Of a DNA stretch of 64,000 bases, positions 1-64,000 are shown piece after piece. The stretch spans positions 1 to 64,000 of the forward strand of contig AUJT01000021.1 in assembly GCA_000424365.1 (NCBI GenBank), in the 5' to 3' direction. Within the stretch, counting starts at the first letter, position 1. The number at the start of each line of letters is the position of its first letter. The notes under the pieces were generated by a model. That model did no database searches. It saw only the letters and a list, made by a program, of their open reading frames with translations, and had not been told where the DNA came from. This DNA comes from Lachnospiraceae bacterium NK4A144. Lineage in GTDB: Bacteria; Bacillota; Clostridia; Lachnospirales; Lachnospiraceae. The translations under genes and the position numbers were made by a program.

Positions 1-292
<292 letters not shown>

Positions 293-359
293 AGATAAAT
301 CGGGAGTTATTCCTGGATGTGAAAATGATTCGATGTTCGGTTTTTGATGTACAGTGTGA

Positions 360-386
360 GGCAGGTCGTTGGACCTGTCCTTTTTT
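360..386 (+). terminator. Rho-independent terminator of the rRNA operon
   Basis: A hairpin with arms CAGGTC (362-367) and GACCTG (372-377), extended by a G-T and a G-C pair, has a GTTG loop and is followed by a run of six T (381-386). It lies about 70 nt past the 23S end and closes the operon. Confidence 0.85.
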
Positions 387-546
387 ACTTTCTAGGAAAA
401 TTTCGTTGAATTTATAAGTCAAAAAAGCAATGCGTGAATTTGGATGAGACGAACGCGGGAAAGAATAGCCTATTTGCGCTTATAGTTTCGTAGGAAATTA
501 CCATTTTAACAGTAAGTATGTGGAGAAAAAATAAACAAATTATAAA
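387..546. other. Intergenic region between rRNA terminator and clpB operator
   Basis: This AT-rich stretch has no credible reading frame, tRNA or 5S rRNA. I see no strong hairpin in it. It separates the rRNA operon from the CIRCE-controlled clpB promoter. Confidence 0.6.
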
Positions 547-573
547 TTAGCACTCGATGATTGACAGTGCTAA
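547..573 (+). promoter_or_regulatory. CIRCE operator (HrcA binding site)
   Basis: The arrangement TTAGCACTC - 9 nt - CAGTGCTAA matches the CIRCE consensus (TTAGCACTC-N9-GAGTGCTAA) at 17 of 18 arm positions; the mismatch is C at 565. It sits 84 nt before the clpB start and overlaps the likely -35 box. Known biology: HrcA represses class I heat-shock genes through CIRCE. Inference: clpB here is HrcA-controlled. Confidence 0.9.
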
Positions 574-589
574 CAATTGGTGATAAAAC
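561..589 (+). promoter_or_regulatory. Probable clpB promoter
   Basis: TTGACA (561-566), a 17-nt spacer and TAAAAC (584-589) form a vegetative-type promoter with a perfect -35 and a weak -10. The -35 lies inside the CIRCE right half, so HrcA binding would block polymerase. Confidence 0.55.
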
Positions 590-656
590 GTATACAGATA
601 GATAAAAACTGTTTCTACTGTTTCATAAACAGATGTTTGAAAGGAAGTGAAGAAGT

Positions 657-3239
657 ATGAATATTAGCAAATTTACACAGAATTCCATGAATGCGATCAA
701 TAATTGTGAAAAAATAGCAATGGATTATGGAAATCAGGTAATAGAGGAAGAGCATCTTCTTTATTCACTTCTTACCATAGACGATTCTCTGATACTTAAG
801 CTTGTTGAAAAGATGGGGATTGATAAACCAAGTTTTATAAGTAGGGTAAAACAGGGACTTGAAAAACTGGTAAAGGTAAGTGGTGGCGATCTGCATGTGG
901 GCAGAGATTTAAATAAAGTCCTGACATATGCTGAAGATGAAGCCAAAGGAATGGGTGATGAATACGTTTCTGTAGAGCATCTATTTCTTGTGATGATCAA
1001 GTATCCTGATAAAGAAGTAAAGGAAATATTTAGGGAATATGGTATAACAAGAGAAAGATTTCTTTCTGCATTAGCAACTGTACGAGGTAATCAGCGAGTT
1101 ACAAGTGATAATCCGGAGGCTACTTATGATACGCTTGAGAAGTATGGAATAAACCTGGTTGTAAGAGCGAGAGAACAGAAACTTGATCCTGTTATTGGAC
1201 GTGACAGTGAGATTAGGAATATGATCCTTATCCTGTCAAGGAAGACGAAGAACAATCCGGTTCTTATTGGTGAACCAGGTGTTGGTAAGACTGCGGTTGT
1301 TGAGGGACTTGCACAGAGAATAGTTGCAGGTGATGTACCTGATAGCTTAAAGGATAAGGAAATTTTTTCTCTTGATATGGGAGCTCTGGTTGCTGGAGCA
1401 AAATACAGAGGTGAATTTGAAGAACGGCTAAAGGCTGTATTAAATGAAGTAAAAAAGTCAGAGGGAAAACTCATATTATTTATTGATGAGTTACATACAA
1501 TTGTCGGAGCCGGTAAAACTGAGGGAAGCATGGATGCAGGAAATATGTTGAAACCCATGCTGGCTCGTGGAGAGCTTCATTGTATAGGAGCGACTACACT
1601 TGACGAATATCGAAAATATATAGAAAAAGACAAGGCTTTGGAGAGAAGATTTCAGCCGGTTATGGTTGAGGAACCTACGGTAGAAGATACGATTTCTATT
1701 CTTAGAGGTTTAAAAGAAAGTTATGAAGTTTACCATGGTGTAAAAATCTCTGATTCTGCATTAGTAGCTGCGGCAATGCTGTCTCATAGGTATATATCTG
1801 ACAGATTTCTTCCGGATAAGGCAATAGACCTGGTTGACGAAGCGTGTGCTTCGATAAAAACCGAATTGAATAGTATGCCTACTGAATTAGATGAAATGAA
1901 CCGTAAACTGATTCAGATGAGAATAGAAGAAAATGCATTAAAGAAAGAAGTTGATAATCAAAGTAAGGAACGTTTAGCCGAACTTCAGAAAAATATTGCA
2001 GAGATTGATGATGAATTTAAGCGTCAGAAGGCCCAGTGGGAAAATGAGAAACAGTCTGTAAATCGCTTGTCGGAGATAAGAGAACAGATAAAAGCTGTGA
2101 AAAATGAAATTGATATTGCGACAAGAAACGGAGATTATGAAAAGGTTTCCGAACTTCAGTACGGCAAACTCCCATCGCTTCAGGCAACACTTGCAAATGA
2201 AGAAAAACGTGATACACATCAAGATCTTTCGATGGTTCATGAATCAGTTACAGATGATGAGATCGCAGATATTGTTTCCAGATGGACTGGCATCCCGGTT
2301 TCAAAGCTGACAGAAGGTGAGAAAGCAAAAACATTACATCTTGATGATGCTCTTCATAAGAGAGTTGTTGGACAGGATGATGCGGTGGAACGTGTTACGG
2401 ATGCTATTATCCGCTCAAAAGCAGGGATAAAGGATCCTACAAAACCGATAGGTTCATTTTTGTTCCTGGGACCGACCGGTGTCGGAAAGACAGAACTTGC
2501 AAAAGCTCTTGCAGAAGCGCTTTTTGATGATGAGACGAATATGGTCCGGATCGACATGAGCGAATATATGGAGAAGTATTCGGTTTCCAGACTGATAGGA
2601 GCGCCTCCGGGATATGTAGGTTATGAAGAGGGCGGTCAGCTCACAGAGGCAGTGCGTCGTCATCCATACAGCGTAGTTTTGTTTGATGAAATAGAAAAAG
2701 CTCATCCGGACGTATTTAATGTACTTCTTCAGGTACTGGATGATGGACGGATAACAGATTCGCAGGGAAGAACGGTTGATTTTAAGAATACCATTCTGAT
2801 AATGACCAGTAACATTGGTTCCCAGTATTTGTTGGATGGTATTAATGAAGACGGATCCATTTCTGATGAAGCTGCTAATTCGGTTGAAGAAGAATTACGA
2901 GCTCATTTCCGTCCGGAATTTTTAAACCGTCTTGATGAGATCATAATGTTCAAGCCGTTAACAAAGGATAATATAGGTCATATTATCGATCTGATACTGG
3001 CTGATACGAATCGCAGGATCACAGAGAGAGGACTTAAAATAGAACTTACAGATCAGGCAAAAGAGTATATTGCGGAGCAGGCTTATGATCCGATATATGG
3101 CGCGAGACCTCTTAAGAGATATATGCAAAAAAATGTTGAGACTTTGTCTGCAAGAAGAATTTTGGAAGGTGATGCGGAGGAAGGAAGCATAATTAGTATA
3201 ACTGTGGGTGATACTGGGCTTATAGCACAAATACGATAA
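657..3239 (+). CDS. clpB: ATP-dependent chaperone ClpB
   Basis: ClpB is an Hsp100 AAA+ disaggregase that works with DnaK to rescue aggregated proteins in the cytoplasm. At 860 aa it has the family's usual length. The N-terminal Clp repeats cover about residues 1-145. The first Walker A, GEPGVGKT, is at 205-212. A long charged coiled-coil middle domain (about 405-530) distinguishes ClpB from ClpA/C, and the second Walker A, GPTGVGKT, starts at 605. The C-terminal D2-small domain contains GARPLKR. The ATG is preceded by AAGGAAG (641-647). It stands alone as a single-gene unit behind a CIRCE operator and TTGACA promoter, so heat-shock induction through HrcA is expected. No truncation is seen. 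Confidence 0.96.
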
Positions 3240-3297
3240 AAGCATATTAATTGAATTGTGGAAGTAGTATTAAGATGAGAAGCAATTTGTAGCATTA

Positions 3298-3327
3298 GTA
3301 AGGGTCAAAGATATTTTTGACCCTTAC
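3298..3327 (+). repeat. Short palindromic repeat (family A, terminal hairpin module only)
   Basis: This is a perfect 12-bp inverted repeat: GTAAGGGTCAAA (3298-3309) and TTTGACCCTTAC (3316-3327), followed by ATCAT. The same hairpin, with the same trailing ACATCAT, closes the larger family A element at 50781-51137. There is no T-run, so it is not a standard terminator, although it lies where a clpB terminator would be expected. Confidence 0.75.
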
Positions 3328-3339
3328 ATCATTTGAGGA

Positions 3340-3556
3340 AATAAAAAGAATATGAACAGTAACTCTTTCTTCCCGTAAATTTTACAGAAATTTTATTAAA
3401 TATCTTTTATTTTTGAAAAAGTTATGCGATAATTTTGTCTGTCGTGCAACAGAAGATTGCGATTGTATGCTTGCATACAATGCATTTGGGTAACAATTTT
3501 CTGTTGATCAACAGTCTGTAACTTAAAATTAGCAGACGTTATTACAGGAGGACAAT
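3340..3556 (+). promoter_or_regulatory. Leader region of the BMP lipoprotein gene with two palindromes
   Basis: There is no gene in this AT-rich region. It contains a perfect 9-bp inverted repeat with a TT loop (ATTGTATGC at 3462-3470, GCATACAAT at 3473-3481) and a perfect 14-bp palindrome CTGTTGATCAACAG (3501-3514). They lie 76-95 and 43-56 nt before the start codon and could be operators or leader structures. I could not place a convincing promoter, and no known riboswitch consensus was recognised. Confidence 0.4.
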
Positions 3557-4777
3557 ATGAAAAAGAAGCTTATCAGCACAGTGACAGCAGTTGCTATGAG
3601 TGCAGCACTTCTCGCAGGATGCGGTGCACCGATTCAGGAGGGCGCATCTACATCGGCAGCTGAAGAAACAGCAGCTTCCGCAGCAGCAACAGAAACTGCC
3701 GGCGGTACATCTACAGAGACAGCAGACGGCGCTGCGTCCGATTCAGCGCTTAATATAGCAATCGTAAGCTCCCCGTCAGGTGTTGATGATGGTTCATTCA
3801 ACGAAAATAACTATAATGGAATCCTTAAGTTCATTGAGGAGAACCCTAATAGCACAGTAACTCCGGTTAAGGAGGAAACAGGTGATGTTGCAGCATGTGA
3901 GAAGACTGTTGCAGATATCGCTGCTGATTACGATGTTATCGTATGCTGTGGATTCCAGTTTGCAGGTATTGGTTCTATCGCAGAAGAAAATCCTGATGTT
4001 AAGTTCATCCTCGTAGATTCTAACCCGACAGATTCAGAGGGTAACGAGGCTGAATATGATAATATCTATGCAATGACATTTAAGGAGCAGGAGTCAGGCT
4101 TCCCGGCAGGTATCGCAGCTGCTCTTACAACAAAGTCAGGTAAAGTTGCGGTTGTTAATGGTATTGCATATCCTTCAAATGTAAATTATCAGTACGGATT
4201 TATGTCTGGTGTTAACTACGCAAACAAGAACTTTGGCACAAGCGCTGAGGTTGTTGAGCTTCCTTCTTATGCAGGAACAGATGTAACAGGTGCGGATGTT
4301 GGCGGAAATTATGTTGGTTCTTTCGCTGATGAGGCTACAGGTAAGGTTGTAGGTAAGGCACTTATAGACGCAGGCGCTGATGTTATCTTTGTTGCAGCAG
4401 GCGGTTCAGGAAATGGTGTATTTACTGCAGCTAAGGAAGCTGATGGCGTATATGTGATCGGTTGTGACGTTGATCAGTTTGATGATGGTGTAAATGGCGA
4501 TAAGAATGTTGTTCTTACATCCGGTCTGAAGATTATGGATAAGAATGTTTATGAGCAGCTTAAGAATATCGCAGCAGGTACATTCAAGGGAGGAAATTAT
4601 CTCCTTGGCGCTGACACAGATTCTACTGGTTATGTAAGTGCTGATGGAAGATGCCAGCTTGATGCAGATCAGATTTCTAAGATTGACGAGGCATTTGCAA
4701 AGGTTAAATCCGGAGAGATAGTTCCGGCTGCTAACTTTAATGAGATGACTCCTGATAACTTTACAGGTCTTGAGTAA
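3557..4777 (+). CDS. BMP-family nucleoside-binding lipoprotein (ABC transporter)
   Basis: This is a substrate-binding lipoprotein of the basic membrane protein (BMP/Med) family. Such proteins capture purine or pyrimidine nucleosides outside the membrane and hand them to the permeases encoded next. A lipoprotein signal ends in the lipobox LLAGC with Cys22. An Ala/Thr/Ser/Glu-rich tether (about 25-65) joins it to the periplasmic-binding fold, with BMP-like segments such as NIAIVSSPSGVDDGSFN. Length is 406 aa. The start follows AGGAGG (3545-3550). It heads a transporter cluster, and a stable hairpin (4819-4851) after it probably lowers expression of the membrane genes. Nucleoside specificity is inferred from family and gene order only. 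Confidence 0.88.
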   Translation: MKKKLISTVTAVAMSAALLAGCGAPIQEGASTSAAEETAASAAATETAGGTSTETADGAASDSALNIAIVSSPSGVDDGSFNENNYNGILKFIEENPNSTVTPVKEETGDVAACEKTVADIAADYDVIVCCGFQFAGIGSIAEENPDVKFILVDSNPTDSEGNEAEYDNIYAMTFKEQESGFPAGIAAALTTKSGKVAVVNGIAYPSNVNYQYGFMSGVNYANKNFGTSAEVVELPSYAGTDVTGADVGGNYVGSFADEATGKVVGKALIDAGADVIFVAAGGSGNGVFTAAKEADGVYVIGCDVDQFDDGVNGDKNVVLTSGLKIMDKNVYEQLKNIAAGTFKGGNYLLGADTDSTGYVSADGRCQLDADQISKIDEAFAKVKSGEIVPAANFNEMTPDNFTGLE

Positions 4778-4818
4778 AAAATAAACTGCAGAAGGCAGAG
4801 GAGTTAGTTATAATAGAG

Positions 4819-4851
4819 GCACGGGGAAGTTCCCAAAGAACATCCCCGTGC
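4819..4851 (+). terminator. Intercistronic hairpin (partial terminator/processing site)
   Basis: Arms GCACGGGGA (4819-4827) and TCCCCGTGC (4843-4851) form a perfect 9-bp GC-rich stem followed by CTCTTGTGTT. The T-tract is imperfect, as is common for hairpins that let the binding-protein gene be expressed above the ATPase and permease genes. Confidence 0.6.
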
Positions 4852-4930
4852 TCTTGTGTTGTAAAGTTCAAATGTAAGAAAAACGTAACTATTAAAACAT
4901 GCGTTTTTAGAGGAAAGTCGGATAACGAAT

Positions 4931-6469
4931 ATGACAGAAGATTACATTATTGAAATGCGCAATGTTACGAAACGGTTTCCGGGCATCGTAGCAAATGATG
5001 ATGTGACGATCAAGGTCAGAAAAGGTGAGATTTATGCCCTTCTGGGAGAGAATGGAGCCGGTAAATCCACATTGATGAGCATGCTGTTTGGCATGTACGA
5101 ACCTGATGAGGGAGAGATTTGGGTTCGTGGAAAAAAGGTAGAGATTAAAAGTCCGAGTTATGCGACTCGGTTAAATATTGGAATGGTTCATCAGCATTTT
5201 AAGCTGGTTTCCAATTATACGATCGCGGAAAATATCATATTGGGAGTGGAGCCAAAGAAAAAAGCCTTTGGCTTGTTTCCGTATGTAGATATAAAAACAG
5301 CTAATGAAAAAATCAGGTCACTTTCAGAAAAATATGGACTGGAAGTTGATCCTGAGAAAGTTATATCTGAAGTAAATGTGTCAACGAGGCAGCGTGTCGA
5401 GATCTTAAAAATGCTCTATCGTGAAGCCGAAATCTTGATATTTGATGAACCGACAGCAGTTCTCACGCCTCAGGAAATTGATTCGCTGCTTCAGATCATT
5501 AAAAACCTAAGAGATGGCGGAAAGACAATTATCCTTATTACACATAAACTCGAGGAAATAAAGCAGGTTGCCGACAGATGTGCGATCCTGAGACGAGGAA
5601 AGCTCATAGATGTTCGAGATGTCGAGGGTATGGATACCAGAGAGATGGCTAATCTCATGGTAGGACGTCAGGTTCAGATGAAGGTTGAAAAGAAACCTGC
5701 GGTATTTGGAAAAGAGATACTGAATATTAAAGATCTTCGTGTGAAGAATGATGATGATTTTGAAGTGGTAAAGGGCGTATCATTCAATATTCATGCAGGA
5801 GAAATATTTGCTATTGCCGGAGTTTCGGGAAATGGTCAGACGGATATTGCGGATGCAATAGCAGGACTACTTCCGGTTTCATCGGGAAAGATAATCGTAG
5901 ATGGAACAGATGTAACTGACATGAGTGTCAGAAAACGTACAGAGGCTGGTATTTCGTATATTCCGGAGGATCGGCATTCTGTCGGTCTGGTGCTTGATTT
6001 TGATCTTAAAGATAATCTGGCGCTCCGTCGTTATTATAAGGAACCTTTTGCGAAAAAGGGCGTATTGGATCCCAAAAGCTTTGAAGAGTATGGAACTAAG
6101 CTCATTGATAAATATGATGTTCGATGTGCAAGAGGAAATACAACGATAGTTCGTTCCATGTCAGGTGGAAACCAGCAGAAGGCGATCATTGGACGTGAGA
6201 TAGAGCAGGATGCTCCTCTTACTATTTTTGTGCAGCCGACACGTGGTCTGGATATCGGTGCTATAGAAAACATACATAGACAGATCGTTGAGGAACGTGA
6301 TAAGGGAAAGGCAGTTTTACTTATTTCGCTGGAACTGGATGAGATTATGGCACTTGCTGATACTATAGGAGTTATTTACAATGGTCAGCTTGGAAAGATT
6401 GCTCCGGCAGCTGAATTTACAACTTCGGAAGTTGGAGAATATATGATGGGGGTAAAGCACCATGACTGA
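4931..6469 (+). CDS. Nucleoside ABC transporter ATPase (two ABC domains)
   Basis: This 512-aa cytoplasmic ATPase has two ABC domains in one chain and powers BMP-dependent nucleoside import, like NupO/YufO. The N-terminal domain has Walker A GENGAGKST, Walker B ILIFDEPTAV and the H-loop ITHK. The C-terminal domain has the family's altered Walker A (GVSGNGQ) and signature SMSGGNQQK. An oddity is that the first signature region reads VNVSTRQ, where relatives usually have an LSVGMQQ-like motif. It overlaps the next permease gene by 8 bp, so the two are translationally coupled. Confidence 0.9.
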   Translation: MTEDYIIEMRNVTKRFPGIVANDDVTIKVRKGEIYALLGENGAGKSTLMSMLFGMYEPDEGEIWVRGKKVEIKSPSYATRLNIGMVHQHFKLVSNYTIAENIILGVEPKKKAFGLFPYVDIKTANEKIRSLSEKYGLEVDPEKVISEVNVSTRQRVEILKMLYREAEILIFDEPTAVLTPQEIDSLLQIIKNLRDGGKTIILITHKLEEIKQVADRCAILRRGKLIDVRDVEGMDTREMANLMVGRQVQMKVEKKPAVFGKEILNIKDLRVKNDDDFEVVKGVSFNIHAGEIFAIAGVSGNGQTDIADAIAGLLPVSSGKIIVDGTDVTDMSVRKRTEAGISYIPEDRHSVGLVLDFDLKDNLALRRYYKEPFAKKGVLDPKSFEEYGTKLIDKYDVRCARGNTTIVRSMSGGNQQKAIIGREIEQDAPLTIFVQPTRGLDIGAIENIHRQIVEERDKGKAVLLISLELDEIMALADTIGVIYNGQLGKIAPAAEFTTSEVGEYMMGVKHHD

Positions 6470-7562
6470 TCAAAATAAAACACGGATCCGTGTAGCGATC
6501 CTTTCGGTTTTACTTAGTCTTTTGGCAGGCGCGGTAGTAATACTGATACTTGGGAAAAATCCGCTTACGGCATATTTCAATTTGTTACAGGGGTGTGGAC
6601 TTTTACCAAAGGGAAAATACGGCGGTGGAAAGAGTATGATCACGGATCTTTCCAGCTATATTGATTTCCTGACGCCTATGGTATTTGCAGCGCTTTCGTA
6701 TGCTGTTGCTATGAGAGCAGGCCTTTTCAATATTGGTATTTCAGGACAGATGCTCACTGCCGGTTTTATTGCATCTATAACTATCGGATATAGTACATTG
6801 GCGGCTCCAATCGCTAAGCCTCTGGTATTGATCATTGGTATCATTGCCGGAATGTTGGTTGGATCATTGATCGGATTCCTGAAAGAGCGGTTTAATATCA
6901 ACGAAGTTGTTTCATCGATCATGATCAATTATATTGTGCGATATGTAATAAGCTTCTTTATCCAGACGAAGTATGTTGATCCGGTATCTCGTCAGTCAAA
7001 GAATATTTGCGATAGTGCCAGACTTACTCTTCATCAGATAAAACTTGGCGGTTATAAATATGACATTCCGTTGGGATTCGTTCTTGCAATAATTGCAGTT
7101 ATCGCAGTTAAATTTATGTTTGATCGCACAGTGCTTGGATATGAGCTTCACGCAGTTGGATCAAATAAAGTTGCAGCAAAATATGCCGGTATAAGAACGG
7201 GAAGGAGCCTTGTAGTGTCCATGGCGATATCCGGTGCTCTTGCAGGTATTGCCGGTGTTACCTATTATCTTGGATATTTTGCGTCGATCCAGCCTAAGGT
7301 GCTTGTTTCTACGGGATATGATGCTATTGCGGTCGGACTTCTTGGAAACAATGATCCTGTAGGAATACTTGTTGCATCGTTCCTTATAGAGATAATTCAG
7401 AATGGTTCGGCATACATGAGTTCTCAGTCAGGTCTGGAATCCGAGATCGCATCGGTTATCACAGGATTAATACTTCTGTTTAGTGCCTGCAATGCATTTT
7501 TCTTAGAAAAACTGGCACAGAAAAAGGCAGAAGAAAGTAGAAAGAAAGGAGCAAAGGCATGA
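6462..7562 (+). CDS. Nucleoside ABC transporter permease (first subunit)
   Basis: This is an integral membrane permease of the BPD_transp_2/branched-chain-like family (NupP/YufP type), 366 aa. Multiple hydrophobic helices run through it, with the family-typical segment MRAGLFNIGISGQM and the EAA-like cytoplasmic region AVGSNKVAAKYAGI. It pairs with the next permease to form the import channel. The ATG lies 8 bp inside the ATPase gene behind a GGGGG-type ribosome binding site, and it overlaps the second permease by 4 bp (ATGA). Confidence 0.9.
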   Translation: MTDQNKTRIRVAILSVLLSLLAGAVVILILGKNPLTAYFNLLQGCGLLPKGKYGGGKSMITDLSSYIDFLTPMVFAALSYAVAMRAGLFNIGISGQMLTAGFIASITIGYSTLAAPIAKPLVLIIGIIAGMLVGSLIGFLKERFNINEVVSSIMINYIVRYVISFFIQTKYVDPVSRQSKNICDSARLTLHQIKLGGYKYDIPLGFVLAIIAVIAVKFMFDRTVLGYELHAVGSNKVAAKYAGIRTGRSLVVSMAISGALAGIAGVTYYLGYFASIQPKVLVSTGYDAIAVGLLGNNDPVGILVASFLIEIIQNGSAYMSSQSGLESEIASVITGLILLFSACNAFFLEKLAQKKAEESRKKGAKA

Positions 7563-8521
7563 TCGACAATATCATAATTGACGGAATGAGCTTTGCGCTC
7601 CCTCTTTTTGTAATGGCTATCGGAGGTATTTATTCCGAAAGATCCGGAATAACAAATCTTGCTCTTGAGGGACTGCAGGGATTCGGAGCATTTACCGGAG
7701 CTCTGGTCGCATATTGTCTTATGAGATCAATGGGGGCAGGTTCTTCTATTCCTTATTGGATGGCTCTTATCTTTGCGATGATAGGCGGAGCTGTTTACTC
7801 ACTTCTCCATGTGACCCTTTGCATTAAATTCAAGGCGAACCAGGTTATAAGCGGTGTTGTCATAAATATTCTTGCTGTTGCGCTTACAACATTTATGACA
7901 AAGACGATAAATAAAAAGGTTTTTGGAGCACCTTCTGATAAATTTGACCTTGGAGTTTCGGCGAGAGTAACGATCCCCGGGCTTTCAAAGATCCCTGTTA
8001 TCGGAGCGTTTTTCAAGAATGTTTATCCCTTTGAATTTGTGATCATTATCATTGCGATAATTGCGTGGTATTTTCTGTATAAGACAACTTTTGGTCTGAG
8101 ACTGCGTGCTTGTGGTGATAATCCTCATGCTGTTGATGCTGCCGGAGGAGATGTGGCAAAGATACGTTCACTTGCTGTGTGCGTGTCCGGGGCACTTTCC
8201 GGTCTTGCCGGTATTTGTTTTGCATATTCTATCTCAGCAAAGTTTTCGGGAGATATATACATGGGTTACGGTTATCTTGCGATAGCAGGATATATTTTCG
8301 GTAACTGGAATCTGCTTCCGAGTCTTGCAGCCTGTCTTATATTTGGATTTGCGAGAAGTGGTGGATATCAGTTAGTTCAGGCACTTGGTATGCCGAGCGC
8401 ATATTCAGATTTGGTAATGATCCTGCCATATGTGCTGACTCTTTTCTTGCTCATATTCCTTTCAAAGAATAATCAGGCACCTAAGGCGTTAGGCGAAACC
8501 TACGATAAAGCGAAGCGGTAG
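7559..8521 (+). CDS. Nucleoside ABC transporter permease (second subunit)
   Basis: This second membrane permease (NupQ/YufQ type, 320 aa) forms the heterodimeric translocation pore with the gene before it. It is almost wholly hydrophobic, with the conserved segment YSERSGITNLALEGLQGFGA near the N-terminus and ACGDNPHAVDAAGGDVAKIR as the coupling region. The start overlaps the preceding stop (ATGA). It is the last gene of the transporter cluster and is followed by a terminator at 8584-8642. Confidence 0.9.
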   Translation: MIDNIIIDGMSFALPLFVMAIGGIYSERSGITNLALEGLQGFGAFTGALVAYCLMRSMGAGSSIPYWMALIFAMIGGAVYSLLHVTLCIKFKANQVISGVVINILAVALTTFMTKTINKKVFGAPSDKFDLGVSARVTIPGLSKIPVIGAFFKNVYPFEFVIIIIAIIAWYFLYKTTFGLRLRACGDNPHAVDAAGGDVAKIRSLAVCVSGALSGLAGICFAYSISAKFSGDIYMGYGYLAIAGYIFGNWNLLPSLAACLIFGFARSGGYQLVQALGMPSAYSDLVMILPYVLTLFLLIFLSKNNQAPKALGETYDKAKR

Positions 8522-8554
8522 GATTAATAAAGTTGTCTGAAAAATACGTATATC

Positions 8555-8583
8555 TTGAAGTTTTCGGCGTATTTTGGTATTAT
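8555..8583 (+). promoter_or_regulatory. Possible secDF promoter overlapping upstream terminator
   Basis: TTGAAG (8555-8560), a 17-nt spacer and TATTAT (8578-8583) form a plausible promoter. Its start point would fall inside the left arm of the following terminator (8584-8599). A transcript started here would lack part of that arm and could escape termination. Confidence 0.35.
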
Positions 8584-8642
8584 AAATCGGATATTGTGCG
8601 AGTATGAATACACTTCAGCACAGTGTCCGATTTAATTTTTTT
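8584..8642 (+). terminator. Rho-independent terminator after nucleoside transporter genes
   Basis: A 16-nt arm starting AAATCGGA (8584-8599) pairs with its partner ending TCCGATTT (8618-8633), apart from one mismatch and one G-T pair. A run of T follows (8636-8642). Confidence 0.8.
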
Positions 8643-8769
8643 AAATCCTCTTTCCTGAGAAGAAACAGGGGGAGTACACATTCCTTTCTCTGCTGAAAAA
8701 CGATTTTGGGGAAAGATCGCAAAGAGGCGGGAGAGAAAAAGAAATTTAGCATGGAAGGATGTAGCAACA

Positions 8770-10935
8770 ATGAAAGCAAGTAAGAAGAATGTCTTTATTT
8801 TCCTCATTATTACGGTGCTTCTGATCCTTGTCGCTGTATTTGGTATCGGCGATCAGGTCAAGGGCGTACCGGACATTCGTTTCGGTATTGATATCCGAGG
8901 CGGAGTTGAGGCAGTTTTTAAGCCGGAGACAGATGAAAAGGTTGCAGAAAGCGATCTGGAATCTGCTCGAAGCATAATGGAAACTCGTCTTGATAATGAG
9001 AACATCACAGATCGTGAGATCACGATCGACAAAGAGGGCGGATATATCATAGTCCGTTTCCCTTGGAAGTCTGATGAAAAGAACTATAATCCGGAAGAAG
9101 CTATCTCAGAGTTAGGTGAGATGGCATCACTTACATTCCAGGATCCTAATGGAAACATCATGGTAGAGGGGAAAAACGTTTCCTCCGCAAAGCCTGAAGC
9201 TCAGAAGGATAATGGAATGGTATCCTACGTCGTTGCACTGACTTTTGATAGCGAAGGTGCTCAGAAGTTCCAGGAAGCAACAGCATCTCTTGTTGGTCAG
9301 AGAATGGGAATCTACATGGATGATGTACTTATATCAAATCCTGTAGTTCAGACTGAGATCTCCGGCGGACAGGCAGTTATCACCGGTATGGAAAACTATG
9401 AGGCAGCACAGGATCTTGCGAACAAGATCAATGCAGGTGCTCTTCCGTTTGCGCTTGAGACACGTTCATTCAGCACTATCAGCCCGTCTCTTGGACAGAA
9501 TGCGCTGAATGTAATGGTATATGCAGCAGTTATCGCATTCGTTTTGGTTTGTCTGTTTATGCTGTTTGTTTACAAGCTTCCGGGATTTGTAGCATGTCTC
9601 ATGCTTCTGTTCCAGATGGTACTGCAGCTCCTTGCAATATCAATACCGCAGTACACACTGACACTTCCCGGTATCGCCGGTGTTATCCTGTCAGTAGGTA
9701 TGGCAGTAGACGCGAACGTTATTATCTCAGAGCGTATCTCTGAGGAACTTGCAAAGGGCGAGACAGTCAGAGCAGCGGTTAAGCGTGGTTACAGTAAGGC
9801 ATTTACATCAGTTCTTGATGGAAATATCACAACAGCTATCGTAGCTATCGTACTTATGATCTTTGGATCAGGTACAATGCTTTCCTTCGGATATACACTT
9901 CTTGTAGGTGTTATCGTTAACTGTTTTGTAGGCGTAAATGTTTCTCGTTTTGTTCTTCAGTCAATGTGTGCGTATGATGCATGCAATAATGAGAAATGTT
10001 TCCGTCAGAAGAAAGAGAAAAAGTCTTTCCCATTCTTTGAGAAGAAGATCCGTTGTGCATATGTATCCGGAATTATCTTTGTCATCGGTATCGCAGCAAT
10101 TTTTGTAAGAGGTATCAAGCTTGATACTCAGTTCACTGGTGGTACTGTTCTTGAGTACACAGTATCTGCAAACAATATCGATACAGAGGCTATCTCCTCC
10201 GGTATTCAGGGAGCTATCAACAGAAGTGCGACTGTTCAGGTGAGCACAAGCCAGACAGGTACAACGATCATTGCCACAATGGCTGGAAATAACGGTCTTA
10301 CACCGGAAGAACAGAGCTCAGCGAGTGGAGCAGTAGGAAAGGTTATCGGCATTGACAATCTTGAGCCTAGCCAGACATTTGCAGTAGAACCGTATGTAGG
10401 AGCTAAGGCTCTTAGAAATGCAATGATCGCTGTTGTTCTTGCATTCGTATGTATTCTTCTTTACATCGGTTTCAGATTCTCAACACTGTCCGGACTTTCA
10501 GCAGGTGTAACAGCGCTCATTGCTTTGATACATGATGTATGTATCGTGGTATTTGCGTTTGCACTGTTTGGAATCCCGCTTGGAAGTTCATTTGTAGCTG
10601 TAGTTCTGACAATCATCGGTTATTCTATTAACGATACGATCGTTGTTTATGACCGTATCCGTGAGAATAAGAACATCAATCCGAAGATCTCTCTTGCAGA
10701 GCTTGTTGATCTCAGTGTAACACAGGTACTTTCACGTTCTGTAAATACATCTGTGACAACCATCGTATGTATAGCAGTTATTCTGGTAGCATCAGTGATG
10801 TTCCACATCTCATCTATCTATCAGTTCTCACTGCCGATGCTTTTTGGCCTTGTTAGTGGATGTTATTCATCTGTCTGCATAGCAGCATCTCTGTGGGCAG
10901 GATGGAAGAGCAGATCAGAGAAGAAAGCAGAATAA
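8770..10935 (+). CDS. secDF: Protein translocase subunit SecDF (fused SecD and SecF)
   Basis: SecDF is a membrane protein that uses the proton-motive force to help pull preproteins through SecYEG. SecD and SecF are fused here in 721 aa, as in Bacillus. The N-terminal helix is followed by the SecD motif FGIDIRGGVEAVF and the P1 head region. The SecD helices include GMAVDANVIISERI, and the SecF half starts near residue 420 with TQFTGGTVLEYTV. Its conserved helix VLTIIGYSINDTIVVYDRIR is present. The ATG is preceded by GGAAGGATG. It stands alone between a terminator upstream and another at 10971-11000. Confidence 0.95.
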   Translation: MKASKKNVFIFLIITVLLILVAVFGIGDQVKGVPDIRFGIDIRGGVEAVFKPETDEKVAESDLESARSIMETRLDNENITDREITIDKEGGYIIVRFPWKSDEKNYNPEEAISELGEMASLTFQDPNGNIMVEGKNVSSAKPEAQKDNGMVSYVVALTFDSEGAQKFQEATASLVGQRMGIYMDDVLISNPVVQTEISGGQAVITGMENYEAAQDLANKINAGALPFALETRSFSTISPSLGQNALNVMVYAAVIAFVLVCLFMLFVYKLPGFVACLMLLFQMVLQLLAISIPQYTLTLPGIAGVILSVGMAVDANVIISERISEELAKGETVRAAVKRGYSKAFTSVLDGNITTAIVAIVLMIFGSGTMLSFGYTLLVGVIVNCFVGVNVSRFVLQSMCAYDACNNEKCFRQKKEKKSFPFFEKKIRCAYVSGIIFVIGIAAIFVRGIKLDTQFTGGTVLEYTVSANNIDTEAISSGIQGAINRSATVQVSTSQTGTTIIATMAGNNGLTPEEQSSASGAVGKVIGIDNLEPSQTFAVEPYVGAKALRNAMIAVVLAFVCILLYIGFRFSTLSGLSAGVTALIALIHDVCIVVFAFALFGIPLGSSFVAVVLTIIGYSINDTIVVYDRIRENKNINPKISLAELVDLSVTQVLSRSVNTSVTTIVCIAVILVASVMFHISSIYQFSLPMLFGLVSGCYSSVCIAASLWAGWKSRSEKKAE

Positions 10936-10970
10936 GACAGATCTGTTTATATATTTCTGAATTAAAATTT

Positions 10971-11000
10971 AAGGCGGGCTGAGATTGACAGCCCGCCTTT
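10971..11000 (+). terminator. Rho-independent terminator of secDF
   Basis: A perfect stem GGCGGGCTG (10973-10981) / CAGCCCGCC (10989-10997) with a 7-nt loop is followed by TTT. It is strong by GC content, with a short T-tract. Confidence 0.8.
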
Positions 11001-11085
11001 ACTATGTTAGAAATAATAAGGTGATTTTTGAAAAGATTGAGCAGTTTCGACCTATTGTAATCGAACTGCAAATGTGAGGATTTAT

Positions 11086-11583
11086 ATGATTTCAAAATAT
11101 TTGTGGGTTTTGTTTGTATCTATGCTCCCGATCATTGAGCTGAGAGGGGCTATACCGATTTCTCAGTCTCCGGGAATTGAGATTCCTTTGTTGCAGGCAT
11201 ATATTATCTGCGTTATCGGAAATATGATACCGGTACCATTTATTTTTCTCTTTGCGAGGAAAATTTTAGAGTGGGGTAAGGACAAGCCTGTTATCGGAAA
11301 GTCTTTTCAGTGGTGCTTGAAAAAAGGTGAGAAGGGTGGAAAAGCTCTTCAAGAAAAAGCAAAGAATGGTCTTTATGTTGCATTGTTGCTTTTTGTAGGT
11401 ATCCCGCTTCCGGGAACAGGGGCGTGGACAGGAATGCTTGCAGCTAGTTTTCTTGATATGGACTTTAAGAAAAGTACAGCAGCAGTTCTTGGTGGTGTAC
11501 TGCTTGCTGGAGTGATCATGGGGGCATTGTCATTTGGTGCATTTAGCGCGTTTAGGTCAGTTGCTTTGATCGGTTGGTTCTAA
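11086..11583 (+). CDS. Small multidrug export family membrane protein (COG2426)
   Basis: This 165-aa integral membrane protein resembles the Sm_multidrug_ex/COG2426 family (also called DedA-like small multidrug export proteins). Family function is poorly established. It shows the family's PIIELRGAIP motif near the N-terminus, then GNMIPVPFIFLFARKIL, the loop segment GIPLPGTGAWTG and hydrophobic C-terminal helices. I chose ATG 11086 because AGGA ends 5 nt before it; an upstream GTG at 11074 in the same frame has no ribosome binding site. It is a single gene between two terminators. Confidence 0.8.
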   Translation: MISKYLWVLFVSMLPIIELRGAIPISQSPGIEIPLLQAYIICVIGNMIPVPFIFLFARKILEWGKDKPVIGKSFQWCLKKGEKGGKALQEKAKNGLYVALLLFVGIPLPGTGAWTGMLAASFLDMDFKKSTAAVLGGVLLAGVIMGALSFGAFSAFRSVALIGWF

Positions 11584-11603
11584 ACGAATAGTTATGATGG
11601 TAT

Positions 11604-11643
11604 AAAAGCCGTGAAAACGATGAATCATCGTTTCACGGCTTTT
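11604..11643. terminator. Bidirectional terminator between convergent genes
   Basis: Near-perfect inverted repeat: AAAAGCCGTGAAA... pairs with ...TTTCACGGCTTTT, flanked by A-run and T-run, so it works on both strands. It serves the membrane protein gene (plus) and the XRE regulator (minus), overlapping the last codons of the latter. Confidence 0.8.
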
Positions 11644-12064
11644 GTGTTAGTTTCTGGTCCGACAAAATCCTTGCAATATGGATCAATCGGTTCTGATCGA
11701 GACTGTTAAGCATTGAAAAGTAGTATAACAATTTTTTCTCGATAACAGAACACCCCTGATATTTAACACGATTTGAAAGAGTGCTGCTGAAATTGAGATA
11801 TGAATCAAGTTCTTGAGCAGATTCAGATGTATTTTCTGATTTTAAGATATCGGACGGGATTACAAGGCTAAGCAGTATTTCCGGTGCGATATGATAAAGC
11901 TCGGCAAGGCTGCATAGTACGTCCAAACTAGGGGTTAGTCGGTCAGTTTCATAATGAGAATAAGTCTGACGAACAATCCCAAGATAGTCAGCTACAAATT
12001 GCTGGGTGTAATGTGCATCTTTGCGTAAATCAAATAGCTTTTGAGATATTTTTGTTTTATGCAT
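11633..12064 (-). CDS. XRE-family (Cro/CI-type HTH) transcriptional regulator
   Basis: This 143-aa DNA-binding regulator has an N-terminal helix-turn-helix (about residues 1-65). The recognisable sequence is LFDLRKDAHYTQQFVADYLGI followed by RQTYSHYETDRLTPSLDVL. The C-terminal half is of unknown function and probably mediates dimerisation. I place the start at the ATG ending at 12064, which has AAGGA at a good distance; the same frame is open further upstream but that extension would be a hydrophobic segment without a ribosome binding site. It lies downstream of hflX on the same strand. Target genes are not visible; an inverted repeat upstream (12108-12120) could be its own operator. Confidence 0.8.
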   Translation of the reverse strand: MHKTKISQKLFDLRKDAHYTQQFVADYLGIVRQTYSHYETDRLTPSLDVLCSLAELYHIAPEILLSLVIPSDILKSENTSESAQELDSYLNFSSTLSNRVKYQGCSVIEKKLLYYFSMLNSLDQNRLIHIARILSDQKLTQKP

Positions 12065-12107
12065 GTAAAACATTCCTTGCAAAAATGTGATCAATTGTAA
12101 CAAATAA

Positions 12108-12120
12108 TAGCAAAATGCTA
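12108..12120 (-). promoter_or_regulatory. Possible operator upstream of XRE regulator
   Basis: The palindrome TAGCA-AAA-TGCTA lies 44 nt before the regulator start, in an AT-rich promoter-like stretch with a TACAAT box on the minus strand. XRE repressors often bind such short inverted repeats in their own promoters. This is suggestive only. Confidence 0.25.
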
Positions 12121-12167
12121 ATAAAAGTATAAGGAATGAAAGCATGAAACGAGCTATTAAAAAGAGC

Positions 12168-12199
12168 ATATTACAAAATAAAAGCTATGAAATATAGCT
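12168..12199 (-). terminator. Probable terminator of hflX (minus strand)
   Basis: Read on the minus strand, AGCTAT-ATTTC-ATAGCT (12199-12183) forms a short perfect stem followed by a T-rich stretch. It lies just after the hflX stop and separates it from the XRE gene. Confidence 0.45.
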
Positions 12200-12222
12200 G
12201 GGGCTTTACGTTATATTATGCG

Positions 12223-13596
12223 TTACATAATAACATACTCGTTATATCGGTTAAAATCAGCCTTCGTGCAGAATACATGGACTTTGGTGCCTTTCTCATC
12301 ATATCCTTCGATCGTTAGACTGGAGTTTTTCTTTAGTGCATCCAGTACGCGTCCATCGGTGTAGGGAATGAGCATGTCACATTCAACACGACCTGAATTA
12401 ACGGCATCTTCGATCTCCTCAACGAGACGTTCTATATCGGCTTTTTTCTTTGCAGAAATAGTGATCCGCCTTGACTCGGATGAATGAGACTCTTTTTTGT
12501 TCTTATGAGGATCTGAGGTATATTTGTTTTCTTTACGAGACTCTTCCCGGGTCGGATCATGCATTACATTTATATCCGGATCAGAAGCGAGATCAGCTTT
12601 GTTATAAACATAGATCCGAGGTATATCACCGGCGCCGATCTCAAAAAGTGTCTCTTCCGTAACTCGGAGGTTTTCTCTGTATTCTGGGTCAGAAAGGTCT
12701 GAAACAAGTAGCAGCATATCAGCGTACTTAACCTCTTCAAGAGTAGAGCGGAAAGCCTTTATAAGAGTAGTTGGGAGATTACTTATAAATCCGACCGTGT
12801 CAGACAGCAGAAATGCCTTTCTCCCCTGGCCCGGATCTATCTTTCTTACAGAAGTATCCAGAGTTGCAAAAAGCATATCTTTTTCAAATACGGATTTTTC
12901 GTCCATCACATCTGTGCTGAATTTAGAAAGCATAGCATTCATGATGGTTGATTTCCCTGCATTTGTGTATCCGACAAGAGCAATCTTTGGAATACCGGAA
13001 GCTGCGCGGCGTTTTCTCTGGGTAGCGCGCTCCTGCTCAACGGTTGATAGTTCACGCCTTAGCTGTGCCATTCTATGTTCGATATGTCGGCGGTCGAGTT
13101 CGATCTGTGTCTCACCCTGTCCCTTGTTACTCATGGAACCGCTGGTTCCACCCTGACGTCCGAGCTTTGTTCTGAGTCCTACGAGACGGGGAAGGAAATA
13201 TGCTAACTCTGCGCTTTCTACCTGAAGCTTGGCTTCTCTTGTGCGGGCTCTTTCCGAAAAAATACGGAGAATGAGCTGGGTTCGGTCCAAAATCTCACAA
13301 TCCAGTTCTTTGCTGAGATTTCTTAACTGTATAGGTGAAAGAGAATTGTCGAATAGAACGAGATCTGGAGTAAGTTCATCTACAAGAGCACGTATTTCTT
13401 CGACTTTTCCGCTTCCTATATAGGTGGCAGTGTTTTGTACAGGAAGTGACTGGGTTGCGGTCATGATAACTTTTATTCCGACTGCTTCTGCCAGGTCTTT
13501 CATTTCGCGTATTGATTTCTCGAAATTTGTGCCATCAGGCAGATCAAGACCAACGAGTACTGCGGTTTGGGATAATTCTTTGTTTATATTTGTCAT
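12223..13596 (-). CDS. hflX: GTPase HflX
   Basis: HflX is a ribosome-associated GTPase that splits stalled 70S ribosomes under stress. At 457 aa it is somewhat longer than usual. The N-terminal HflX domain (about 1-200) contains the glycine-rich segment GRQGGTSGSMSNKGQGETQ, followed by the G domain: G1 GYTNAGKST from 209, G3 DTVGF near 266 and G4 NKAD at 332-335. The insertion between G4 and the SAKK motif (381-384) is unusual: it spans about 340-376, is very hydrophilic, and is rich in Lys, Glu, Ser and His. The start MTNINKELSQ matches relatives. Confidence 0.94.
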   Translation of the reverse strand: MTNINKELSQTAVLVGLDLPDGTNFEKSIREMKDLAEAVGIKVIMTATQSLPVQNTATYIGSGKVEEIRALVDELTPDLVLFDNSLSPIQLRNLSKELDCEILDRTQLILRIFSERARTREAKLQVESAELAYFLPRLVGLRTKLGRQGGTSGSMSNKGQGETQIELDRRHIEHRMAQLRRELSTVEQERATQRKRRAASGIPKIALVGYTNAGKSTIMNAMLSKFSTDVMDEKSVFEKDMLFATLDTSVRKIDPGQGRKAFLLSDTVGFISNLPTTLIKAFRSTLEEVKYADMLLLVSDLSDPEYRENLRVTEETLFEIGAGDIPRIYVYNKADLASDPDINVMHDPTREESRKENKYTSDPHKNKKESHSSESRRITISAKKKADIERLVEEIEDAVNSGRVECDMLIPYTDGRVLDALKKNSSLTIEGYDEKGTKVHVFCTKADFNRYNEYVIM

Positions 13597-13837
13597 TTGT
13601 GAACGGATTCCTTAATTTTATAGATATTAGAACCGTATAGGTTCTATTTGTAACATATCTACATATTATAAGTTGAAATTATCAATAAAGATATATTCGA
13701 ATAATAAAAAATTTATAACCTTATAAAAGAATCCTTGAAAGAAACAGGAATGCAACTTACAATAAGGAATGGTTGTGCGGTTTTAACCTCGGGTTACCGC
13801 ATTATAATAGTTTACCAATTAGGAAAGGACAGCAGAG

Positions 13838-14992
13838 ATGACTAACGCAGAAAAGGCACTGAAGCTTCACGAGGAATGGCAGGGAAAACTGGATACAGTT
13901 GCTAAGGCACATGTTGATACCAGAGAAGACCTTGCTCTTGCATATACACCGGGCGTTGCAGAACCCTGTAAGGTAATTGCGGAGGATCCTTCGGCAGCTT
14001 ACAAATATACTATTAAAGCAAATACTGTTGCGGTTGTTTCTGACGGTAGTGCTGTTCTTGGACTTGGAAATATAGGCGCAAAGGCTGCTATGCCTGTTAT
14101 GGAGGGAAAAGCAGTTCTTTTTAAGGAGTTTGGCGGTGTAAATGCAGTGCCGATCTGCCTTGATACACAGGATACAGAAGAGATCATTAAAGCTGTGAAG
14201 TGGATCGCTCCCGGCTTTGGCGGCATAAATCTGGAAGACATCTCTGCTCCCAGATGCTTTGAAATTGAAGACAGGCTTAAGAAAGAGCTTGACATTCCGG
14301 TATTTCACGATGATCAGCACGGAACAGCTATCGTTGTTTTGGCAGCTATAATCAATGCTCTGAAGATTACCGGAAAGGAAAAAGAGGAATGTAAGATCGT
14401 AGTTAATGGAGCAGGAGCTGCGGGAATAGCTATCAGTAAGCTCTTACTTCGTTACGGTTTTAAGAATCTGATCCTTTGCGATAGAAGTGGTATCATCAGC
14501 AGAGACCGTGATCAGAGCAAACTTAACTGGATCAAGAAAGAGATGCTTGAGGTAACAAATCTCGAGAATAAGTCGGGGGCTCTTGCAGATGCTCTTGTCG
14601 GCGCTGACATTTTTGTTGGTGTTTCAGCTCCTAAGAGTGTTACACAGGAAATGGTCAAGTCGATGAATAAAGACGCGATCATCTTTGCTATGGCAAATCC
14701 TGTGCCTGAGATAATGCCGGATGAGGCAAAGGCAGCAGGAGCAAGGGTTGTTGGAACAGGTCGTTCTGATTTTCCTAACCAGATCAATAATGTTATTGCA
14801 TTTCCCGGAATTTTCAAGGGTGCGCTTGAGTCACGCGCGCCGCAGATCACTGAGGAGATGAAGCTTGCTATTGCTGAAAAGCTTGCATCACTTGTTCCGG
14901 AAGACAAATTAAATGAAGACTTTATCATCCCGGAAGCATTTGCCCCCGGAGTTGCCGAGGCAGTTGCAGAGGCTGTAAAAGCTCTGGTATAA
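13838..14992 (+). CDS. Malic enzyme (oxaloacetate-decarboxylating malate dehydrogenase)
   Basis: This cytoplasmic enzyme converts malate to pyruvate and CO2 while reducing NAD(P)+. Length is 384 aa, the compact bacterial form. The N-terminal malic domain has AYTPGVAEPCK and the metal/substrate region PVFHDDQHGTAIV. The Rossmann domain follows with VVNGAGAAGIAISKLLL (a GxGxxG-type fold) and the C-terminal NxxxFPGIFKGAL. The start follows AGGAAAGGA. A TATAAT hexamer at 13803-13808 lies upstream without a clear -35. The cofactor preference cannot be read from sequence alone. Confidence 0.92.
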   Translation: MTNAEKALKLHEEWQGKLDTVAKAHVDTREDLALAYTPGVAEPCKVIAEDPSAAYKYTIKANTVAVVSDGSAVLGLGNIGAKAAMPVMEGKAVLFKEFGGVNAVPICLDTQDTEEIIKAVKWIAPGFGGINLEDISAPRCFEIEDRLKKELDIPVFHDDQHGTAIVVLAAIINALKITGKEKEECKIVVNGAGAAGIAISKLLLRYGFKNLILCDRSGIISRDRDQSKLNWIKKEMLEVTNLENKSGALADALVGADIFVGVSAPKSVTQEMVKSMNKDAIIFAMANPVPEIMPDEAKAAGARVVGTGRSDFPNQINNVIAFPGIFKGALESRAPQITEEMKLAIAEKLASLVPEDKLNEDFIIPEAFAPGVAEAVAEAVKALV

Positions 14993-15020
14993 GTAGTTTT
15001 GTGTTTTGAAAGGAAGAAAA

Positions 15021-15191
15021 ATGCCTGAAGATCCGGTAATGCTTATGAGCATGATAAATACACAGTTGAGAGATCGTTTTCCTACATTGGAGCGGTATTG
15101 CAAGGCTAATGATGTAGATCAGGAAGAACTGAAAGAAAAACTTGCAAAGATTGATTATCACTATGATCCTGAAATGAATCAGTTTAGGTAA
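15021..15191 (+). CDS. DUF4250 domain-containing protein
   Basis: This is a small conserved protein of 56 aa. It starts MPEDPVMLMSMINTQLRD and ends YDPEMNQFR, matching the compact DUF4250 family found in Firmicutes; the function is unknown. The ATG at 15021 follows AAGGAAG (15010-15016) at good spacing; a TTG at 15006 in frame overlaps that ribosome binding site and is not credible. It follows the malic enzyme by 28 nt and is probably co-transcribed. Confidence 0.8.
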   Translation: MPEDPVMLMSMINTQLRDRFPTLERYCKANDVDQEELKEKLAKIDYHYDPEMNQFR

Positions 15192-15215
15192 GGTTGTTAT
15201 AGAAAGCAGGTAAAA

Positions 15216-15452
15216 ATGGCACCGAATATGATGGAAATGCTGGCAATTAAGGGTAAGATCGATGCGTTTGCAAAGCGCCACCCAATGTTTCCCAAATTTT
15301 TAAGTGATGTAAAGGATACAGCGTTAAAGGAGGGAACTGTGATCGAATTCACGGTAACTACCCCTGACGGTACGGTTAAAAGATCAAATATCAAGGTTGC
15401 TGCAGAAGACGTAGAACTTTTACAAACTTTAGGAAAACTTGGCGGAAAATAA
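15216..15452 (+). CDS. Small conserved protein of unknown function
   Basis: This 78-aa soluble protein has no recognised domain. The N-terminal half is basic and probably helical (IKGKIDAFAKRHPMFPKFL). The C-terminal half looks like a small beta sheet (GTVIEFTVTTPDGTVKRSNIKV). It lies between the DUF4250 gene (24-nt gap) and rarA (1-nt gap), so it is expressed with them. The codon usage and GCAGG ribosome binding site support a real gene. Confidence 0.7.
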   Translation: MAPNMMEMLAIKGKIDAFAKRHPMFPKFLSDVKDTALKEGTVIEFTVTTPDGTVKRSNIKVAAEDVELLQTLGKLGGK

Positions 15453-15453
15453 A

Positions 15454-16815
15454 ATGGATCTGTTTGATTACATGCGTCAGAACAATATGAAGAAAGAGTC
15501 ACCTCTCGCAGCACGTATGCGGCCGGTGAGTCTTGATGAAGTGGTAGGGCAGGAACACATTGTCGGAAAAGATAAGATGTTGTATCGTGCCATAAAAGCA
15601 GATAAGCTGTCTTCACTGATCCTGTACGGGCCTCCGGGAACCGGAAAAACAACCATCGCAAAAGTGATAGCCAACACTACAAAGGCAGAATTTGTGCAGT
15701 TGAATGCGACGGTTGCCGGAAAAAAAGATATGGAAGCTGTCACGGCTGAAGCAAAAAATAATCAGGGAATGTATGGAAAGAAGACGATCCTTTTCATAGA
15801 TGAGATACATCGGTTTAATAAGGGACAGCAGGATTATCTGCTGCCCTTTGTTGAAGATGGAACAGTGATACTTATCGGTGCAACTACAGAAAATCCGTAC
15901 TTTGAAGTAAATGGAGCGCTTTTATCAAGATCTATCATATTTGAATTAAAGCCACTCGATATGGATAATATCCGTACTCTTATAAAAAGAGCGATAACGG
16001 ATACAGATAAAGGTCTTGGGGCATATGGAGCAGAAATAGATAATGATGCTTTGGAGTTCCTTGCCGATCAGTCAGACGGTGATGCCAGATCTGCGTTGAA
16101 TGCAATCGAACTCGCTGTAATGACTACAGAAAAATCTGCTGATGGAAAGATCCATATTTCATTGGATGTGGCTAGTGAATGTATTCAGAAACGTGTAGTC
16201 AGATATGATAAAGACGGCGATAATCATTATGATACTGTTTCCGCATTTATTAAAAGCATGCGTGGATCAGATCCTGATGCAGCAGTGTTTTATCTGGCAA
16301 AGATGCTTAATGCCGGAGAAGATATAAAATTTATTGCACGACGCATAATGATCTGTGCATCTGAGGATGTGGGAAATGCGGATTCTCAGGCTTTGCAGGT
16401 AGCTGTTTCGGCTGCTCAGGCGGTAGAAAGAGTTGGTATGCCGGAAGCACAGATCATTTTAGCTCAGGCAGTGACATATGTTGCAACTGCCCCTAAAAGC
16501 AATGCGTCCTGTGAAGCAATATTTGAGGCAATGAGGGCAGTAAAGGAGACGAGAAGCGTGACTATACCTACGCATTTGCAGGATGCCCATTACAAGAGTG
16601 CTGATAAGCTTGGACATGGAGTAGGATATCAGTATGCACATGATTACAAGAATCATTACGTAAGGCAGCAATACATGCCATATGAACTGGACGGTCGTGA
16701 GTTTTATCATGTCTCGGGAATGGGATATGAGAAAAAGATCAGGAATCATATGAGAGCCTTAAAAAACGGTGTAGATATGGATACTGAAGAAAACTCAGGT
16801 AAAAAAGACAGTTGA
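15454..16815 (+). CDS. rarA: Replication-associated recombination protein A (AAA ATPase)
   Basis: RarA (MgsA) is an AAA+ clamp-loader-like ATPase that acts at stalled replication forks. Length is 453 aa from ATG 15454. The N-terminal ATPase core shows the family's PLAARMRPVSLDEVVGQEHI, Walker A GPPGTGKTT and Walker B ILFIDEIHRFNKGQQD. The conserved sensor segment GATTENPYFEVN is followed by the C-terminal MgsA domain. The alternative TTG at 15439 would overlap the preceding gene and lacks a ribosome binding site. A terminator follows at 16853-16888. Confidence 0.94.
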   Translation: MDLFDYMRQNNMKKESPLAARMRPVSLDEVVGQEHIVGKDKMLYRAIKADKLSSLILYGPPGTGKTTIAKVIANTTKAEFVQLNATVAGKKDMEAVTAEAKNNQGMYGKKTILFIDEIHRFNKGQQDYLLPFVEDGTVILIGATTENPYFEVNGALLSRSIIFELKPLDMDNIRTLIKRAITDTDKGLGAYGAEIDNDALEFLADQSDGDARSALNAIELAVMTTEKSADGKIHISLDVASECIQKRVVRYDKDGDNHYDTVSAFIKSMRGSDPDAAVFYLAKMLNAGEDIKFIARRIMICASEDVGNADSQALQVAVSAAQAVERVGMPEAQIILAQAVTYVATAPKSNASCEAIFEAMRAVKETRSVTIPTHLQDAHYKSADKLGHGVGYQYAHDYKNHYVRQQYMPYELDGREFYHVSGMGYEKKIRNHMRALKNGVDMDTEENSGKKDS

Positions 16816-16852
16816 ATAACTGCGGCGGCGCGTATTAATACATGTAATTAGG

Positions 16853-16888
16853 AAAGAAGGTAAGTCATTGTGGCTGCCTTCTTTTTTT
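16853..16888 (+). terminator. Rho-independent terminator of rarA operon
   Basis: AAAGAAGG (16853-16860) pairs with CCTTCTTT (16877-16884), followed by a T-run to 16888. It closes the malic enzyme to rarA transcript. Confidence 0.75.
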
Positions 16889-16902
16889 ACTTATGCCTAT
16901 GG

Positions 16903-17003
16903 GTTACTGTTCACTCGCTTCCAGCTCGCTCACGTAACGGATTTTCATCTTTCTTGGTCGTAAACTCCGCAGCGTAGTGCTCCGTTTACGTGTGAACTGT
17001 TAC
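16903..17003 (-). mobile_element. Family B MITE-like element, internally deleted copy
   Basis: This 101-bp element is bounded by imperfect terminal inverted repeats: GTTACTGTTCAC at 16903-16914 and GTGAACTGTTAC at 16992-17003 (10 of 12 paired). It is the reverse-oriented relative of the element at 50936-51081 and lacks that element's central hairpin segment of about 45 bp. It is flanked by GCCTATGG (16895-16902) and ACCTATGG (17004-17011), 7 of 8 identical, which looks like a target-site duplication. An inner stem GTAAAC (16960-16965)/GTTTAC (16984-16989) is conserved. It encodes no protein. Confidence 0.8.
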
Positions 17004-17160
17004 ACCTATGGTTTCCTGCATTTCATGAAAACTCATCTGGCGGAGGTTTACTAAGCGATGGAAGTGATTTTAATTTCTATATGTATTTACAAAATTTAAT
17101 AACAGTACAAGTTTAATTGCACGAATTTGAATTTTGCACTTATCCGAATACAAAATACAG

Positions 17161-17281
17161 TATAATGAACACAATAAATGCAAATACATCTGATAGTGTA
17201 TACAGAATACAAAATACAAAATGTGTAAAATCCGATGCATTTTTCGACAAATAATGTCGTTGCTACGACATTATTTTTTTA
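17161..17281 (+). ncRNA. Candidate small RNA
   Basis: A perfect TATAAT (17161-17166) is followed about 85 nt later by a strong intrinsic terminator (17250-17281), with no reading frame between. A transcript would be roughly 105-110 nt. The -35 is not convincing (TTGCAC at 17134-17139 has a 21-nt spacer). No gene lies directly upstream that would need this terminator, because rarA already has one. Speculative. Confidence 0.25.
17250..17281 (+). terminator. Intrinsic terminator in the intergenic region before the surface protein
   Basis: A perfect 10-bp stem AATAATGTCG (17250-17259) / CGACATTATT (17266-17275) has a 6-nt loop and is followed by a run of T. It isolates the surface-protein promoter from upstream transcription, or ends a short RNA. 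Confidence 0.75.
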
Positions 17282-17546
17282 ATTTGCAAGTGCTTTGTTA
17301 AACTTTATACAGAAGAATATATGAGTGTAGGCTCGGATGTATTTTACATCGCTGATAAACAATGCAAGTTGGGAGTTGCATCTGTTAATGACAAGGATGT
17401 CAGTATGGAACCGTTAAGGGGAAGTTACAGAACAGGGAAAGTTCAAGCGAAAGGAGACAGGAGAATTCAAGATCGTTCATTCCTGACCCGGGAGTGATCT
17501 GATCAGGCCGGTGAGAGTAGCGCCTCACCATCTGGAGGTTTCGAAA
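17282..17546 (+). promoter_or_regulatory. Long leader of the surface protein gene
   Basis: This stretch holds no gene. TTGCAA (17284-17289) and TATACA (17306-17311), 16 nt apart, are a weak promoter candidate. If used, the leader is about 230 nt. Two stems are visible: CCTGA (near 17484) with TCAGG (near 17503), and GGTGAG with CTCACC just before the ribosome binding site TGGAGG. I could not match it to a known riboswitch. Confidence 0.35.
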
Positions 17547-20500
17547 ATGAAGAGAATGAGGTTGAGGACGCTGAGTCTGTTTTTTGCAGCTGTTCTCACG
17601 CTCACTGCAATTACCGGAAGTTATGGGAGCGTTCCGGTAAATGCCGGAGAAGAAGATGCGATAACGGTAGATTCTGATTCCGGTGATGACGGTGATGCGA
17701 ATACAGACTCTGAGGATAGAAACGATGATTCTGAATCTGATTCTGGGGATTCTAAAGACGACGGAAATTCCGATGATGGAGGGGATTCCGGCGATGATTC
17801 ACAGGGTGAAGGGAAACAGGATGATTCGGGCCAGGATGATAGTGGCAATGGTCAGGGTGATGATAATGGGTCAGGTGGAGGCGAACAGGATCCTTCCGCG
17901 CCTGCAGATCCAGGTCAGTCGACAGATCCTTCTGCGCCGACAGATCCGGCACAGCCGACAGATCCTGCAGCACCGGTAGATCCAAGTCAGCCGACAGATC
18001 CTGCAGCACCGGTAGATCCGGCACAGCCGACAGATCCTGCAGCACCGGTAGATCCTACAGCACCGGTAGATCCAAGCCAGCCGACAGATCCTGCAACACC
18101 GGTGGATCCGGCACAGCCTACGGATCCTGCAGTAGATCCGGGTGAGGCAGATCCTACGGAGGCAGCTCCGACGGATGAGGCAGATCCTACGATCCAGAAT
18201 CCTACAGATAATCTTCCGGTAGAGGCCGAGCCTACTGAAGAAGAGGAAGAGGAAGTAGAATTTGATGAGACCATCGTAGCTGATGGAGTTACGATCCGAA
18301 TTCAGGCTGATAAAGGAGTTTTCCCTGAGGGAACCTACTTTGAGGCCGATAAGGTCACAGATAGCGGAAAGATTGAAACTATCGAGAATACCATTGAAAA
18401 TACATCCGGCAAAGAAGTTGATAAGTCAGTTACGTTCGATATCAAAACTTATGATAAAGAGCATAATCGTATCCAGCCTGACACAAGTAAGGGCAAGGTT
18501 CGTGTAACATTTGGTAATATTGATTGTGATGCCGACCAGACTCTTGAAGCATTTTATGTAAATGATAATCTTGAGTCTGCCAAAAAGGTAGGTTCCTCAG
18601 AGAAGGGTGAAAAGAAAGTAGAGTTCCCTGTAAATCATTTTTCACTTTATGGATATGGTATTCTTAAAAATCAGTCCAGTAAGGGAATAGAATACATAAT
18701 TAAGGTTGTTGATCAGGATGGTAATCCTATTGCCGGGGCAGATGTTACGATAACCGACAAACAAAATAAAGATAGTCAGGGGACATCGCTTACTATAAAA
18801 ACAGATACTGAAGGTGTTGCTGGTAAGTTTACGCATAAGATGGGTAACCAGACATCAACAAAGGTTGTATTGAATGGAGTGACGTTGGCGGAAGGTGTGA
18901 ATTATCCTACAAACGAGCCATTTAATGCGGGTCATGGCTATTATTTTGATCTTACCGGAGATCCGTTGGTAATTAATCTTCACTATGACACAATAAAGTA
19001 TCATAACAATGCGCCAGAGGGAAGAACTGTTACCGGATCCATGGTCGATCAGGTGATCTATGCTGGAAGTAAAGAGAAGCTTACAAAGAATGCATTTGAA
19101 ATCAAGGGATTCAAGTTCATCGGATGGTCCGGCAGTGCGGATGGCAGTGTTGAGTATGAAGATGAATACGAGTATGAGTGCAAATCTGAAACACAGAATA
19201 AAGAGCTGAATTTATATGCACAGTGGCTTCCGGATACAAACGGAGTTGATAGTGCAACAGCATATCTCGTTGCTCCGTGGGCAAATAATGGCGGCGGAAA
19301 ATTTGAGTTAGATGATAAAAAAACCGGTGTTACACCTACATCAAATGACGCAGAATTCTTTATACCCATAGGTGTCGAAAAGTCCGGATCGATTGACAAT
19401 TTTGTAAATACATATTATTCACAGTTTGTAAGAAAGAACCATGATGATTTTGATAGTCATGTGAAATTCGGTGCGTTCTTGGCCGATTTCGAAAAAGAAA
19501 TGCATGGTTTCAAGGTAATTGTTAAAGATGGCACTATTACCGTGGTAAATAAGGAGTATTCATATTCTTCGACGCTCAATAAGATCACATGGTATGTTGC
19601 AAAGAACGAATCGTCAGATTACAACAAAGTTGGATGGCATGTCGACGGTTTTACTACTTGGAACAAAGTTGATGCAGCATATAAAGTAACGTTCCACTCA
19701 AATGGAGGAACGCCGGTTGCTCAGCAGACTGTATCTTATAATGGAAAAGTCACAAAGCCTGAAAATCCGACGAAGAATAATAATAAATTTGAGGGTTGGT
19801 TCAGAGATGAGGCTTGCACTACAGAATATGACTTTGATTCAAAGGTCATAGGTGATCTTGAACTCTATGCGGGATGGTCTGAAGAGCATAGCCTTAAGAT
19901 TAAAATTTATGATGATGACACAAATACACTGATTACCAGTGATTCTCCGGTTAGCTACAAGCTGAAACTTGACGATGAGGAAATCAGCGAAGTTAGCGCA
20001 AACGGAATCACAGTTTCAAATGGAACAAAATATCGTATTACCGACATCGAAATAACTGATCCGTATAAATACTCAGGATATCAGGTAGATGGAGGAAGTG
20101 TTGATACTTCGAATCCTGATGCTATTACGGGAACAGTAATAGCTGATACAGAAGTTGTCATTCACGTGAGCAGACTTAAGGTAACGGTATCATTTGATAC
20201 AGATGGTGGATTCCCTGTACCGGAAGATCAGATTATCTCAAAAGGAAGTCAGGCAACAGAACCTGATGAAAAGCCTGTCAGTGATGGTCGTAAATTCAAC
20301 GGTTGGTATTCTGATAAGGATACACAGGATAAGTATGATTTTACAACGACTGTAAGTGGCGATATGACACTGTATGCAGGATATGATCCGGATATGACGA
20401 TAAGTGGAAATGCTACGATCCATGTTCGTATCCCGTCAGAGTCATTGAAACCTAAACCACACGAAGAAACCATAAAAAAGCCAAATCCTTGCATAGGTTA

Positions 20501-21791
20501 TCCGATCAAAAATTATTTAAAGGTCGGAACAGCTAAAGTAACTTCTTTCATTGCAGCGACATATTCGTCCTATGTGGAGGATGATCTTAATGATCATGTA
20601 ATAGATCCGGCAGTGCGTGAGCCGTCAAGTAATGGTTATCTAGCTATAAAAGAGGGCGGACGTCTTGATTGCTGGATCGCCAAGATGGATGGAAAGAATT
20701 ATATTCTGGTTGTTGAAAATGGAAAGCTTTATAAAGCGGATCCTGCAACGTTTGAGTTTTACTGCATTAAGAAACCTGAAAGTGATAAGAATTATCACAT
20801 CGAAGCTGATGTCGTTTGGGAAGAGATGGATTTCTTACCTCTTACAATTTCCGGCAACAGTCTTGAAGTGACTTATGATGGACAGGAACATGTAGTTGAA
20901 GGCTTTACACCGACTGAGGTTCAGGTTGGAACTGGTGTAAATCAAATTACCGGAATTACTGCAGTTGCTAAGGGAACAGAAGTCGGAACACATGAAACCG
21001 TTTTTTCCGGAACTCCGATAATTCAGGGTGGTATGAAGATCAATATAGCTCCGCTATATAAGATTACATACGTACCCGGAAAACTTGTGATCAAGCCTCG
21101 TCAGTACACGGTATCCTTCAATACGATGGGTGGAGAACCGACAGTTCCATCACAGAGTGTAAGTGAAGGAAGTGCAGCGACTGAACCGGGTACAAGGCCG
21201 GAGAAAGCCGGATTTGTATTTAAGGGATGGTTTGAGGATGCAGAAGGTAATGATCCATATGATTTCAGTACTCCGATAACCTCAGATAAAGAAATCTTTG
21301 CAGGGTATGAATCGGATATGTCGGTACTGGTAAATGATGCAAAGACATTTATCCAGATCCCCGGTGCGTCTGAAGTGGTCGAAAAAACGATCAAACACGG
21401 TGCAGGTGAAGCTGTTGCCTCATATGGTGACGCAGGATACCTGAAGCTTGGCTCGACAAAACTTACAAAATATGTAACAGATCAGTATGTTTCATATGCT
21501 GAGAGTGATGTAGGCGATCATGTACTTGAGCACATATTTATTGAAAATGGAGAGCATGAATATGCAGGAAATAAATATTGGCTTAAGAATTACGAAACAT
21601 CGCAGACTATTGAAGCTGTTTTGAATGATGAGACCTGGATCGGTGATCTGAGTACTCTTAGATGGTATGTTATCAAGAATTATGATAATTCTACAAATGT
21701 CAAAACATGGCATGTGGACGGTAGAGTTAACTGGACGAAGGTTGATCCAAGTAAGGAATTATCAATATATCAGCTAACAGTGCTACAGTAA
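17547..21791 (+). CDS. Giant surface protein with Listeria-Bacteroides repeats, N-terminal part of a frame-broken gene
   Basis: This is a secreted adhesin-like protein, 1414 aa as read. A signal peptide (about 1-34) ends VPVNA. An Asp/Ser/Gly-rich acidic region reaches about residue 113. A Pro-rich region of repeating PTDPAAPVDPAQ units (about 114-200) and an acidic patch follow. A CNA-like domain starts near 381 (VVDQDGNPIAGADVTI). Four InlB-type Listeria-Bacteroides (Flg_new) repeats begin near 481, 711, 878 and 1187, with GGTPVAQQ- and GWF/GWY-type motifs. An unnamed module ending WHVDG/W-KVD recurs between them, and a YDGQ domain lies near 1105. The frame stops abruptly inside a second YDGQ domain at an ATATAT tract (21765-21770); the rest continues in another frame. 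ATG 17547 follows TGGAGG. Confidence 0.8.
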   Translation: MKRMRLRTLSLFFAAVLTLTAITGSYGSVPVNAGEEDAITVDSDSGDDGDANTDSEDRNDDSESDSGDSKDDGNSDDGGDSGDDSQGEGKQDDSGQDDSGNGQGDDNGSGGGEQDPSAPADPGQSTDPSAPTDPAQPTDPAAPVDPSQPTDPAAPVDPAQPTDPAAPVDPTAPVDPSQPTDPATPVDPAQPTDPAVDPGEADPTEAAPTDEADPTIQNPTDNLPVEAEPTEEEEEEVEFDETIVADGVTIRIQADKGVFPEGTYFEADKVTDSGKIETIENTIENTSGKEVDKSVTFDIKTYDKEHNRIQPDTSKGKVRVTFGNIDCDADQTLEAFYVNDNLESAKKVGSSEKGEKKVEFPVNHFSLYGYGILKNQSSKGIEYIIKVVDQDGNPIAGADVTITDKQNKDSQGTSLTIKTDTEGVAGKFTHKMGNQTSTKVVLNGVTLAEGVNYPTNEPFNAGHGYYFDLTGDPLVINLHYDTIKYHNNAPEGRTVTGSMVDQVIYAGSKEKLTKNAFEIKGFKFIGWSGSADGSVEYEDEYEYECKSETQNKELNLYAQWLPDTNGVDSATAYLVAPWANNGGGKFELDDKKTGVTPTSNDAEFFIPIGVEKSGSIDNFVNTYYSQFVRKNHDDFDSHVKFGAFLADFEKEMHGFKVIVKDGTITVVNKEYSYSSTLNKITWYVAKNESSDYNKVGWHVDGFTTWNKVDAAYKVTFHSNGGTPVAQQTVSYNGKVTKPENPTKNNNKFEGWFRDEACTTEYDFDSKVIGDLELYAGWSEEHSLKIKIYDDDTNTLITSDSPVSYKLKLDDEEISEVSANGITVSNGTKYRITDIEITDPYKYSGYQVDGGSVDTSNPDAITGTVIADTEVVIHVSRLKVTVSFDTDGGFPVPEDQIISKGSQATEPDEKPVSDGRKFNGWYSDKDTQDKYDFTTTVSGDMTLYAGYDPDMTISGNATIHVRIPSESLKPKPHEETIKKPNPCIGYPIKNYLKVGTAKVTSFIAATYSSYVEDDLNDHVIDPAVREPSSNGYLAIKEGGRLDCWIAKMDGKNYILVVENGKLYKADPATFEFYCIKKPESDKNYHIEADVVWEEMDFLPLTISGNSLEVTYDGQEHVVEGFTPTEVQVGTGVNQITGITAVAKGTEVGTHETVFSGTPIIQGGMKINIAPLYKITYVPGKLVIKPRQYTVSFNTMGGEPTVPSQSVSEGSAATEPGTRPEKAGFVFKGWFEDAEGNDPYDFSTPITSDKEIFAGYESDMSVLVNDAKTFIQIPGASEVVEKTIKHGAGEAVASYGDAGYLKLGSTKLTKYVTDQYVSYAESDVGDHVLEHIFIENGEHEYAGNKYWLKNYETSQTIEAVLNDETWIGDLSTLRWYVIKNYDNSTNVKTWHVDGRVNWTKVDPSKELSIYQLTVLQ

Positions 21792-21874
21792 ATTATGACG
21801 GTCAAGAGAAGAAAGTAGAGGGTTTTGTACAGAATGAATTTGTAATTGATGGCGAGAAATATACAGTTTCCGGA

Positions 21875-23338
21875 ATGAATGCGATAGCAAAAGGAACAGA
21901 AGCCGGAATATATCCGACAAAGATTACTTATACTACTGAAAGTCATAAGCCGGTAGTCTATGACAGCCATGGTAATGATGTATCATTACAGTTCACCGTT
22001 AATGTAATAGCAGGACAGCTGACGATCAACCGAAGTGAAGGCGGCATCTCGATCACAGGTAAGGCTGTTGATGAAGAGTATGACGGTGAGGCTAAGAAGA
22101 TCGAGCCTGTACAGGTAAGTGGAATTAGCGGAGAATACAAAGTATTCTACAGTATCGTAAGCGGAAACGGACATGATACAGGCAGAGAGATCGAACCGGT
22201 TAATGATGATCAGCAGGTAGGTCGTGCAGGTGTTCGGAGTGTAAGATCTGCTCGTATCGACGAAGTAACAGCTGATGAAGGTGAGTACTTATACGAGGAT
22301 CTTCCTTCCTTTACAGATGTAACAGAACTTGAAATTAAGGCAAAGGTTAAGAGCGATAATTACGAGGATATTCCTCCGTATTACATCCCGTTAACGATCA
22401 GACCGAGAAAAGCTAAGGCTAATTCTGAGGGAGCAACAAAGGTTTATGACGGAAAAGCTCTTACCAATGAAAGCGAAGTAAAGATCGATCGTCTGGTAGA
22501 AGGTCAGAAACCTACTATCAAGATAACAGGAAGTCAGCTCCATGCAGGAAGCAGCAAGAATACTTTTGAACTTTCCAATAGTGGAAAATTTAAGACAACG
22601 AACTACGACATCACAAATAACTATGGAACACTTACAGTAACACCGGCACCGGTTTCGATCAGTGCTAAGAATTACACAAAGACCAAAGGTGATGCGGATC
22701 CTACATTTGAAGCTGATGTAGCAGGTAATATTTACAATAATGAAGTAACATGGTCACTTGCCCGTGAGTCGGGTGAGGCGGTTGGTACATATGCGATCAA
22801 CGTTTCATTCTTAGGAACAAGCGACTACAATGTAGCAACAAAGGTTGGCACACTGACTATCGTTAGACGTGGAGGCGGTGGAGGAAACAAGCCGTCTACA
22901 CCTTCAACTCCGGGAACACCCGGTGGACCCGGTACACCCGGCGAACCCGGTACACCAGGATCACCTGTATTACCGACCACACCTACATTAGCAGCGTTGC
23001 TTCCGACAGGCGGAGTCCTCGGAGCTATCGCAGGACCGGCCGGAGGTTTGACACCGGCAGCAATAGCGGGCGGTTTGTTAGATCTCGATGGTGAAGTACT
23101 TGGTATCAGAGACGAACCTACGGCAGTATCAGAAGATGCAGCTCCGGATGATATCGGAGATGAACCGGATCTCATATCTGATGTACTTGGTGTAAGAGAG
23201 GATGCATGCTGGATACACTGGCTTATCTTACTTCTCACTGTGATATATGCTCTTTACAATACGATCCGTATCGGAGCAAGACATCACCTCATCAAGAAGT
23301 TGGATGATGACGAGACAGAGAACACTCAGGAAAGCTGA
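21875..23338 (+). CDS. Surface protein C-terminal part with membrane anchor (continuation after frame break)
   Basis: This is the C-terminal continuation of the preceding gene in the -1/+2 frame. The frame is open from 21755, upstream of the first ATG at 21875, and begins in mid-domain (NYDGQEKKVEGF, matching TYDGQEHVVEGF earlier). Further YDG/MBG-type domains follow (KVYDGKALTNES, then SAKNYTKTKGDADPTFEA). After these come a Gly/Pro/Thr linker and a C-terminal transmembrane helix (WIHWLILLLTVIYALYN) with a short charged tail. Alone it lacks a signal peptide and a convincing ribosome binding site, so it is probably a pseudogene half, a phase-variable tail or a sequencing artefact. Removing 2 bp from the AT tract would give one protein of 1929 aa. 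Confidence 0.75.
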   Translation: MNAIAKGTEAGIYPTKITYTTESHKPVVYDSHGNDVSLQFTVNVIAGQLTINRSEGGISITGKAVDEEYDGEAKKIEPVQVSGISGEYKVFYSIVSGNGHDTGREIEPVNDDQQVGRAGVRSVRSARIDEVTADEGEYLYEDLPSFTDVTELEIKAKVKSDNYEDIPPYYIPLTIRPRKAKANSEGATKVYDGKALTNESEVKIDRLVEGQKPTIKITGSQLHAGSSKNTFELSNSGKFKTTNYDITNNYGTLTVTPAPVSISAKNYTKTKGDADPTFEADVAGNIYNNEVTWSLARESGEAVGTYAINVSFLGTSDYNVATKVGTLTIVRRGGGGGNKPSTPSTPGTPGGPGTPGEPGTPGSPVLPTTPTLAALLPTGGVLGAIAGPAGGLTPAAIAGGLLDLDGEVLGIRDEPTAVSEDAAPDDIGDEPDLISDVLGVREDACWIHWLILLLTVIYALYNTIRIGARHHLIKKLDDDETENTQES

Positions 23339-23408
23339 GAATCAGAATTCTTCGATAAATATGAACCGGCATCGGTAAAACGGTGCCGGATTTCAGGAAA
23401 GGAGCGGT

Positions 23409-23663
23409 ATGGATAACATTAATTACAATAATGACCCTAATAATAATTACGACAGAGAAGATCCTGAGAAGAAAAATACTAAGATGCGTAAATGGGACAA
23501 TGCAGTGAGTATTATCTTTGTTATAGCACTGATCGTCATCGCATTTTTCTGGAAATGTCACTTTGATCCTATCGTTACGATAGTTGCAGGTGTGATCGTA
23601 GGAGCATCAACACTCGTTGGTCACAATCAGTATAAGAAGATCAAAGAGTTGTCAGAAAGGTAA
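23409..23663 (+). CDS. Small membrane protein of unknown function
   Basis: This 84-aa protein has an Asn/Asp-rich, then Lys-rich hydrophilic N-terminus (about 1-30). Two hydrophobic helices follow (AVSIIFVIALIVIAFFW and IVTIVAGVIVGASTLVG), then a short basic tail. I recognise no family. It starts 70 nt after the surface protein, behind GGAAAGGAG, and ends before a strong terminator, so it is co-expressed with the surface protein and could assist its anchoring. That role is inference. Confidence 0.65.
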   Translation: MDNINYNNDPNNNYDREDPEKKNTKMRKWDNAVSIIFVIALIVIAFFWKCHFDPIVTIVAGVIVGASTLVGHNQYKKIKELSER

Positions 23664-23687
23664 AATACCAGGAGAGTATCTGGAGGG

Positions 23688-23737
23688 ATACCGCGCAGGC
23701 TGAGTGAAGGAACACCGGTCTGCGCGGTATAAATTTT
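23688..23737 (+). terminator. Rho-independent terminator of the surface protein operon
   Basis: A perfect 11-bp stem ATACCGCGCAG (23688-23698) / CTGCGCGGTAT (23720-23730) has a 21-nt loop and is followed by AAATTTT. Confidence 0.75.
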
Positions 23738-23744
23738 AAAATTA

Positions 23745-23773
23745 TTGCATATTGCATGGTAAAGATGTATAAT
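23745..23773 (+). promoter_or_regulatory. Probable rho promoter
   Basis: TTGCAT (23745-23750), exactly 17 nt, and a perfect TATAAT (23768-23773). Transcription would start near 23780. Confidence 0.6.
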
Positions 23774-23779
23774 GTGCAC

Positions 23780-24054
23780 GGTTCTAAATTCAGATCATAC
23801 ATTTCTCAAAAAAACCTGTTATAGTTTTTTCATTTCAATAAATGCTTAAATAATAGGGAAATATGACCGATATATAAGTCGGAAACTGATAGAGAAATCC
23901 TTTGGAATGTCGAATCATTATCAAAATTCTATTTTCGGGAAAATAATCCACTGAAAAAATAAATATGAAAAATGTGCAGTATCTATGGAGATCGGGAACG
24001 GTTCTTTTATAGATAGGTCGTGAGCATTTTAAATAAATCAATGCGGAGGTTTTT
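23780..24054 (+). other. Long 5' leader of rho
   Basis: There are about 275 nt between the predicted start point and the rho start codon. It is AT-rich, has no credible reading frame and no strong hairpin. Long leaders before rho are known in bacteria where Rho limits its own transcription; that this applies here is inference. Confidence 0.35.
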
Positions 24055-25503
24055 ATGAGAGAGAAGCTGCAGACATTACCACTGGTACAGCTTAGAGAAT
24101 TGGCAAAGTCCCGTGGTATCAAGGGGATATCCACTATGAAAAAAGCGGATCTCATTGATCGTCTGTGCCTTGAGGCTGAAAAGGGCGGAGAACAAGAACG
24201 TTCTGCACCGAAAGAAAGGGCAGTTACAAGGGAGAAAACTGCACCTTTGGAAAAGCCTGATAAGGCAGAAAAGGAAGCCGTGTCTGAGAGAAGGACAGAG
24301 CGTACGGAGCGGAGCGAAATTAAGCGTGAAAGACCACAGGAGACAACAGATCTGCCTATGGATAAAGAATCACTTGATTCAGGACAGGTTGCCTGCGGTA
24401 TTCTTGAGGTAATGGCTGACGGATATGGATTTATAAGAAGTGAAAACTATCTTCCCGGAGATAATGATGTTTATGTTGCACCGAGTCAGATCCGCAGGTT
24501 TAACCTAAAGACAGGGGATATGATCGTTGGAAATACACGTGTAAAAACTCAGGGAGAAAAGTTTTCGGCTTTGCTTTTTGTGCGTTCTATAAATGGGTTC
24601 CATCCGTCAGAAGCGCAGAAAAGAATGAATTTCGAGGACATGACTCCCATATTCCCTAATGAGCGTATAAACCTCGAAAAAGGTAATTCAAATGTGGCGA
24701 TGCGTATGATGGATATCATAAGTCCGGTAGGTAAGGGACAGAGAGGTATGATCGTAGCTCCTCCCAAGGCCGGAAAGACCACGCTTCTTAAGAATATCGC
24801 AAAATCGGTCACGAATGCATATCCTGATATTCATCTCATAATTCTTCTTATTGATGAAAGACCTGAGGAAGTTACGGATATGAAGGAGTCCATTAAGGGA
24901 CGCAATGTAGAAGTTATTTATTCTACATTTGACGAGCTGCCAGAGCATCATAAGCGCGTTTCAGAGATGGTTATTGAAAGAGCAAGACGTCTTGTTGAGC
25001 ATAAAAAGGACGTAATGATCCTTTTGGATTCCATTACAAGACTTTCACGAGCATATAACCTTACTGTACCGCCATCAGGAAGAACTTTGTCAGGTGGTCT
25101 TGACCCTGCTGCTCTTCACATGCCAAAGAGATTCTTTGGTGCTGCGAGAAATATGAGAGAGGGAGGATCGCTGACAGTCCTCGCTACAGCTCTTGTTGAA
25201 ACAGGCAGCAAAATGGATGATGTAGTTTATGAGGAATTTAAGGGAACAGGTAACATGGAGATGGCACTTAACCGAAAACTCCAGGAAAAGAGAGTGTTCC
25301 CTGCGATCGATCTGCAGAAATCCGGAACAAGACGAGATGATCTGCTGCTTTCAGATCAGGAAAAGGAAGCGACGGATATTATCCATAAAGCGCTTAACGG
25401 CATAAAGTCCGATGATGCCGCAGAAAAGCTGATAGATCTCTTTGCGCGTACCAGAAATAATAGAGAGTTTATGGAGCTTGTTAAAAAAGTAAGATTCTAT
25501 TAA
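24055..25503 (+). CDS. rho: Transcription termination factor Rho
   Basis: Rho is a hexameric RNA helicase that terminates transcription. At 482 aa it is longer than E. coli Rho (419). The N-terminal Rho_N helical domain (about 1-42) has [21 protein letters not shown] charged insertion (about 43-100) rich in Glu, Arg and Lys follows, then the RNA-binding cold-shock-like domain [14 protein letters not shown] (115-128). The ATPase domain has Walker [10 protein letters not shown] (235-243) and the conserved [14 protein letters not shown]-like segment. It is preceded by GCGGAGG. It lies upstream of rpmE, a common gene order in Firmicutes. Confidence 0.96.
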
Positions 25504-25552
25504 TGCTTGCCAAGTAAAAAACATTGTGATAGAATAATACAGCTGTTCAATG

Positions 25553-25696
25553 GTAGTGTTTACACGTAAACGGAGCATTTACTGCGGAGTTTACGGCCAG
25601 GAACATGGAAAAACCATTAGATTTTGCCCATCGCTGAAGGCGATTTAATTGGCAAAATCTGTTACGTGAGCGAGCTGAAAGCGAGTGAACTGTAAC
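25553..25696 (+). mobile_element. Family B MITE-like element between rho and rpmE
   Basis: About 144 bp, in the same orientation as the copy at 50936-51081. It shares the central hairpin (left arm region ATTTTGCC near 25621, right arm GGCAAAAT near 25651, inner GCGAT/GGCGAT-type stem), the segment GTTACGTGAGCGAGCTG and the right end GTGAACTGTAAC (25685-25696). The left end is decayed. The stem GTAAAC (25566-25571)/GTTTAC (25589-25594) is kept. No flanking duplication is visible. Confidence 0.7.
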
Positions 25697-25750
25697 ATTT
25701 TTTTATTTGACCGCGGGTTAGAAATCTACGGTAAAAGAAAGGATTTTGAA

Positions 25751-25957
25751 ATGAGAGAAGATATCCAGCCTAAGTACTATGAAGCAAAGGTAACATGCAA
25801 CTGCGGAAACACATTCACAACAGGTTCCACAAAGCCTGAGATCCGTGTTGAAGTTTGCTCCAAGTGCCATCCGTTCTACACAGGCATGCAGAGAACAACA
25901 CGTGCTGATGGACGTATCGATAAGTTCAACAAGAAGTACGGTATGAAGAACAACTAA
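25751..25957 (+). CDS. rpmE: 50S ribosomal protein L31 (zinc-binding form)
   Basis: bL31 is a ribosomal protein bridging the two subunits. It has 68 aa and keeps the four-cysteine zinc-binding type: CNC at residues 16-18 and CSKC at 37-40, followed by HPFYTG. ATG 25751 follows GAAAGGA. The frame is open further upstream, but that part overlaps the family B repeat and is not coding. A terminator follows at 26014-26042. Confidence 0.96.
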
Positions 25958-26013
25958 TCAGAGATTCGGTGAATGCTTTCCATTTGAATAGAAAGCGCGT
26001 ACGAGTTGATTGG

Positions 26014-26042
26014 ATGGGTGGAACAATCGTTCCGCCCATTTT
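26014..26042 (+). terminator. Rho-independent terminator of rpmE
   Basis: ATGGGTGGAAC (26014-26024) pairs with GTTCCGCCCAT (26029-26039) with one G-T pair and an AATC loop; T-rich sequence follows. Confidence 0.75.
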
Positions 26043-26050
26043 CCATATAT

Positions 26051-26084
26051 ATGGATTTTGAAATGCAAGCATTTCAAAATCCAT
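26051..26084. repeat. Perfect 16-bp hairpin
   Basis: The arms at 26051-26066 and 26069-26084 are perfectly complementary over 16 bp (ATGGATTTTGAAATGC and its complement) with a 2-nt AA loop. It has no T-run. It lies in the rpmE to DUF1385 gap directly after the rpmE terminator and may be an extragenic palindrome. Confidence 0.75.
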
Positions 26085-26085
26085 G

Positions 26086-26122
26086 AAATGGGCAATGCTT
26101 CGCATTCAAAAATTGCCCATTT
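26086..26122. repeat. Second adjacent hairpin
   Basis: AAATGGGCAAT (26086-26096) and ATTGCCCATTT (26112-26122) form a perfect 11-bp stem. The loop begins with GCTTCGCATT, so that AATGC/GCATT can pair across TTC. A similar GAATGCGAAGCAT core appears at 46114-46127. Confidence 0.65.
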
Positions 26123-26218
26123 CTGTTCAGTGAAAACTTTTGTACGAAACCCGCAGTAAATGCGTGTTTCTGATTGTCAGTTTCAAAACATATGATTTTC
26201 GACATGAAAGGAAAAGAC

Positions 26219-27217
26219 TTGGAAAAGAAAAGTTGTAATGCAAAATATTCCGGAATTGGCGGACAGGCTGTGATGGAGGGCGTAATGATGCGAAGCGGTG
26301 ATAAGTACGCAGTCGCTGTTCGCAGACCTGACGGAAAAGTCGCTGTTATGAATGATGAATATAATGGGATCATACCGATAAAAGGTATGTACAAAATCCC
26401 TTTTTTAAGAGGAATTTTCAGCTTTCTGGATTCGCTCGTTCTAGGTATGAAAAGTCTGAATTATTCTGTTGATTTTTATACAGAGGATGAAGATACTCTA
26501 AAAAAAAGAGATGCAGGAGAAAAAAAGTCAGCCGGAGACAGTGCACTTTCTATAGTGATAATGATACTTGCGGTGATCATGGCTATGGGCTTATTTATGG
26601 TGATTCCCTATTTTGCATCACAGCTCTTTCATAAATGGATAGCAGAACCGCACCTTTTGGCACTTGTAGAAGGCATTATACGTATGCTGATATTTATACT
26701 GTATATTACAGGTATATCAAAAATGGAAGACATCAAGCGCGTTTTCCGTTATCACGGGGCAGAGCATAAGTGTATAAACTGCCTAGAAAATGGGAATCCG
26801 CTGACAGTTGAAAATGTACGCGCTGCATCCAGAGAACACAGGAGATGCGGAACGAGCTTTTTACTATATGTCATGGTGGTGTCGATTCTTTTATTTGCTG
26901 TGATACAGACACCTGACCGTCTCACAAAGGTGGTACTCAGAATCGTTCTGATACCTGTTATAGCAGGAATTTCATATGAACTGATCCGCCTTGCCGGAAC
27001 AAGTAATAATCCTCTGGTCAGAGCTATGTCGGTTCCGGGACTGCTGCTTCAAAAACTCACAACTGCGGAGCCTGATGATAGTATGATCGAGATCGGTATC
27101 GCATCGGTAGAAGCAGTTTATGACTGGAAGACTTATTTAAAAGAAAACTTTAATTTAACTGACAAACAAATTGATGAAGCAGTCAGGGAAGACAAAGAGG
27201 TGAAAATAAGATCATGA
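26219..27217 (+). CDS. DUF1385 family membrane protein (YqhQ-like)
   Basis: This conserved protein of unknown function is related to Bacillus YqhQ, 332 aa. The family N-terminus GGQAVMEGVMMR is present. Several hydrophobic segments follow (SIVIMILAVIMAMGLFMVIPY; LLYVMVVSILLFAVIQT) with the conserved YHGAEHKCINC motif between them, so it is a likely membrane protein with a possible metal-binding loop. The start is uncertain: TTG 26219 has AAAGGA at good spacing, while ATG 26204 in the same frame has no ribosome binding site. It overlaps prmC by 4 bp, as in many Firmicutes. Confidence 0.85.
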   Translation: MEKKSCNAKYSGIGGQAVMEGVMMRSGDKYAVAVRRPDGKVAVMNDEYNGIIPIKGMYKIPFLRGIFSFLDSLVLGMKSLNYSVDFYTEDEDTLKKRDAGEKKSAGDSALSIVIMILAVIMAMGLFMVIPYFASQLFHKWIAEPHLLALVEGIIRMLIFILYITGISKMEDIKRVFRYHGAEHKCINCLENGNPLTVENVRAASREHRRCGTSFLLYVMVVSILLFAVIQTPDRLTKVVLRIVLIPVIAGISYELIRLAGTSNNPLVRAMSVPGLLLQKLTTAEPDDSMIEIGIASVEAVYDWKTYLKENFNLTDKQIDEAVREDKEVKIRS

Positions 27218-28047
27218 CTTATAGCGAAGCGCTTCGTAAAAGTACAGATTATTTAAGAGGATCAGGGATAGCTGATGCTGAAACGGATGCCAAACTGCTT
27301 CTCATGCATGTAAGTGGAAAAAATCGTACTTTTTTTCTAGCTCATGGAGATGAGGAACTGACTGAGAGAGAAGAAACTCTTTATCAGCTCCTTACAGAAA
27401 AAAGAGGCGGTCATGTGCCGGTTCAGCATCTGACAGGGACTATGAATTTTATGGGACTGGATTTTGATGTAGCGGAAAATGTCCTTATCCCAAGGATAGA
27501 TACTGAGTATCTGGTAGAGGAAGCGATGACTTATGTTGAGGACGGAGCAAGGGTACTCGACGTTTGTACAGGTTCCGGATGTATCCTGCTGTCGCTTATG
27601 AAATATAAAAATGATATAAGCGGTGTCGGAGTGGATGTGTCGGATGATGCACTAGCGCTTTCATGTAAAAATGCCGAAAAACTTGGTGTTGAAAATGTTC
27701 AGTTTATAAAATCAGATCTTTTCCAGAATGTTGTGGGAAAATTTGATTATATACTTTCAAATCCTCCGTACATCAGAAGTTCCGAAATAGATGGACTTAT
27801 GGATGAAGTACGCTTGCATGAACCTCACCTGGCGCTTGATGGAGGAGAGGACGGTCTTGATTTTTATAAGAAGATCGCACATGAAGCAAAAGACTATCTG
27901 GAGTCTGAGGGCAGACTTTTCTTTGAGATAGGATTTGATGAAGGCGATGCGCTTAGAGAGATCCTTTCTGCAGAGGGATATAAGGATATAGAAGTAGTCA
28001 GAGACTATTCAGGAAATGAGAGAGTGGTCAGATGTTTGAAAGGCTAA
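27214..28047 (+). CDS. prmC: Peptide chain release factor N5-glutamine methyltransferase
   Basis: PrmC methylates the glutamine of the GGQ motif in release factors, using S-adenosylmethionine. Length is 277 aa. The AdoMet motif I is [13 protein letters not shown] (about 114-126), and the catalytic NPPY is at 183-186. It starts inside the stop of the previous gene (ATGA) and overlaps its substrate's gene prfA by 16 bp, so enzyme and target are made together. Confidence 0.95.
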
Positions 28048-29105
28048 ATGAAACAGTACTTCGATATGAAGAAGTGACTCGGTTGATAAACGAACCGTCA
28101 ACTGCCGAAGACAGCGGCAGATTTATGGAACTTATGAAAGAGCAGAGTAAGCTTTTCCCGGTCGTTGAAGCATATAAGGCATATAAGAAAAATGAACAGG
28201 AGCTTCAGGAAGCGGAGATGATGATCGATGAGGAATCAGATCCTGAGCTTAAGAGCCTGGCGAGAGAAGAACTGGCAGAAGCAAAGAGAAAGCAGCCGGA
28301 ACTTGAAAAGGCACTGAAACTCATGCTCATTCCTAAAGATGAAGCTGATGACAGAAACGTTGTCGTAGAGATCAGAGCAGGTGCCGGCGGAGAAGAAGCA
28401 GCTCTTTTCGCAGCATCACTTTACAGGATGTATGTGCGTTACGCAGAGAACCATGGTTTTTCTGTTGAAACAACCGATGCGGAAGATACAGGTATCGGCG
28501 GTCTTAAGTATGTGAGCTTCATGATAAATGGAATGGGAGCCTACTCAAAGCTGAAATTTGAAAGTGGTGTTCACAGAGTTCAGAGAGTTCCCCAGACAGA
28601 GTCAGGTGGACGAATACATACATCAACAGTAACGGTTGCGATAATGCCGGAGGCTACGGAGGTTGAGGTAAATATAGATCCGAATGAATGCCGTATCGAT
28701 GTATTTCGTGCCAGTGGAAACGGAGGTCAGTGCGTAAATACTACTGATTCGGCAGTGAGACTTACTCATTTGCCGACAGGAATCGTGATCTCCTGTCAGG
28801 ATGAAAAGAGTCAGATAAAAAATAAGGCAAAGGCATTTAAGGTTCTGAGGGCAAAATTATATGAGCTGGAGCGGGAAAAAGCTCACGAGGCAGAGGCGTC
28901 TTTGAGAAAGAGTCAGGTTGGAACGGGAGACCGTTCAGAAAAAATAAGAACCTATAATTTCCCACAGTCCAGACTTACGGATCACAGGATAAATCTCACT
29001 ATTTATTCATTGGATAAGGTAATGGACGGAGAACTTGATCCTGTAATAGATGCCCTTTCTGCAGAAGATCAGGCGCGCAAGCTTGCAGGGCTTGAAGAGC
29101 AGTAA
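28032..29105 (+). CDS. prfA: Peptide chain release factor 1
   Basis: RF1 ends translation at UAA and UAG. Length is 357 aa. The codon-recognition tripeptide of the PxT type that marks RF1 (PQT, 187-189) is present, and the hydrolysis motif GGQ is at 231-233 ([19 protein letters not shown]). It forms an operon with prmC. The next gene has its own promoter starting at the prfA stop. Confidence 0.96.
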
Positions 29106-29134
29106 TTGACCTCCCTTTTTTTGCGTTTTATAAT
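29106..29134 (+). promoter_or_regulatory. Promoter of the diguanylate cyclase gene
   Basis: TTGACC (29106-29111), 17 nt, and a perfect TATAAT (29129-29134). It starts immediately after the prfA stop codon, giving the downstream gene its own transcript with a leader of about 75 nt. Confidence 0.7.
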
Positions 29135-29215
29135 CAAAGTACTGAAATTGTTTATGTGAAGTCGTATCTGTGAAGGTACAAGGCAGATAACTTTCAGAAA
29201 GGGTATAAACGTAAA

Positions 29216-30571
29216 GTGGGTAAATATGAAGATCTGGAAAAAGAGTATGATAGATGCAGGGAAGAACTGCGTATAACACAGCTTCGACTGGAACTTCTTC
29301 TTGATAATATTCCCGGTGGCGTCATGATATATGAGGCTGATACGGGAAAGTTGGATTATCTCAGTGAAGGGTGCTTGAGAATTTTTCATTGTACGGAAGA
29401 ACAGTTTCGCGAACATTTTTATAATAGTTTCAATCTGTTCGTAATGAGAGAAGACAGGGCTATTGTCAGAGAACAAATAAAAAATCAGTCTGAATTTTTT
29501 GATACGGTTGAGATAACGTACAGAGTACGGGGACTCCTGGATGATATAATCTGGATATATCATAAGAGCAGAAAGTTTGCTTCGAATGACGGCAGGATGC
29601 TGTATTTTGTTGTTCTCAGCGATGTTACGAATGAAAAGCTCGTGCAGGCGCAGCTGCAAAAAAATACAGAGCAGCTATATATGGAATCCGAAAGATACAG
29701 ACTTATTGAGGAAGCCACGGATAATATCAGTTATGATTATGATGTGGACTTAGATATACTTGAGAGTTCTGAACTGGATGATGAGGGCAATCGTTTTATC
29801 ATACGAAATTTTCTCGGAGGAGACTATTTAAGAAAGCATCTTCATCCGGAGGATTATGCGGTTACTGTTGATAAATTCAAGAGTGCATTAAATGATCCGG
29901 CTAAGGGCAGTGCAGAATACAGACTGATAAATTCGAAAGATGATGGATCTGAATATGAATGGTTCCGGCTGAGCTATGCAAGCTTTGCGGATAAAATCGG
30001 TCACGTATTTCGAGTGGTAGGTTCTGCGAAAGATGTTTCCGAGGAAAAGGCAGAACGGGATGAACTCAGGGCAAAGGTGGATATAGATGCCATGACAGGG
30101 CTTCTGAATAAGAATGCTATGCAGCATGCGATTGAAAACTATCTCCAAAAATCGCGTATCTCTGACTGCCATGCTGTTATGATGATCGATACCGATCATT
30201 TTAAGACAGTAAATGATACATTTGGCCATGAATACGGTGATAATGTCATAAAGATGACAGCAACGTCTATTCGAGAAGTGTTCAGAGAATCTGACTTTGT
30301 CGGCAGAATGGGCGGAGACGAATTTATGGTGTTTATGAAGCATACAACGCCCAGAATAACGGAGCTGCGTGCAAAGCAGCTTAATGATGCCATCCGGCGT
30401 ACTTTTACAAAAGATGGCATTTCGGTAAGTATAAGCTGCAGTATAGGAATTTCATATTTTGCCCGCGACGGGGAAGATTACACAGAACTGTTCAGGCATG
30501 CGGATGAAGCGTTATACAAAGTAAAAGAAAGCGGAAGAGATGGTTATCGTGTCTACCGCGAAGACGACTGA
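29216..30571 (+). CDS. PAS-PAS-GGDEF diguanylate cyclase
   Basis: This is a probable cytoplasmic enzyme that makes cyclic di-GMP from two GTP. It has 451 aa, with no membrane helix. A short N-terminal coiled coil precedes a PAS domain (about 25-135), a second PAS-like domain follows (about 160-280), and the C-terminal GGDEF domain begins near 285 (DAMTGLLNKNAM). The active-site GGDEF is intact (366-370), and an RxxD inhibitory site (RESD, 357-360) lies five residues before it, so product inhibition is expected. The start is GTG with an AAAGGG ribosome binding site at rather long spacing. It is co-transcribed with the TPR lipoprotein 14 nt downstream. Confidence 0.9.
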   Translation: MGKYEDLEKEYDRCREELRITQLRLELLLDNIPGGVMIYEADTGKLDYLSEGCLRIFHCTEEQFREHFYNSFNLFVMREDRAIVREQIKNQSEFFDTVEITYRVRGLLDDIIWIYHKSRKFASNDGRMLYFVVLSDVTNEKLVQAQLQKNTEQLYMESERYRLIEEATDNISYDYDVDLDILESSELDDEGNRFIIRNFLGGDYLRKHLHPEDYAVTVDKFKSALNDPAKGSAEYRLINSKDDGSEYEWFRLSYASFADKIGHVFRVVGSAKDVSEEKAERDELRAKVDIDAMTGLLNKNAMQHAIENYLQKSRISDCHAVMMIDTDHFKTVNDTFGHEYGDNVIKMTATSIREVFRESDFVGRMGGDEFMVFMKHTTPRITELRAKQLNDAIRRTFTKDGISVSISCSIGISYFARDGEDYTELFRHADEALYKVKESGRDGYRVYREDD

Positions 30572-30585
30572 AAGGAAAGTATTAA

Positions 30586-31632
30586 ATGAAAACGATCCGG
30601 ATACTCTTATTATCTGTGATCCTGACATCGCTTATTTTAACGGGATGCAGCAGAACAGGGAGTAACCACAGTAATGTTGATCTCGGCATGAAAGCTATTG
30701 AAAACAACGATTACGAAGGCGCTCTCGCAAATTTTGAAGCGGCAGAAAAAAAGGGCGAAAATGCAGAATTGATCTATAGAGGAAAGGGTTTGGCGCATAT
30801 GGGACTTGCGGATTACAAATCTGCGGTTGAGGAGCTGACAAAGGCTCTTTCGTGTTCCAATGGACATATTTCAGACCTTGAGTATGATATTTCGTTTTAT
30901 CTGGCTGTGTCAGAGTTCCGTACAGGAGATATGGATAGTGCGATAGATACCTGTACAGCGATATTGGCACTTGACCCAAAAAATCCAAATGCATTTTTCC
31001 TTAGAGGAAAGACAGAACTTGCAAAGGGGCAGAAAGATGATGCGCTCAGAGACTTCAATGCGGCGATCAGAAATAACAATTCCGATCCGGATCTCTATAT
31101 AAATATATATGAGTGTCTGTCTGATGCGGGAGAAGCAGAGGATGGAGCGGATTATCTGAAGTCTGCTATGGAACTGACTCATATAACCGGATTCCAGAAA
31201 GGTAAGCTTTATTTCTGGATGGGAGAATATGATAATGCTAAGGATATTCTTGAGGAGTCAAGAGGTGACGGAAGTGATCCTGAGGTAGTTCTCTATCTCG
31301 GAAGAACTTATGAAGCGCTTGGAGATGAATCCTATGCCGCATCGTTGTATAAGACCTATCTGGAGGATAATCCGAATGATGTGGAGATCTGCAATCAGTT
31401 AGGACTTTGTGAACTGGATGTGGGAGATTACGAAAGTGCTCTCAAGGCCTTTGAACAGGGAATATCCGTTGGTGATTCGGAAATATCACAGTCGCTTCGT
31501 TACAATCAGATAGTTGCCAGTGAATATCTTGGTAAGTTCAAAGAAGCATCGGTTTTGATGGATAGTTACCTCAAAGATTATCCGGATGATGAGGATGCAA
31601 AAAGAGAATACATATTTTTGTCTACTAGATAG
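30586..31632 (+). CDS. TPR-repeat lipoprotein
   Basis: This 348-aa lipoprotein has a signal peptide ending LILTGC (Cys21), so it is tethered to the outer face of the membrane. The mature part is built of tetratricopeptide repeats, for example NDYEGALANFEAAEKKGE, LDPKNPNAFFLRGKTELAKG and GDYESALKAFEQGISVGD. TPR proteins serve as protein-binding scaffolds; the partner is unknown. It lies 14 nt after the diguanylate cyclase, suggesting a shared sensory or assembly function, which is inference. A terminator follows at 31656-31706. Confidence 0.85.
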   Translation: MKTIRILLLSVILTSLILTGCSRTGSNHSNVDLGMKAIENNDYEGALANFEAAEKKGENAELIYRGKGLAHMGLADYKSAVEELTKALSCSNGHISDLEYDISFYLAVSEFRTGDMDSAIDTCTAILALDPKNPNAFFLRGKTELAKGQKDDALRDFNAAIRNNNSDPDLYINIYECLSDAGEAEDGADYLKSAMELTHITGFQKGKLYFWMGEYDNAKDILEESRGDGSDPEVVLYLGRTYEALGDESYAASLYKTYLEDNPNDVEICNQLGLCELDVGDYESALKAFEQGISVGDSEISQSLRYNQIVASEYLGKFKEASVLMDSYLKDYPDDEDAKREYIFLSTR

Positions 31633-31655
31633 AAGATAGAAGATACAAAATACAC

Positions 31656-31706
31656 AGAGCATATTTTTGGTAAAGATTTTTAAATTGCCGAGAATATGCT
31701 CTTTTT
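31656..31706 (+). terminator. Rho-independent terminator after the TPR lipoprotein
   Basis: AGAGCATATT (31656-31665) pairs perfectly with AATATGCTCT (31693-31702), followed by TTTT. Confidence 0.75.
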
Positions 31707-31762
31707 CATAGTTTGCTGAAAAGGCAGAAAAGACGCTGAATCACAGAGTTGTATACACAATA

Positions 31763-31809
31763 ACACCAACTATGGTATGCAGAATCAACAAAAACACAAT
31801 ATCTAGCGT
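31763..31809 (+). promoter_or_regulatory. Paired NrdR-box-like operators upstream of nrdD
   Basis: The proximal box ACACAATATCTAGCGT (31794-31809) matches the NrdR-box pattern ACACAATATATAGTGT at 14 of 16 positions. A weaker box, ACACCAACTATGGTAT (31763-31778, 11 of 16), starts exactly 31 nt upstream, the in-phase spacing known for NrdR box pairs. They lie directly before the nrdD -35. NrdR represses ribonucleotide reductase genes when dATP is high. Confidence 0.6.
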
Positions 31810-31816
31810 TATTTCA

Positions 31817-31845
31817 TTGACCCACTTTTGGGGCAGTGCTAAGAT
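31817..31845 (+). promoter_or_regulatory. Probable nrdD promoter
   Basis: TTGACC (31817-31822), 17-nt spacer, TAAGAT (31840-31845). It is placed just after the NrdR-like boxes, with a start point near 31852. Confidence 0.6.
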
Positions 31846-31853
31846 TTAATAGA

Positions 31854-31899
31854 TGACAGCGGTCGCATGGATGCAGAAAAATGCTGCGGGATGCTGTCA
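31854..31899 (+). other. Stem-loop at the 5' end of the nrdD leader
   Basis: TGACAGC (31854-31860) pairs with GCTGTCA (31893-31899), with a smaller GCAG/CTGC stem inside. It would form at the very 5' end of the transcript, about 135 nt before the start codon. It could stabilise the RNA or regulate it. The rest of the leader to 32032 shows no other clear structure; a 60-codon open frame across it is not credible. Confidence 0.4.
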
Positions 31900-32032
31900 G
31901 TTATTTTGTCCGGGAGTATGAAGGCACCTGTATACACGTTTTGGAGGATGGCAGATGTACAAAAATCTGTTGTATTACGTGTAAGGCAAGATGACAGATT
32001 AGTCGGAAAAGAAATTGAAGGGGGACAATTTA

Positions 32033-34486
32033 ATGTACCAGGTTATTAAGAGAGACGGTAAGGTCGTTGACTTTAGGATCACAAAGATCGACGATGCGAT
32101 CATGAAGGCATTTGCTGCCTGCGAGAAGCAGTACAACAATGACATCATCGATCTCCTGGCACTCAGAGTTACGGCTGATTTTGAACCAAAGATCCGTGAT
32201 AATGCGGTATCGGTGGAGGACATTCAGGATAGTGTTGAAAGTGTTCTGAATCAGGCCGGATACACAGGAGTGGCTAAGGCATATATCCTTTACCGTAAGC
32301 AGCGTGAAAAGATCCGTAATATGAATAACGCGATCCTTAATTACCGTGATGTAGTTAATTCTTACATTAAGGTTGAGGATTGGAGAGTAAAGGAAAATTC
32401 TACAGTAACTTATTCTGTAGGAGGTCTGATACTATCAAATTCCGGAGCGATAACTGCTAATTACTGGCTCTCTGAAATATACGATAATGAGATCGCAGAA
32501 GCACACAGAAATTGCGATCTGCATATACATGATCTTTCTATGCTTACAGGTTACTGCGCAGGATGGAGTTTAAAACAGCTTATCCGTGAGGGACTTGGCG
32601 GAATCGAGGGAAAAATATCATCAGCACCGGCAAAGCATCTGTCTGTTCTTTGCAATCAGATGGTCAATTTCCTCGGTATAATGCAGAACGAGTGGGCAGG
32701 CGCTCAGGCATTTTCATCATTTGATACCTATCTTGCACCGTTTGTAAAAGCAGATAACCTCACCTACAGAGAAGTAAGGCAGGCTATAGAAACTTTTGTA
32801 TTTGGCGTAAATACGCCTTCCAGATGGGGAACACAGGCACCCTTTACAAATATCACTCTTGACTGGACGGTACCCGAGGATCTCGCGGAGCTTCCGGCGA
32901 TCGTTGGCGGCGAGGAGCAGGACTTCTGCTATAAAGACTGTAAAAAAGAGATGGATATGATCAATAAGGCATTCCTTGAGATCATGATCGAAGGTGATGC
33001 AAACGGACGCGGATTCCAGTATCCGATCCCGACATATTCAATCACACGAGACTTTGACTGGTCTGACACGGAAAATAACCGTCTCTTATTTGAAATGACC
33101 AGTAAATACGGAACACCTTATTTCTCAAATTACGTTAATTCTGATATGAAGCCGTCGGATGTGCGCAGTATGTGCTGCAGACTTCGCCTCGACCTCAGAG
33201 AACTCAGGAAAAAGAGCGGCGGTTTCTTTGGATCTGGAGAGTCAACAGGTTCTATTGGAGTGGTAACCATCAATTTGCCGAGAATTGCATATCTTGCAGT
33301 TGATGAGAGAGATTTTTATAAGAGACTCGATCACGTAATGGATATAGCAGCCCGTTCTCTTAAGGTTAAGAGAGATGTGATCTCAAAGTTTCTGGATGCG
33401 GGACTTTATCCATATACAAAGCGTTATCTCGGAACGTTTAACAATCATTTCTCAACCATCGGCCTCATAGGAATGAACGAGGTTGGATTAAATGCATCGT
33501 GGATAAGGGAGGATCTTACAAATGAAAAGACGCAGAAGTTTGCTGAAGACGTATTAAATCATATGAGAGACCGCCTTATGGATTATCAGGAGCAGTACGG
33601 TGATCTGTATAATCTGGAGGCAACTCCCGCAGAAAGTACCACATATCGACTTGCAAAGCACGACAAGGCACAGTATCCTAATATCGTAACTGCCGGAGCA
33701 CCGGGTGAGACACCGTATTATACAAACAGTTCTCATTTGCCGGTAGGATACACAAGCGATATTTTTGGTGCGCTGGATGTGCAGGACAAGCTGCAGACGC
33801 TTTATACATCAGGAACAGTATTCCATGCGTTTCTCGGAGAAAAGCTGCCTGACTGGAAAGCAGCCGCTAATCTCGTAAAGACGATATCGGACAACTACCG
33901 TTTACCGTACTACACATTGTCACCGACATATTCTATCTGCAGAGAGCATGGTTATCTTGCAGGAGAGCAGAAAGTCTGCCCGATCTGCGGAAAGAGTACT
34001 GAGGTTTATTCCAGGATCACAGGATATTATCGTCCGGTTTCAAACTGGAATGACGGCAAGCTGCAGGAATACAAGGACCGGCTGCTGTATAAAGTAGGGG
34101 CAGAAAAGAACAGCAAAGAAACGGCAGGAAGTAAGTTTGGTGCAGTCTGGGAAAAAGAGGACGCCGTACAGAGTAAGGTGTCTGATGTGATCCGTGAGGG
34201 TGTTCGTGAAGTAAAGGAAAAGAAATCTTTAGAGAATTCTGATAATAAGATCGAGTACCTGTTTACGACAAAGACATGCCCAAATTGCAGACTTGTAAAG
34301 ACATTCCTTAAAGACCGTGATTATGTTGAGATCGACGCGGAAGAGCATCCTGATCTGGCAATGCAGTATGATGTCATGCAGGCACCGACTTATGTTGTTA
34401 TTCATGACGGCGAAGTCGAGAAATTCAGTAATGCGTCAAATATTCGCAAATTTGTAAAAGATACTGCAGTCAGTAAAAGTGAGTAG
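32033..34486 (+). CDS. nrdD: Anaerobic ribonucleoside-triphosphate reductase with fused C-terminal redoxin domain
   Basis: NrdD makes deoxyribonucleotides without oxygen using a glycyl radical. The protein has 817 aa from ATG 32033 (behind AAGGGGGAC). An N-terminal ATP-cone (about 1-95) gives allosteric control. The catalytic barrel follows, then a four-cysteine zinc site (ICREHG...KVCPICG). The glycyl-radical motif RITGYYRP has Gly664. Unusually, about 150 residues follow it, ending in a glutaredoxin/thioredoxin-like domain with the redox motif CPNC (749-752) and a cis-Pro segment MQAPTYVV. Some class III enzymes use a redoxin instead of formate as electron donor; here donor and enzyme may be one chain. 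The activase gene nrdG is not adjacent. Confidence 0.94.
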   Translation: MYQVIKRDGKVVDFRITKIDDAIMKAFAACEKQYNNDIIDLLALRVTADFEPKIRDNAVSVEDIQDSVESVLNQAGYTGVAKAYILYRKQREKIRNMNNAILNYRDVVNSYIKVEDWRVKENSTVTYSVGGLILSNSGAITANYWLSEIYDNEIAEAHRNCDLHIHDLSMLTGYCAGWSLKQLIREGLGGIEGKISSAPAKHLSVLCNQMVNFLGIMQNEWAGAQAFSSFDTYLAPFVKADNLTYREVRQAIETFVFGVNTPSRWGTQAPFTNITLDWTVPEDLAELPAIVGGEEQDFCYKDCKKEMDMINKAFLEIMIEGDANGRGFQYPIPTYSITRDFDWSDTENNRLLFEMTSKYGTPYFSNYVNSDMKPSDVRSMCCRLRLDLRELRKKSGGFFGSGESTGSIGVVTINLPRIAYLAVDERDFYKRLDHVMDIAARSLKVKRDVISKFLDAGLYPYTKRYLGTFNNHFSTIGLIGMNEVGLNASWIREDLTNEKTQKFAEDVLNHMRDRLMDYQEQYGDLYNLEATPAESTTYRLAKHDKAQYPNIVTAGAPGETPYYTNSSHLPVGYTSDIFGALDVQDKLQTLYTSGTVFHAFLGEKLPDWKAAANLVKTISDNYRLPYYTLSPTYSICREHGYLAGEQKVCPICGKSTEVYSRITGYYRPVSNWNDGKLQEYKDRLLYKVGAEKNSKETAGSKFGAVWEKEDAVQSKVSDVIREGVREVKEKKSLENSDNKIEYLFTTKTCPNCRLVKTFLKDRDYVEIDAEEHPDLAMQYDVMQAPTYVVIHDGEVEKFSNASNIRKFVKDTAVSKSE

Positions 34487-34492
34487 TCATAT

Positions 34493-34538
34493 ACATATAT
34501 GACAGGGTCAAAAGCGAAGCAATTCGTGTCATATATGT
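34493..34538 (+). repeat. Minimal family A element between nrdD and pyrF
   Basis: This 46-bp sequence has perfect 12-bp inverted ends: ACATATATGACA (34493-34504) and TGTCATATATGT (34527-34538). Between them stand GGGTCAAAA and GCGAAGCAATTCG, which are the left and right end sequences of the 195-bp element at 58076-58270. It therefore looks like that element with its middle removed. It has no T-run. Confidence 0.65.
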
Positions 34539-34570
34539 AGAAATGGCAGCGGAAAGAGAGTAAATTCATA

Positions 34571-35506
34571 ATGATCAGTAAGCTTATTGAGAGAATCAGA
34601 AAGACCGGCGCACCTATCTGTGTGGGACTCGATCCGAACCTTAGCTTTGTTCCGGAAGAAATCCAGAAAAAAGCCTTTGAAGAATTTGGAGAGACTCCGG
34701 AGGGTGCCGCAGAGGCAATCTGGCAGTTCAATCGTGCGATAGTTGATGCGACTTATGATCTGATCCCGGCAGTTAAGCCTCAGATCGCCATGTATGAGCA
34801 GTTTGGCATCCCGGGACTCATGGCTTTCAAAAAGACTGTTGATTATTGTCACGAAAAAGGCTTACTGGTCATTGGCGATATAAAGAGAGGCGATATCGGA
34901 AATACATCAGCTTCTTATGCAAAGGCACATATCGGACATATAAAGATCGGATCAAAGAGCTATGCTCCTTTTGACGAAGATTTCTGCACTGTAAATCCGT
35001 ATCTCGGATCTGATGGAGTAAAGCCTTTTGCTGATGTTTGCTCCGAAGAGGACAGAGGAATTTTTGTATTAGTAAAGACTTCCAATGCGTCCAGCGGAGA
35101 ATTCCAGGATCGTGAGATCGATGGCAGACCGCTTTATGAATGGGTTGCTGAAAAGGTAAATGAGTGGGGAGCAGCTTCAATGGACGGCGAATACAGCAAT
35201 GTCGGCTGTGTTGTCGGTGCTACTTATCCGGAAATGGGAGCTGCACTTAGAAAGCTCATGCCGAGGGCTTTCATCCTTGTGCCGGGATATGGTGCACAGG
35301 GCGGAAAGGCAGAAGATCTTGTTCATTTCTTTAATTCGGATGGACTTGGCGCGATCGTAAACAATTCAAGAGGTGTGATCGCTGCATATACAAAAGATGC
35401 ATATAAAGATAAATTTGATGCGGCACACTTTGCTGATGCAAGCCGTCAGGCAGTCATTGATATGATCGAAGACCTTCGCTCACACGGTGCCGGTGTTCCG
35501 CAGTAA
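34571..35506 (+). CDS. pyrF: Orotidine 5'-phosphate decarboxylase
   Basis: PyrF performs the last step of UMP synthesis, converting OMP to UMP and CO2. At 311 aa it is the longer type 2 form. N-terminal PICVGLDPNLSFVPEEIQ and the catalytic block GDIKRGDIGNTSASYAKAH with the Lys-Asp charge network are present. The C-terminal phosphate-binding region is FILVPGYGAQGGKAEDLVHFF...NNSRGVIAAY. The ATG follows GGAAAGAG. It is followed by its own terminator, so it is separate from pyrE. Confidence 0.95.
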   Translation: MISKLIERIRKTGAPICVGLDPNLSFVPEEIQKKAFEEFGETPEGAAEAIWQFNRAIVDATYDLIPAVKPQIAMYEQFGIPGLMAFKKTVDYCHEKGLLVIGDIKRGDIGNTSASYAKAHIGHIKIGSKSYAPFDEDFCTVNPYLGSDGVKPFADVCSEEDRGIFVLVKTSNASSGEFQDREIDGRPLYEWVAEKVNEWGAASMDGEYSNVGCVVGATYPEMGAALRKLMPRAFILVPGYGAQGGKAEDLVHFFNSDGLGAIVNNSRGVIAAYTKDAYKDKFDAAHFADASRQAVIDMIEDLRSHGAGVPQ

Positions 35507-35512
35507 TAGAAA

Positions 35513-35543
35513 AAAACGTCTCTCCCATGCGGAGAGGCGTTTT
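35513..35543 (+). terminator. Rho-independent terminator of pyrF
   Basis: The 13-nt arms at 35513-35525 and 35531-35543 (AAAACGTCTCTCC and GGAGAGGCGTTTT) pair with one G-T; the right arm ends in TTTT. Confidence 0.85.
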
Positions 35544-35544
35544 C

Positions 35545-35574
35545 TTGTTAAAGATCATGTTTTTATGCTAAAAT
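35545..35574 (+). promoter_or_regulatory. Probable pyrE promoter
   Basis: TTGTTA (35545-35550), an 18-nt spacer, and TAAAAT (35569-35574) preceded by TGC, an extended -10. It begins right after the pyrF terminator. Confidence 0.55.
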
Positions 35575-35601
35575 GTTTCCAAAATATATTTAAGAAAGGA
35601 T

Positions 35602-35624
35602 CCGGAGGTATTACAGAACTCCGG
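35602..35624 (+). promoter_or_regulatory. Hairpin over the pyrE ribosome binding site
   Basis: CCGGAG (35602-35607) can pair with CTCCGG (35619-35624). The right arm overlaps the GGAG (35623-35626) that lies 10 nt before the pyrE ATG, so the stem would partly hide the ribosome binding site. Flanking GGATC/GATCC could extend the fold. A role in pyrimidine control is speculation. Confidence 0.4.
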
Positions 35625-35636
35625 AGCAGATGATCC

Positions 35637-36314
35637 ATGGAAAAATACAAGCAGGAGTTTATTGAGTTCATGCTGGACTGTCAGGTACTGAAGTTCGGAG
35701 ATTTCGTTACCAAGAGCGGTCGTAATACACCGTTTTTTGTAAATACCGGATTTTACAGGACAGGTACACAGCTAAAGAAACTGGGTGAATATTATGCCCG
35801 TGCTATTCATGATCGCTTCGGAGATGACTTTGACGTCCTCTTTGGACCTGCATATAAGGGAATACCGCTTTCTGTAGCGACTACCATCGCATTCAGTGAG
35901 ATGTATGGAAAAGAAATACGCTATTGCAGCAACCGTAAAGAGGTTAAGGATCATGGCGATAAGGGAATCCTGCTCGGTGGACCGCTTGGAGATGGTGATC
36001 GCGTAGTAATAATCGAGGATGTTACCACTGCAGGAACTTCTATCCACGAGACACTGCCTATCATTCAGGCGCAGGGCGATGTAAAGGTTCTGGGTATGTG
36101 TGTATCTGTAGATCGTCAGGAACGCGGAACAGGCTCAAAATCCGCACTTAAGGAGATAGAAGAGGAACATGGCTTCACTACAACTGCTATCGTAACGATG
36201 GAAGATGTCATAAGTTACCTCACAGAAAATGAAGTTGGCGGAAAGAAGATCATCGATGAGAACCTCAAGGCTGCCATTGACGCATATTATGAGAAGTACG
36301 GCGCAGAAAATTGA
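35637..36314 (+). CDS. pyrE: Orotate phosphoribosyltransferase
   Basis: PyrE joins orotate to PRPP to give OMP, the step before PyrF. Length is 225 aa. N-terminal segment FGDFVTKSGRNTPFFVNTGFY and the PRPP-binding loop VVIIEDVTTAGTSIHET are intact. The gene has its own promoter and a hairpin leader. Two small membrane protein genes and a peptidase gene follow closely on the same strand. Confidence 0.95.
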   Translation: MEKYKQEFIEFMLDCQVLKFGDFVTKSGRNTPFFVNTGFYRTGTQLKKLGEYYARAIHDRFGDDFDVLFGPAYKGIPLSVATTIAFSEMYGKEIRYCSNRKEVKDHGDKGILLGGPLGDGDRVVIIEDVTTAGTSIHETLPIIQAQGDVKVLGMCVSVDRQERGTGSKSALKEIEEEHGFTTTAIVTMEDVISYLTENEVGGKKIIDENLKAAIDAYYEKYGAEN

Positions 36315-36335
36315 TAAAGTGAAAGGAAGTATGAT

Positions 36336-36497
36336 ATGAGTAACGAAAACGAACTGGTATATAAGAGTGTGCGTTTTTCGGCAGTGGTAAGCATTGTACT
36401 TGGTATTATCGCTGTGATAGTCGGACTTGTAAGCGGCGTAATGCTTCTTATCTCGGCAGGAAGACTGATGAAAGCCAAGTCAAGGATCATGTTCTAA
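36336..36497 (+). CDS. Small membrane protein (53 aa)
   Basis: This short gene starts at ATG 36336 (MSNENELVYKSVRFSAVVSI) behind GGAAG and ends at TAA 36495-36497. A hydrophilic N-terminus of about 13 residues leads into one long hydrophobic stretch (VVSIVLGIIAVIVGLVSGVM) and a short basic tail (RLMKAKSRIMF). It lies 21 nt after pyrE and 10 nt before the next membrane protein gene, whose organisation is similar. The function is unknown. Confidence 0.65.
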   Translation: MSNENELVYKSVRFSAVVSIVLGIIAVIVGLVSGVMLLISAGRLMKAKSRIMF

Positions 36498-36507
36498 GGA
36501 ATTAGAT

Positions 36508-36831
36508 ATGTTAGGTAGAAGAAAATATCTGTTCACAAGCAGCAGCCAGTCTTCAAAGGGCATAATGTCCTCTGTTTGCGGCGTGATATCGCTTGTGGCA
36601 TTTATATTTGTAATGATGAATGTACTTAAGGCAGGCGGAAGCGCTACCCCGAGACAGGGGGCGGTGGGCTTCGTTTCCTGCCTTTTCAGCGTGACAGGCA
36701 CAGTGCTTGGGATAATGAGTCTTGTTGAGCCGGATAAATTTCGTTTATTTCCGCGACTCGGCTTCATCACTTCCCTATTATCACTGATCGCCTGGGGAGG
36801 AATAATATATGCGGGCATTGCCGGAATCTGA
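36508..36831 (+). CDS. Small membrane protein, DUF6142-like
   Basis: This 107-aa membrane protein has a basic N-terminus (MLGRRKYLF), three hydrophobic segments and the internal motif SLVEPDKFRLFPRLGFI. It resembles small Lachnospiraceae proteins annotated as DUF6142, an assignment from memory of the pattern only. It overlaps the following peptidase gene by 23 bp, so the two are translationally coupled. Confidence 0.65.
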   Translation: MLGRRKYLFTSSSQSSKGIMSSVCGVISLVAFIFVMMNVLKAGGSATPRQGAVGFVSCLFSVTGTVLGIMSLVEPDKFRLFPRLGFITSLLSLIAWGGIIYAGIAGI

Positions 36832-38818
36832 GGCAGAACTTTTAAGAGAAAGACAGGAACTTGCAGAAGGAAGGATTCGCGAGATCATCTCAGAAGACCT
36901 TGTAAAAGCGCCATATGATGAATTTTTCAGGAAAACAGCCGAATTTATCATGAATCCGTCCTATAACGCAGCTCTTCCGGAAAACTATGGTTCATCATGG
37001 ATGAATCCTGTGTATTCTGTATCACGCTGTGGGACGGAAATGGGAAGGCTTTTATCCTTTTTGGCATATGAGCTTTTGAATCTCGTTGCATTTCGAGCAG
37101 AGGGGCTTCTTACGGATATAGTTATCCTTGAGGAAGTATTCCTCGAGATCTATAGTTCGTTTGTAGCAGCCATGCAGGAGGAAGGAACTGAACCTCAGGC
37201 AAAGGTCATACATGGTATCCTTTATTCATTTATAAGTGATTATACGGATTATACAGTTAGCCGCAGGATACGTGAGATCGTAGATCCTGCAGAAGACGAA
37301 TTTGCGAGAAAGATCATCATGGAGTCGGATTTTACTGATCTGTCATATCTGGACAGATTTGGTGAATATATTGATGATGATACGAGAAAGATCGCGGCGT
37401 ATTTAAATACCTTTTCTGAGGAAAAGATCCAGTCTATGGCAGATACCTTTACAGAAGGTTATCGCATGGGGTTTGTAAACACAGGAAAGGATCTGTCAAA
37501 AAAGCGTTCGGTCGCAGTGAGATATGAACTCGGATTTGAAAGAATGATCCGTGCTGCAATACGCAATTTTGAAAAGATCGGTCTTTCAGCTACAATATAC
37601 CGTCGACCACTTCACGCAGCAAACCGTTCCGGCATGAACAGAAACGGATATGCGGGAGCATGGGTAAATAAACAGATGGCATTTGACCATATGGAAGACA
37701 ATGCCCTTTTCCTTGACAAGGCATACATGACACGAAAGCTCGAAGTTATGGAGCATACTTTTGAGGAAGTAAAAGATCTTGCCCGTGAGTACGGAGGCCC
37801 GGCTGTTATGGAGACATTCGGAGGTGAGCCTTTTATGCCGGAGTCACACAGTGAGGCATATGCTCTGAGTCCTGAACAGCAGAAGCTTGCAGTTGATCTT
37901 GCGGTCGAAGCAGGGAAGATTACGAGCCGTTATATACCGGGAGATGAAAGGTCATTTACGATCATTTCATATCCTGTTCCGTCAATTAGTCCGGAATTTG
38001 AAGCTATATTTGATGCGACGGTAAAGCTCAATACGCTCGATTCGGACAAATACAAAAAGATACAGCAGGAACTGATACTTCAGCTTGAAAAGGGCAGAAA
38101 AGTAGAAGTTAAGGGACGAAACGGAAACAAAACAGATATTACGGTATCTCTCCATGAACTTCCTGATCCTGAGCATCAGACCGTGTTTGAAAACTGTACG
38201 GCAGACGTGAATATCCCTGTTGGAGAGGCGTTTACTTCACCGGCGCTTACGGGAACAGACGGAACACTGTTCGTATCTGAGGTTTACCTCATGGGACTTA
38301 GATTTGAAAATCTTGAGTTTCATTTCAAGGATGGTTTCGTAACGGATTATAACTGTACGAATTTCCCTACAGAGGAAGAAAATAAAAAATATATCCGTGA
38401 CCATATCCTTCATCATCACGATACGCTTCCTCTCGGAGAATTTGCGATCGGTACAAATACGACCGCGTACCGGATGGCAAAAGATTTTGACATTTTTTCG
38501 AGACTTGATATCCTGATCGCGGAAAAGACCGGACCGCACTTTGCCCTTGGAGACACCTGCTATGAGCGTGCGGAAGATGTAAAGGTCTATAATCCGGACG
38601 GACGTGAGATCATTGCCAGAGACAATGAGTATACGATCAAGCGAAAAACAGATCCTTCGTTCCGTTATTTCCAGTGTCATACAGATATTACCATTCCTTA
38701 TGATGAACTGGATACCATAACTGCCATAGATGCAGACGGAAACAGATATCCTGTGATCTCGGGAGGAAAGTTCGTCGTTCCCGGTACGGAAGAATTGAAT
38801 CAGCCTTTGGAAAAATAA
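36809..38818 (+). CDS. M29-type aminopeptidase
   Basis: This 669-aa metallo-aminopeptidase resembles the thermophilic aminopeptidase family M29 and probably removes N-terminal residues from peptides in the cytoplasm. The C-terminal half carries the family metal-binding pattern: a glutamate in NIPVGEAFTSP, a second in LPLGEFAIGTN, and the His/Asp pair in GPHFALGDTCY. The N-terminal ~300 residues are an extra helical region beyond the usual ~400-aa enzyme. The ATG follows GGGGAGGA at good spacing. It is coupled to the small membrane protein gene upstream. Confidence 0.85.
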   Translation: MRALPESEAELLRERQELAEGRIREIISEDLVKAPYDEFFRKTAEFIMNPSYNAALPENYGSSWMNPVYSVSRCGTEMGRLLSFLAYELLNLVAFRAEGLLTDIVILEEVFLEIYSSFVAAMQEEGTEPQAKVIHGILYSFISDYTDYTVSRRIREIVDPAEDEFARKIIMESDFTDLSYLDRFGEYIDDDTRKIAAYLNTFSEEKIQSMADTFTEGYRMGFVNTGKDLSKKRSVAVRYELGFERMIRAAIRNFEKIGLSATIYRRPLHAANRSGMNRNGYAGAWVNKQMAFDHMEDNALFLDKAYMTRKLEVMEHTFEEVKDLAREYGGPAVMETFGGEPFMPESHSEAYALSPEQQKLAVDLAVEAGKITSRYIPGDERSFTIISYPVPSISPEFEAIFDATVKLNTLDSDKYKKIQQELILQLEKGRKVEVKGRNGNKTDITVSLHELPDPEHQTVFENCTADVNIPVGEAFTSPALTGTDGTLFVSEVYLMGLRFENLEFHFKDGFVTDYNCTNFPTEEENKKYIRDHILHHHDTLPLGEFAIGTNTTAYRMAKDFDIFSRLDILIAEKTGPHFALGDTCYERAEDVKVYNPDGREIIARDNEYTIKRKTDPSFRYFQCHTDITIPYDELDTITAIDADGNRYPVISGGKFVVPGTEELNQPLEK

Positions 38819-38823
38819 TCACA

Positions 38824-38852
38824 TTGACTTGAAATATCAGTAAACCTATAAT
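38824..38852 (+). promoter_or_regulatory. Promoter of the pur gene cluster
   Basis: TTGACT (38824-38829), exactly 17 nt, and perfect TATAAT (38847-38852). Transcription would start near 38859, at the foot of a GC-rich hairpin. Confidence 0.75.
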
Positions 38853-38859
38853 GTGTATT

Positions 38860-38880
38860 GCGGCGTTAAAACTGCGCCGC
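38860..38880 (+). other. Hairpin at the 5' end of the purE transcript
   Basis: GCGGCG (38860-38865) pairs with CGCCGC (38875-38880). It begins within a nucleotide or two of the predicted start point. Such 5'-terminal stems protect mRNA from degradation; there is no T-run for termination. No purine riboswitch is present. Confidence 0.55.
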
Positions 38881-38916
38881 AGTAAACCACGAAACAGAAT
38901 AAGGAAGGTTCAGGAA

Positions 38917-39435
38917 ATGGCAAAAGTAGGTATTGTAATGGGTTCCGATTCCGATATGGCTGTTATGTCTAAGGCAGCCTCTGTTCTTGATGAACTCGGA
39001 GTTACGTATGAGATGAATATTATCTCTGCACACAGAGAACCGGATGTTTTCTTTGAATGGGCGAAAAACGCCGAAGCACGCGGGATTAAGGTGATTATCG
39101 CCGGCGCCGGAATGGCAGCTCATCTGCCGGGCATGTGCGCAGCACTGTTTCCGCTTCCTGTTATCGGTATCCCTATGTACAGCAAATCACTTGGTGGTAC
39201 TGACGCACTCTATTCTATTCTTCAGATGCCCTCGGGCATTCCTGTCGCTACCGTCGCTATCGATGGTGCAAAAAATGCTGCCCTTCTTGCAGTGAAGATC
39301 CTAGCAGTTTCAGACGATGAGCTTCTTTCCAAGTTAAAGAGCTACACAGAAAATCTTAAAAACGAAGTTGAGAAAAAGGATGAAAAGCTGAAGAATATCG
39401 GCTGGAAGGCTTATCTCGAAGAAAAGAATAAGTAA
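38917..39435 (+). CDS. purE: 5-(carboxyamino)imidazole ribonucleotide mutase
   Basis: PurE rearranges N5-CAIR to CAIR in purine synthesis. It has 172 aa from ATG 38917 (behind CAGGAA); an upstream in-frame start would run through the leader hairpin. Class I PurE motifs are present: VGIVMGSDSDMAVM, SAHREPD, IAGAGMAAHLPGM. It is the first gene of the purE-purM-purN-purD run. The purK gene normally needed to make N5-CAIR is not in this window. Confidence 0.95.
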   Translation: MAKVGIVMGSDSDMAVMSKAASVLDELGVTYEMNIISAHREPDVFFEWAKNAEARGIKVIIAGAGMAAHLPGMCAALFPLPVIGIPMYSKSLGGTDALYSILQMPSGIPVATVAIDGAKNAALLAVKILAVSDDELLSKLKSYTENLKNEVEKKDEKLKNIGWKAYLEEKNK

Positions 39436-39501
39436 TAAGCAAAAAGCTTATAAAAGCAGTGATCGTTTTAACCCTGTAATGTGAAATGAAAGGAAATCAT
39501 A

Positions 39502-40530
39502 ATGGATTACAAAAGCGCTGGTGTTGATATTGAGGCCGGATACAAGTCAGTCGAACTCATAAAGAAGTATGTAAAGGAAACAGTACGTCCCGAGGTTCTT
39601 GGCGGACTTGGCGGATTTTCCGGAGCTTTTTCACTTAAGCCTTTCATGGCTATGAAGAACCCAACGCTTGTTTCCGGAACAGATGGTGTCGGAACTAAGC
39701 TCAAGGTAGCGTTTGTCATGGATAAGCATGATACAGTTGGTATCGACTGCGTTGCAATGTGTGTAAATGATATCGCATGCGCAGGCGGTGAACCGCTTTT
39801 CTTCCTGGATTATATTGCCTGCGGAAAGAATTATCCGGAAAAGATCGCTGAGATCGTAAAGGGTGTGGCAGAAGGCTGTAAGCAGAGTGATGCAGCACTG
39901 ATCGGTGGAGAAACAGCTGAGATGCCGGGCTTCTATCCGGAAAACGAGTATGACCTTGCCGGATTTGCTGTAGGTATCGTAGATCAGGATAATCTCATTG
40001 ATGGATCATCTATAAAAGAAGGAGATACACTTATAGGTATTTCATCAAGCGGTGTTCACTCCAATGGATTTTCACTTGTGCGTAAGGTATTCGAGATGAC
40101 AGAAGCCAACCTGAACCGTCATTTTGATTCTCTCGGAACAACTCTTGGAGATGCGCTTTTAAGACCTACAAAGATTTATGTACATGCGCTTCGTTCAGTT
40201 CGTGAAGCAGGTGTAAATATAAAGGGCTGCAGCCATATCACAGGAGGCGGATTCTATGAGAATATCCCGAGAATGCTTCCTGATGGTATCGTAGCAGCAG
40301 TTAAAAAGGATTCCTATCCGATTCCGCCTATTTTTGAGATGCTTCAGAAAGATGGTGGAATTGCCGATGAAATGATGTATAACACCTACAATATGGGACT
40401 CGGAATGGTACTGGCAGTTGATCCTGCTGATGCAGAAAAAACTATCGCAGCAGTTGAGAGTGCCGGAGAAAAGGCATTTATCGTAGGAAAGACAGAAAGC
40501 GCCGGAGAAAAAGGAGTTCGTTTATGCTGA
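39502..40530 (+). CDS. purM: Phosphoribosylformylglycinamidine cyclo-ligase (AIR synthetase)
   Basis: PurM closes the imidazole ring, turning FGAM into AIR with ATP. Length is 342 aa. Family motifs include [14 protein letters not shown], the conserved block [11 protein letters not shown] and [14 protein letters not shown]. The ATG follows GAAAGGA. It overlaps purN by 7 bp. Confidence 0.96.
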
Positions 40531-41150
40531 GAATAGCAGTCTGCGTATCAGGCGGAGGAACGAATCTCCAGGCTATCATTGATTCTGTGGCTGACGGACG
40601 TATAACAAATGCCGAGATCGTACGGGTGATAAGCAATAAACCCGGGGTAAAGGCTCTTGAGCGGGCAGAAAAGGCAGGAATCCCTTCAGTAGTCGTGAGC
40701 AGAAAGGATTTTTCTGATAAAAATGCTTTTAATAAGGCACTGATAAGTGCAGTTGATGAAGCAAAGCCTGATCTGATCGTTTTGGCAGGATTTCTGGTTG
40801 TGCTTCCGGAAGAACTTACCGAAAAATATACTAACAAGATAATAAATGTTCACCCGTCTCTCATTCCTTCTTTCTGTGGAGTAGGGTTCTATGGACTGAA
40901 GGTTCATGAGGAAGCTCTGAAAAGAGGTGTGAAGGTCACAGGAGCGACTGTTCATTTCGTAGATGCGGGCTGTGACAGCGGCCCGATCATCATGCAAAAG
41001 GCAGTTGAGGTTCAGCCTGATGACACTCCGGAATCTCTACAGCTCAGAGTCATGGAGCAGGCAGAATGGATCATCATGCCGAAAGCGATCAATCTGATCG
41101 CAAACGGAAAGGTAACAGTAGAAGGCAGAAAAGTCAAAGTGGAGGACTAA
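40524..41150 (+). CDS. purN: Phosphoribosylglycinamide formyltransferase
   Basis: PurN transfers a formyl group from 10-formyl-tetrahydrofolate to GAR. Length is 208 aa. It contains the substrate segment [13 protein letters not shown], the catalytic Asn-His region [11 protein letters not shown], and [17 protein letters not shown] with the catalytic Asp. The start lies within the end of purM, and purD begins 1 nt after its stop. Confidence 0.95.
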
Positions 41151-41151
41151 A

Positions 41152-42435
41152 ATGAATATACTGATCGTCGGCGGAGGCGGAAGAGAGCATGCGATCGCAG
41201 ATGCAGTAAAGAGAAGTGAAAAGGCAGACAAGATCTACTGCTGCCCCGGAAATGCAGGAATTGCTGAGATAGCAGAATGTGCCGATATTCCGGTAATGGA
41301 ATTTGGTCGTATCGTAAAATATGCAAAAGAAAAGGAAATCGACTTTGTTATAGTTGGCCCGGATGATCCACTTGTCGGAGGGCTGGTAGATGAGCTGGAG
41401 GCAGCAGGTATCCGTGCATTCGGTCCCAGAAAAAATGCTGCTATTCTTGAGGGATCAAAGGCTTTTTCAAAGGATCTCATGAAGAAGTACAATATCCCTA
41501 CAGCAGAGTATGCGGTGTTTACAGATGCGGCAGAAGCTCTTGCTTATCTTGATACATGTAAGTTCCCGATCGTATTAAAGGCTGACGGACTTGCGCTCGG
41601 AAAGGGAGTTCTCATTTGTCAGGACAGAGATGAGGCCAGAAACGGCGTAAAGGAGATCATGCTTGATAAGAAGTTCGGAACAGCAGGAAACAAGATGGTC
41701 ATTGAGGAATTCATGACCGGACGAGAAGTTTCTGTACTTACTTTCTGTGACGGAAAGACTATCAAGGTTATGAGCAGTGCCCAGGATCATAAGAGAGCAG
41801 GAGATGGAGATACCGGACTCAATACAGGCGGTATGGGTACGTTTTCACCTTCACCTTTCTACACAAAAAAGATAAATGACTTCTGCAAGAAAAATATATT
41901 CCAGCCTACTGTTGATGCAATGAAAGCAGAAGGACGTGAGTTTAAGGGCGTTATCTTCTTTGGCCTCATGCTCACCGAAGATGGACCAAAGGTTCTTGAG
42001 TATAATGCACGTTTTGGAGATCCTGAGGCGCAGGTAGTGCTTCCTCGCATGAAAAATGATATTATTGAAGTGATGGAAGCATGTGTTGATGGAAGTCTTA
42101 GTAAGATCAAGCTGGAGTTTGAAGACAATGCTGCAGTTTGCGTAGTTCTTGCAAGTGACGGCTATCCTGTGAGATATACTAAGGGACATCTTATCAGCGG
42201 ATTAGAAAAGTTTACTGAAGAAGATGGATATTACTGCTTCCATGCTGGAACTAAAAAAACTTCTAAAGGTATCGTGACAAATGGAGGACGAGTTCTCGGA
42301 ATAACTGCAAAGGGCGAGAATCTTCACAAAGCGCGTGCAAATGCCTATGAAGCAACTACATGGGTTAGTTTCGAGAATAAGTACTGCCGAAAAGATATCG
42401 GAAAGGCAATCGATGAGTTCGGAGAAATTCGTTGA
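41152..42435 (+). CDS. purD: Phosphoribosylamine-glycine ligase
   Basis: PurD joins phosphoribosylamine and glycine with ATP, giving GAR. Length is 427 aa. It starts MNILIVGGGGREHAIADA, with ATP-grasp elements VLKADGLALGKGVL, QDHKRAGDGDTGLNTGGMG and NARFGDPEAQV. It follows purN without a gap and overlaps the next gene by 23 bp. Confidence 0.96.
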   Translation: MNILIVGGGGREHAIADAVKRSEKADKIYCCPGNAGIAEIAECADIPVMEFGRIVKYAKEKEIDFVIVGPDDPLVGGLVDELEAAGIRAFGPRKNAAILEGSKAFSKDLMKKYNIPTAEYAVFTDAAEALAYLDTCKFPIVLKADGLALGKGVLICQDRDEARNGVKEIMLDKKFGTAGNKMVIEEFMTGREVSVLTFCDGKTIKVMSSAQDHKRAGDGDTGLNTGGMGTFSPSPFYTKKINDFCKKNIFQPTVDAMKAEGREFKGVIFFGLMLTEDGPKVLEYNARFGDPEAQVVLPRMKNDIIEVMEACVDGSLSKIKLEFEDNAAVCVVLASDGYPVRYTKGHLISGLEKFTEEDGYYCFHAGTKKTSKGIVTNGGRVLGITAKGENLHKARANAYEATTWVSFENKYCRKDIGKAIDEFGEIR

Positions 42436-42886
42436 GGAGTTTTTTGATGATTCTTATCATCGGCCCGAGGCGTGTGAGAAATGCGGCTCAAAGCTGGAGT
42501 TTATCGGCGTCGGCGGTTATCGATGTATTAAGTGCAGGCACTTAATGTATGATGATTACGGAAAAGTGCGTAATTATCTGGAAGATCATCAGGGAGCTAC
42601 CGCTGGTGAAGTAAGTGAAAATACCGGTGTAGCGGAGAAAACCATTACACATATGCTCCGGGAGGAGCGTTTACAGGTCTCAAAAGATTCAAAAACATTT
42701 CTTAAGTGTCAGGTTTGCGGTAAGGCTATCATGAGCGGAAAGTACTGCAAGACCTGTGGTCAGCTTGCGCAAGCGGCTGATAAGAAGAAACGTGATGAGA
42801 TCGAGCGCAAGAAGCGTGAGATGATGATTCAGGGTGTTGGAATGGTTTCTCATAATGATGATGGTAAAAAAAGATTCGAGCGTTAA
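42413..42886 (+). CDS. Zinc-ribbon and helix-turn-helix protein, YvyF-like
   Basis: A 157-aa protein of uncertain role. An N-terminal zinc ribbon has CEKCGSKL and CIKCRH. A winged-helix-like segment follows (LEDHQGATAGEVSENTGVAEKTITHMLREERLQ), then a second Cys pair set (CQVCGK, CKTCGQ) and a Lys/Arg-rich C-terminal helix. The mix resembles the flagellar-operon protein YvyF family (TIGR03826), some members of which sit near motility genes. ATG 42413 has AAAGG at good spacing and lies inside purD; the longer frame upstream is not credible. It overlaps the following gene. Confidence 0.75.
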   Translation: MSSEKFVEEFFDDSYHRPEACEKCGSKLEFIGVGGYRCIKCRHLMYDDYGKVRNYLEDHQGATAGEVSENTGVAEKTITHMLREERLQVSKDSKTFLKCQVCGKAIMSGKYCKTCGQLAQAADKKKRDEIERKKREMMIQGVGMVSHNDDGKKRFER

Positions 42887-44477
42887 GATACGTGATCTAT
42901 GGAGGCAAAAAGGAGTAGCGGCAGTAGGAGTACTGCTGCTCCTTTTCGTCTTTGTTTTTACGCACCCGGTCAGGGCTGAGGATATTAAGCAGGGAGTCAC
43001 AAAGGGAACCAATATACAGGTAAGAAAAGACAAGCCTGTAACCGGTGAAGTCATTGCGACTCTGAACACGGGTATTTCCGTAAAAATCACAAAATCTTCA
43101 GAAGGAACAGATGGTTCTGTATGGTATTATATAGAGGCACGCAAACCTTCTGTCGCAGGTTATGTCAGATCTGATTTCATTGACCTAAACGGAACAGCGT
43201 CGGAAGATATCAAAGAAGATCGTGTTTTAACGATCAACTTTGATGATGTTAAAGTGCGCTCAAAGGCATCTTCGCTTGGCGAGGTGCTTTGTGAACTTGC
43301 ATATGGAAAAAATTGTACATTCAAAAGAGCGGAGTTTGATGAGATCGGCGGATACTACTGGTATTATGTAACATTCGATGCAGAAAACGGTGTCACCTCA
43401 GGTTTTGTACGTCAGGATTATTTCAGTACGGATGACTATAGGGATGAACTTATAGATAGGGGTTTTCCTGAAAGTTATATAACGAGACTGTTAGTCATTC
43501 ACGATCTTTATCCTGAATGGGAATTTGAAAGCTATAATCCGGTAAGTGCTCTTACATGGGAAAAGGCTGCAGAGGCACAATATGGCTTCAGTAAGGTCGA
43601 AGGAGCTGCGGAAAGCAAAGATGACACTTCTTCAAATAGCGTTTCTGACGTTGAGACTACAATGCTGAACAGCCTCATTAAAGATGCATCCTATGATGAT
43701 CTGCAGTATGGTTTTGCATCCGGTCTTGGGATAGATTCATTGTCGGGACTTTTTAGTGATGAAAAGCAGGGAAGAAGCTATATTACATGGAAAAAGGCTA
43801 CTTTGGCTCAGATCAAGTACTATATGGACCCGAGAAACTTTATGCTGACAGAAAACGGAAGTCTGAATACTTCGTTTTTTATGTTCGTGGATGGAACAGA
43901 CAGTACCGGGACTACGGAAAAGGGTGTGTCAGTCATTCTTTCCACCACATCCATGACGGGTACACTTCCGGATGAATCGTCGACCACATATGCATCACTT
44001 GTCAAAAAATTATCCGATGATTCAAAAGTAAATCCGTATCTCGTCGCAGCAAGGCTTCGTCAGGAACATGGAAGCAGCAGCGGGGATGATCTCATAAACG
44101 GAAAGTATCCGGGTTATGAAGGATATTATAATTTTTTTAATATTCAGGCGAATGGCACAAATCCTGTCCTAAATGGGTTAAAATATGCAAAGTCACAAGG
44201 GTGGGATACCAGAAGAAAATCTATAAGCGGTGGTCTTAAATTTCTTTCGGATAATTATTTCTACCGTTCGGTTCCACAAAATACGCTTTATAAACATAGG
44301 TTTAATTATAGCGGGACAGCTATTTCTCATCAGTATATGGAGAGTCTGTATGCTCCTCATTATGAAGCGAAAAATGTTTATAAGGGCTATGGTACAGATA
44401 TCAGCCCGGCATCAAAATACAGATTTTTGATCCCGGTATATGCAGATATGCCTTCCGAACCGGAAGGAAGGCCTTAA
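42855..44477 (+). CDS. SH3-domain and glucosaminidase cell-wall hydrolase
   Basis: A probable exported peptidoglycan hydrolase of about 540 aa. A signal peptide (hydrophobic VAAVGVLLLLFVFVF, cleavage near PVRA) is followed by two bacterial SH3 domains (GTNIQVRKDKPVTGEVIATL and VKVRSKASSLGEVLCELAY). A linker rich in Ser/Asp follows. The C-terminal endo-beta-N-acetylglucosaminidase-like domain has NPYLVAARLRQEHGSS with a likely catalytic Glu, and YYNFFNIQANG. The start is one of three consecutive ATGs (42855, 42858, 42861), overlapping the upstream gene by about 30 bp. Confidence 0.85.
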   Translation: MMMVKKDSSVKIRDLWRQKGVAAVGVLLLLFVFVFTHPVRAEDIKQGVTKGTNIQVRKDKPVTGEVIATLNTGISVKITKSSEGTDGSVWYYIEARKPSVAGYVRSDFIDLNGTASEDIKEDRVLTINFDDVKVRSKASSLGEVLCELAYGKNCTFKRAEFDEIGGYYWYYVTFDAENGVTSGFVRQDYFSTDDYRDELIDRGFPESYITRLLVIHDLYPEWEFESYNPVSALTWEKAAEAQYGFSKVEGAAESKDDTSSNSVSDVETTMLNSLIKDASYDDLQYGFASGLGIDSLSGLFSDEKQGRSYITWKKATLAQIKYYMDPRNFMLTENGSLNTSFFMFVDGTDSTGTTEKGVSVILSTTSMTGTLPDESSTTYASLVKKLSDDSKVNPYLVAARLRQEHGSSSGDDLINGKYPGYEGYYNFFNIQANGTNPVLNGLKYAKSQGWDTRRKSISGGLKFLSDNYFYRSVPQNTLYKHRFNYSGTAISHQYMESLYAPHYEAKNVYKGYGTDISPASKYRFLIPVYADMPSEPEGRP

Positions 44478-44530
44478 TACAGGCAAAAAAGAGTTAGAAC
44501 GAAGAAAAACGTTCTGGAATGGAGTTTGAA

Positions 44531-46096
44531 ATGAAACGTAACAGCATCTTAAAGAGAGGCATGATCTCGCTTCTTCTTTCGGCACTTCTTATCGGAAGTG
44601 TGCCGACAAATGCTTTTGCAGAAGAAGTGGCTGCTGAAAGTGAAATGACGGATGAGGAAGCACAGGCAGCGGCAGAAGCTGCTCAGGCTGCGCTTGAAAC
44701 AGTTACACCAAGTGATATCACAACAAATATTGACGGAAAATATCTCGCACTGACATTTCCGGCAAGTGAAGTTCCCGCAGGATTTTCTGTAATTACGATC
44801 GAGTATCAGGGACAGAGTGTACAGATCGCGCAGATGACATGTAAGAGCGCGACCATAGGTGCAGAGGGACTTACCATTACACTTGCATATCTTACGGATG
44901 CTGATGGATCAAATGGTGAATTTTATCTTTGTGACACCACTGAAAATGCCCGTATGTCAGATATGATAAAGATTGATGGAAAGGGCGACAGCTATATCAT
45001 CGTTCTTGATCCGGGAGATAATGTGGTAGGTCCTGACGGATTTACAAAGCACAATCTTCAGTGGGGAAATAAATCGGCAACAGCATGGTCACTTCCGCCG
45101 GAAACAGCTTCTGATGAAGAAGATTCCGAGGGATCTTCTGAGGTTTCTTCCGAGGCATCTCTTTTTTCTGTAAAGGCTTATGCCGAAGAAGAAAGTGGGG
45201 TACTTGTAGGCGCAGGTGCTGAGCTTTCAGGAGAAGATGGCGGGGCAGCAGTTCCGGTCGATGATCCTGATTCTGAGACAGAACCGGCAGCTCATATTTC
45301 CGGTGAAGAAGGAGAAGCTGCAGACGGAGAAGCAGAGGCAAATGGTGAGGTATCTGCGGAAACAGGCGATGCAGCAGCGGCTTCTACTGAAGTAGATGAC
45401 AATGCAATGCTCGCGCTTGAGGAGATAGCACATACAAATCTCTCAGGTCTTATCCAGGCTCAGCCAAAGGAATTTTGTCTTCTTTATGCAGTAGATGAGA
45501 GCGGAAACTTAGGTTTCTATCTTTATGACATCACACGCGGAACTTATCAGAGATATGTAGATATTCCTCATGGTGAGTCAGCAGTAATAGCAAAGTATAA
45601 GAAGCTTTCTCGTTCCAGACTTCTTATCATCGTTGTGCTGGTGATCATGCTTGTGATCATGATCTTCCTTTTCATCAATATGATGCTTGGAAAGCGCGGA
45701 CGCGGCAGAAATGATGATATGAGTGACGATGATGATGAAGATGAAGCAGCTATCCGAAAGAGAGTTGCGAGAAAGACAAGAGCTGGCAGGGCAGAGAGAG
45801 AAAACAGAGAACGTCCGAGAAGAGAAGAAAAACCTGCACGTCGTAAGAAACGTGAAAGCTCTCACAGATCCTATGAAGAGGATGAAATGCCTGTTGAGCG
45901 CAACAAAGCAGAGGATGAGGTTGACTGGGAAAACATGGAAGTTACAGCAGGTATACCTACAAAGAAGGTTAGAGCTGCGACTGATGAAATGACAGAAATA
46001 GAAGAAAGCAGTGCTTCGGTACGTCGTAAGCCGTCTCAGGACTATGATCTTGATGAGGATTTCGATTTTGAGTTCTTAAATATAAAGAAGCACTGA
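44531..46096 (+). CDS. Exported single-pass membrane protein with charged cytoplasmic tail
   Basis: I recognise no family for this 521-aa protein. A signal peptide ends TNAFA. The outside part starts with an Ala/Glu-rich segment, then a small folded domain (about 60-180, ALTFPASEVPAGFSVITIEY) and a long low-complexity Glu/Ala/Ser/Gly stretch. One transmembrane helix follows near 360-386 (LLIIVVLVIMLVIMIFLFIN). The cytoplasmic tail is striking: DDDDEDE, then Arg/Lys-rich, then acidic again (DYDLDEDFDFEF). ATG 44531 follows GGAG. It comes after the cell-wall hydrolase, so a cell-envelope role is plausible. Confidence 0.75.
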   Translation: MKRNSILKRGMISLLLSALLIGSVPTNAFAEEVAAESEMTDEEAQAAAEAAQAALETVTPSDITTNIDGKYLALTFPASEVPAGFSVITIEYQGQSVQIAQMTCKSATIGAEGLTITLAYLTDADGSNGEFYLCDTTENARMSDMIKIDGKGDSYIIVLDPGDNVVGPDGFTKHNLQWGNKSATAWSLPPETASDEEDSEGSSEVSSEASLFSVKAYAEEESGVLVGAGAELSGEDGGAAVPVDDPDSETEPAAHISGEEGEAADGEAEANGEVSAETGDAAAASTEVDDNAMLALEEIAHTNLSGLIQAQPKEFCLLYAVDESGNLGFYLYDITRGTYQRYVDIPHGESAVIAKYKKLSRSRLLIIVVLVIMLVIMIFLFINMMLGKRGRGRNDDMSDDDDEDEAAIRKRVARKTRAGRAERENRERPRREEKPARRKKRESSHRSYEEDEMPVERNKAEDEVDWENMEVTAGIPTKKVRAATDEMTEIEESSASVRRKPSQDYDLDEDFDFEFLNIKKH

Positions 46097-46103
46097 CGAG
46101 CCT

Positions 46104-46144
46104 AGTACCGTCCAAGAATGCGAAGCATGATTGGCAACGGTACT
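46104..46144. repeat. Nested palindrome before clpC
   Basis: AGTACCGT (46104-46111) pairs with ACGGTACT (46137-46144). Inside, CCAA/TTGG and ATGC-GAA-GCAT continue the stem. There is no T-run, so it is not a clear terminator. The core GAATGCGAAGCAT resembles the loop of the hairpin at 26086-26122 (reverse orientation). Confidence 0.65.
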
Positions 46145-46198
46145 GGCAACAGACCGGTATAAGTCAGATATAAACCGGTGATGATAGATGAGGTGTTT

Positions 46199-48637
46199 AT
46201 GAATTATACGGAAAAAGCGAAGAAGGCTCTTGATCTCGCACGAGAATGTGCAAATGAACTGAATCAGAATTATGTAGGAACAGAGCATATATTGATTGGT
46301 TTACTTCGGGAGAATTCCAGCGTGGCTTCATATGCTCTGGAGCAAAATCATGTCCAGGAAAAACAGGTGCTCGAACTTATCGAGCAGCTTGTTGCGCCTG
46401 GACTCGAGGTGGCACTTTCCGAACGTGACGGATGGACTCCGAGAGCCAGGAGAGTACTTTCCCTTAGTGAGGAGACGGCAGAACGTTTTCGTAGTAAGGA
46501 AGTTGGTACAGAGCACATACTTCTCGCGATCATAAAAGAGGGAGAAAGCGTTGCGGCTCGTCTTTTAAATACCCTTAGTGTAAATCTGCAGAAGGTATAT
46601 TCTGATACACTCGTAGCTATGGGTGAAGATCCTGCTATTGCAAGGGAAGATCTGTATCCGCAGAAAGGCGCAAAAAGCGACAGCAGTACGCCAACACTCG
46701 ATCAGTATTCAAGGGATCTTACTGAGCTTGCGCGAAGCGGTGAGCTTGATCCGGTTATCGGACGCAGTAATGAGATCATGCGTGTAGTCCAGATCCTTAG
46801 CCGAAGGACAAAGAATAACCCATGTCTCGTAGGTGAGCCCGGAGTCGGAAAAACTGCTATAGCAGAAGGACTGGCAGTAAGGATAGTCGAAGGAAATGTT
46901 CCGGAGACGATCGCGGGAAAGAGAGTAGTATCTCTCGATATGTCCGGAATGGTTGCAGGAAGTAAGTACCGAGGTGAGTTTGAGGAACGCATAAAGAGAG
47001 TTATCCGCGAAGTAATATCATCCGGAAATATCCTGTTATTTATGGATGAGATCCATACTCTAATAGGAGCCGGTGGAGCAGAAGGTGCCATTGATGCATC
47101 TAATATCCTTAAGCCGTCACTCGCCCGCGGTGAGATACAGCTTATCGGAGCTACTACTCTCGATGAATACAGGAAGTACATCGAGAAAGATGCTGCGCTT
47201 GAACGCCGATTCCAGCCGGTAGTAGTTGAAGAGCCTTCAGAAGAGGAGGCAATTCAGATACTTAACGGAGTAAAGGACAGATACGAAGATCACCACGGTG
47301 TTACGATACCTGAGGAAGCTGTTACCGCAGCGGTAAAGCTTAGCGCGAGATATATAAATGATCGTTTTCTGCCGGATAAGGCAATTGACGTGATGGATGA
47401 AGCAGCGAGTCACCTGCGCCTGTCCAATCTGCAGGAGTCTGATAAAGAAAAGAAGATTTCTGAGAATATAAAGGCTTTGGAAGCAGAAAAGGAAAAAGCG
47501 ATAAGAGAAGGTGACTTTGATAAAGCATCCGAAATCCGCAAAGAACAGCTTGCAGAGCAGAAAAAGCTCGATCAGGCAATGAACCGCAGAAAGAAGAGAG
47601 AAAGTTCAAAGCAGCTCAGTCTTTCTGAAAATGATATAGCAGACGTAGTAGCACTGTGGACAAAGATCCCTGTAAATAAGCTCACAGAGAAGGATAATGT
47701 CCGCCTTATGGGCCTTGAAAAGACTCTTCATAAGCGAGTTATCGGACAGGAAGAAGCAGTTACACTAGTTTCAAAAGCAATAAGACGAGGAAGAGTAGGA
47801 TTAAAGGATCCGAAGAGACCGGTAGGATCATTCCTTTTCTTAGGACCTACAGGTGTTGGAAAGACAGAACTTAGTAAAGCTCTTGCCGAGGCTATGTTTG
47901 GCTCGGAAGATGATATGATCCGTGTAGATATGTCAGAATACATGGAATCACATTCGGTAGCGAAGATGATCGGTTCACCTCCGGGATATGTTGGTCATGA
48001 CGAAGGAGGACAGCTTGCAGATAAGATCAGGAGACATCCTTATTCGGTAGTTCTATTTGATGAGATCGAAAAAGCTCATCCGGATGTATTCAACATACTT
48101 CTGCAGGTGCTTGATGATGGTCATATAACTGATTCAAAGGGACGCAAAGTCAGCTTTAAGAATGCTATAATAATCATGACGAGTAATGCAGGCGCCCAGT
48201 CTATCGTAGAACCGAAGAAACTCGGATTTGGCGGAATAGACAGTGAGTCTGAGAAATACAAGGATATGAAGAACGGCGTAATGGAAGAAGTACGCAGGAT
48301 CTTCAAGCCTGAGTTCATAAACAGAATTGACGATATCATCGTATTCCATCAGTTATCGAAGGAAAACATGAAGAGTATCGTTACACTGCTTTCAAAGGAT
48401 CTGATACACAGAGCAAAGGAGCAGATGGGAATTACCCTTTCAATTTCAGCAGGTGTAAAAGACGAGATCATTGGAAAGGGTTCGGACAAGAAGTATGGTG
48501 CAAGACCGCTTCGTCGTGCAATCCAGAACATGATCGAGGATCCGCTGGCAGAAGAGCTGCTTTCAGGCAGGGTGCATAGCGGAGACACAGTTCACGTAAA
48601 CCTGGTGAAAGGAAAAATAGTTTTTAAGGCGTCTTGA
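46199..48637 (+). CDS. clpC: ATP-dependent Clp protease ATP-binding subunit ClpC
   Basis: ClpC unfolds proteins for ClpP. It has 812 aa from ATG 46199, behind GAGGTG. N-terminal Clp repeats (NYVGTEHILIGLL, KEVGTEHILLAII) precede the first ATPase with Walker A GEPGVGKT. The UVR motif of ClpC lies between the ATPase domains (EKEKAIREGDFDKASEIRKEQ), and the second ATPase has [20 protein letters not shown]. Unlike Bacillus, no ctsR-mcsA-mcsB genes lie upstream and no CIRCE or CtsR heptad repeat is visible. A second earlier ATG (46178) has no ribosome binding site. Confidence 0.95.
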   Translation: MNYTEKAKKALDLARECANELNQNYVGTEHILIGLLRENSSVASYALEQNHVQEKQVLELIEQLVAPGLEVALSERDGWTPRARRVLSLSEETAERFRSKEVGTEHILLAIIKEGESVAARLLNTLSVNLQKVYSDTLVAMGEDPAIAREDLYPQKGAKSDSSTPTLDQYSRDLTELARSGELDPVIGRSNEIMRVVQILSRRTKNNPCLVGEPGVGKTAIAEGLAVRIVEGNVPETIAGKRVVSLDMSGMVAGSKYRGEFEERIKRVIREVISSGNILLFMDEIHTLIGAGGAEGAIDASNILKPSLARGEIQLIGATTLDEYRKYIEKDAALERRFQPVVVEEPSEEEAIQILNGVKDRYEDHHGVTIPEEAVTAAVKLSARYINDRFLPDKAIDVMDEAASHLRLSNLQESDKEKKISENIKALEAEKEKAIREGDFDKASEIRKEQLAEQKKLDQAMNRRKKRESSKQLSLSENDIADVVALWTKIPVNKLTEKDNVRLMGLEKTLHKRVIGQEEAVTLVSKAIRRGRVGLKDPKRPVGSFLFLGPTGVGKTELSKALAEAMFGSEDDMIRVDMSEYMESHSVAKMIGSPPGYVGHDEGGQLADKIRRHPYSVVLFDEIEKAHPDVFNILLQVLDDGHITDSKGRKVSFKNAIIIMTSNAGAQSIVEPKKLGFGGIDSESEKYKDMKNGVMEEVRRIFKPEFINRIDDIIVFHQLSKENMKSIVTLLSKDLIHRAKEQMGITLSISAGVKDEIIGKGSDKKYGARPLRRAIQNMIEDPLAEELLSGRVHSGDTVHVNLVKGKIVFKAS

Positions 48638-48725
48638 TTTTTGGACGCATGTAGTCGAAATAGAATTTGAGATACTGGAAACATTTAGTCAGTTAGAAAC
48701 TGGCGGTTTTAGAGGAGGTTACAAA

Positions 48726-49139
48726 ATGGCAGCGGTTAAGGAATTGCTTCGCAGTGAGGCAGACGGTTCTCTGAGCTTTGGAGATCATACCCTGGACGCA
48801 AAGGCAAAGAAGGAGGATTTTCCGCATAACGGTGATCTTTACAAGGTAAAGACCTACAAAGACATCACAAAGCTCGAAAAAAACGGATTGTTTGTCTATG
48901 AATCGGTTCCCGGAACCAGTGTCGGAAATTTCGCTGAGGCGGAAGATGGTGTAAAGTTCAACGTTGAAGGCGCTGACGATGCACAGATCACACTCGGACT
49001 TGCTGATGAGACAGAATATGTAGTATCTGTTAATGGCAAGGAAAGCGGACGCATGAAGACAAATCTTGGCGGTAAGCTTTCGGTAAGTGTAGAGCTTTCA
49101 GGAAATGGCAGTGTACCGGTAGAAGTAAAGAGAGCATAA
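48726..49139 (+). CDS. Conserved protein of unknown function
   Basis: This 137-aa, soluble, acidic, beta-rich protein starts MAAVKELLRSEADGSLSFGDHTL, with the segment KVKTYKDITKLEKNGLFVYESVPG and a C-terminal sheet-like region (LSVSVELSGNGSVPVEV). The pattern seems familiar from other Lachnospiraceae genomes, but no function is established. The ATG follows AGAGGAGG, a very strong ribosome binding site. The stop overlaps the radA start (TAATG), so the two are translated together. Confidence 0.75.
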   Translation: MAAVKELLRSEADGSLSFGDHTLDAKAKKEDFPHNGDLYKVKTYKDITKLEKNGLFVYESVPGTSVGNFAEAEDGVKFNVEGADDAQITLGLADETEYVVSVNGKESGRMKTNLGGKLSVSVELSGNGSVPVEVKRA

Positions 49140-50521
49140 TGGCATCTGTTAAAAAGTCAAAAACTATATTTTATTGTCAAAACTGTGGACACGAGTCACC
49201 CAAGTGGCTGGGGCAGTGCCCTATGTGTCATGAGTGGAACACAATGGTTGAGGAAACCGTCTCTAAGGGGGCGGTTTCTTCTGCGTCAACGGCAGCGGGG
49301 AGAAAGGGACTTCGCCAGGCACCAAAGCCTCTGTCGCAAATAGAGGAAGATCCTGAGGACAAGATCACAAGCGGAAGCCGTGAAATGGACAGAGTTCTTG
49401 GCGGTGGTATTGTGAAAGGCTCAATGGTGCTTGTGGGTGGAGATCCGGGTATCGGTAAATCTACGCTTCTTTTGCAGATCTGCAGGAATGTTACTAACGA
49501 GCATCACTCAGTTTTATATGTTTCAGGTGAGGAATCTGCAAAGCAGATAAAGATGAGAGCGAACAGATTAGGATCCTTTACAGACGATCTGAAGCTTCTC
49601 TCTGAAACAAATCTCGATGACATTTCTGAGATCATTTCAGAACAAAAACCTGAGATGGTTGTGGTTGATTCTATCCAGACAATGTTTAATGAAAATGTTT
49701 CGGCTGCACCAGGATCGGTATCACAGGTTAGAGAAACTACCGGTGTTCTCATGCGTATCGCTAAAAGCATGGGAATAACTGTGTTTATCATTGGTCATGT
49801 CACAAAAGAAGGCGCGGTTGCGGGACCGCGTGTTCTTGAGCATATGGTGGATACAGTGCTTTACTTTGAGGGAGATACGCATGGGGCGTATCGTGTGCTT
49901 CGCGGAGTAAAGAATCGTTTTGGATCTACGGATGAGATCGGTGTGTTTGAGATGAATGAAGGTGGACTGGAGGAAGTAACTAATCCATCGGAATTTATGT
50001 TGTCAGGTCGTCCTGAAAATGCCAGTGGATCTGTCGTGACATGCTGTATGGAAGGCACGAGACCGCTTCTTGTGGAGATACAGGCTCTTGTGACTGATAC
50101 GGCGTTTGGAATCCCGAGGAGACAGGCAAACGGCACGGATTATAATCGTGTGAACCTCTTGATGGCCGTTCTTGAAAAAAGAGTCGGGATGCATCTGTCC
50201 CAGTCTGATGCGTATGTAAATATCGCAGGAGGCTTAAAGGTAAGTGAGCCGGCAGTGGATCTTGGTATCGTGATGGCGGTTGCATCATCTTTTAGAAATC
50301 GTCCGATCTTACCGGATATAGTTGCTTTTGGTGAAGTGGGACTTTCAGGTGAAGTAAGAGCGGTGAGTCAGATATCACAAAGAGTCAATGAAGCTCACAG
50401 ACTTGGTTTCAAGACTGTCATAATCCCTGAGACATCTATGAAATCTGTCCGTGAAAATCCCGGAGTAAAGCTCATAGGCGTGCGGTCGGTGAGTGATGCA
50501 ATGGAAGTGATTCGAGGATAA
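49139..50521 (+). CDS. radA: DNA repair protein RadA (Sms)
   Basis: RadA is a RecA-related helicase that processes recombination intermediates. Length is 460 aa. The N-terminal zinc finger is CQNCGHESPKWLGQCPMCHEW. The ATPase has Walker A GGDPGIGKST, and the RadA-specific motif is KNRFGSTDEIGVFEM. The C-terminal Lon-like domain (PAVDLGIVMAVASSF) completes the family layout. The start overlaps the previous stop by 1 nt. Confidence 0.96.
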   Translation: MASVKKSKTIFYCQNCGHESPKWLGQCPMCHEWNTMVEETVSKGAVSSASTAAGRKGLRQAPKPLSQIEEDPEDKITSGSREMDRVLGGGIVKGSMVLVGGDPGIGKSTLLLQICRNVTNEHHSVLYVSGEESAKQIKMRANRLGSFTDDLKLLSETNLDDISEIISEQKPEMVVVDSIQTMFNENVSAAPGSVSQVRETTGVLMRIAKSMGITVFIIGHVTKEGAVAGPRVLEHMVDTVLYFEGDTHGAYRVLRGVKNRFGSTDEIGVFEMNEGGLEEVTNPSEFMLSGRPENASGSVVTCCMEGTRPLLVEIQALVTDTAFGIPRRQANGTDYNRVNLLMAVLEKRVGMHLSQSDAYVNIAGGLKVSEPAVDLGIVMAVASSFRNRPILPDIVAFGEVGLSGEVRAVSQISQRVNEAHRLGFKTVIIPETSMKSVRENPGVKLIGVRSVSDAMEVIRG

Positions 50522-50552
50522 ATAAAAAAATAAAAAAAGATTAAAAAAGTAC

Positions 50553-50581
50553 TTGCATACAAACAATAGCTATGATATTAT
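50553..50581 (+). promoter_or_regulatory. Promoter of tRNA-Trp
   Basis: TTGCAT (50553-50558), 17-nt spacer, TATTAT (50576-50581) preceded by TGA, an extended -10. The start point would be about 55 nt before the tRNA. Confidence 0.6.
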
Positions 50582-50641
50582 TATCTGCGTCGCAACAAGT
50601 GATTGTACGAAAACAAGTACGCGGCAGATAAAATATCATAT

Positions 50642-50712
50642 AGGGGAATCATACAGTGGCAGTATCACGGTCTCCAAAACCGTTCACGGGGGTTCGAATC
50701 CCTCTTCCCCTG
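50642..50712 (+). tRNA. tRNA-Trp (anticodon CCA)
   Basis: A full cloverleaf is readable: acceptor AGGGGAA (50642-50648) with TTCCCCT (50705-50711), D-arm ATAC/GTAT, anticodon arm ACGGT-CTCCAAA-ACCGT with anticodon CCA at 50674-50676, and T-arm GGGGG-TTCGAAT-CCCTC. The discriminator is G. The 3' CCA is not encoded. It stands alone, with its own promoter and terminator. Confidence 0.95.
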
Positions 50713-50721
50713 CTTGGGTTC

Positions 50722-50755
50722 AAGCCTCAGAATAGAATATGTTCTGAGGCTTTTT
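50722..50755 (+). terminator. Rho-independent terminator of tRNA-Trp
   Basis: AAGCCTCAGAA (50722-50732) pairs with TTCTGAGGCTT (50742-50752) and runs into TTTTT. Confidence 0.85.
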
Positions 50756-50780
50756 CTTTATAAAAAATTTAAGCTCGCAT

Positions 50781-51137
50781 AATTATGATGTCAGGGTCAA
50801 AAGGTCAAAATCCGATTGTGCTTGCACAAAGAGGATTGAGACCTTGGGACCCGCCAAACACGAGCATGTAGCGTTATTACGCGGAATGCGAGTGTTTTAG
50901 GATTGCGGGAATTGCGTATCAATGAAGCAATCCGTGTTACTGTTCAGATGCAACCGGAGCACTACGCTGCGGAGGTTGCGACCAAGAAAGATGAAAAGCC
51001 ATTGGATTTTGCCCATCGCCGGAGGCGATTTAATTGGCAAAATCCGTTACGTGAGCGAGCTGGAAGCGAGTGAACAGTAACCAATCCGTGACATCAGTAA
51101 GGGTTCAAAATTTACTTTTGACCCTTACATCATAATT
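50781..51137 (+). mobile_element. Family A structured element (full length, interrupted by a family B element)
   Basis: A 357-bp composite bounded by 23-bp inverted repeats (50781-50803 and 51115-51137; 22 of 23 paired). Taking out the inserted family B element and one duplicated 8-mer leaves about 203 bp. Its parts in order are: an inner end GATGTCA (50787-50793); hairpin 1 (AAGGTC 50801-50806 with GACCTT 50840-50845, inner TTGTGC-TT-GCACAA); hairpin 2 (CCCGC...AAACAC...GTGTTT...GCGGG); hairpin 3 (GGATTGC 50900-50906 with GCAATCC 50927-50933); inner end TGACATC (51089-51095); and a terminal hairpin GTAAGGGT/ACCCTTAC. It is non-coding and ends 33 nt before the cotH-family gene. Confidence 0.85.
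50936..51081 (+). mobile_element. Family B MITE-like element inserted in family A
   Basis: A 146-bp element with perfect 11-bp terminal inverted repeats (GTTACTGTTCA at 50936-50946, TGAACAGTAAC at 51071-51081). It is flanked by a perfect 8-bp direct repeat CAATCCGT (50928-50935 and 51082-51089) derived from the host element, a target-site duplication. Inside are a stem GCAACC (50950-50955)/GGTTGC (50974-50979) and a strong hairpin GGATTTTGCC/GGCAAAATCC enclosing ATCGCC/GGCGAT. It has no reading frame, so movement would need a transposase from elsewhere. Confidence 0.85.
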
Positions 51138-51169
51138 AGGTGGTTCGAGAAGAACAGATAGGTGAAATT

Positions 51170-52876
51170 ATGGAGAGAAAAGCGAAAGAAATAGTGAAAG
51201 GAGCGGTATTTGCAGCAGTCCTTATCTTTATGATCTGGAGCGGGATTTTCGGTGTTGTTAAGAAAGCGGCGACGGAATCAGGAAATATACCGGAACTATG
51301 GATAGGTTTATCTGGAAATACAATAGATGAGATAAATAGCGGTTCAAAATTTACTGAATATACGGGCATTACTGTAAGCGGAGCCAATATTAGAACAGAG
51401 ATAACTGCAACAATACGAGGAAGGGGCAATTCTACCTGGAAGGGGGTCAAGAAGCCATATCAGTTAGAATTTAATGGAAGTGTGGATCTGCTGGGGCTGG
51501 GATCGTCTTCCAAATGGGTCCTTCTGTCAAATGAATATGACAGAACTCTTCTTAGAAATGACATCACATTTAATCTGGCACGCGACATTGGAGAACGTTT
51601 TTCTCCTATGGGAAAACATATAGACCTATATGTTGATGGTGAATATCAGGGAAATTATTATATTCTACCCAAAATATCTCTTGATAAGAGTTCCGTTGAT
51701 CTGCGAGGTAATGATGCTGTCTTGATGGAAATTGACTGCTATATAAAAGACGGCAGCAATCTACAGGATGACGCAGGAACAGATGATATGGAAGAAATAC
51801 ATTCAGATGAGCCTTTTTTTGTCTCAGAAATATACGGAACCAAGATAGCACTTAAGGATTGCAACATGAAAGCCGCGGCAATGGAGAACGTTAAATCCTT
51901 TGCAGAGGCATATAATTGTTTCGAGAGAGATGCATCTACAGGAAATTGGGAAGCAGTAAAAAATGATATAAATATCGATTCCTTCGTAGATTATTATCTG
52001 CTTTCGGAGTATGCCGAAAATATAGATTCTACCTGTACCAGTTTTTATCTGTATCGGGGAGGCAGAGATGAAAAGATAGCTGCCGGACCTATATGGGATC
52101 ATGACGCAGCGTATGGAAACAATACTGTTGGTCCGACAAATCTATACAATAATCCGAGAAAATTGTGGGTTTATAATGCCAATTACACGGATGACAGAGA
52201 ATGGGTAAACGATACACATATTCTTACGGATCTCATGGATATACCCGGTTTTCGTGCGGAAGTTGAACTAAAATACAAAGAAGTATTTCAGTATGCTATA
52301 GACAAAGAGATAGAAGCGCTTCCGAAAAAGGCTGAGGAACTAAGAAAATCCGCAGAGAAAGATCAGAAACTTCTTTTTGACAAGTACAATAGTGTTTTAA
52401 ACTCAGATATAGCAGGGACAAACAATATAGTATTTGAGGATTATAATGAGGAATTGGAAAGCCTTATTAGGAAGCTGACGCAGCGAAAGGCACTTATGGA
52501 TAAGATCTTTCTTACCAGAGTGACACCGGATGATGGTGAATACGCGCTGGATCTCGGATATGCGAAAAACTTTAAAATCATGCAGCTACCTAATGGATTT
52601 TTTGTCATAGAAGATGTTATGACAGGAAAAGTTCTTACAGGGGTTGAATATGAAAAACGTGATTATGGTGATGCGCTCATAACAGAAGAAGCATGGAACG
52701 GAAGTGAACAGCAGCAGTGGATGTTCTTTAATGCCGGAAACGGTAAGGTTAATCTTTTGCTGAAATACAATAATCTCTTCCTGTCGAAGGGAAAAGAGGA
52801 TGGATTAGTACTTTCAAGCTATGACATAAAGGAAACGGGAGTGGAAATGTTTTCTCTCGGAAAGATTGAAAGATAA
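51170..52876 (+). CDS. CotH kinase family protein
   Basis: A 568-aa protein with the CotH fold, an atypical kinase family first known from spore coat protein CotH. An N-terminal hydrophobic helix (GAVFAAVLIFMIWSGIFGVV) probably anchors or exports it. Typical motifs are RGRGNSTWKGVKKPYQLEF, LLSNEYDRTLLRNDITFNLARDI and GPIWDHDAAYGN with a likely catalytic Asp. The last ~110 residues look like a beta-trefoil/ricin-like tail (EEAWNGSEQQQWMF). ATG 51170 follows AGGTGA. Non-sporulation roles in extracellular protein modification or cellulosome-like systems are known for relatives; the substrate here is unknown. Confidence 0.85.
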   Translation: MERKAKEIVKGAVFAAVLIFMIWSGIFGVVKKAATESGNIPELWIGLSGNTIDEINSGSKFTEYTGITVSGANIRTEITATIRGRGNSTWKGVKKPYQLEFNGSVDLLGLGSSSKWVLLSNEYDRTLLRNDITFNLARDIGERFSPMGKHIDLYVDGEYQGNYYILPKISLDKSSVDLRGNDAVLMEIDCYIKDGSNLQDDAGTDDMEEIHSDEPFFVSEIYGTKIALKDCNMKAAAMENVKSFAEAYNCFERDASTGNWEAVKNDINIDSFVDYYLLSEYAENIDSTCTSFYLYRGGRDEKIAAGPIWDHDAAYGNNTVGPTNLYNNPRKLWVYNANYTDDREWVNDTHILTDLMDIPGFRAEVELKYKEVFQYAIDKEIEALPKKAEELRKSAEKDQKLLFDKYNSVLNSDIAGTNNIVFEDYNEELESLIRKLTQRKALMDKIFLTRVTPDDGEYALDLGYAKNFKIMQLPNGFFVIEDVMTGKVLTGVEYEKRDYGDALITEEAWNGSEQQQWMFFNAGNGKVNLLLKYNNLFLSKGKEDGLVLSSYDIKETGVEMFSLGKIER

Positions 52877-52895
52877 TAAGACTGTTTAAATTTTG

Positions 52896-52925
52896 AAAAG
52901 AGCTGAGATCACTCAGCTCTTTTTT
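52896..52925. terminator. Bidirectional terminator between convergent genes
   Basis: A perfect 12-bp stem AAAAGAGCTGAG (52896-52907) / CTCAGCTCTTTT (52912-52923) has an ATCA loop and A/T runs on both sides. It serves the CotH gene (plus) and the PilZ gene (minus). Confidence 0.85.
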
Positions 52926-53628
52926 CTATGGTAAACTTACTGCTGTTTAGATATTTTAGATCTTGACCACTTTGCTTTTTCATTGCATCGATCTGTTTGC
53001 GATTAACGAAATTGCTTAGTAATGGACTGTTTTTATGGAGTTCGCATCCACAAAGAATGATGTTTTCGCGGTAATCCCTGACATGCCTGCAGGTTGCGGA
53101 AAGACGAAAACGTGACCGTGTTCCTGAGTCTGAAAAAACAATTGAAAAAGCCTTGAAAAGCGGTACTTCATCCATTCTTGGCATGGTGACGGCGATACCC
53201 ATTGCAGATATATCATGAACATAGCCTTCATAAGTTTTTTTGTTTTCACCGACCTGAATGACGCAGGGTTCCGTAAGCGGGATACGGAAAGTGTCACGCC
53301 GGTTTGTAAGAACTCCCTCGACATCTGAGACAAGGATATAACATCTTCTGTTTTTGCAAAGAACGTAACGCACCGGAGTATGACGCCATTCATATACTCG
53401 CTTTTGCTCCGGATCAAAGTAATAAACATCAAAAACACTTCTGCCCTCATTTGTAGACAGGACTTTATCATCAATAAAAATTGGTGAAGCAAATGCAACG
53501 TGGTGACCTCTGGTATCCATTAATTGTTCGATCACGTCAGTCGTAACTTCCACAGAATTTTCCGGATGCTCTCTATCCACGGCACGGATAGAGATACGGG
53601 AACCGGGTGTAATGTCATTGAGATACAT
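52909..53628 (-). CDS. PilZ-domain cyclic di-GMP receptor (YcgR/YpfA-like)
   Basis: A 239-aa probable cytoplasmic c-di-GMP-binding protein. The N-terminal YcgR-like beta domain (about 1-105) is followed by a PilZ domain carrying both ligand motifs: RDTFR (RxxxR, 111-115) and DISAMG (DxSxxG, 139-144). Proteins of this layout act as flagellar brakes or regulate exopolysaccharide. The start is preceded by GGGGGA. It stands alone on the minus strand, diverging from the antiporter gene. It is a natural receptor candidate for the diguanylate cyclase at 29216-30571. Confidence 0.85.
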   Translation of the reverse strand: MYLNDITPGSRISIRAVDREHPENSVEVTTDVIEQLMDTRGHHVAFASPIFIDDKVLSTNEGRSVFDVYYFDPEQKRVYEWRHTPVRYVLCKNRRCYILVSDVEGVLTNRRDTFRIPLTEPCVIQVGENKKTYEGYVHDISAMGIAVTMPRMDEVPLFKAFSIVFSDSGTRSRFRLSATCRHVRDYRENIILCGCELHKNSPLLSNFVNRKQIDAMKKQSGQDLKYLNSSKFTIEKRAE

Positions 53629-53700
53629 ACAGTTTCCCCCTTACATCATGTTACGCTTATTGTAACAGATAACAGAGAGTAAAACCATTGCGTTTTTTTG

Positions 53701-53730
53701 TTGTCACAATGCAGGCTCACGGGTTATAAT
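53701..53730 (+). promoter_or_regulatory. Probable promoter of the NhaC-family gene
   Basis: TTGTCA (53701-53706), 18-nt spacer, perfect TATAAT (53725-53730). Transcription would start near 53737, giving a leader that contains the family A-like hairpin at 53765-53802. Confidence 0.65.
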
Positions 53731-53764
53731 ATTCAATAATATGCATATCTATGCATGTATGAAA

Positions 53765-53802
53765 ATGATGTCATGGTCAAATTTATTTGAACGTCACTTC
53801 AT
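53765..53802 (+). repeat. Short family A-like palindrome
   Basis: ATGATGTCATGGTCAAAT (53765-53782) and ATTTGAACGTCACTTCAT (53785-53802) pair at 14 of 18 positions. The left arm matches the family A end (ATGATGTCAGGGTCAAA) at all but one position of its first 17. It lies in the 5' leader of the antiporter gene. Confidence 0.5.
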
Positions 53803-53856
53803 AAAAATAAATTTGAAGGCGCGAAAAGACGCAGTCTTCAGGAAAGAAGTCACTAA

Positions 53857-55362
53857 ATGGAAAACTCTGTTTTTATCGGTACAGCATGGTCTCTTTTACC
53901 ACCTGTGATCGCTATCCTTCTCGCTTTTATCACAAAGGAGGTTTATAGCTCGCTTTTCATTGGAATCCTGACCGGAGCACTTCTCTACGGTCAGTTCTCT
54001 CCTTGGATATCATTTCAGTCGATATTTACTGTGATGACAGAAAATATTGATCTGAATATCCTGATATTCCTCGTAATGCTCGGTATGATCGTCATCTTGA
54101 TGCAGAAATCAGGTGGATCTGCAGCGTACGGCAGATGGGCATCAAAGAAGATCAAGTCAAAGAGAGCAGCACTTCTTTCTACAACAGCGCTTGGAATAAT
54201 CATTTTCGTTGATGATTATTTTAACTGCCTTACAGTCGGAAGCGTTATGAGACCGGTAACTGACAGATACAAGGTTTCCAGAGCAAAACTTGCATATATC
54301 ATAGACGCGACAGCTGCTCCGGTTTGTATCATAGCTCCTATTTCCAGCTGGGCAGCGGCAGTTAACTCATATGTTCCGGAAGATGCCGGTATAAACGGAC
54401 TACAGCTTTTTATCAGCACGATCCCGTTTAACCTTTATGCGATACTTACACTGTTTATGGTTTTGTTCATGGGCATAACTTCTCTTGATTTTGGTCAGAT
54501 GAAGACTCATGAGATGAATGCGGCAAAGGGCGACCTGTTTACAAGTCACGCAGGAGAATTCCAGAATAGCAGTGAAGTTCATGAAAATGAAAACGGAAAG
54601 GTTATCGATCTGGTCCTGCCTACACTTATACTGATACTTGCAGCTGTAGGAGCGATGATATATACAGGCTTCCAGAATGGCGGAACGAATGTCCAGGATG
54701 CTTTTGCAAACTGTGATTCAGAAATCTCACTTATTTTTGCGACATTTATTACACTGATGTTCATGCTGGTACTTTATCTGCCGAGAAAGGTAGTTACTTT
54801 TAAGGAGTACATGGACAGCTTTGTAAGCGGATTCCAGCTCATGATACCGGCTGTGACCATCCTTGTTTTTGCATGGACATTAAAAGGTATGACAAGTGCT
54901 CTTGAGATCCAGAGCTTTGTAAGCGGATTTGTTGGCGAAGGATCATTTGGAACAGCGTTCGTTCCTGTGATCATGTTCTTTATTGCTATCTTTATTGCAT
55001 TTTCAACAGGAACCAGCTGGGGAACATTTGCGATCCTTGTTCCGATCGTTACAAGCATCTTCCAGGGACCGGATAATCTGCAGATGATGATCATCTCTGT
55101 ATCGGCGGTTCTTGCAGGTGCGGTTGCAGGAGATCATGTTTCTCCGATCTCAGATACGACCATCATGTCCAGTGCAGGAGCACAGTGCTATCACATGAAT
55201 CACGTAGCGACTCAGCTTCAGTATGCGGCAGTTGTTGTCAGCAGTTGTGTAGTTGGATATCTTATTGCAGGATTTACGCAGAATGCATGGTTGTCACTCG
55301 GTGCGGGAGCTGTTGTGATGCTTGTTGTTCTGCATGTATTAAAAGCAAAGGCAGAAAACTAA
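53857..55362 (+). CDS. NhaC-family sodium/proton antiporter
   Basis: A 501-aa polytopic membrane protein of the Na+/H+ antiporter NhaC-like family, exchanging ions (or organic ions) for protons. At least ten hydrophobic helices are visible. The segments GIIIFVDDYFNCLTVGSVMRP with paired Asp, APISSWAAAVNSYVP and FSTGTSWGTFAILVPI match this family, whose members also include malate/lactate and amino-acid/amine antiporters. The true substrate cannot be told from sequence. The ATG follows AGGAAAGAAG. It has its own promoter. Confidence 0.85.
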   Translation: MENSVFIGTAWSLLPPVIAILLAFITKEVYSSLFIGILTGALLYGQFSPWISFQSIFTVMTENIDLNILIFLVMLGMIVILMQKSGGSAAYGRWASKKIKSKRAALLSTTALGIIIFVDDYFNCLTVGSVMRPVTDRYKVSRAKLAYIIDATAAPVCIIAPISSWAAAVNSYVPEDAGINGLQLFISTIPFNLYAILTLFMVLFMGITSLDFGQMKTHEMNAAKGDLFTSHAGEFQNSSEVHENENGKVIDLVLPTLILILAAVGAMIYTGFQNGGTNVQDAFANCDSEISLIFATFITLMFMLVLYLPRKVVTFKEYMDSFVSGFQLMIPAVTILVFAWTLKGMTSALEIQSFVSGFVGEGSFGTAFVPVIMFFIAIFIAFSTGTSWGTFAILVPIVTSIFQGPDNLQMMIISVSAVLAGAVAGDHVSPISDTTIMSSAGAQCYHMNHVATQLQYAAVVVSSCVVGYLIAGFTQNAWLSLGAGAVVMLVVLHVLKAKAEN

Positions 55363-55405
55363 AAAGTAAAGGGGAGTATTTCTATTCAGAAAAGAGGTTA
55401 AGCTT

Positions 55406-57514
55406 ATGGGTATGAAGGAAATCAAAGCCGAAGACATGCTTCACACTGTTGGGGAACGTGTTGAAGAAGTCGAAATCCTGCTGAAGGGGCAGGTCAGAGT
55501 TTCAAATGCTTATGGAAGTATGATCCTTAAGACCGGTGCACTTATCGGTTGTTTTGAAACTCCGGAAGAAACATATGCGTATGACTATGAGGCGCTAGAT
55601 GATGTCACGGTTTATACGCATGAATATAGTACAGCAGAGGACATAGCAAAGGTTGTTCAGATGCAGGGAAAGATTTCTCCAGTTCTCGCGTCAAGTTCTG
55701 TAAAGACGGCGCTTGATCTGTATTCATGGTATGAAAAACTGCATACAGAAGTAGAATCCAGATATCATTCCGTAAAGAGTGATTTCGATAACTATCCAAC
55801 CTATGCTGTGGAGAATGGTCAGGAAGTTAAGGAATATCCCGAGATTAGAGACCTCGAAGCACCTCCGGAAGAAGAGGGACTTGAAGGCTGGAGGATGACG
55901 TATCTTAACAGTCTCATGGAAAACGATGCCCAGGTTAGAAAGGGCTTCTATGCAATATCTCCTAATCTCTGTATTGGAACAGTAATGAGAATGTCTGAAT
56001 TTGACACGACTGTTTCAGAACAGATAATGGAGCTTGTCGAGTACCGTGAACGTCTGGAAGAAGCTGTTGGCGATTTTGAATTGGATTTCCGTTTCCTTAA
56101 GGCACGTTCGGATGAGGCCTCATCATCTGGCGGCGATGAAGCGGGAGATAAAGAGATCACTGGAGCAATGGACATCATTTTGGGATATTCCGGAGCAAAT
56201 GCTGAAACCGCAAAGCTGATGCATCAGCTCGTAGATCAGTTTTGGGCAGCACCGGATAAAAATGACTCCAGCGATGAAATGCGAAGACTCAGAAAAGAGA
56301 TGTCCAGGATCTTCTATTCTGTTTATACTGACGTATTTTTGAAGTCACTGGAAGATAGTGCACCGCCTGCCGAAGTCAGGATGTTCCTGATGTTTGGCTT
56401 TATTGATGAGCGTCTTGTGGGAAAGGAAGACACAAAGAAGCTATATCAGCTGATGCTTAAATGGAGACCTGATCCCAATAAGCATGTGTTTACAGTACCG
56501 GAATGGCTTCGAAGAATATATGAAATGGCAGAGAATCCTTCAAAGAACGAATTTGATGCCGACTATCCGGAATACTTAAGAGAACAGGTTCAGAGCGGAA
56601 ATATTACAAAGGCTCAGGCTGCTGAACTTACAAATGATCGTAAGGAACGCGTAAAGTTTGAGATAGATAACCTGTTCGCTATGGGTAACAGAGTTACCTA
56701 CGGACGTATCACTACGTTTATACCTCAGTTCAATTCGGAGGAGATCATCCGCCCATTGGACCAGACTATGCTTACAAAAGATAAATTGATGCAGGCGATA
56801 GATAGGATACGGGAAATTGATTTCTCACTATTCTATCGTGAAACATTTCAGACTTTTGCAGAACTTGATGTAAATCAGTTCGTTAAAAATGTTGAAGTCC
56901 TGCCAAATATAATTTTGATGCCTAATATGGGTTCCAGAACCCAGATGTGGCAGGAAATCGACGGAAAGAAGCGTGATACACCGTCCAGAATGCTCATGCC
57001 GATCTTCTATACAGAAGATCTTGATGAAGCTATTGTAAAGCTTTGCGGAGAGTACCGTTGGGAAATGTGCCGGAGAGTGCAGGGTGTGCACTGGAACGAT
57101 GTCACTGATCCGTCTCTTACAAGTGAATATTGTGATTATCTGCAGTTCTATAAAAAGAATCATGAGCTTTCACCGGATACCCGTGAAAAGATCAAGACTG
57201 CTTTGCAGAAAGCCAGAAATAATTATCGCGGCGTGTTTGTACAGGATTACACTGCATATATCAGGAATGAGGCGGCAGGGTCAGCCAGAATGAATAAGGT
57301 TGCCCGAGGAATAGTGTTCCGTTATTGTCCGTTCCCTAAGGCGCTTAGGGACAAGATGCATGAAAATCCACAGTACGCGGAAATAATAGATAAGTGGAAG
57401 GTGAAGCAGTCAGGTAAGGCCAGACTGGTTCAGGCTACCATAAAAAAGGTTGAGAATCTCGGAAAAGAAGTGCCGAGAGAAATGACCGATGAAATGAACT
57501 ACTTACTTCGGTAA
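55406..57514 (+). CDS. Large conserved protein with cyclic-nucleotide-binding-like N-terminus, unknown function
   Basis: A 702-aa protein predicted to be cytoplasmic. The first ~110 residues look like a cyclic-nucleotide-binding (Crp-like) beta roll (VEEVEILLKGQVRVSN, ILKTGALIGCFE). No DNA-binding domain follows. The middle is helical and acidic (LEAPPEEEGLEGW; coiled coil around 205-250). The C-terminal 400 residues contain conserved-looking blocks such as VLPNIILMPNMGSRTQMWQEIDGKKRDTPSR and YRWEMCRRVQGVHWND. I recognise no enzyme signature. ATG 55406 follows AGAGG. It forms a pair with the 151-aa gene 32 nt downstream. Confidence 0.7.
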   Translation: MGMKEIKAEDMLHTVGERVEEVEILLKGQVRVSNAYGSMILKTGALIGCFETPEETYAYDYEALDDVTVYTHEYSTAEDIAKVVQMQGKISPVLASSSVKTALDLYSWYEKLHTEVESRYHSVKSDFDNYPTYAVENGQEVKEYPEIRDLEAPPEEEGLEGWRMTYLNSLMENDAQVRKGFYAISPNLCIGTVMRMSEFDTTVSEQIMELVEYRERLEEAVGDFELDFRFLKARSDEASSSGGDEAGDKEITGAMDIILGYSGANAETAKLMHQLVDQFWAAPDKNDSSDEMRRLRKEMSRIFYSVYTDVFLKSLEDSAPPAEVRMFLMFGFIDERLVGKEDTKKLYQLMLKWRPDPNKHVFTVPEWLRRIYEMAENPSKNEFDADYPEYLREQVQSGNITKAQAAELTNDRKERVKFEIDNLFAMGNRVTYGRITTFIPQFNSEEIIRPLDQTMLTKDKLMQAIDRIREIDFSLFYRETFQTFAELDVNQFVKNVEVLPNIILMPNMGSRTQMWQEIDGKKRDTPSRMLMPIFYTEDLDEAIVKLCGEYRWEMCRRVQGVHWNDVTDPSLTSEYCDYLQFYKKNHELSPDTREKIKTALQKARNNYRGVFVQDYTAYIRNEAAGSARMNKVARGIVFRYCPFPKALRDKMHENPQYAEIIDKWKVKQSGKARLVQATIKKVENLGKEVPREMTDEMNYLLR

Positions 57515-57546
57515 TTTGCTACCATATCCGGAAAGGAGCATTTCTT

Positions 57547-58002
57547 TTGGAATCAGAAAATGCAGTTGCAGCTGAATTTATAAGGACCTATGGGTCGGAT
57601 GTGAGACAGTTGTCCGTATATATTCCCTATTTTACGGGAAAAAGAGGCAGTGATGTATCACATGCGTATGATGGAAAACAGGGCGAATCAAAACTGAAGT
57701 TTCCTGTGTTTGATTCGACTTTACTAGATTTTGTAAAAAAAGCATCCCAGACGAAATTAATGGACAGAAATTATCCGTATGCGTATTCGCGTCACAGGAT
57801 AAGAACACATGATGATGAGCGTAAGTTCATTGAACGTGCTACTGTCAGAGATGTGAATGTGCTGCGCGGCTTTATATCGCGCTACGTTCTGGAAGGAATG
57901 CACAATGGATCCCGATGGAGCGAGGGTGTTCAGGAAGAAATATTCTTACGGGTTCTCTCAAAGCTTAGGGATATGATGGATTTCTATCAAATGAATCAGT
58001 GA
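57547..58002 (+). CDS. Conserved protein of unknown function
   Basis: A 151-aa basic, soluble, mostly helical protein. Readable blocks are YIPYFTGKRGSDVSHAYDGKQGESKLKF near the start and SRHRIRTHDDERKFIERA in the middle. No domain is recognised. It begins at TTG 57547 with a very strong GGAAAGGAG 8 nt upstream; no in-frame ATG fits as well. It directly follows the 702-aa gene and probably works with it. Confidence 0.65.
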   Translation: MESENAVAAEFIRTYGSDVRQLSVYIPYFTGKRGSDVSHAYDGKQGESKLKFPVFDSTLLDFVKKASQTKLMDRNYPYAYSRHRIRTHDDERKFIERATVRDVNVLRGFISRYVLEGMHNGSRWSEGVQEEIFLRVLSKLRDMMDFYQMNQ

Positions 58003-58048
58003 GATCTTTGGAAATAAAATTACCAAAGATCAGCAGCAACGGTTTCGT

Positions 58049-58070
58049 GGCGGCTGGATTTCCGGCCGCC
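58049..58070 (+). terminator. Possible terminator after the 151-aa protein gene
   Basis: GGCGGCTGG (58049-58057) pairs with CCGGCCGCC (58062-58070) with one G-T-type exception and an ATTT loop. Only TT follows, so termination is uncertain. Confidence 0.45.
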
Positions 58071-58075
58071 TTGAA

Positions 58076-58270
58076 ATATGATGACAGGGGAAAAAGTAAA
58101 AAATCCGATTGTGCTTGCACAAAAAGGATTTTTTATTTGGAACCCGCAAAACACGAGCATGTAGCGTGGTTACGCGGAATGCGAGTGTTTTAGAATTGCG
58201 AGAGCTTCATTTGAAGCGAAGCAATTCGTGTCATCAGTTGGGGACGGAAGTATTTTTGACCTCAACATAT
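58076..58270 (+). mobile_element. Family A structured element upstream of purL
   Basis: A 195-bp uninterrupted relative of the element at 50781-51137, in the same order. It has inner end GATGACA (58080-58086), hairpin 1 with the shared core GATTGTGCTTGCACAA and an A/T lower stem, and hairpin 2 (CCCGC-AAAACAC-GAGCAT with its mate). Hairpin 3 follows (GAATTGC 58193-58199 with GCAATTC 58221-58227), then inner end TGTCATC (58229-58235) and a decayed terminal hairpin GTTGGGG/CCTCAAC. Stems differ in sequence from the other copy yet stay paired. It ends 53 nt before purL. A short open frame across it is spurious. Confidence 0.85.
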
Positions 58271-58323
58271 AGATATTTATAAATGTCCGGGAAAGCGGAC
58301 GAGTTTCAAGAGGAGTGTGTGTA

Positions 58324-61300
58324 ATGGTCAGACGTATCTATGTGGAAAAGAAGCAGCCCTTTGCAGTACGCGCAAAAGAGCTCACGGATGAGATCCGGAA
58401 TTACATTGGCATCGACAAAGATGTCACAGTTCGTCATCTTATTCGTTACGACGTGGAGAACACAGGTAAAGACATCTTTGAAAAAGCTAAGCAAAGTGTC
58501 TTCTCAGAGCCTCCGGTCGATAATCTTTACGAAGAAGATTTTCCACGCAATGATAAAGATACTGTTTTTTCAGTTGAGTTTTTGCCGGGACAGTTTGATC
58601 AGAGAGCTGATTCCGCAGTTCAGTGTATCCGTTTTCTTAAAGGAAGCGAAGATCCGATAATCCGTACAGCGGAGGTTTATTGCCTGACAGGAGATCTCAC
58701 AGAGAGCGAAGTACAGACTATCAAGGATTATGTAGTGAATCCGGTAGACTCACGTATTATCGGTCTTGATAAGCCGAAGACACTTGTCACAAAGTATGAT
58801 GAACCTGAAGATATAAAGATATTTGACGGATTCATCGGGATGAAAGATGCAGACCTTAAGAAGCTTTACAGCTCTCTCGGTCTTGCGATGACTTATAAAG
58901 ATTTTAAACATATCCAGAATTATTTCAAAAAAGAAGAAAACAGAGATCCTTCCGTAACAGAGGTGCGCGTACTCGATACCTACTGGTCTGACCACTGCCG
59001 TCATACAACATTCCAGACAGAACTCACTGATGTGGAATTTGACGACGGTTTCTATAAGAAACCCATCGAAAATGCATGGAAATCTTATCTTAAAAACAGA
59101 AAGAGCGTTTATGGCTCAAAGCGTCTGAAAGAGAATGATGGAGATAAGTTTGTCTGTCTCATGGACATAGCTACCATGGGTGCAAGAGCACTGAAAAAGG
59201 CAGGAAAGCTTGAAGACCTCGAAAAATCAGACGAGATCAATGCTTGTTCAATAGTAGTTCCCGTTGAGATAACCGATGAAAAAGGAAAAAAGAGCACAGA
59301 GAACTGGCTCGTAATGTTTAAGAACGAGACACATAACCATCCAACAGAGATCGAGCCTTTTGGTGGAGCAGCAACCTGTCTTGGAGGTGCTATCCGTGAT
59401 CCGCTTTCAGGTCGTGCTTATGTATATCAGGCTATGCGTGTGACAGGTGCTGCAGATCCTACAGTTCCGGTATCAGAGACAATTCACGGAAAACTTCCGC
59501 AGAAAAAGCTTGTTCGTGAGGCAGCACACGGATATTCTTCCTACGGAAATCAGATCGGTCTCGCAACAGGTCTTGTTCGTGAGATCTATCATCCGGATTA
59601 TGTGGCAAAGAGAATGGAGATCGGTGCGGTCATGGCTGCAGCACCTCAGAAAAATGTCATTCGTGAGACAGCAGATCCGGGGGATGTGATCATCCTTCTC
59701 GGAGGACGTACAGGACGTGACGGAATCGGTGGAGCAACAGGTTCTTCAAAGGTTCACACCACAGAATCCATCGACACTTGCGGAGCAGAGGTTCAGAAGG
59801 GAAATGCTCCTACAGAAAGAAAACTCCAGAGACTTTTCAGAAGACCTGAAGTTTCACTTCTTATCAAGGTCTGCAACGACTTTGGTGCCGGCGGAGTTTC
59901 CGTTGCTATCGGTGAGCTTGCAGATGGTCTTGAAGTAGATCTCGATAAAGTACCGAAAAAGTATGCAGGTCTTGACGGTACTGAGCTTGCTATCTCCGAG
60001 TCTCAGGAGCGTATGGCAGTAGTTGTTCGTGAATCCGATGCAGAACAGTTCTTAAAATATGCTGCTGAAGAAAATCTGGAAGCAACACGTGTTGCTGTAG
60101 TAACAAAAGAGCCTCGTCTGGTACTCAAGTGGAGAGGAAAGTCGATCGTAGACATAAGCCGTGCTTTCCTTAACACAAATGGTGCTCATCAGGAGACAAA
60201 GGTACAGGTACAGATGCCTTCTGAAAAGAAGAATTACTTCGGTGAGATGGTAGCTGTAAAGGATGAGAAGAAAGAGTGGTTAAAGACTCTTGCTGATCTT
60301 AATGAGTGCTCCCAGAAGGGTCTTGTAGAGAGATTTGACGCAAGTATCGGTGCAGGTACTGTAGAGATGCCGTACGGTGGAAAAAATCAGACTACACCTA
60401 TCCAGACAATGGTAGCAAAGCTTCCTGTACTTAATGGTACATCTGATACGGTTACAATGATGAGCTATGATTACGATCCGTATCTTTCATCCTGGAGCCC
60501 GTTCCATGGAGCTGTATATGCAGTTACAGGTTCCATCGCAAAGATCGTAGCAAGCGGTGGTGACATGGATAAGATCCGTTTCACTTTCCAGGAATACTTT
60601 AAGAGAATGACAGCGGATAAAAAGCGTTGGAGCGCGCCGCTTACAGCTCTTCTCGGTGCATTTGATGCACAGATGAAGTTTGGTCTTCCGAGTATCGGTG
60701 GTAAGGATTCCATGTCAGGAACCTTTGAAAAGATCAATGTGCCGCCTACACTTGTGAGCTTTGCGGTAGATACTGCAAAACTTAAGGATGTGGTAACTCC
60801 TGAATTTAAGAAAGCCGGAGACACTATCGTTAAGTTTACGATCCCGCTTGATAAGTTCGATCTGCCGGATTATGAGAAGACCATGGATCTCTACCACGGT
60901 ATTCATAAGGCTGTACAGGAAGGTCTTATCAAGGCAGCGTATGCACTTGACGAAAAGGGAATCGCACCGGCTGTATCAAAGATGGCATTTGGAAACGGCT
61001 TCGGTGTAAAGATAAATGATAACTGGCTTCCTGAGCAGATGTTCCTGTCAGAAACAGGAAATATCGTTGCAGAGGTAAGTGATCTCAAGGCTCTTGATAA
61101 AATCGGAGTTTCATACGATATAGTAGGTACAGTTACAGAGGAGCAGAAATTTGTTCATGGTTCTATGACAGTTACCATGGAGGAAGCACTCAAGGCATAT
61201 AACGACACTCTTGAGAAGGTATTCCCGACAAAGGCATATAAGGGTGGAGAGCATGTAGAATCTCCTCTTTATCATGAAAAGAAGGTATATGTCTGCAAGA

Positions 61301-62112
61301 ATAAGGTTGCACGTCCGAAGGTATTTATTCCTGTATTCCCGGGTACAAACTGCGAGTACGACAGTGCACGTGCCTTTGAGAGAGCAGGTGCGGAGACAGA
61401 AGTCCGTGTATTCTCCAACCTTGACGAAAATGCGATCCTTGATTCTGTAAATGCCTTTGAAAAGGCAATACGTGATGCGCAGATCATCATGTTCCCGGGC
61501 GGATTCTCTGCCGGTGATGAACCTGACGGAAGTGCAAAGTTCTTTGCAACAGCATTCCGTAATGAAAAGATCAAGGAAGCTGTTATGGATCTTCTTCATA
61601 AGAGAGACGGACTTGCACTCGGTATCTGTAACGGATTCCAGGCTCTTATCAAGCTCGGTCTCGTGCCTTACGGTGAGATCATAGAGAGCCAGACAGAGGA
61701 GAGCCCGACCCTCACATTCAACACCATCAACCGCCATATCAGTAAGATGGCATACACAAAGGTTGTATCCGATAAGTCCCCGTGGCTTGCAGGTGCAGAA
61801 CTTGGACATGTATTTACAAATCCTGCATCACATGGAGAGGGACGTTTCGTAGCACCTGAGAAAGTACTGGACAAGCTTTTTGAAAATGGTCAGGTAGCAA
61901 CCCAGTACTGTGATCCGGAAGGACGCGTATCCATGGATGAAACCTGGAATATCAACGGTTCTTACCGCGCAGTAGAAGGAATCACCAGCGCAGATGGACG
62001 AGTTCTCGGAAAGATGTGCCACTCAGAAAGAAGAGGAGAAGGCGTAAACATCAACATCTACGGTGACCAGGACATGAAGATCTTTGAGTCCGGAGTAAAG
62101 TACTTCAAATAA
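58324..62112 (+). CDS. purL: Phosphoribosylformylglycinamidine synthase (large single-chain PurL)
   Basis: PurL converts FGAR to FGAM using glutamine and ATP. At 1262 aa it is the long form in which synthetase and glutaminase are fused. The N-terminal half includes the TYWSDHCRHTTFQTEL motif and NETHNHPTEIEPFGGAATCLGG. The second PurM-like half has GIGGKDSMSG-type sequence (PSIGGKDSMSGTFE). The C-terminal amidotransferase starts near 1010 (KVFIPVFPGTNCEYDSA), with nucleophile Cys in LGICNGFQ and His/Glu in SHGEGRF. ATG 58324 follows AAGAGGAG. It is distant from the purE cluster and has a terminator after it. Confidence 0.96.
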   Translation: MVRRIYVEKKQPFAVRAKELTDEIRNYIGIDKDVTVRHLIRYDVENTGKDIFEKAKQSVFSEPPVDNLYEEDFPRNDKDTVFSVEFLPGQFDQRADSAVQCIRFLKGSEDPIIRTAEVYCLTGDLTESEVQTIKDYVVNPVDSRIIGLDKPKTLVTKYDEPEDIKIFDGFIGMKDADLKKLYSSLGLAMTYKDFKHIQNYFKKEENRDPSVTEVRVLDTYWSDHCRHTTFQTELTDVEFDDGFYKKPIENAWKSYLKNRKSVYGSKRLKENDGDKFVCLMDIATMGARALKKAGKLEDLEKSDEINACSIVVPVEITDEKGKKSTENWLVMFKNETHNHPTEIEPFGGAATCLGGAIRDPLSGRAYVYQAMRVTGAADPTVPVSETIHGKLPQKKLVREAAHGYSSYGNQIGLATGLVREIYHPDYVAKRMEIGAVMAAAPQKNVIRETADPGDVIILLGGRTGRDGIGGATGSSKVHTTESIDTCGAEVQKGNAPTERKLQRLFRRPEVSLLIKVCNDFGAGGVSVAIGELADGLEVDLDKVPKKYAGLDGTELAISESQERMAVVVRESDAEQFLKYAAEENLEATRVAVVTKEPRLVLKWRGKSIVDISRAFLNTNGAHQETKVQVQMPSEKKNYFGEMVAVKDEKKEWLKTLADLNECSQKGLVERFDASIGAGTVEMPYGGKNQTTPIQTMVAKLPVLNGTSDTVTMMSYDYDPYLSSWSPFHGAVYAVTGSIAKIVASGGDMDKIRFTFQEYFKRMTADKKRWSAPLTALLGAFDAQMKFGLPSIGGKDSMSGTFEKINVPPTLVSFAVDTAKLKDVVTPEFKKAGDTIVKFTIPLDKFDLPDYEKTMDLYHGIHKAVQEGLIKAAYALDEKGIAPAVSKMAFGNGFGVKINDNWLPEQMFLSETGNIVAEVSDLKALDKIGVSYDIVGTVTEEQKFVHGSMTVTMEEALKAYNDTLEKVFPTKAYKGGEHVESPLYHEKKVYVCKNKVARPKVFIPVFPGTNCEYDSARAFERAGAETEVRVFSNLDENAILDSVNAFEKAIRDAQIIMFPGGFSAGDEPDGSAKFFATAFRNEKIKEAVMDLLHKRDGLALGICNGFQALIKLGLVPYGEIIESQTEESPTLTFNTINRHISKMAYTKVVSDKSPWLAGAELGHVFTNPASHGEGRFVAPEKVLDKLFENGQVATQYCDPEGRVSMDETWNINGSYRAVEGITSADGRVLGKMCHSERRGEGVNINIYGDQDMKIFESGVKYFK

Positions 62113-62163
62113 AATATCGCAGTTGCGTGTAACACTTTACTGTGTTAAAATACCGTGAACCTT

Positions 62164-62199
62164 GTGTCGGGCAGCTCTAAAAAAGAGTCTGCCCGACAC
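62164..62199 (+). terminator. Rho-independent terminator or hairpin after purL
   Basis: A long stem GTGTCGGGCAG-CTCT (62164-62178) pairs with AGAG-T-CTGCCCGACAC (62184-62199) with a single bulge. The following GTTTGAG has only a short T-run. It separates purL from carA. Confidence 0.65.
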
Positions 62200-62228
62200 G
62201 TTTGAGATAATCTAATAAGGAGCATAGA

Positions 62229-63416
62229 ATGCAGGCATTTTTAATTCTGGAAGACGGAACTGTCTTTACTGGAAAGAGCATCGGAGCCCGAAAAGAAGTC
62301 ATCAGTGAGATCGTATTTAATACATCCATGACAGGCTATCTTGAAGTGCTCACAGATCCTTCCTATGCAGGACAGGCAGTTTGTATGACGTACCCATTGA
62401 TCGGAAACTATGGCATCTGTGAAGATGACATGCAGTCTGATCGAGTATGGCTTGATGGTTACATTGTTCATGAGCTTTCACGGAACGAAAGTAATTTCCG
62501 TTCCGGGGGTCGTATTCAGGATTTCCTGCTTAAATATGATATACCCGGAATCGCAGGCATCGATACACGTGCGCTGACAAAGATCCTCCGTGAAAAGGGA
62601 ACAATGAACGGAATGATCACTACTAATGCAGAGTACGATCTCGATGAAGTGATCCCGAAGCTCAAGGCATATACAACTGCCGGCGTAGTAAAAAAAGTAA
62701 CATGCCGTGAAAAATACTTTATCTCCGGCTCCAGAAAGCTCGAAGAAAACGGAGTGCTTCACGGAAAGGCAGTAGCCACAACAGGTATCACGGAAAAACC
62801 GGAATTCCCGGAGCGTGTACCCACAAGAGTACGTGAACTTAACGGAGCAGGACTTAAGGTAGCCCTTCTTGACGTTGGAACAAAGCGTAATATTGCGCTC
62901 AATCTGGCACACAGAGGATGTGACGTAACAGTATTCCCGGCGGAAACAACAGCTGACGAAATACTTGCATTTGAGCCGGATGGAATCATGATCTCGAACG
63001 GCCCCGGCGATCCGAAGGAATGTACAGAGATCATAAAGGAAGTAAGAAAGCTCTACGAATCTGATATACCGATCTTTGCTATCTGCCTTGGTCATCAGCT
63101 TATGGCACTGGCAGCCGGCGGAGATACACACAGACTTAAATATGGTCATCGCGGTGCCAACCATCCGGTCAAAGACCTGGAAAATGGCCGCGTATATATA
63201 ACATCTCAGAACCATGGTTATGTGGTAGATGAGGAAAAGATGGATCCTTCCGTTGCCGTACCGGCATTTGTAAATGTAAACGACGGTACTAATGAGGGAA
63301 TGCGCTACATAGGAAAGAAAATATTTACCGTACAGTTCCATCCGGAAGCATGTGGCGGACCTCAGGACAGCGAGTATCTCTTTGATCGTTTCATCTCCAT
63401 GATGAAAGAACAGTAA
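62229..63416 (+). CDS. carA: Carbamoyl-phosphate synthase small (glutaminase) subunit
   Basis: CarA frees ammonia from glutamine for carbamoyl phosphate synthesis, feeding pyrimidine and arginine pathways. Length is 395 aa, slightly above the usual ~360-380. The N-terminal domain has [20 protein letters not shown] and [12 protein letters not shown]. The class I amidotransferase domain has GPGDPKE, nucleophile Cys in [16 protein letters not shown] and the His/Glu pair in [12 protein letters not shown]. The ATG follows AAGGAG. The carB gene begins 22 nt downstream. Confidence 0.96.
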
Positions 63417-63438
63417 CGCAGTAAGAAAGGATCATCAA

Positions 63439-64000
63439 ATGCCAAGAAATAAGGATATTCAAAAAGTACTGGTCATCGGTTCAGGACCTATCGTTATCGG
63501 TCAGGCAGCAGAGTTTGACTATGCCGGAACTCAGGCCTGTCGTTCACTTAAGGAAGAAGGAGTAGAAGTTTGTCTCGTGAACTCCAATCCTGCAACGATC
63601 ATGACCGATAAAGAAATCGCAGATCAGGTTTATATTGAGCCTCTTACAGCGTCTATGCTGGAGGAGATCATCATAAAGGAAAAGCCGGATTCAGTACTTC
63701 CGACCCTTGGCGGTCAGGCAGGACTTAACCTCGGTATGGAGCTTGCAGAGTCAGGCTTTCTTGAAAAACACGGAGTAAAGCTCATCGGTACTACCGCTGA
63801 GACTATCCGTAAAGCCGAGGACCGTCTGGAATTTAAGCAGACAATGGAAAAGATTGGCGAGCCGGTAGCACCTTCACTTGTAGTAAAGGATGTGGAGACA
63901 GGCGCAGATTTTGCTAAGAAGATCGGCTATCCTGTAGTTCTCCGTCCTGCATATACACTTGGAGGATCAGGCGGCGGTATCGCTTATAACGAAGCAGAGC
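63439..64000 (+). CDS. carB: Carbamoyl-phosphate synthase large subunit, N-terminal part (runs off the window)
   Basis: CarB makes carbamoyl phosphate from bicarbonate, ammonia and two ATP. Only the first 187 residues are in the window (full length is usually near 1070). It starts [19 protein letters not shown] and continues with [31 protein letters not shown] and [16 protein letters not shown], all typical of the first pre-ATP-grasp domain. The last residues ([18 protein letters not shown]) enter the ATP-grasp fold. The ATG follows GAAAGGA. Confidence 0.96.

Follow-up and report, generated by a model that had tools for sequence, protein, structure and literature searches.

Two long copies of one structured intergenic element lie in the window, that is, the whole stretch of 64,000 nucleotides of contig AUJT01000021.1 from Lachnospiraceae bacterium NK4A144, and they raise the question of what kind of element this is. 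The preliminary description took it for an undescribed structure, which is not the case. When the window was searched with all 4227 Rfam families, both copies matched RF01699 (Clostridiales-1), with 120.3 bits for the copy at 58079 and 114.9 bits for that at 50786, far above the gathering cut-off of 48 bits, and the model was matched over its whole length (1-166 of 166) each time. The core sequence and structure are those of the Rfam family, but its model ends short of the 3' hairpin and of the true right end of the element. Clostridiales-1 is named once in the main text of Weinberg et al. 2010 (PMC2864571), in Table 1 of that paper, as probably an RNA and probably not cis-regulatory, with Clostridiales and human gut as sources; its available passages make no mention of mobility. 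In the literature searched, no title or abstract opening describes the family as mobile. We conclude that the element very probably belongs to a MITE-like, non-autonomous family of transposable DNA elements of Lachnospiraceae, of which the Rfam Clostridiales-1 RNA is the conserved inner core. What is new here is the evidence that this known, structured family is mobile and MITE-like. The features of the copies in the window are listed in Table 1.

Table 1. Clostridiales-1 copies in the window and their parts
Feature	Position	Strand	Basis
Left target-site duplication ATAATTA	50779..50785		Sequence; single copy at the G030 empty site; repeat of 7
Whole composite mobile element, 346 bp, TGATG...CATC	50786..51131	+	Bounded by duplications; G030 lacks it at precisely this site
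Left terminal inverted repeat TGATGTCAGGGTCAAAAG	50786..50803	+	Inverted-repeat and end-repeat search
Rfam RF01699 match (core; inserted second element cuts into its 3' end)	50786..50942	+	114.9 bits
CAATCCGTG, left repeat beside inserted element B	50928..50936		Read from sequence; recurs at 51082-51090
Second small element (B) in the core, ends TTACTGTTCA / TGAACAGTAAC	50937..51081	+	Read from sequence
CAATCCGTG, right repeat beside element B	51082..51090		Read from sequence
3' terminal hairpin GTAAGGG...CCCTTAC, beyond the Rfam model	51097..51128	+	Inverted repeat, fold
Right terminal inverted repeat (TGATGTAAGGGTCAAAAG on the - strand)	51115..51132	-	Shares its last base with the duplication
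Right target-site duplication ATAATTA	51132..51138		Sequence, direct-repeat test, G030 comparison
Second copy, core (A+T subfamily)	58079..58236	+	RF01699, 120.3 bits
3' terminal hairpin of second copy, GTTGGGG...CCTCAAC	58237..58266	+	Fold
Probable remnant, 3' part of a copy	3253..3331	+	Right-end repeat 3314-3331, 1 mismatch; by eye
Probable derivative by internal deletion (5' end fused to the 3' part of the core)	34497..34534	+	End repeat, 2 mismatches; by eye

The two long copies, which the preliminary description had placed at 50781-51137 and 58076-58270, are present there, and so are the compensatory changes that it reported between them. GATGTCA/TGACATC corresponds to GATGACA/TGTCATC, GGATTGC/GCAATCC to GAATTGC/GCAATTC, and the terminal stem GTAAGGG/CCCTTAC to GTTGGGG/CCTCAAC, where the latter pair has one G-U; hairpin 1 has an A+T stem in the second copy, and TTGTGC-TT-GCACAA is the same in both. 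Compared with dinucleotide shuffles, the folding of the 50786 copy has a z of -7.32 (0/100 as good) and that of the 58079 copy a z of -7.50 (0/200 as good). When 42 diverse copies were aligned by sequence alone, both sides had changed with pairing preserved in 34 of 35 pairs; 92.0% of the 1442 cells pair, and 310 cells changed on both sides. None of 500 shuffles, which ignore the relatedness of the copies, reached any of the five pairing measures, and the slid controls paired at most 46.6%. The conserved secondary structure of RF01699 is therefore present, and selection on structure across copies is supported, as had been claimed. The accompanying statement that this is not a random repeat, on the other hand, misses that the repeat is very probably mobile, as indicated by its inverted ends, by the duplications of its target and by the empty site in a sister genome.

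The consensus ends are TGATGTCAGGGTCAAAAG at the left and CTTTTGACCCTTACATCA at the right, the right one lying beyond the Rfam model. The inverted arms of the window element measure 24 nt, including the duplication, and are 96% complementary. A genome search for further copies, as the preliminary description had proposed, gave 87 RF01699 matches at E <= 0.001 in the genome of the window (G000; 4.09 Mb in 68 contigs), 68 of them over the cut-off, and TGATGTCAGGGTCAAAAG is the exact start of 34 of these 68. With up to 3 mismatches, the left-end 18-mer has 137 + 138 sites in G000, compared with 1 + 0 for the reversed pattern. Of the 87 RF01699 matches, 80 were assessed for direct repeats; a 3' end could be recognised in 35 of them, and the other 45 were judged at the core's own end. 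Flanking direct repeats of 7-9 bp occur in 25 of the 35, whereas among mis-paired left and right flanks a repeat of at least 7 bp arose in 17 of 1190 cases. No clear duplication was seen in the other 10 of the 35 or in 41 of the 45, where a repeat of at least 6 bp was present in only 4, as expected of truncated or old copies. In the stretches examined, 38 pairs of ends flanked by repeats of 6 bp or more measure between 38 and 347 bp; their repeats are A+T-rich, and 22 of the 38 are exact 7-mers. The longest paired full elements have 346 bp, and one has 347 including the overlap. In G027 and G006, other ends (GATTAAAGCGCCAAAAGT...) come with 7-bp A+T-rich repeats, as judged by eye.

Recent movement can be read from the sister genomes. 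At the site of the 50786 copy, G030 reads GGCTCGC-ATAATTA-GGTGGTTC, with one target and no element. In G009, a composite element lies about 17 bp from this site in the opposite orientation with AAAAAAT on both sides (by eye); the empty site and this inverted neighbour indicate separate insertions in sister species. One identical 157-nt core is shared by 14 of the 68 over-cut-off copies, and 10 whole elements are identical. The element behaves as one that jumped recently in this genome. It has the features of a MITE, namely terminal inverted repeats, target-site duplication, small size, many mostly intergenic copies with no transposase of their own and, at the one site compared, an empty site in a relative.

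The 50786 copy is itself composite. Element B, of 145 bp and flanked by two CAATCCGTG, is inserted in it, and B stands at the same place in 6 of the 87 matches of G000; 346-bp composites with flanking direct repeats are the window copy and three others. Solo matches of B were found in G030, G009 and G066. In these genomes B (ends GTTACTGTTCA / TGAACAGTAAC) has many copies with 81-99% identity to the window one, and it matched none of the 4227 Rfam families in the window search.

The 58079 copy, which sits between purL and an ORF of 151 codons that matches nothing in Pfam or NCBIfam, lacks a clear target duplication and is an old copy. A riboswitch or cis-regulatory RNA would be kept at the same gene across relatives, but this is not what is found at purL, the one gene compared. 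G009 keeps the place without hairpins 2 and 3, G030 retains the 3' part only, with the 5' part lost, and the element is absent in G066 and in seven more distant genomes (10 of 29 relatives' loci were compared). With two sisters partly deleted and absence in 8/8 others, a conserved regulator of purL is unlikely. As for the shorter pieces of the window, the remnant at 3253 scores only 12.9 bits (E 0.066) with model R1, and the R1 search of the window gave no match at 34497..34534.

Shorter forms seem to spread as well. Five sites carry a 75-bp form with hairpin 1 only, and at three of them it is flanked by repeats of 7 or 8 bp, so that hairpins 2 and 3 seem dispensable for spreading. Alternatively, some small forms may come from copies that were shortened where they stood, as happened to the purL copy in G009. 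Two ends back to back give solo palindromes of 36-39 bp, some of them flanked by direct repeats, for example at G000:C1:387614-387651, C12:46146-46183 and C1:265356-265394, and also at L197, L207 and others. The same ends occur in at least 98 stretches elsewhere in Lachnospiraceae, where pairs of 36-399 bp have repeats. RF01699 itself was matched in 34 of 61 genomes, 32 of the 37 of the genus (own included) and 2 of the 24 from other families of the order. The copies of G057, G052 and G010 show neither ends nor duplications of this kind, and adjacent tandem matches occur in G057 and G052; the mobility of the family may therefore vary between genomes. In G057, a complete genome of another family, five Clostridiales-1 matches lie head to tail at G057:C1:1032209-1032955, and tandem neighbours were seen in G006 as well as in G052.

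A transposase with these ends was found neither in G000, where DDE_Tnp_1 (5 matches), ISL3 (6) and mutator (0) were considered, nor among the DDE_Tnp_1 transposases of 14 relatives, and the 25 largest clusters of ORFs recurring beside 362 end repeats hold nothing transposase-like by eye. Several candidate partners were rejected. The end pair at C11:35361-36855 encloses ordinary ORFs, with a remnant at one side only, and L268 has an unrelated 497-aa ORF between chance ends. Long end pairs also occur in L216 and L214. At two loci of relatives, L182 and L185, the end repeat stands near a transposase; at L182 the repeated IS has different ends and does not include it, and at L185 it falls beyond the stretch common to L185 and L186. 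The L149 transposase, presumably IS1182-like, stands beside a right-end repeat but seems to own ends ATTTGTCGGGCGACTCAT (by eye). It lies at L149 ~1290-3135, at the end of contig C15 of G000, directly beside a Clostridiales-1 right end, and the contig stops at the end of the element. A 9-copy IS of about 1.7 kb in G032 has other ends; 6 of its 9 copies (L158, L165, L171, L177, L178 and L181) are inside repeats of the GTTACTGTTCAC..GTGAACAGTAAC type, as if aiming at such palindromes.

We propose that a transposase acting in trans would recognise the matched inverted ends and insert the element at A+T-rich sites with duplication of about 7 bp, a step consistent with the inverted ends, direct repeats and empty site. 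The ends seem enough for spreading. The inner hairpins are kept by selection on active copies, as their covariation shows, and single copies decay in place, as at purL. Most inserted copies precede a gene and share its direction, so they are probably part of the leader transcript, in which the compact fold may render an insertion tolerable or alter mRNA stability.

One point against the MITE-like reading is that the strong covariation of the inner hairpins exceeds what transposition by the ends alone would need. In several genomes the outer ends are unlike those of the window yet match each other, e.g. AATATGC..GCATATT in L095 (by eye). Ends that must match each other also covary, and so covariation of the outermost stem alone is no evidence for RNA; that of the inner hairpins is not explained by end matching. 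A host RNA, either a trans-acting small RNA or a cis-regulatory RNA that became multi-copy by chance, is suggested by the Rfam type sRNA, and the strong covariation, the conserved loops and the rating as probably RNA in the available passages of Weinberg et al. (PMC2864571) agree with it. The orientation of the copies is also in its favour. The preliminary description had all copies between genes and in the direction of the downstream gene, which overstates the case: the gene is co-directional for 44 of the 54 copies evaluated in G000 (binomial p 3e-6), and a longer ORF overlaps two copies. Between co-directional genes of G000, 29 copies lie with the genes and 8 against (p 0.0008); at 49 loci of relatives and other Lachnospiraceae the figures are 32/49 (p 0.04) and, between co-directional genes, 21 to 11 (p 0.11). 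These p values are rough because genes were approximated by long ORFs and the copies are related. Nevertheless, a host RNA appears improbable in view of the target duplications, the empty site and the recent separate insertions, the partial deletion of the purL copy in two sisters and its absence in the 8 other genomes compared, and the spread of forms without most of the core. Mobility through RNA, in which a reverse transcriptase would copy the folded RNA in the manner of a SINE, would agree with a core that retains its fold in genomes whose end sequences differ; we regard it as highly improbable, as ends-only (38-39 bp) and hairpin-1-only (75 bp) forms are present at several sites, direct repeats flank some of them, and the ends match each other as inverted repeats, like those of DNA transposons.

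A further alternative concerns the core only and is compatible with a MITE-like element. The constraint may act on DNA hairpins or cruciforms, for example ones recognised in transposition or replication, or the pairing may come from templated correction of inverted repeats, with no RNA role. The 1442 cells contain 31 G-U pairs, scarcely more than the 28 A-C mismatches, which hints at DNA. The 25 best-paired sequences have G-U 14 and A-C 5, against this alternative, but their selection disfavours A-C; the wobble controls are too small, with 3 to 0 in 36 cells for tRNA stems and 30 to 0 for TPP, 28 of them from one conserved wobble. The direction bias points to one strand and hints at RNA. We consider a constraint on DNA alone doubtful, though a serious possibility. 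It is also conceivable, if on the whole unlikely, that the transposon carries in its core a functional RNA that is strand-specific, so that sense insertions in leaders would be tolerable or would switch neighbouring genes; the element would then spread a ready-made RNA regulator among Lachnospiraceae, with turnover of its ends and presumably of its transposase.

Our results suggest that what Rfam lists as Clostridiales-1 is a transposable element and not an ordinary small RNA gene. If so, a catalogued family of noncoding RNA would be reclassified, with consequences for how small RNAs are annotated in Clostridia of the gut and rumen, and there would be a warning that covariation screens can catch mobile DNA. 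It would also offer a natural test of whether the inner fold of a transposon is selected as RNA or as DNA, for which many copies, core-less size variants, empty sites in sisters and the direction bias provide the material.

When compared with known systems, the element differs from REP palindromes with RAYT, which are defined by having no target-site duplication, in that it has direct repeats. RUP of Streptococcus pneumoniae is likewise a small intergenic MITE in multiple copies, many of which are nearly identical; according to the available parts of PMC2229807, its likely partner is IS630-Spn1 and its target TA, whereas the duplication of our element is about 7 bp and its partner putative. 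The same parts of PMC2229807 describe Correia/NEMIS and ERIC as bacterial MITEs of about 100-200 bp with inverted ends, target duplications and stably folding transcripts, with long and short forms of NEMIS and an orientation-dependent effect of ERIC on mRNA. Our element resembles them in size, inverted ends, target duplications, stable folds and the occurrence of long and short forms. They have other sequences and hosts and mostly one long stem, as far as these parts show, whereas our element has three hairpins within a closing stem and a 3' hairpin, duplicates about 7 bp at A+T-rich sites, and has hairpins that covary across species while its ends diverge.
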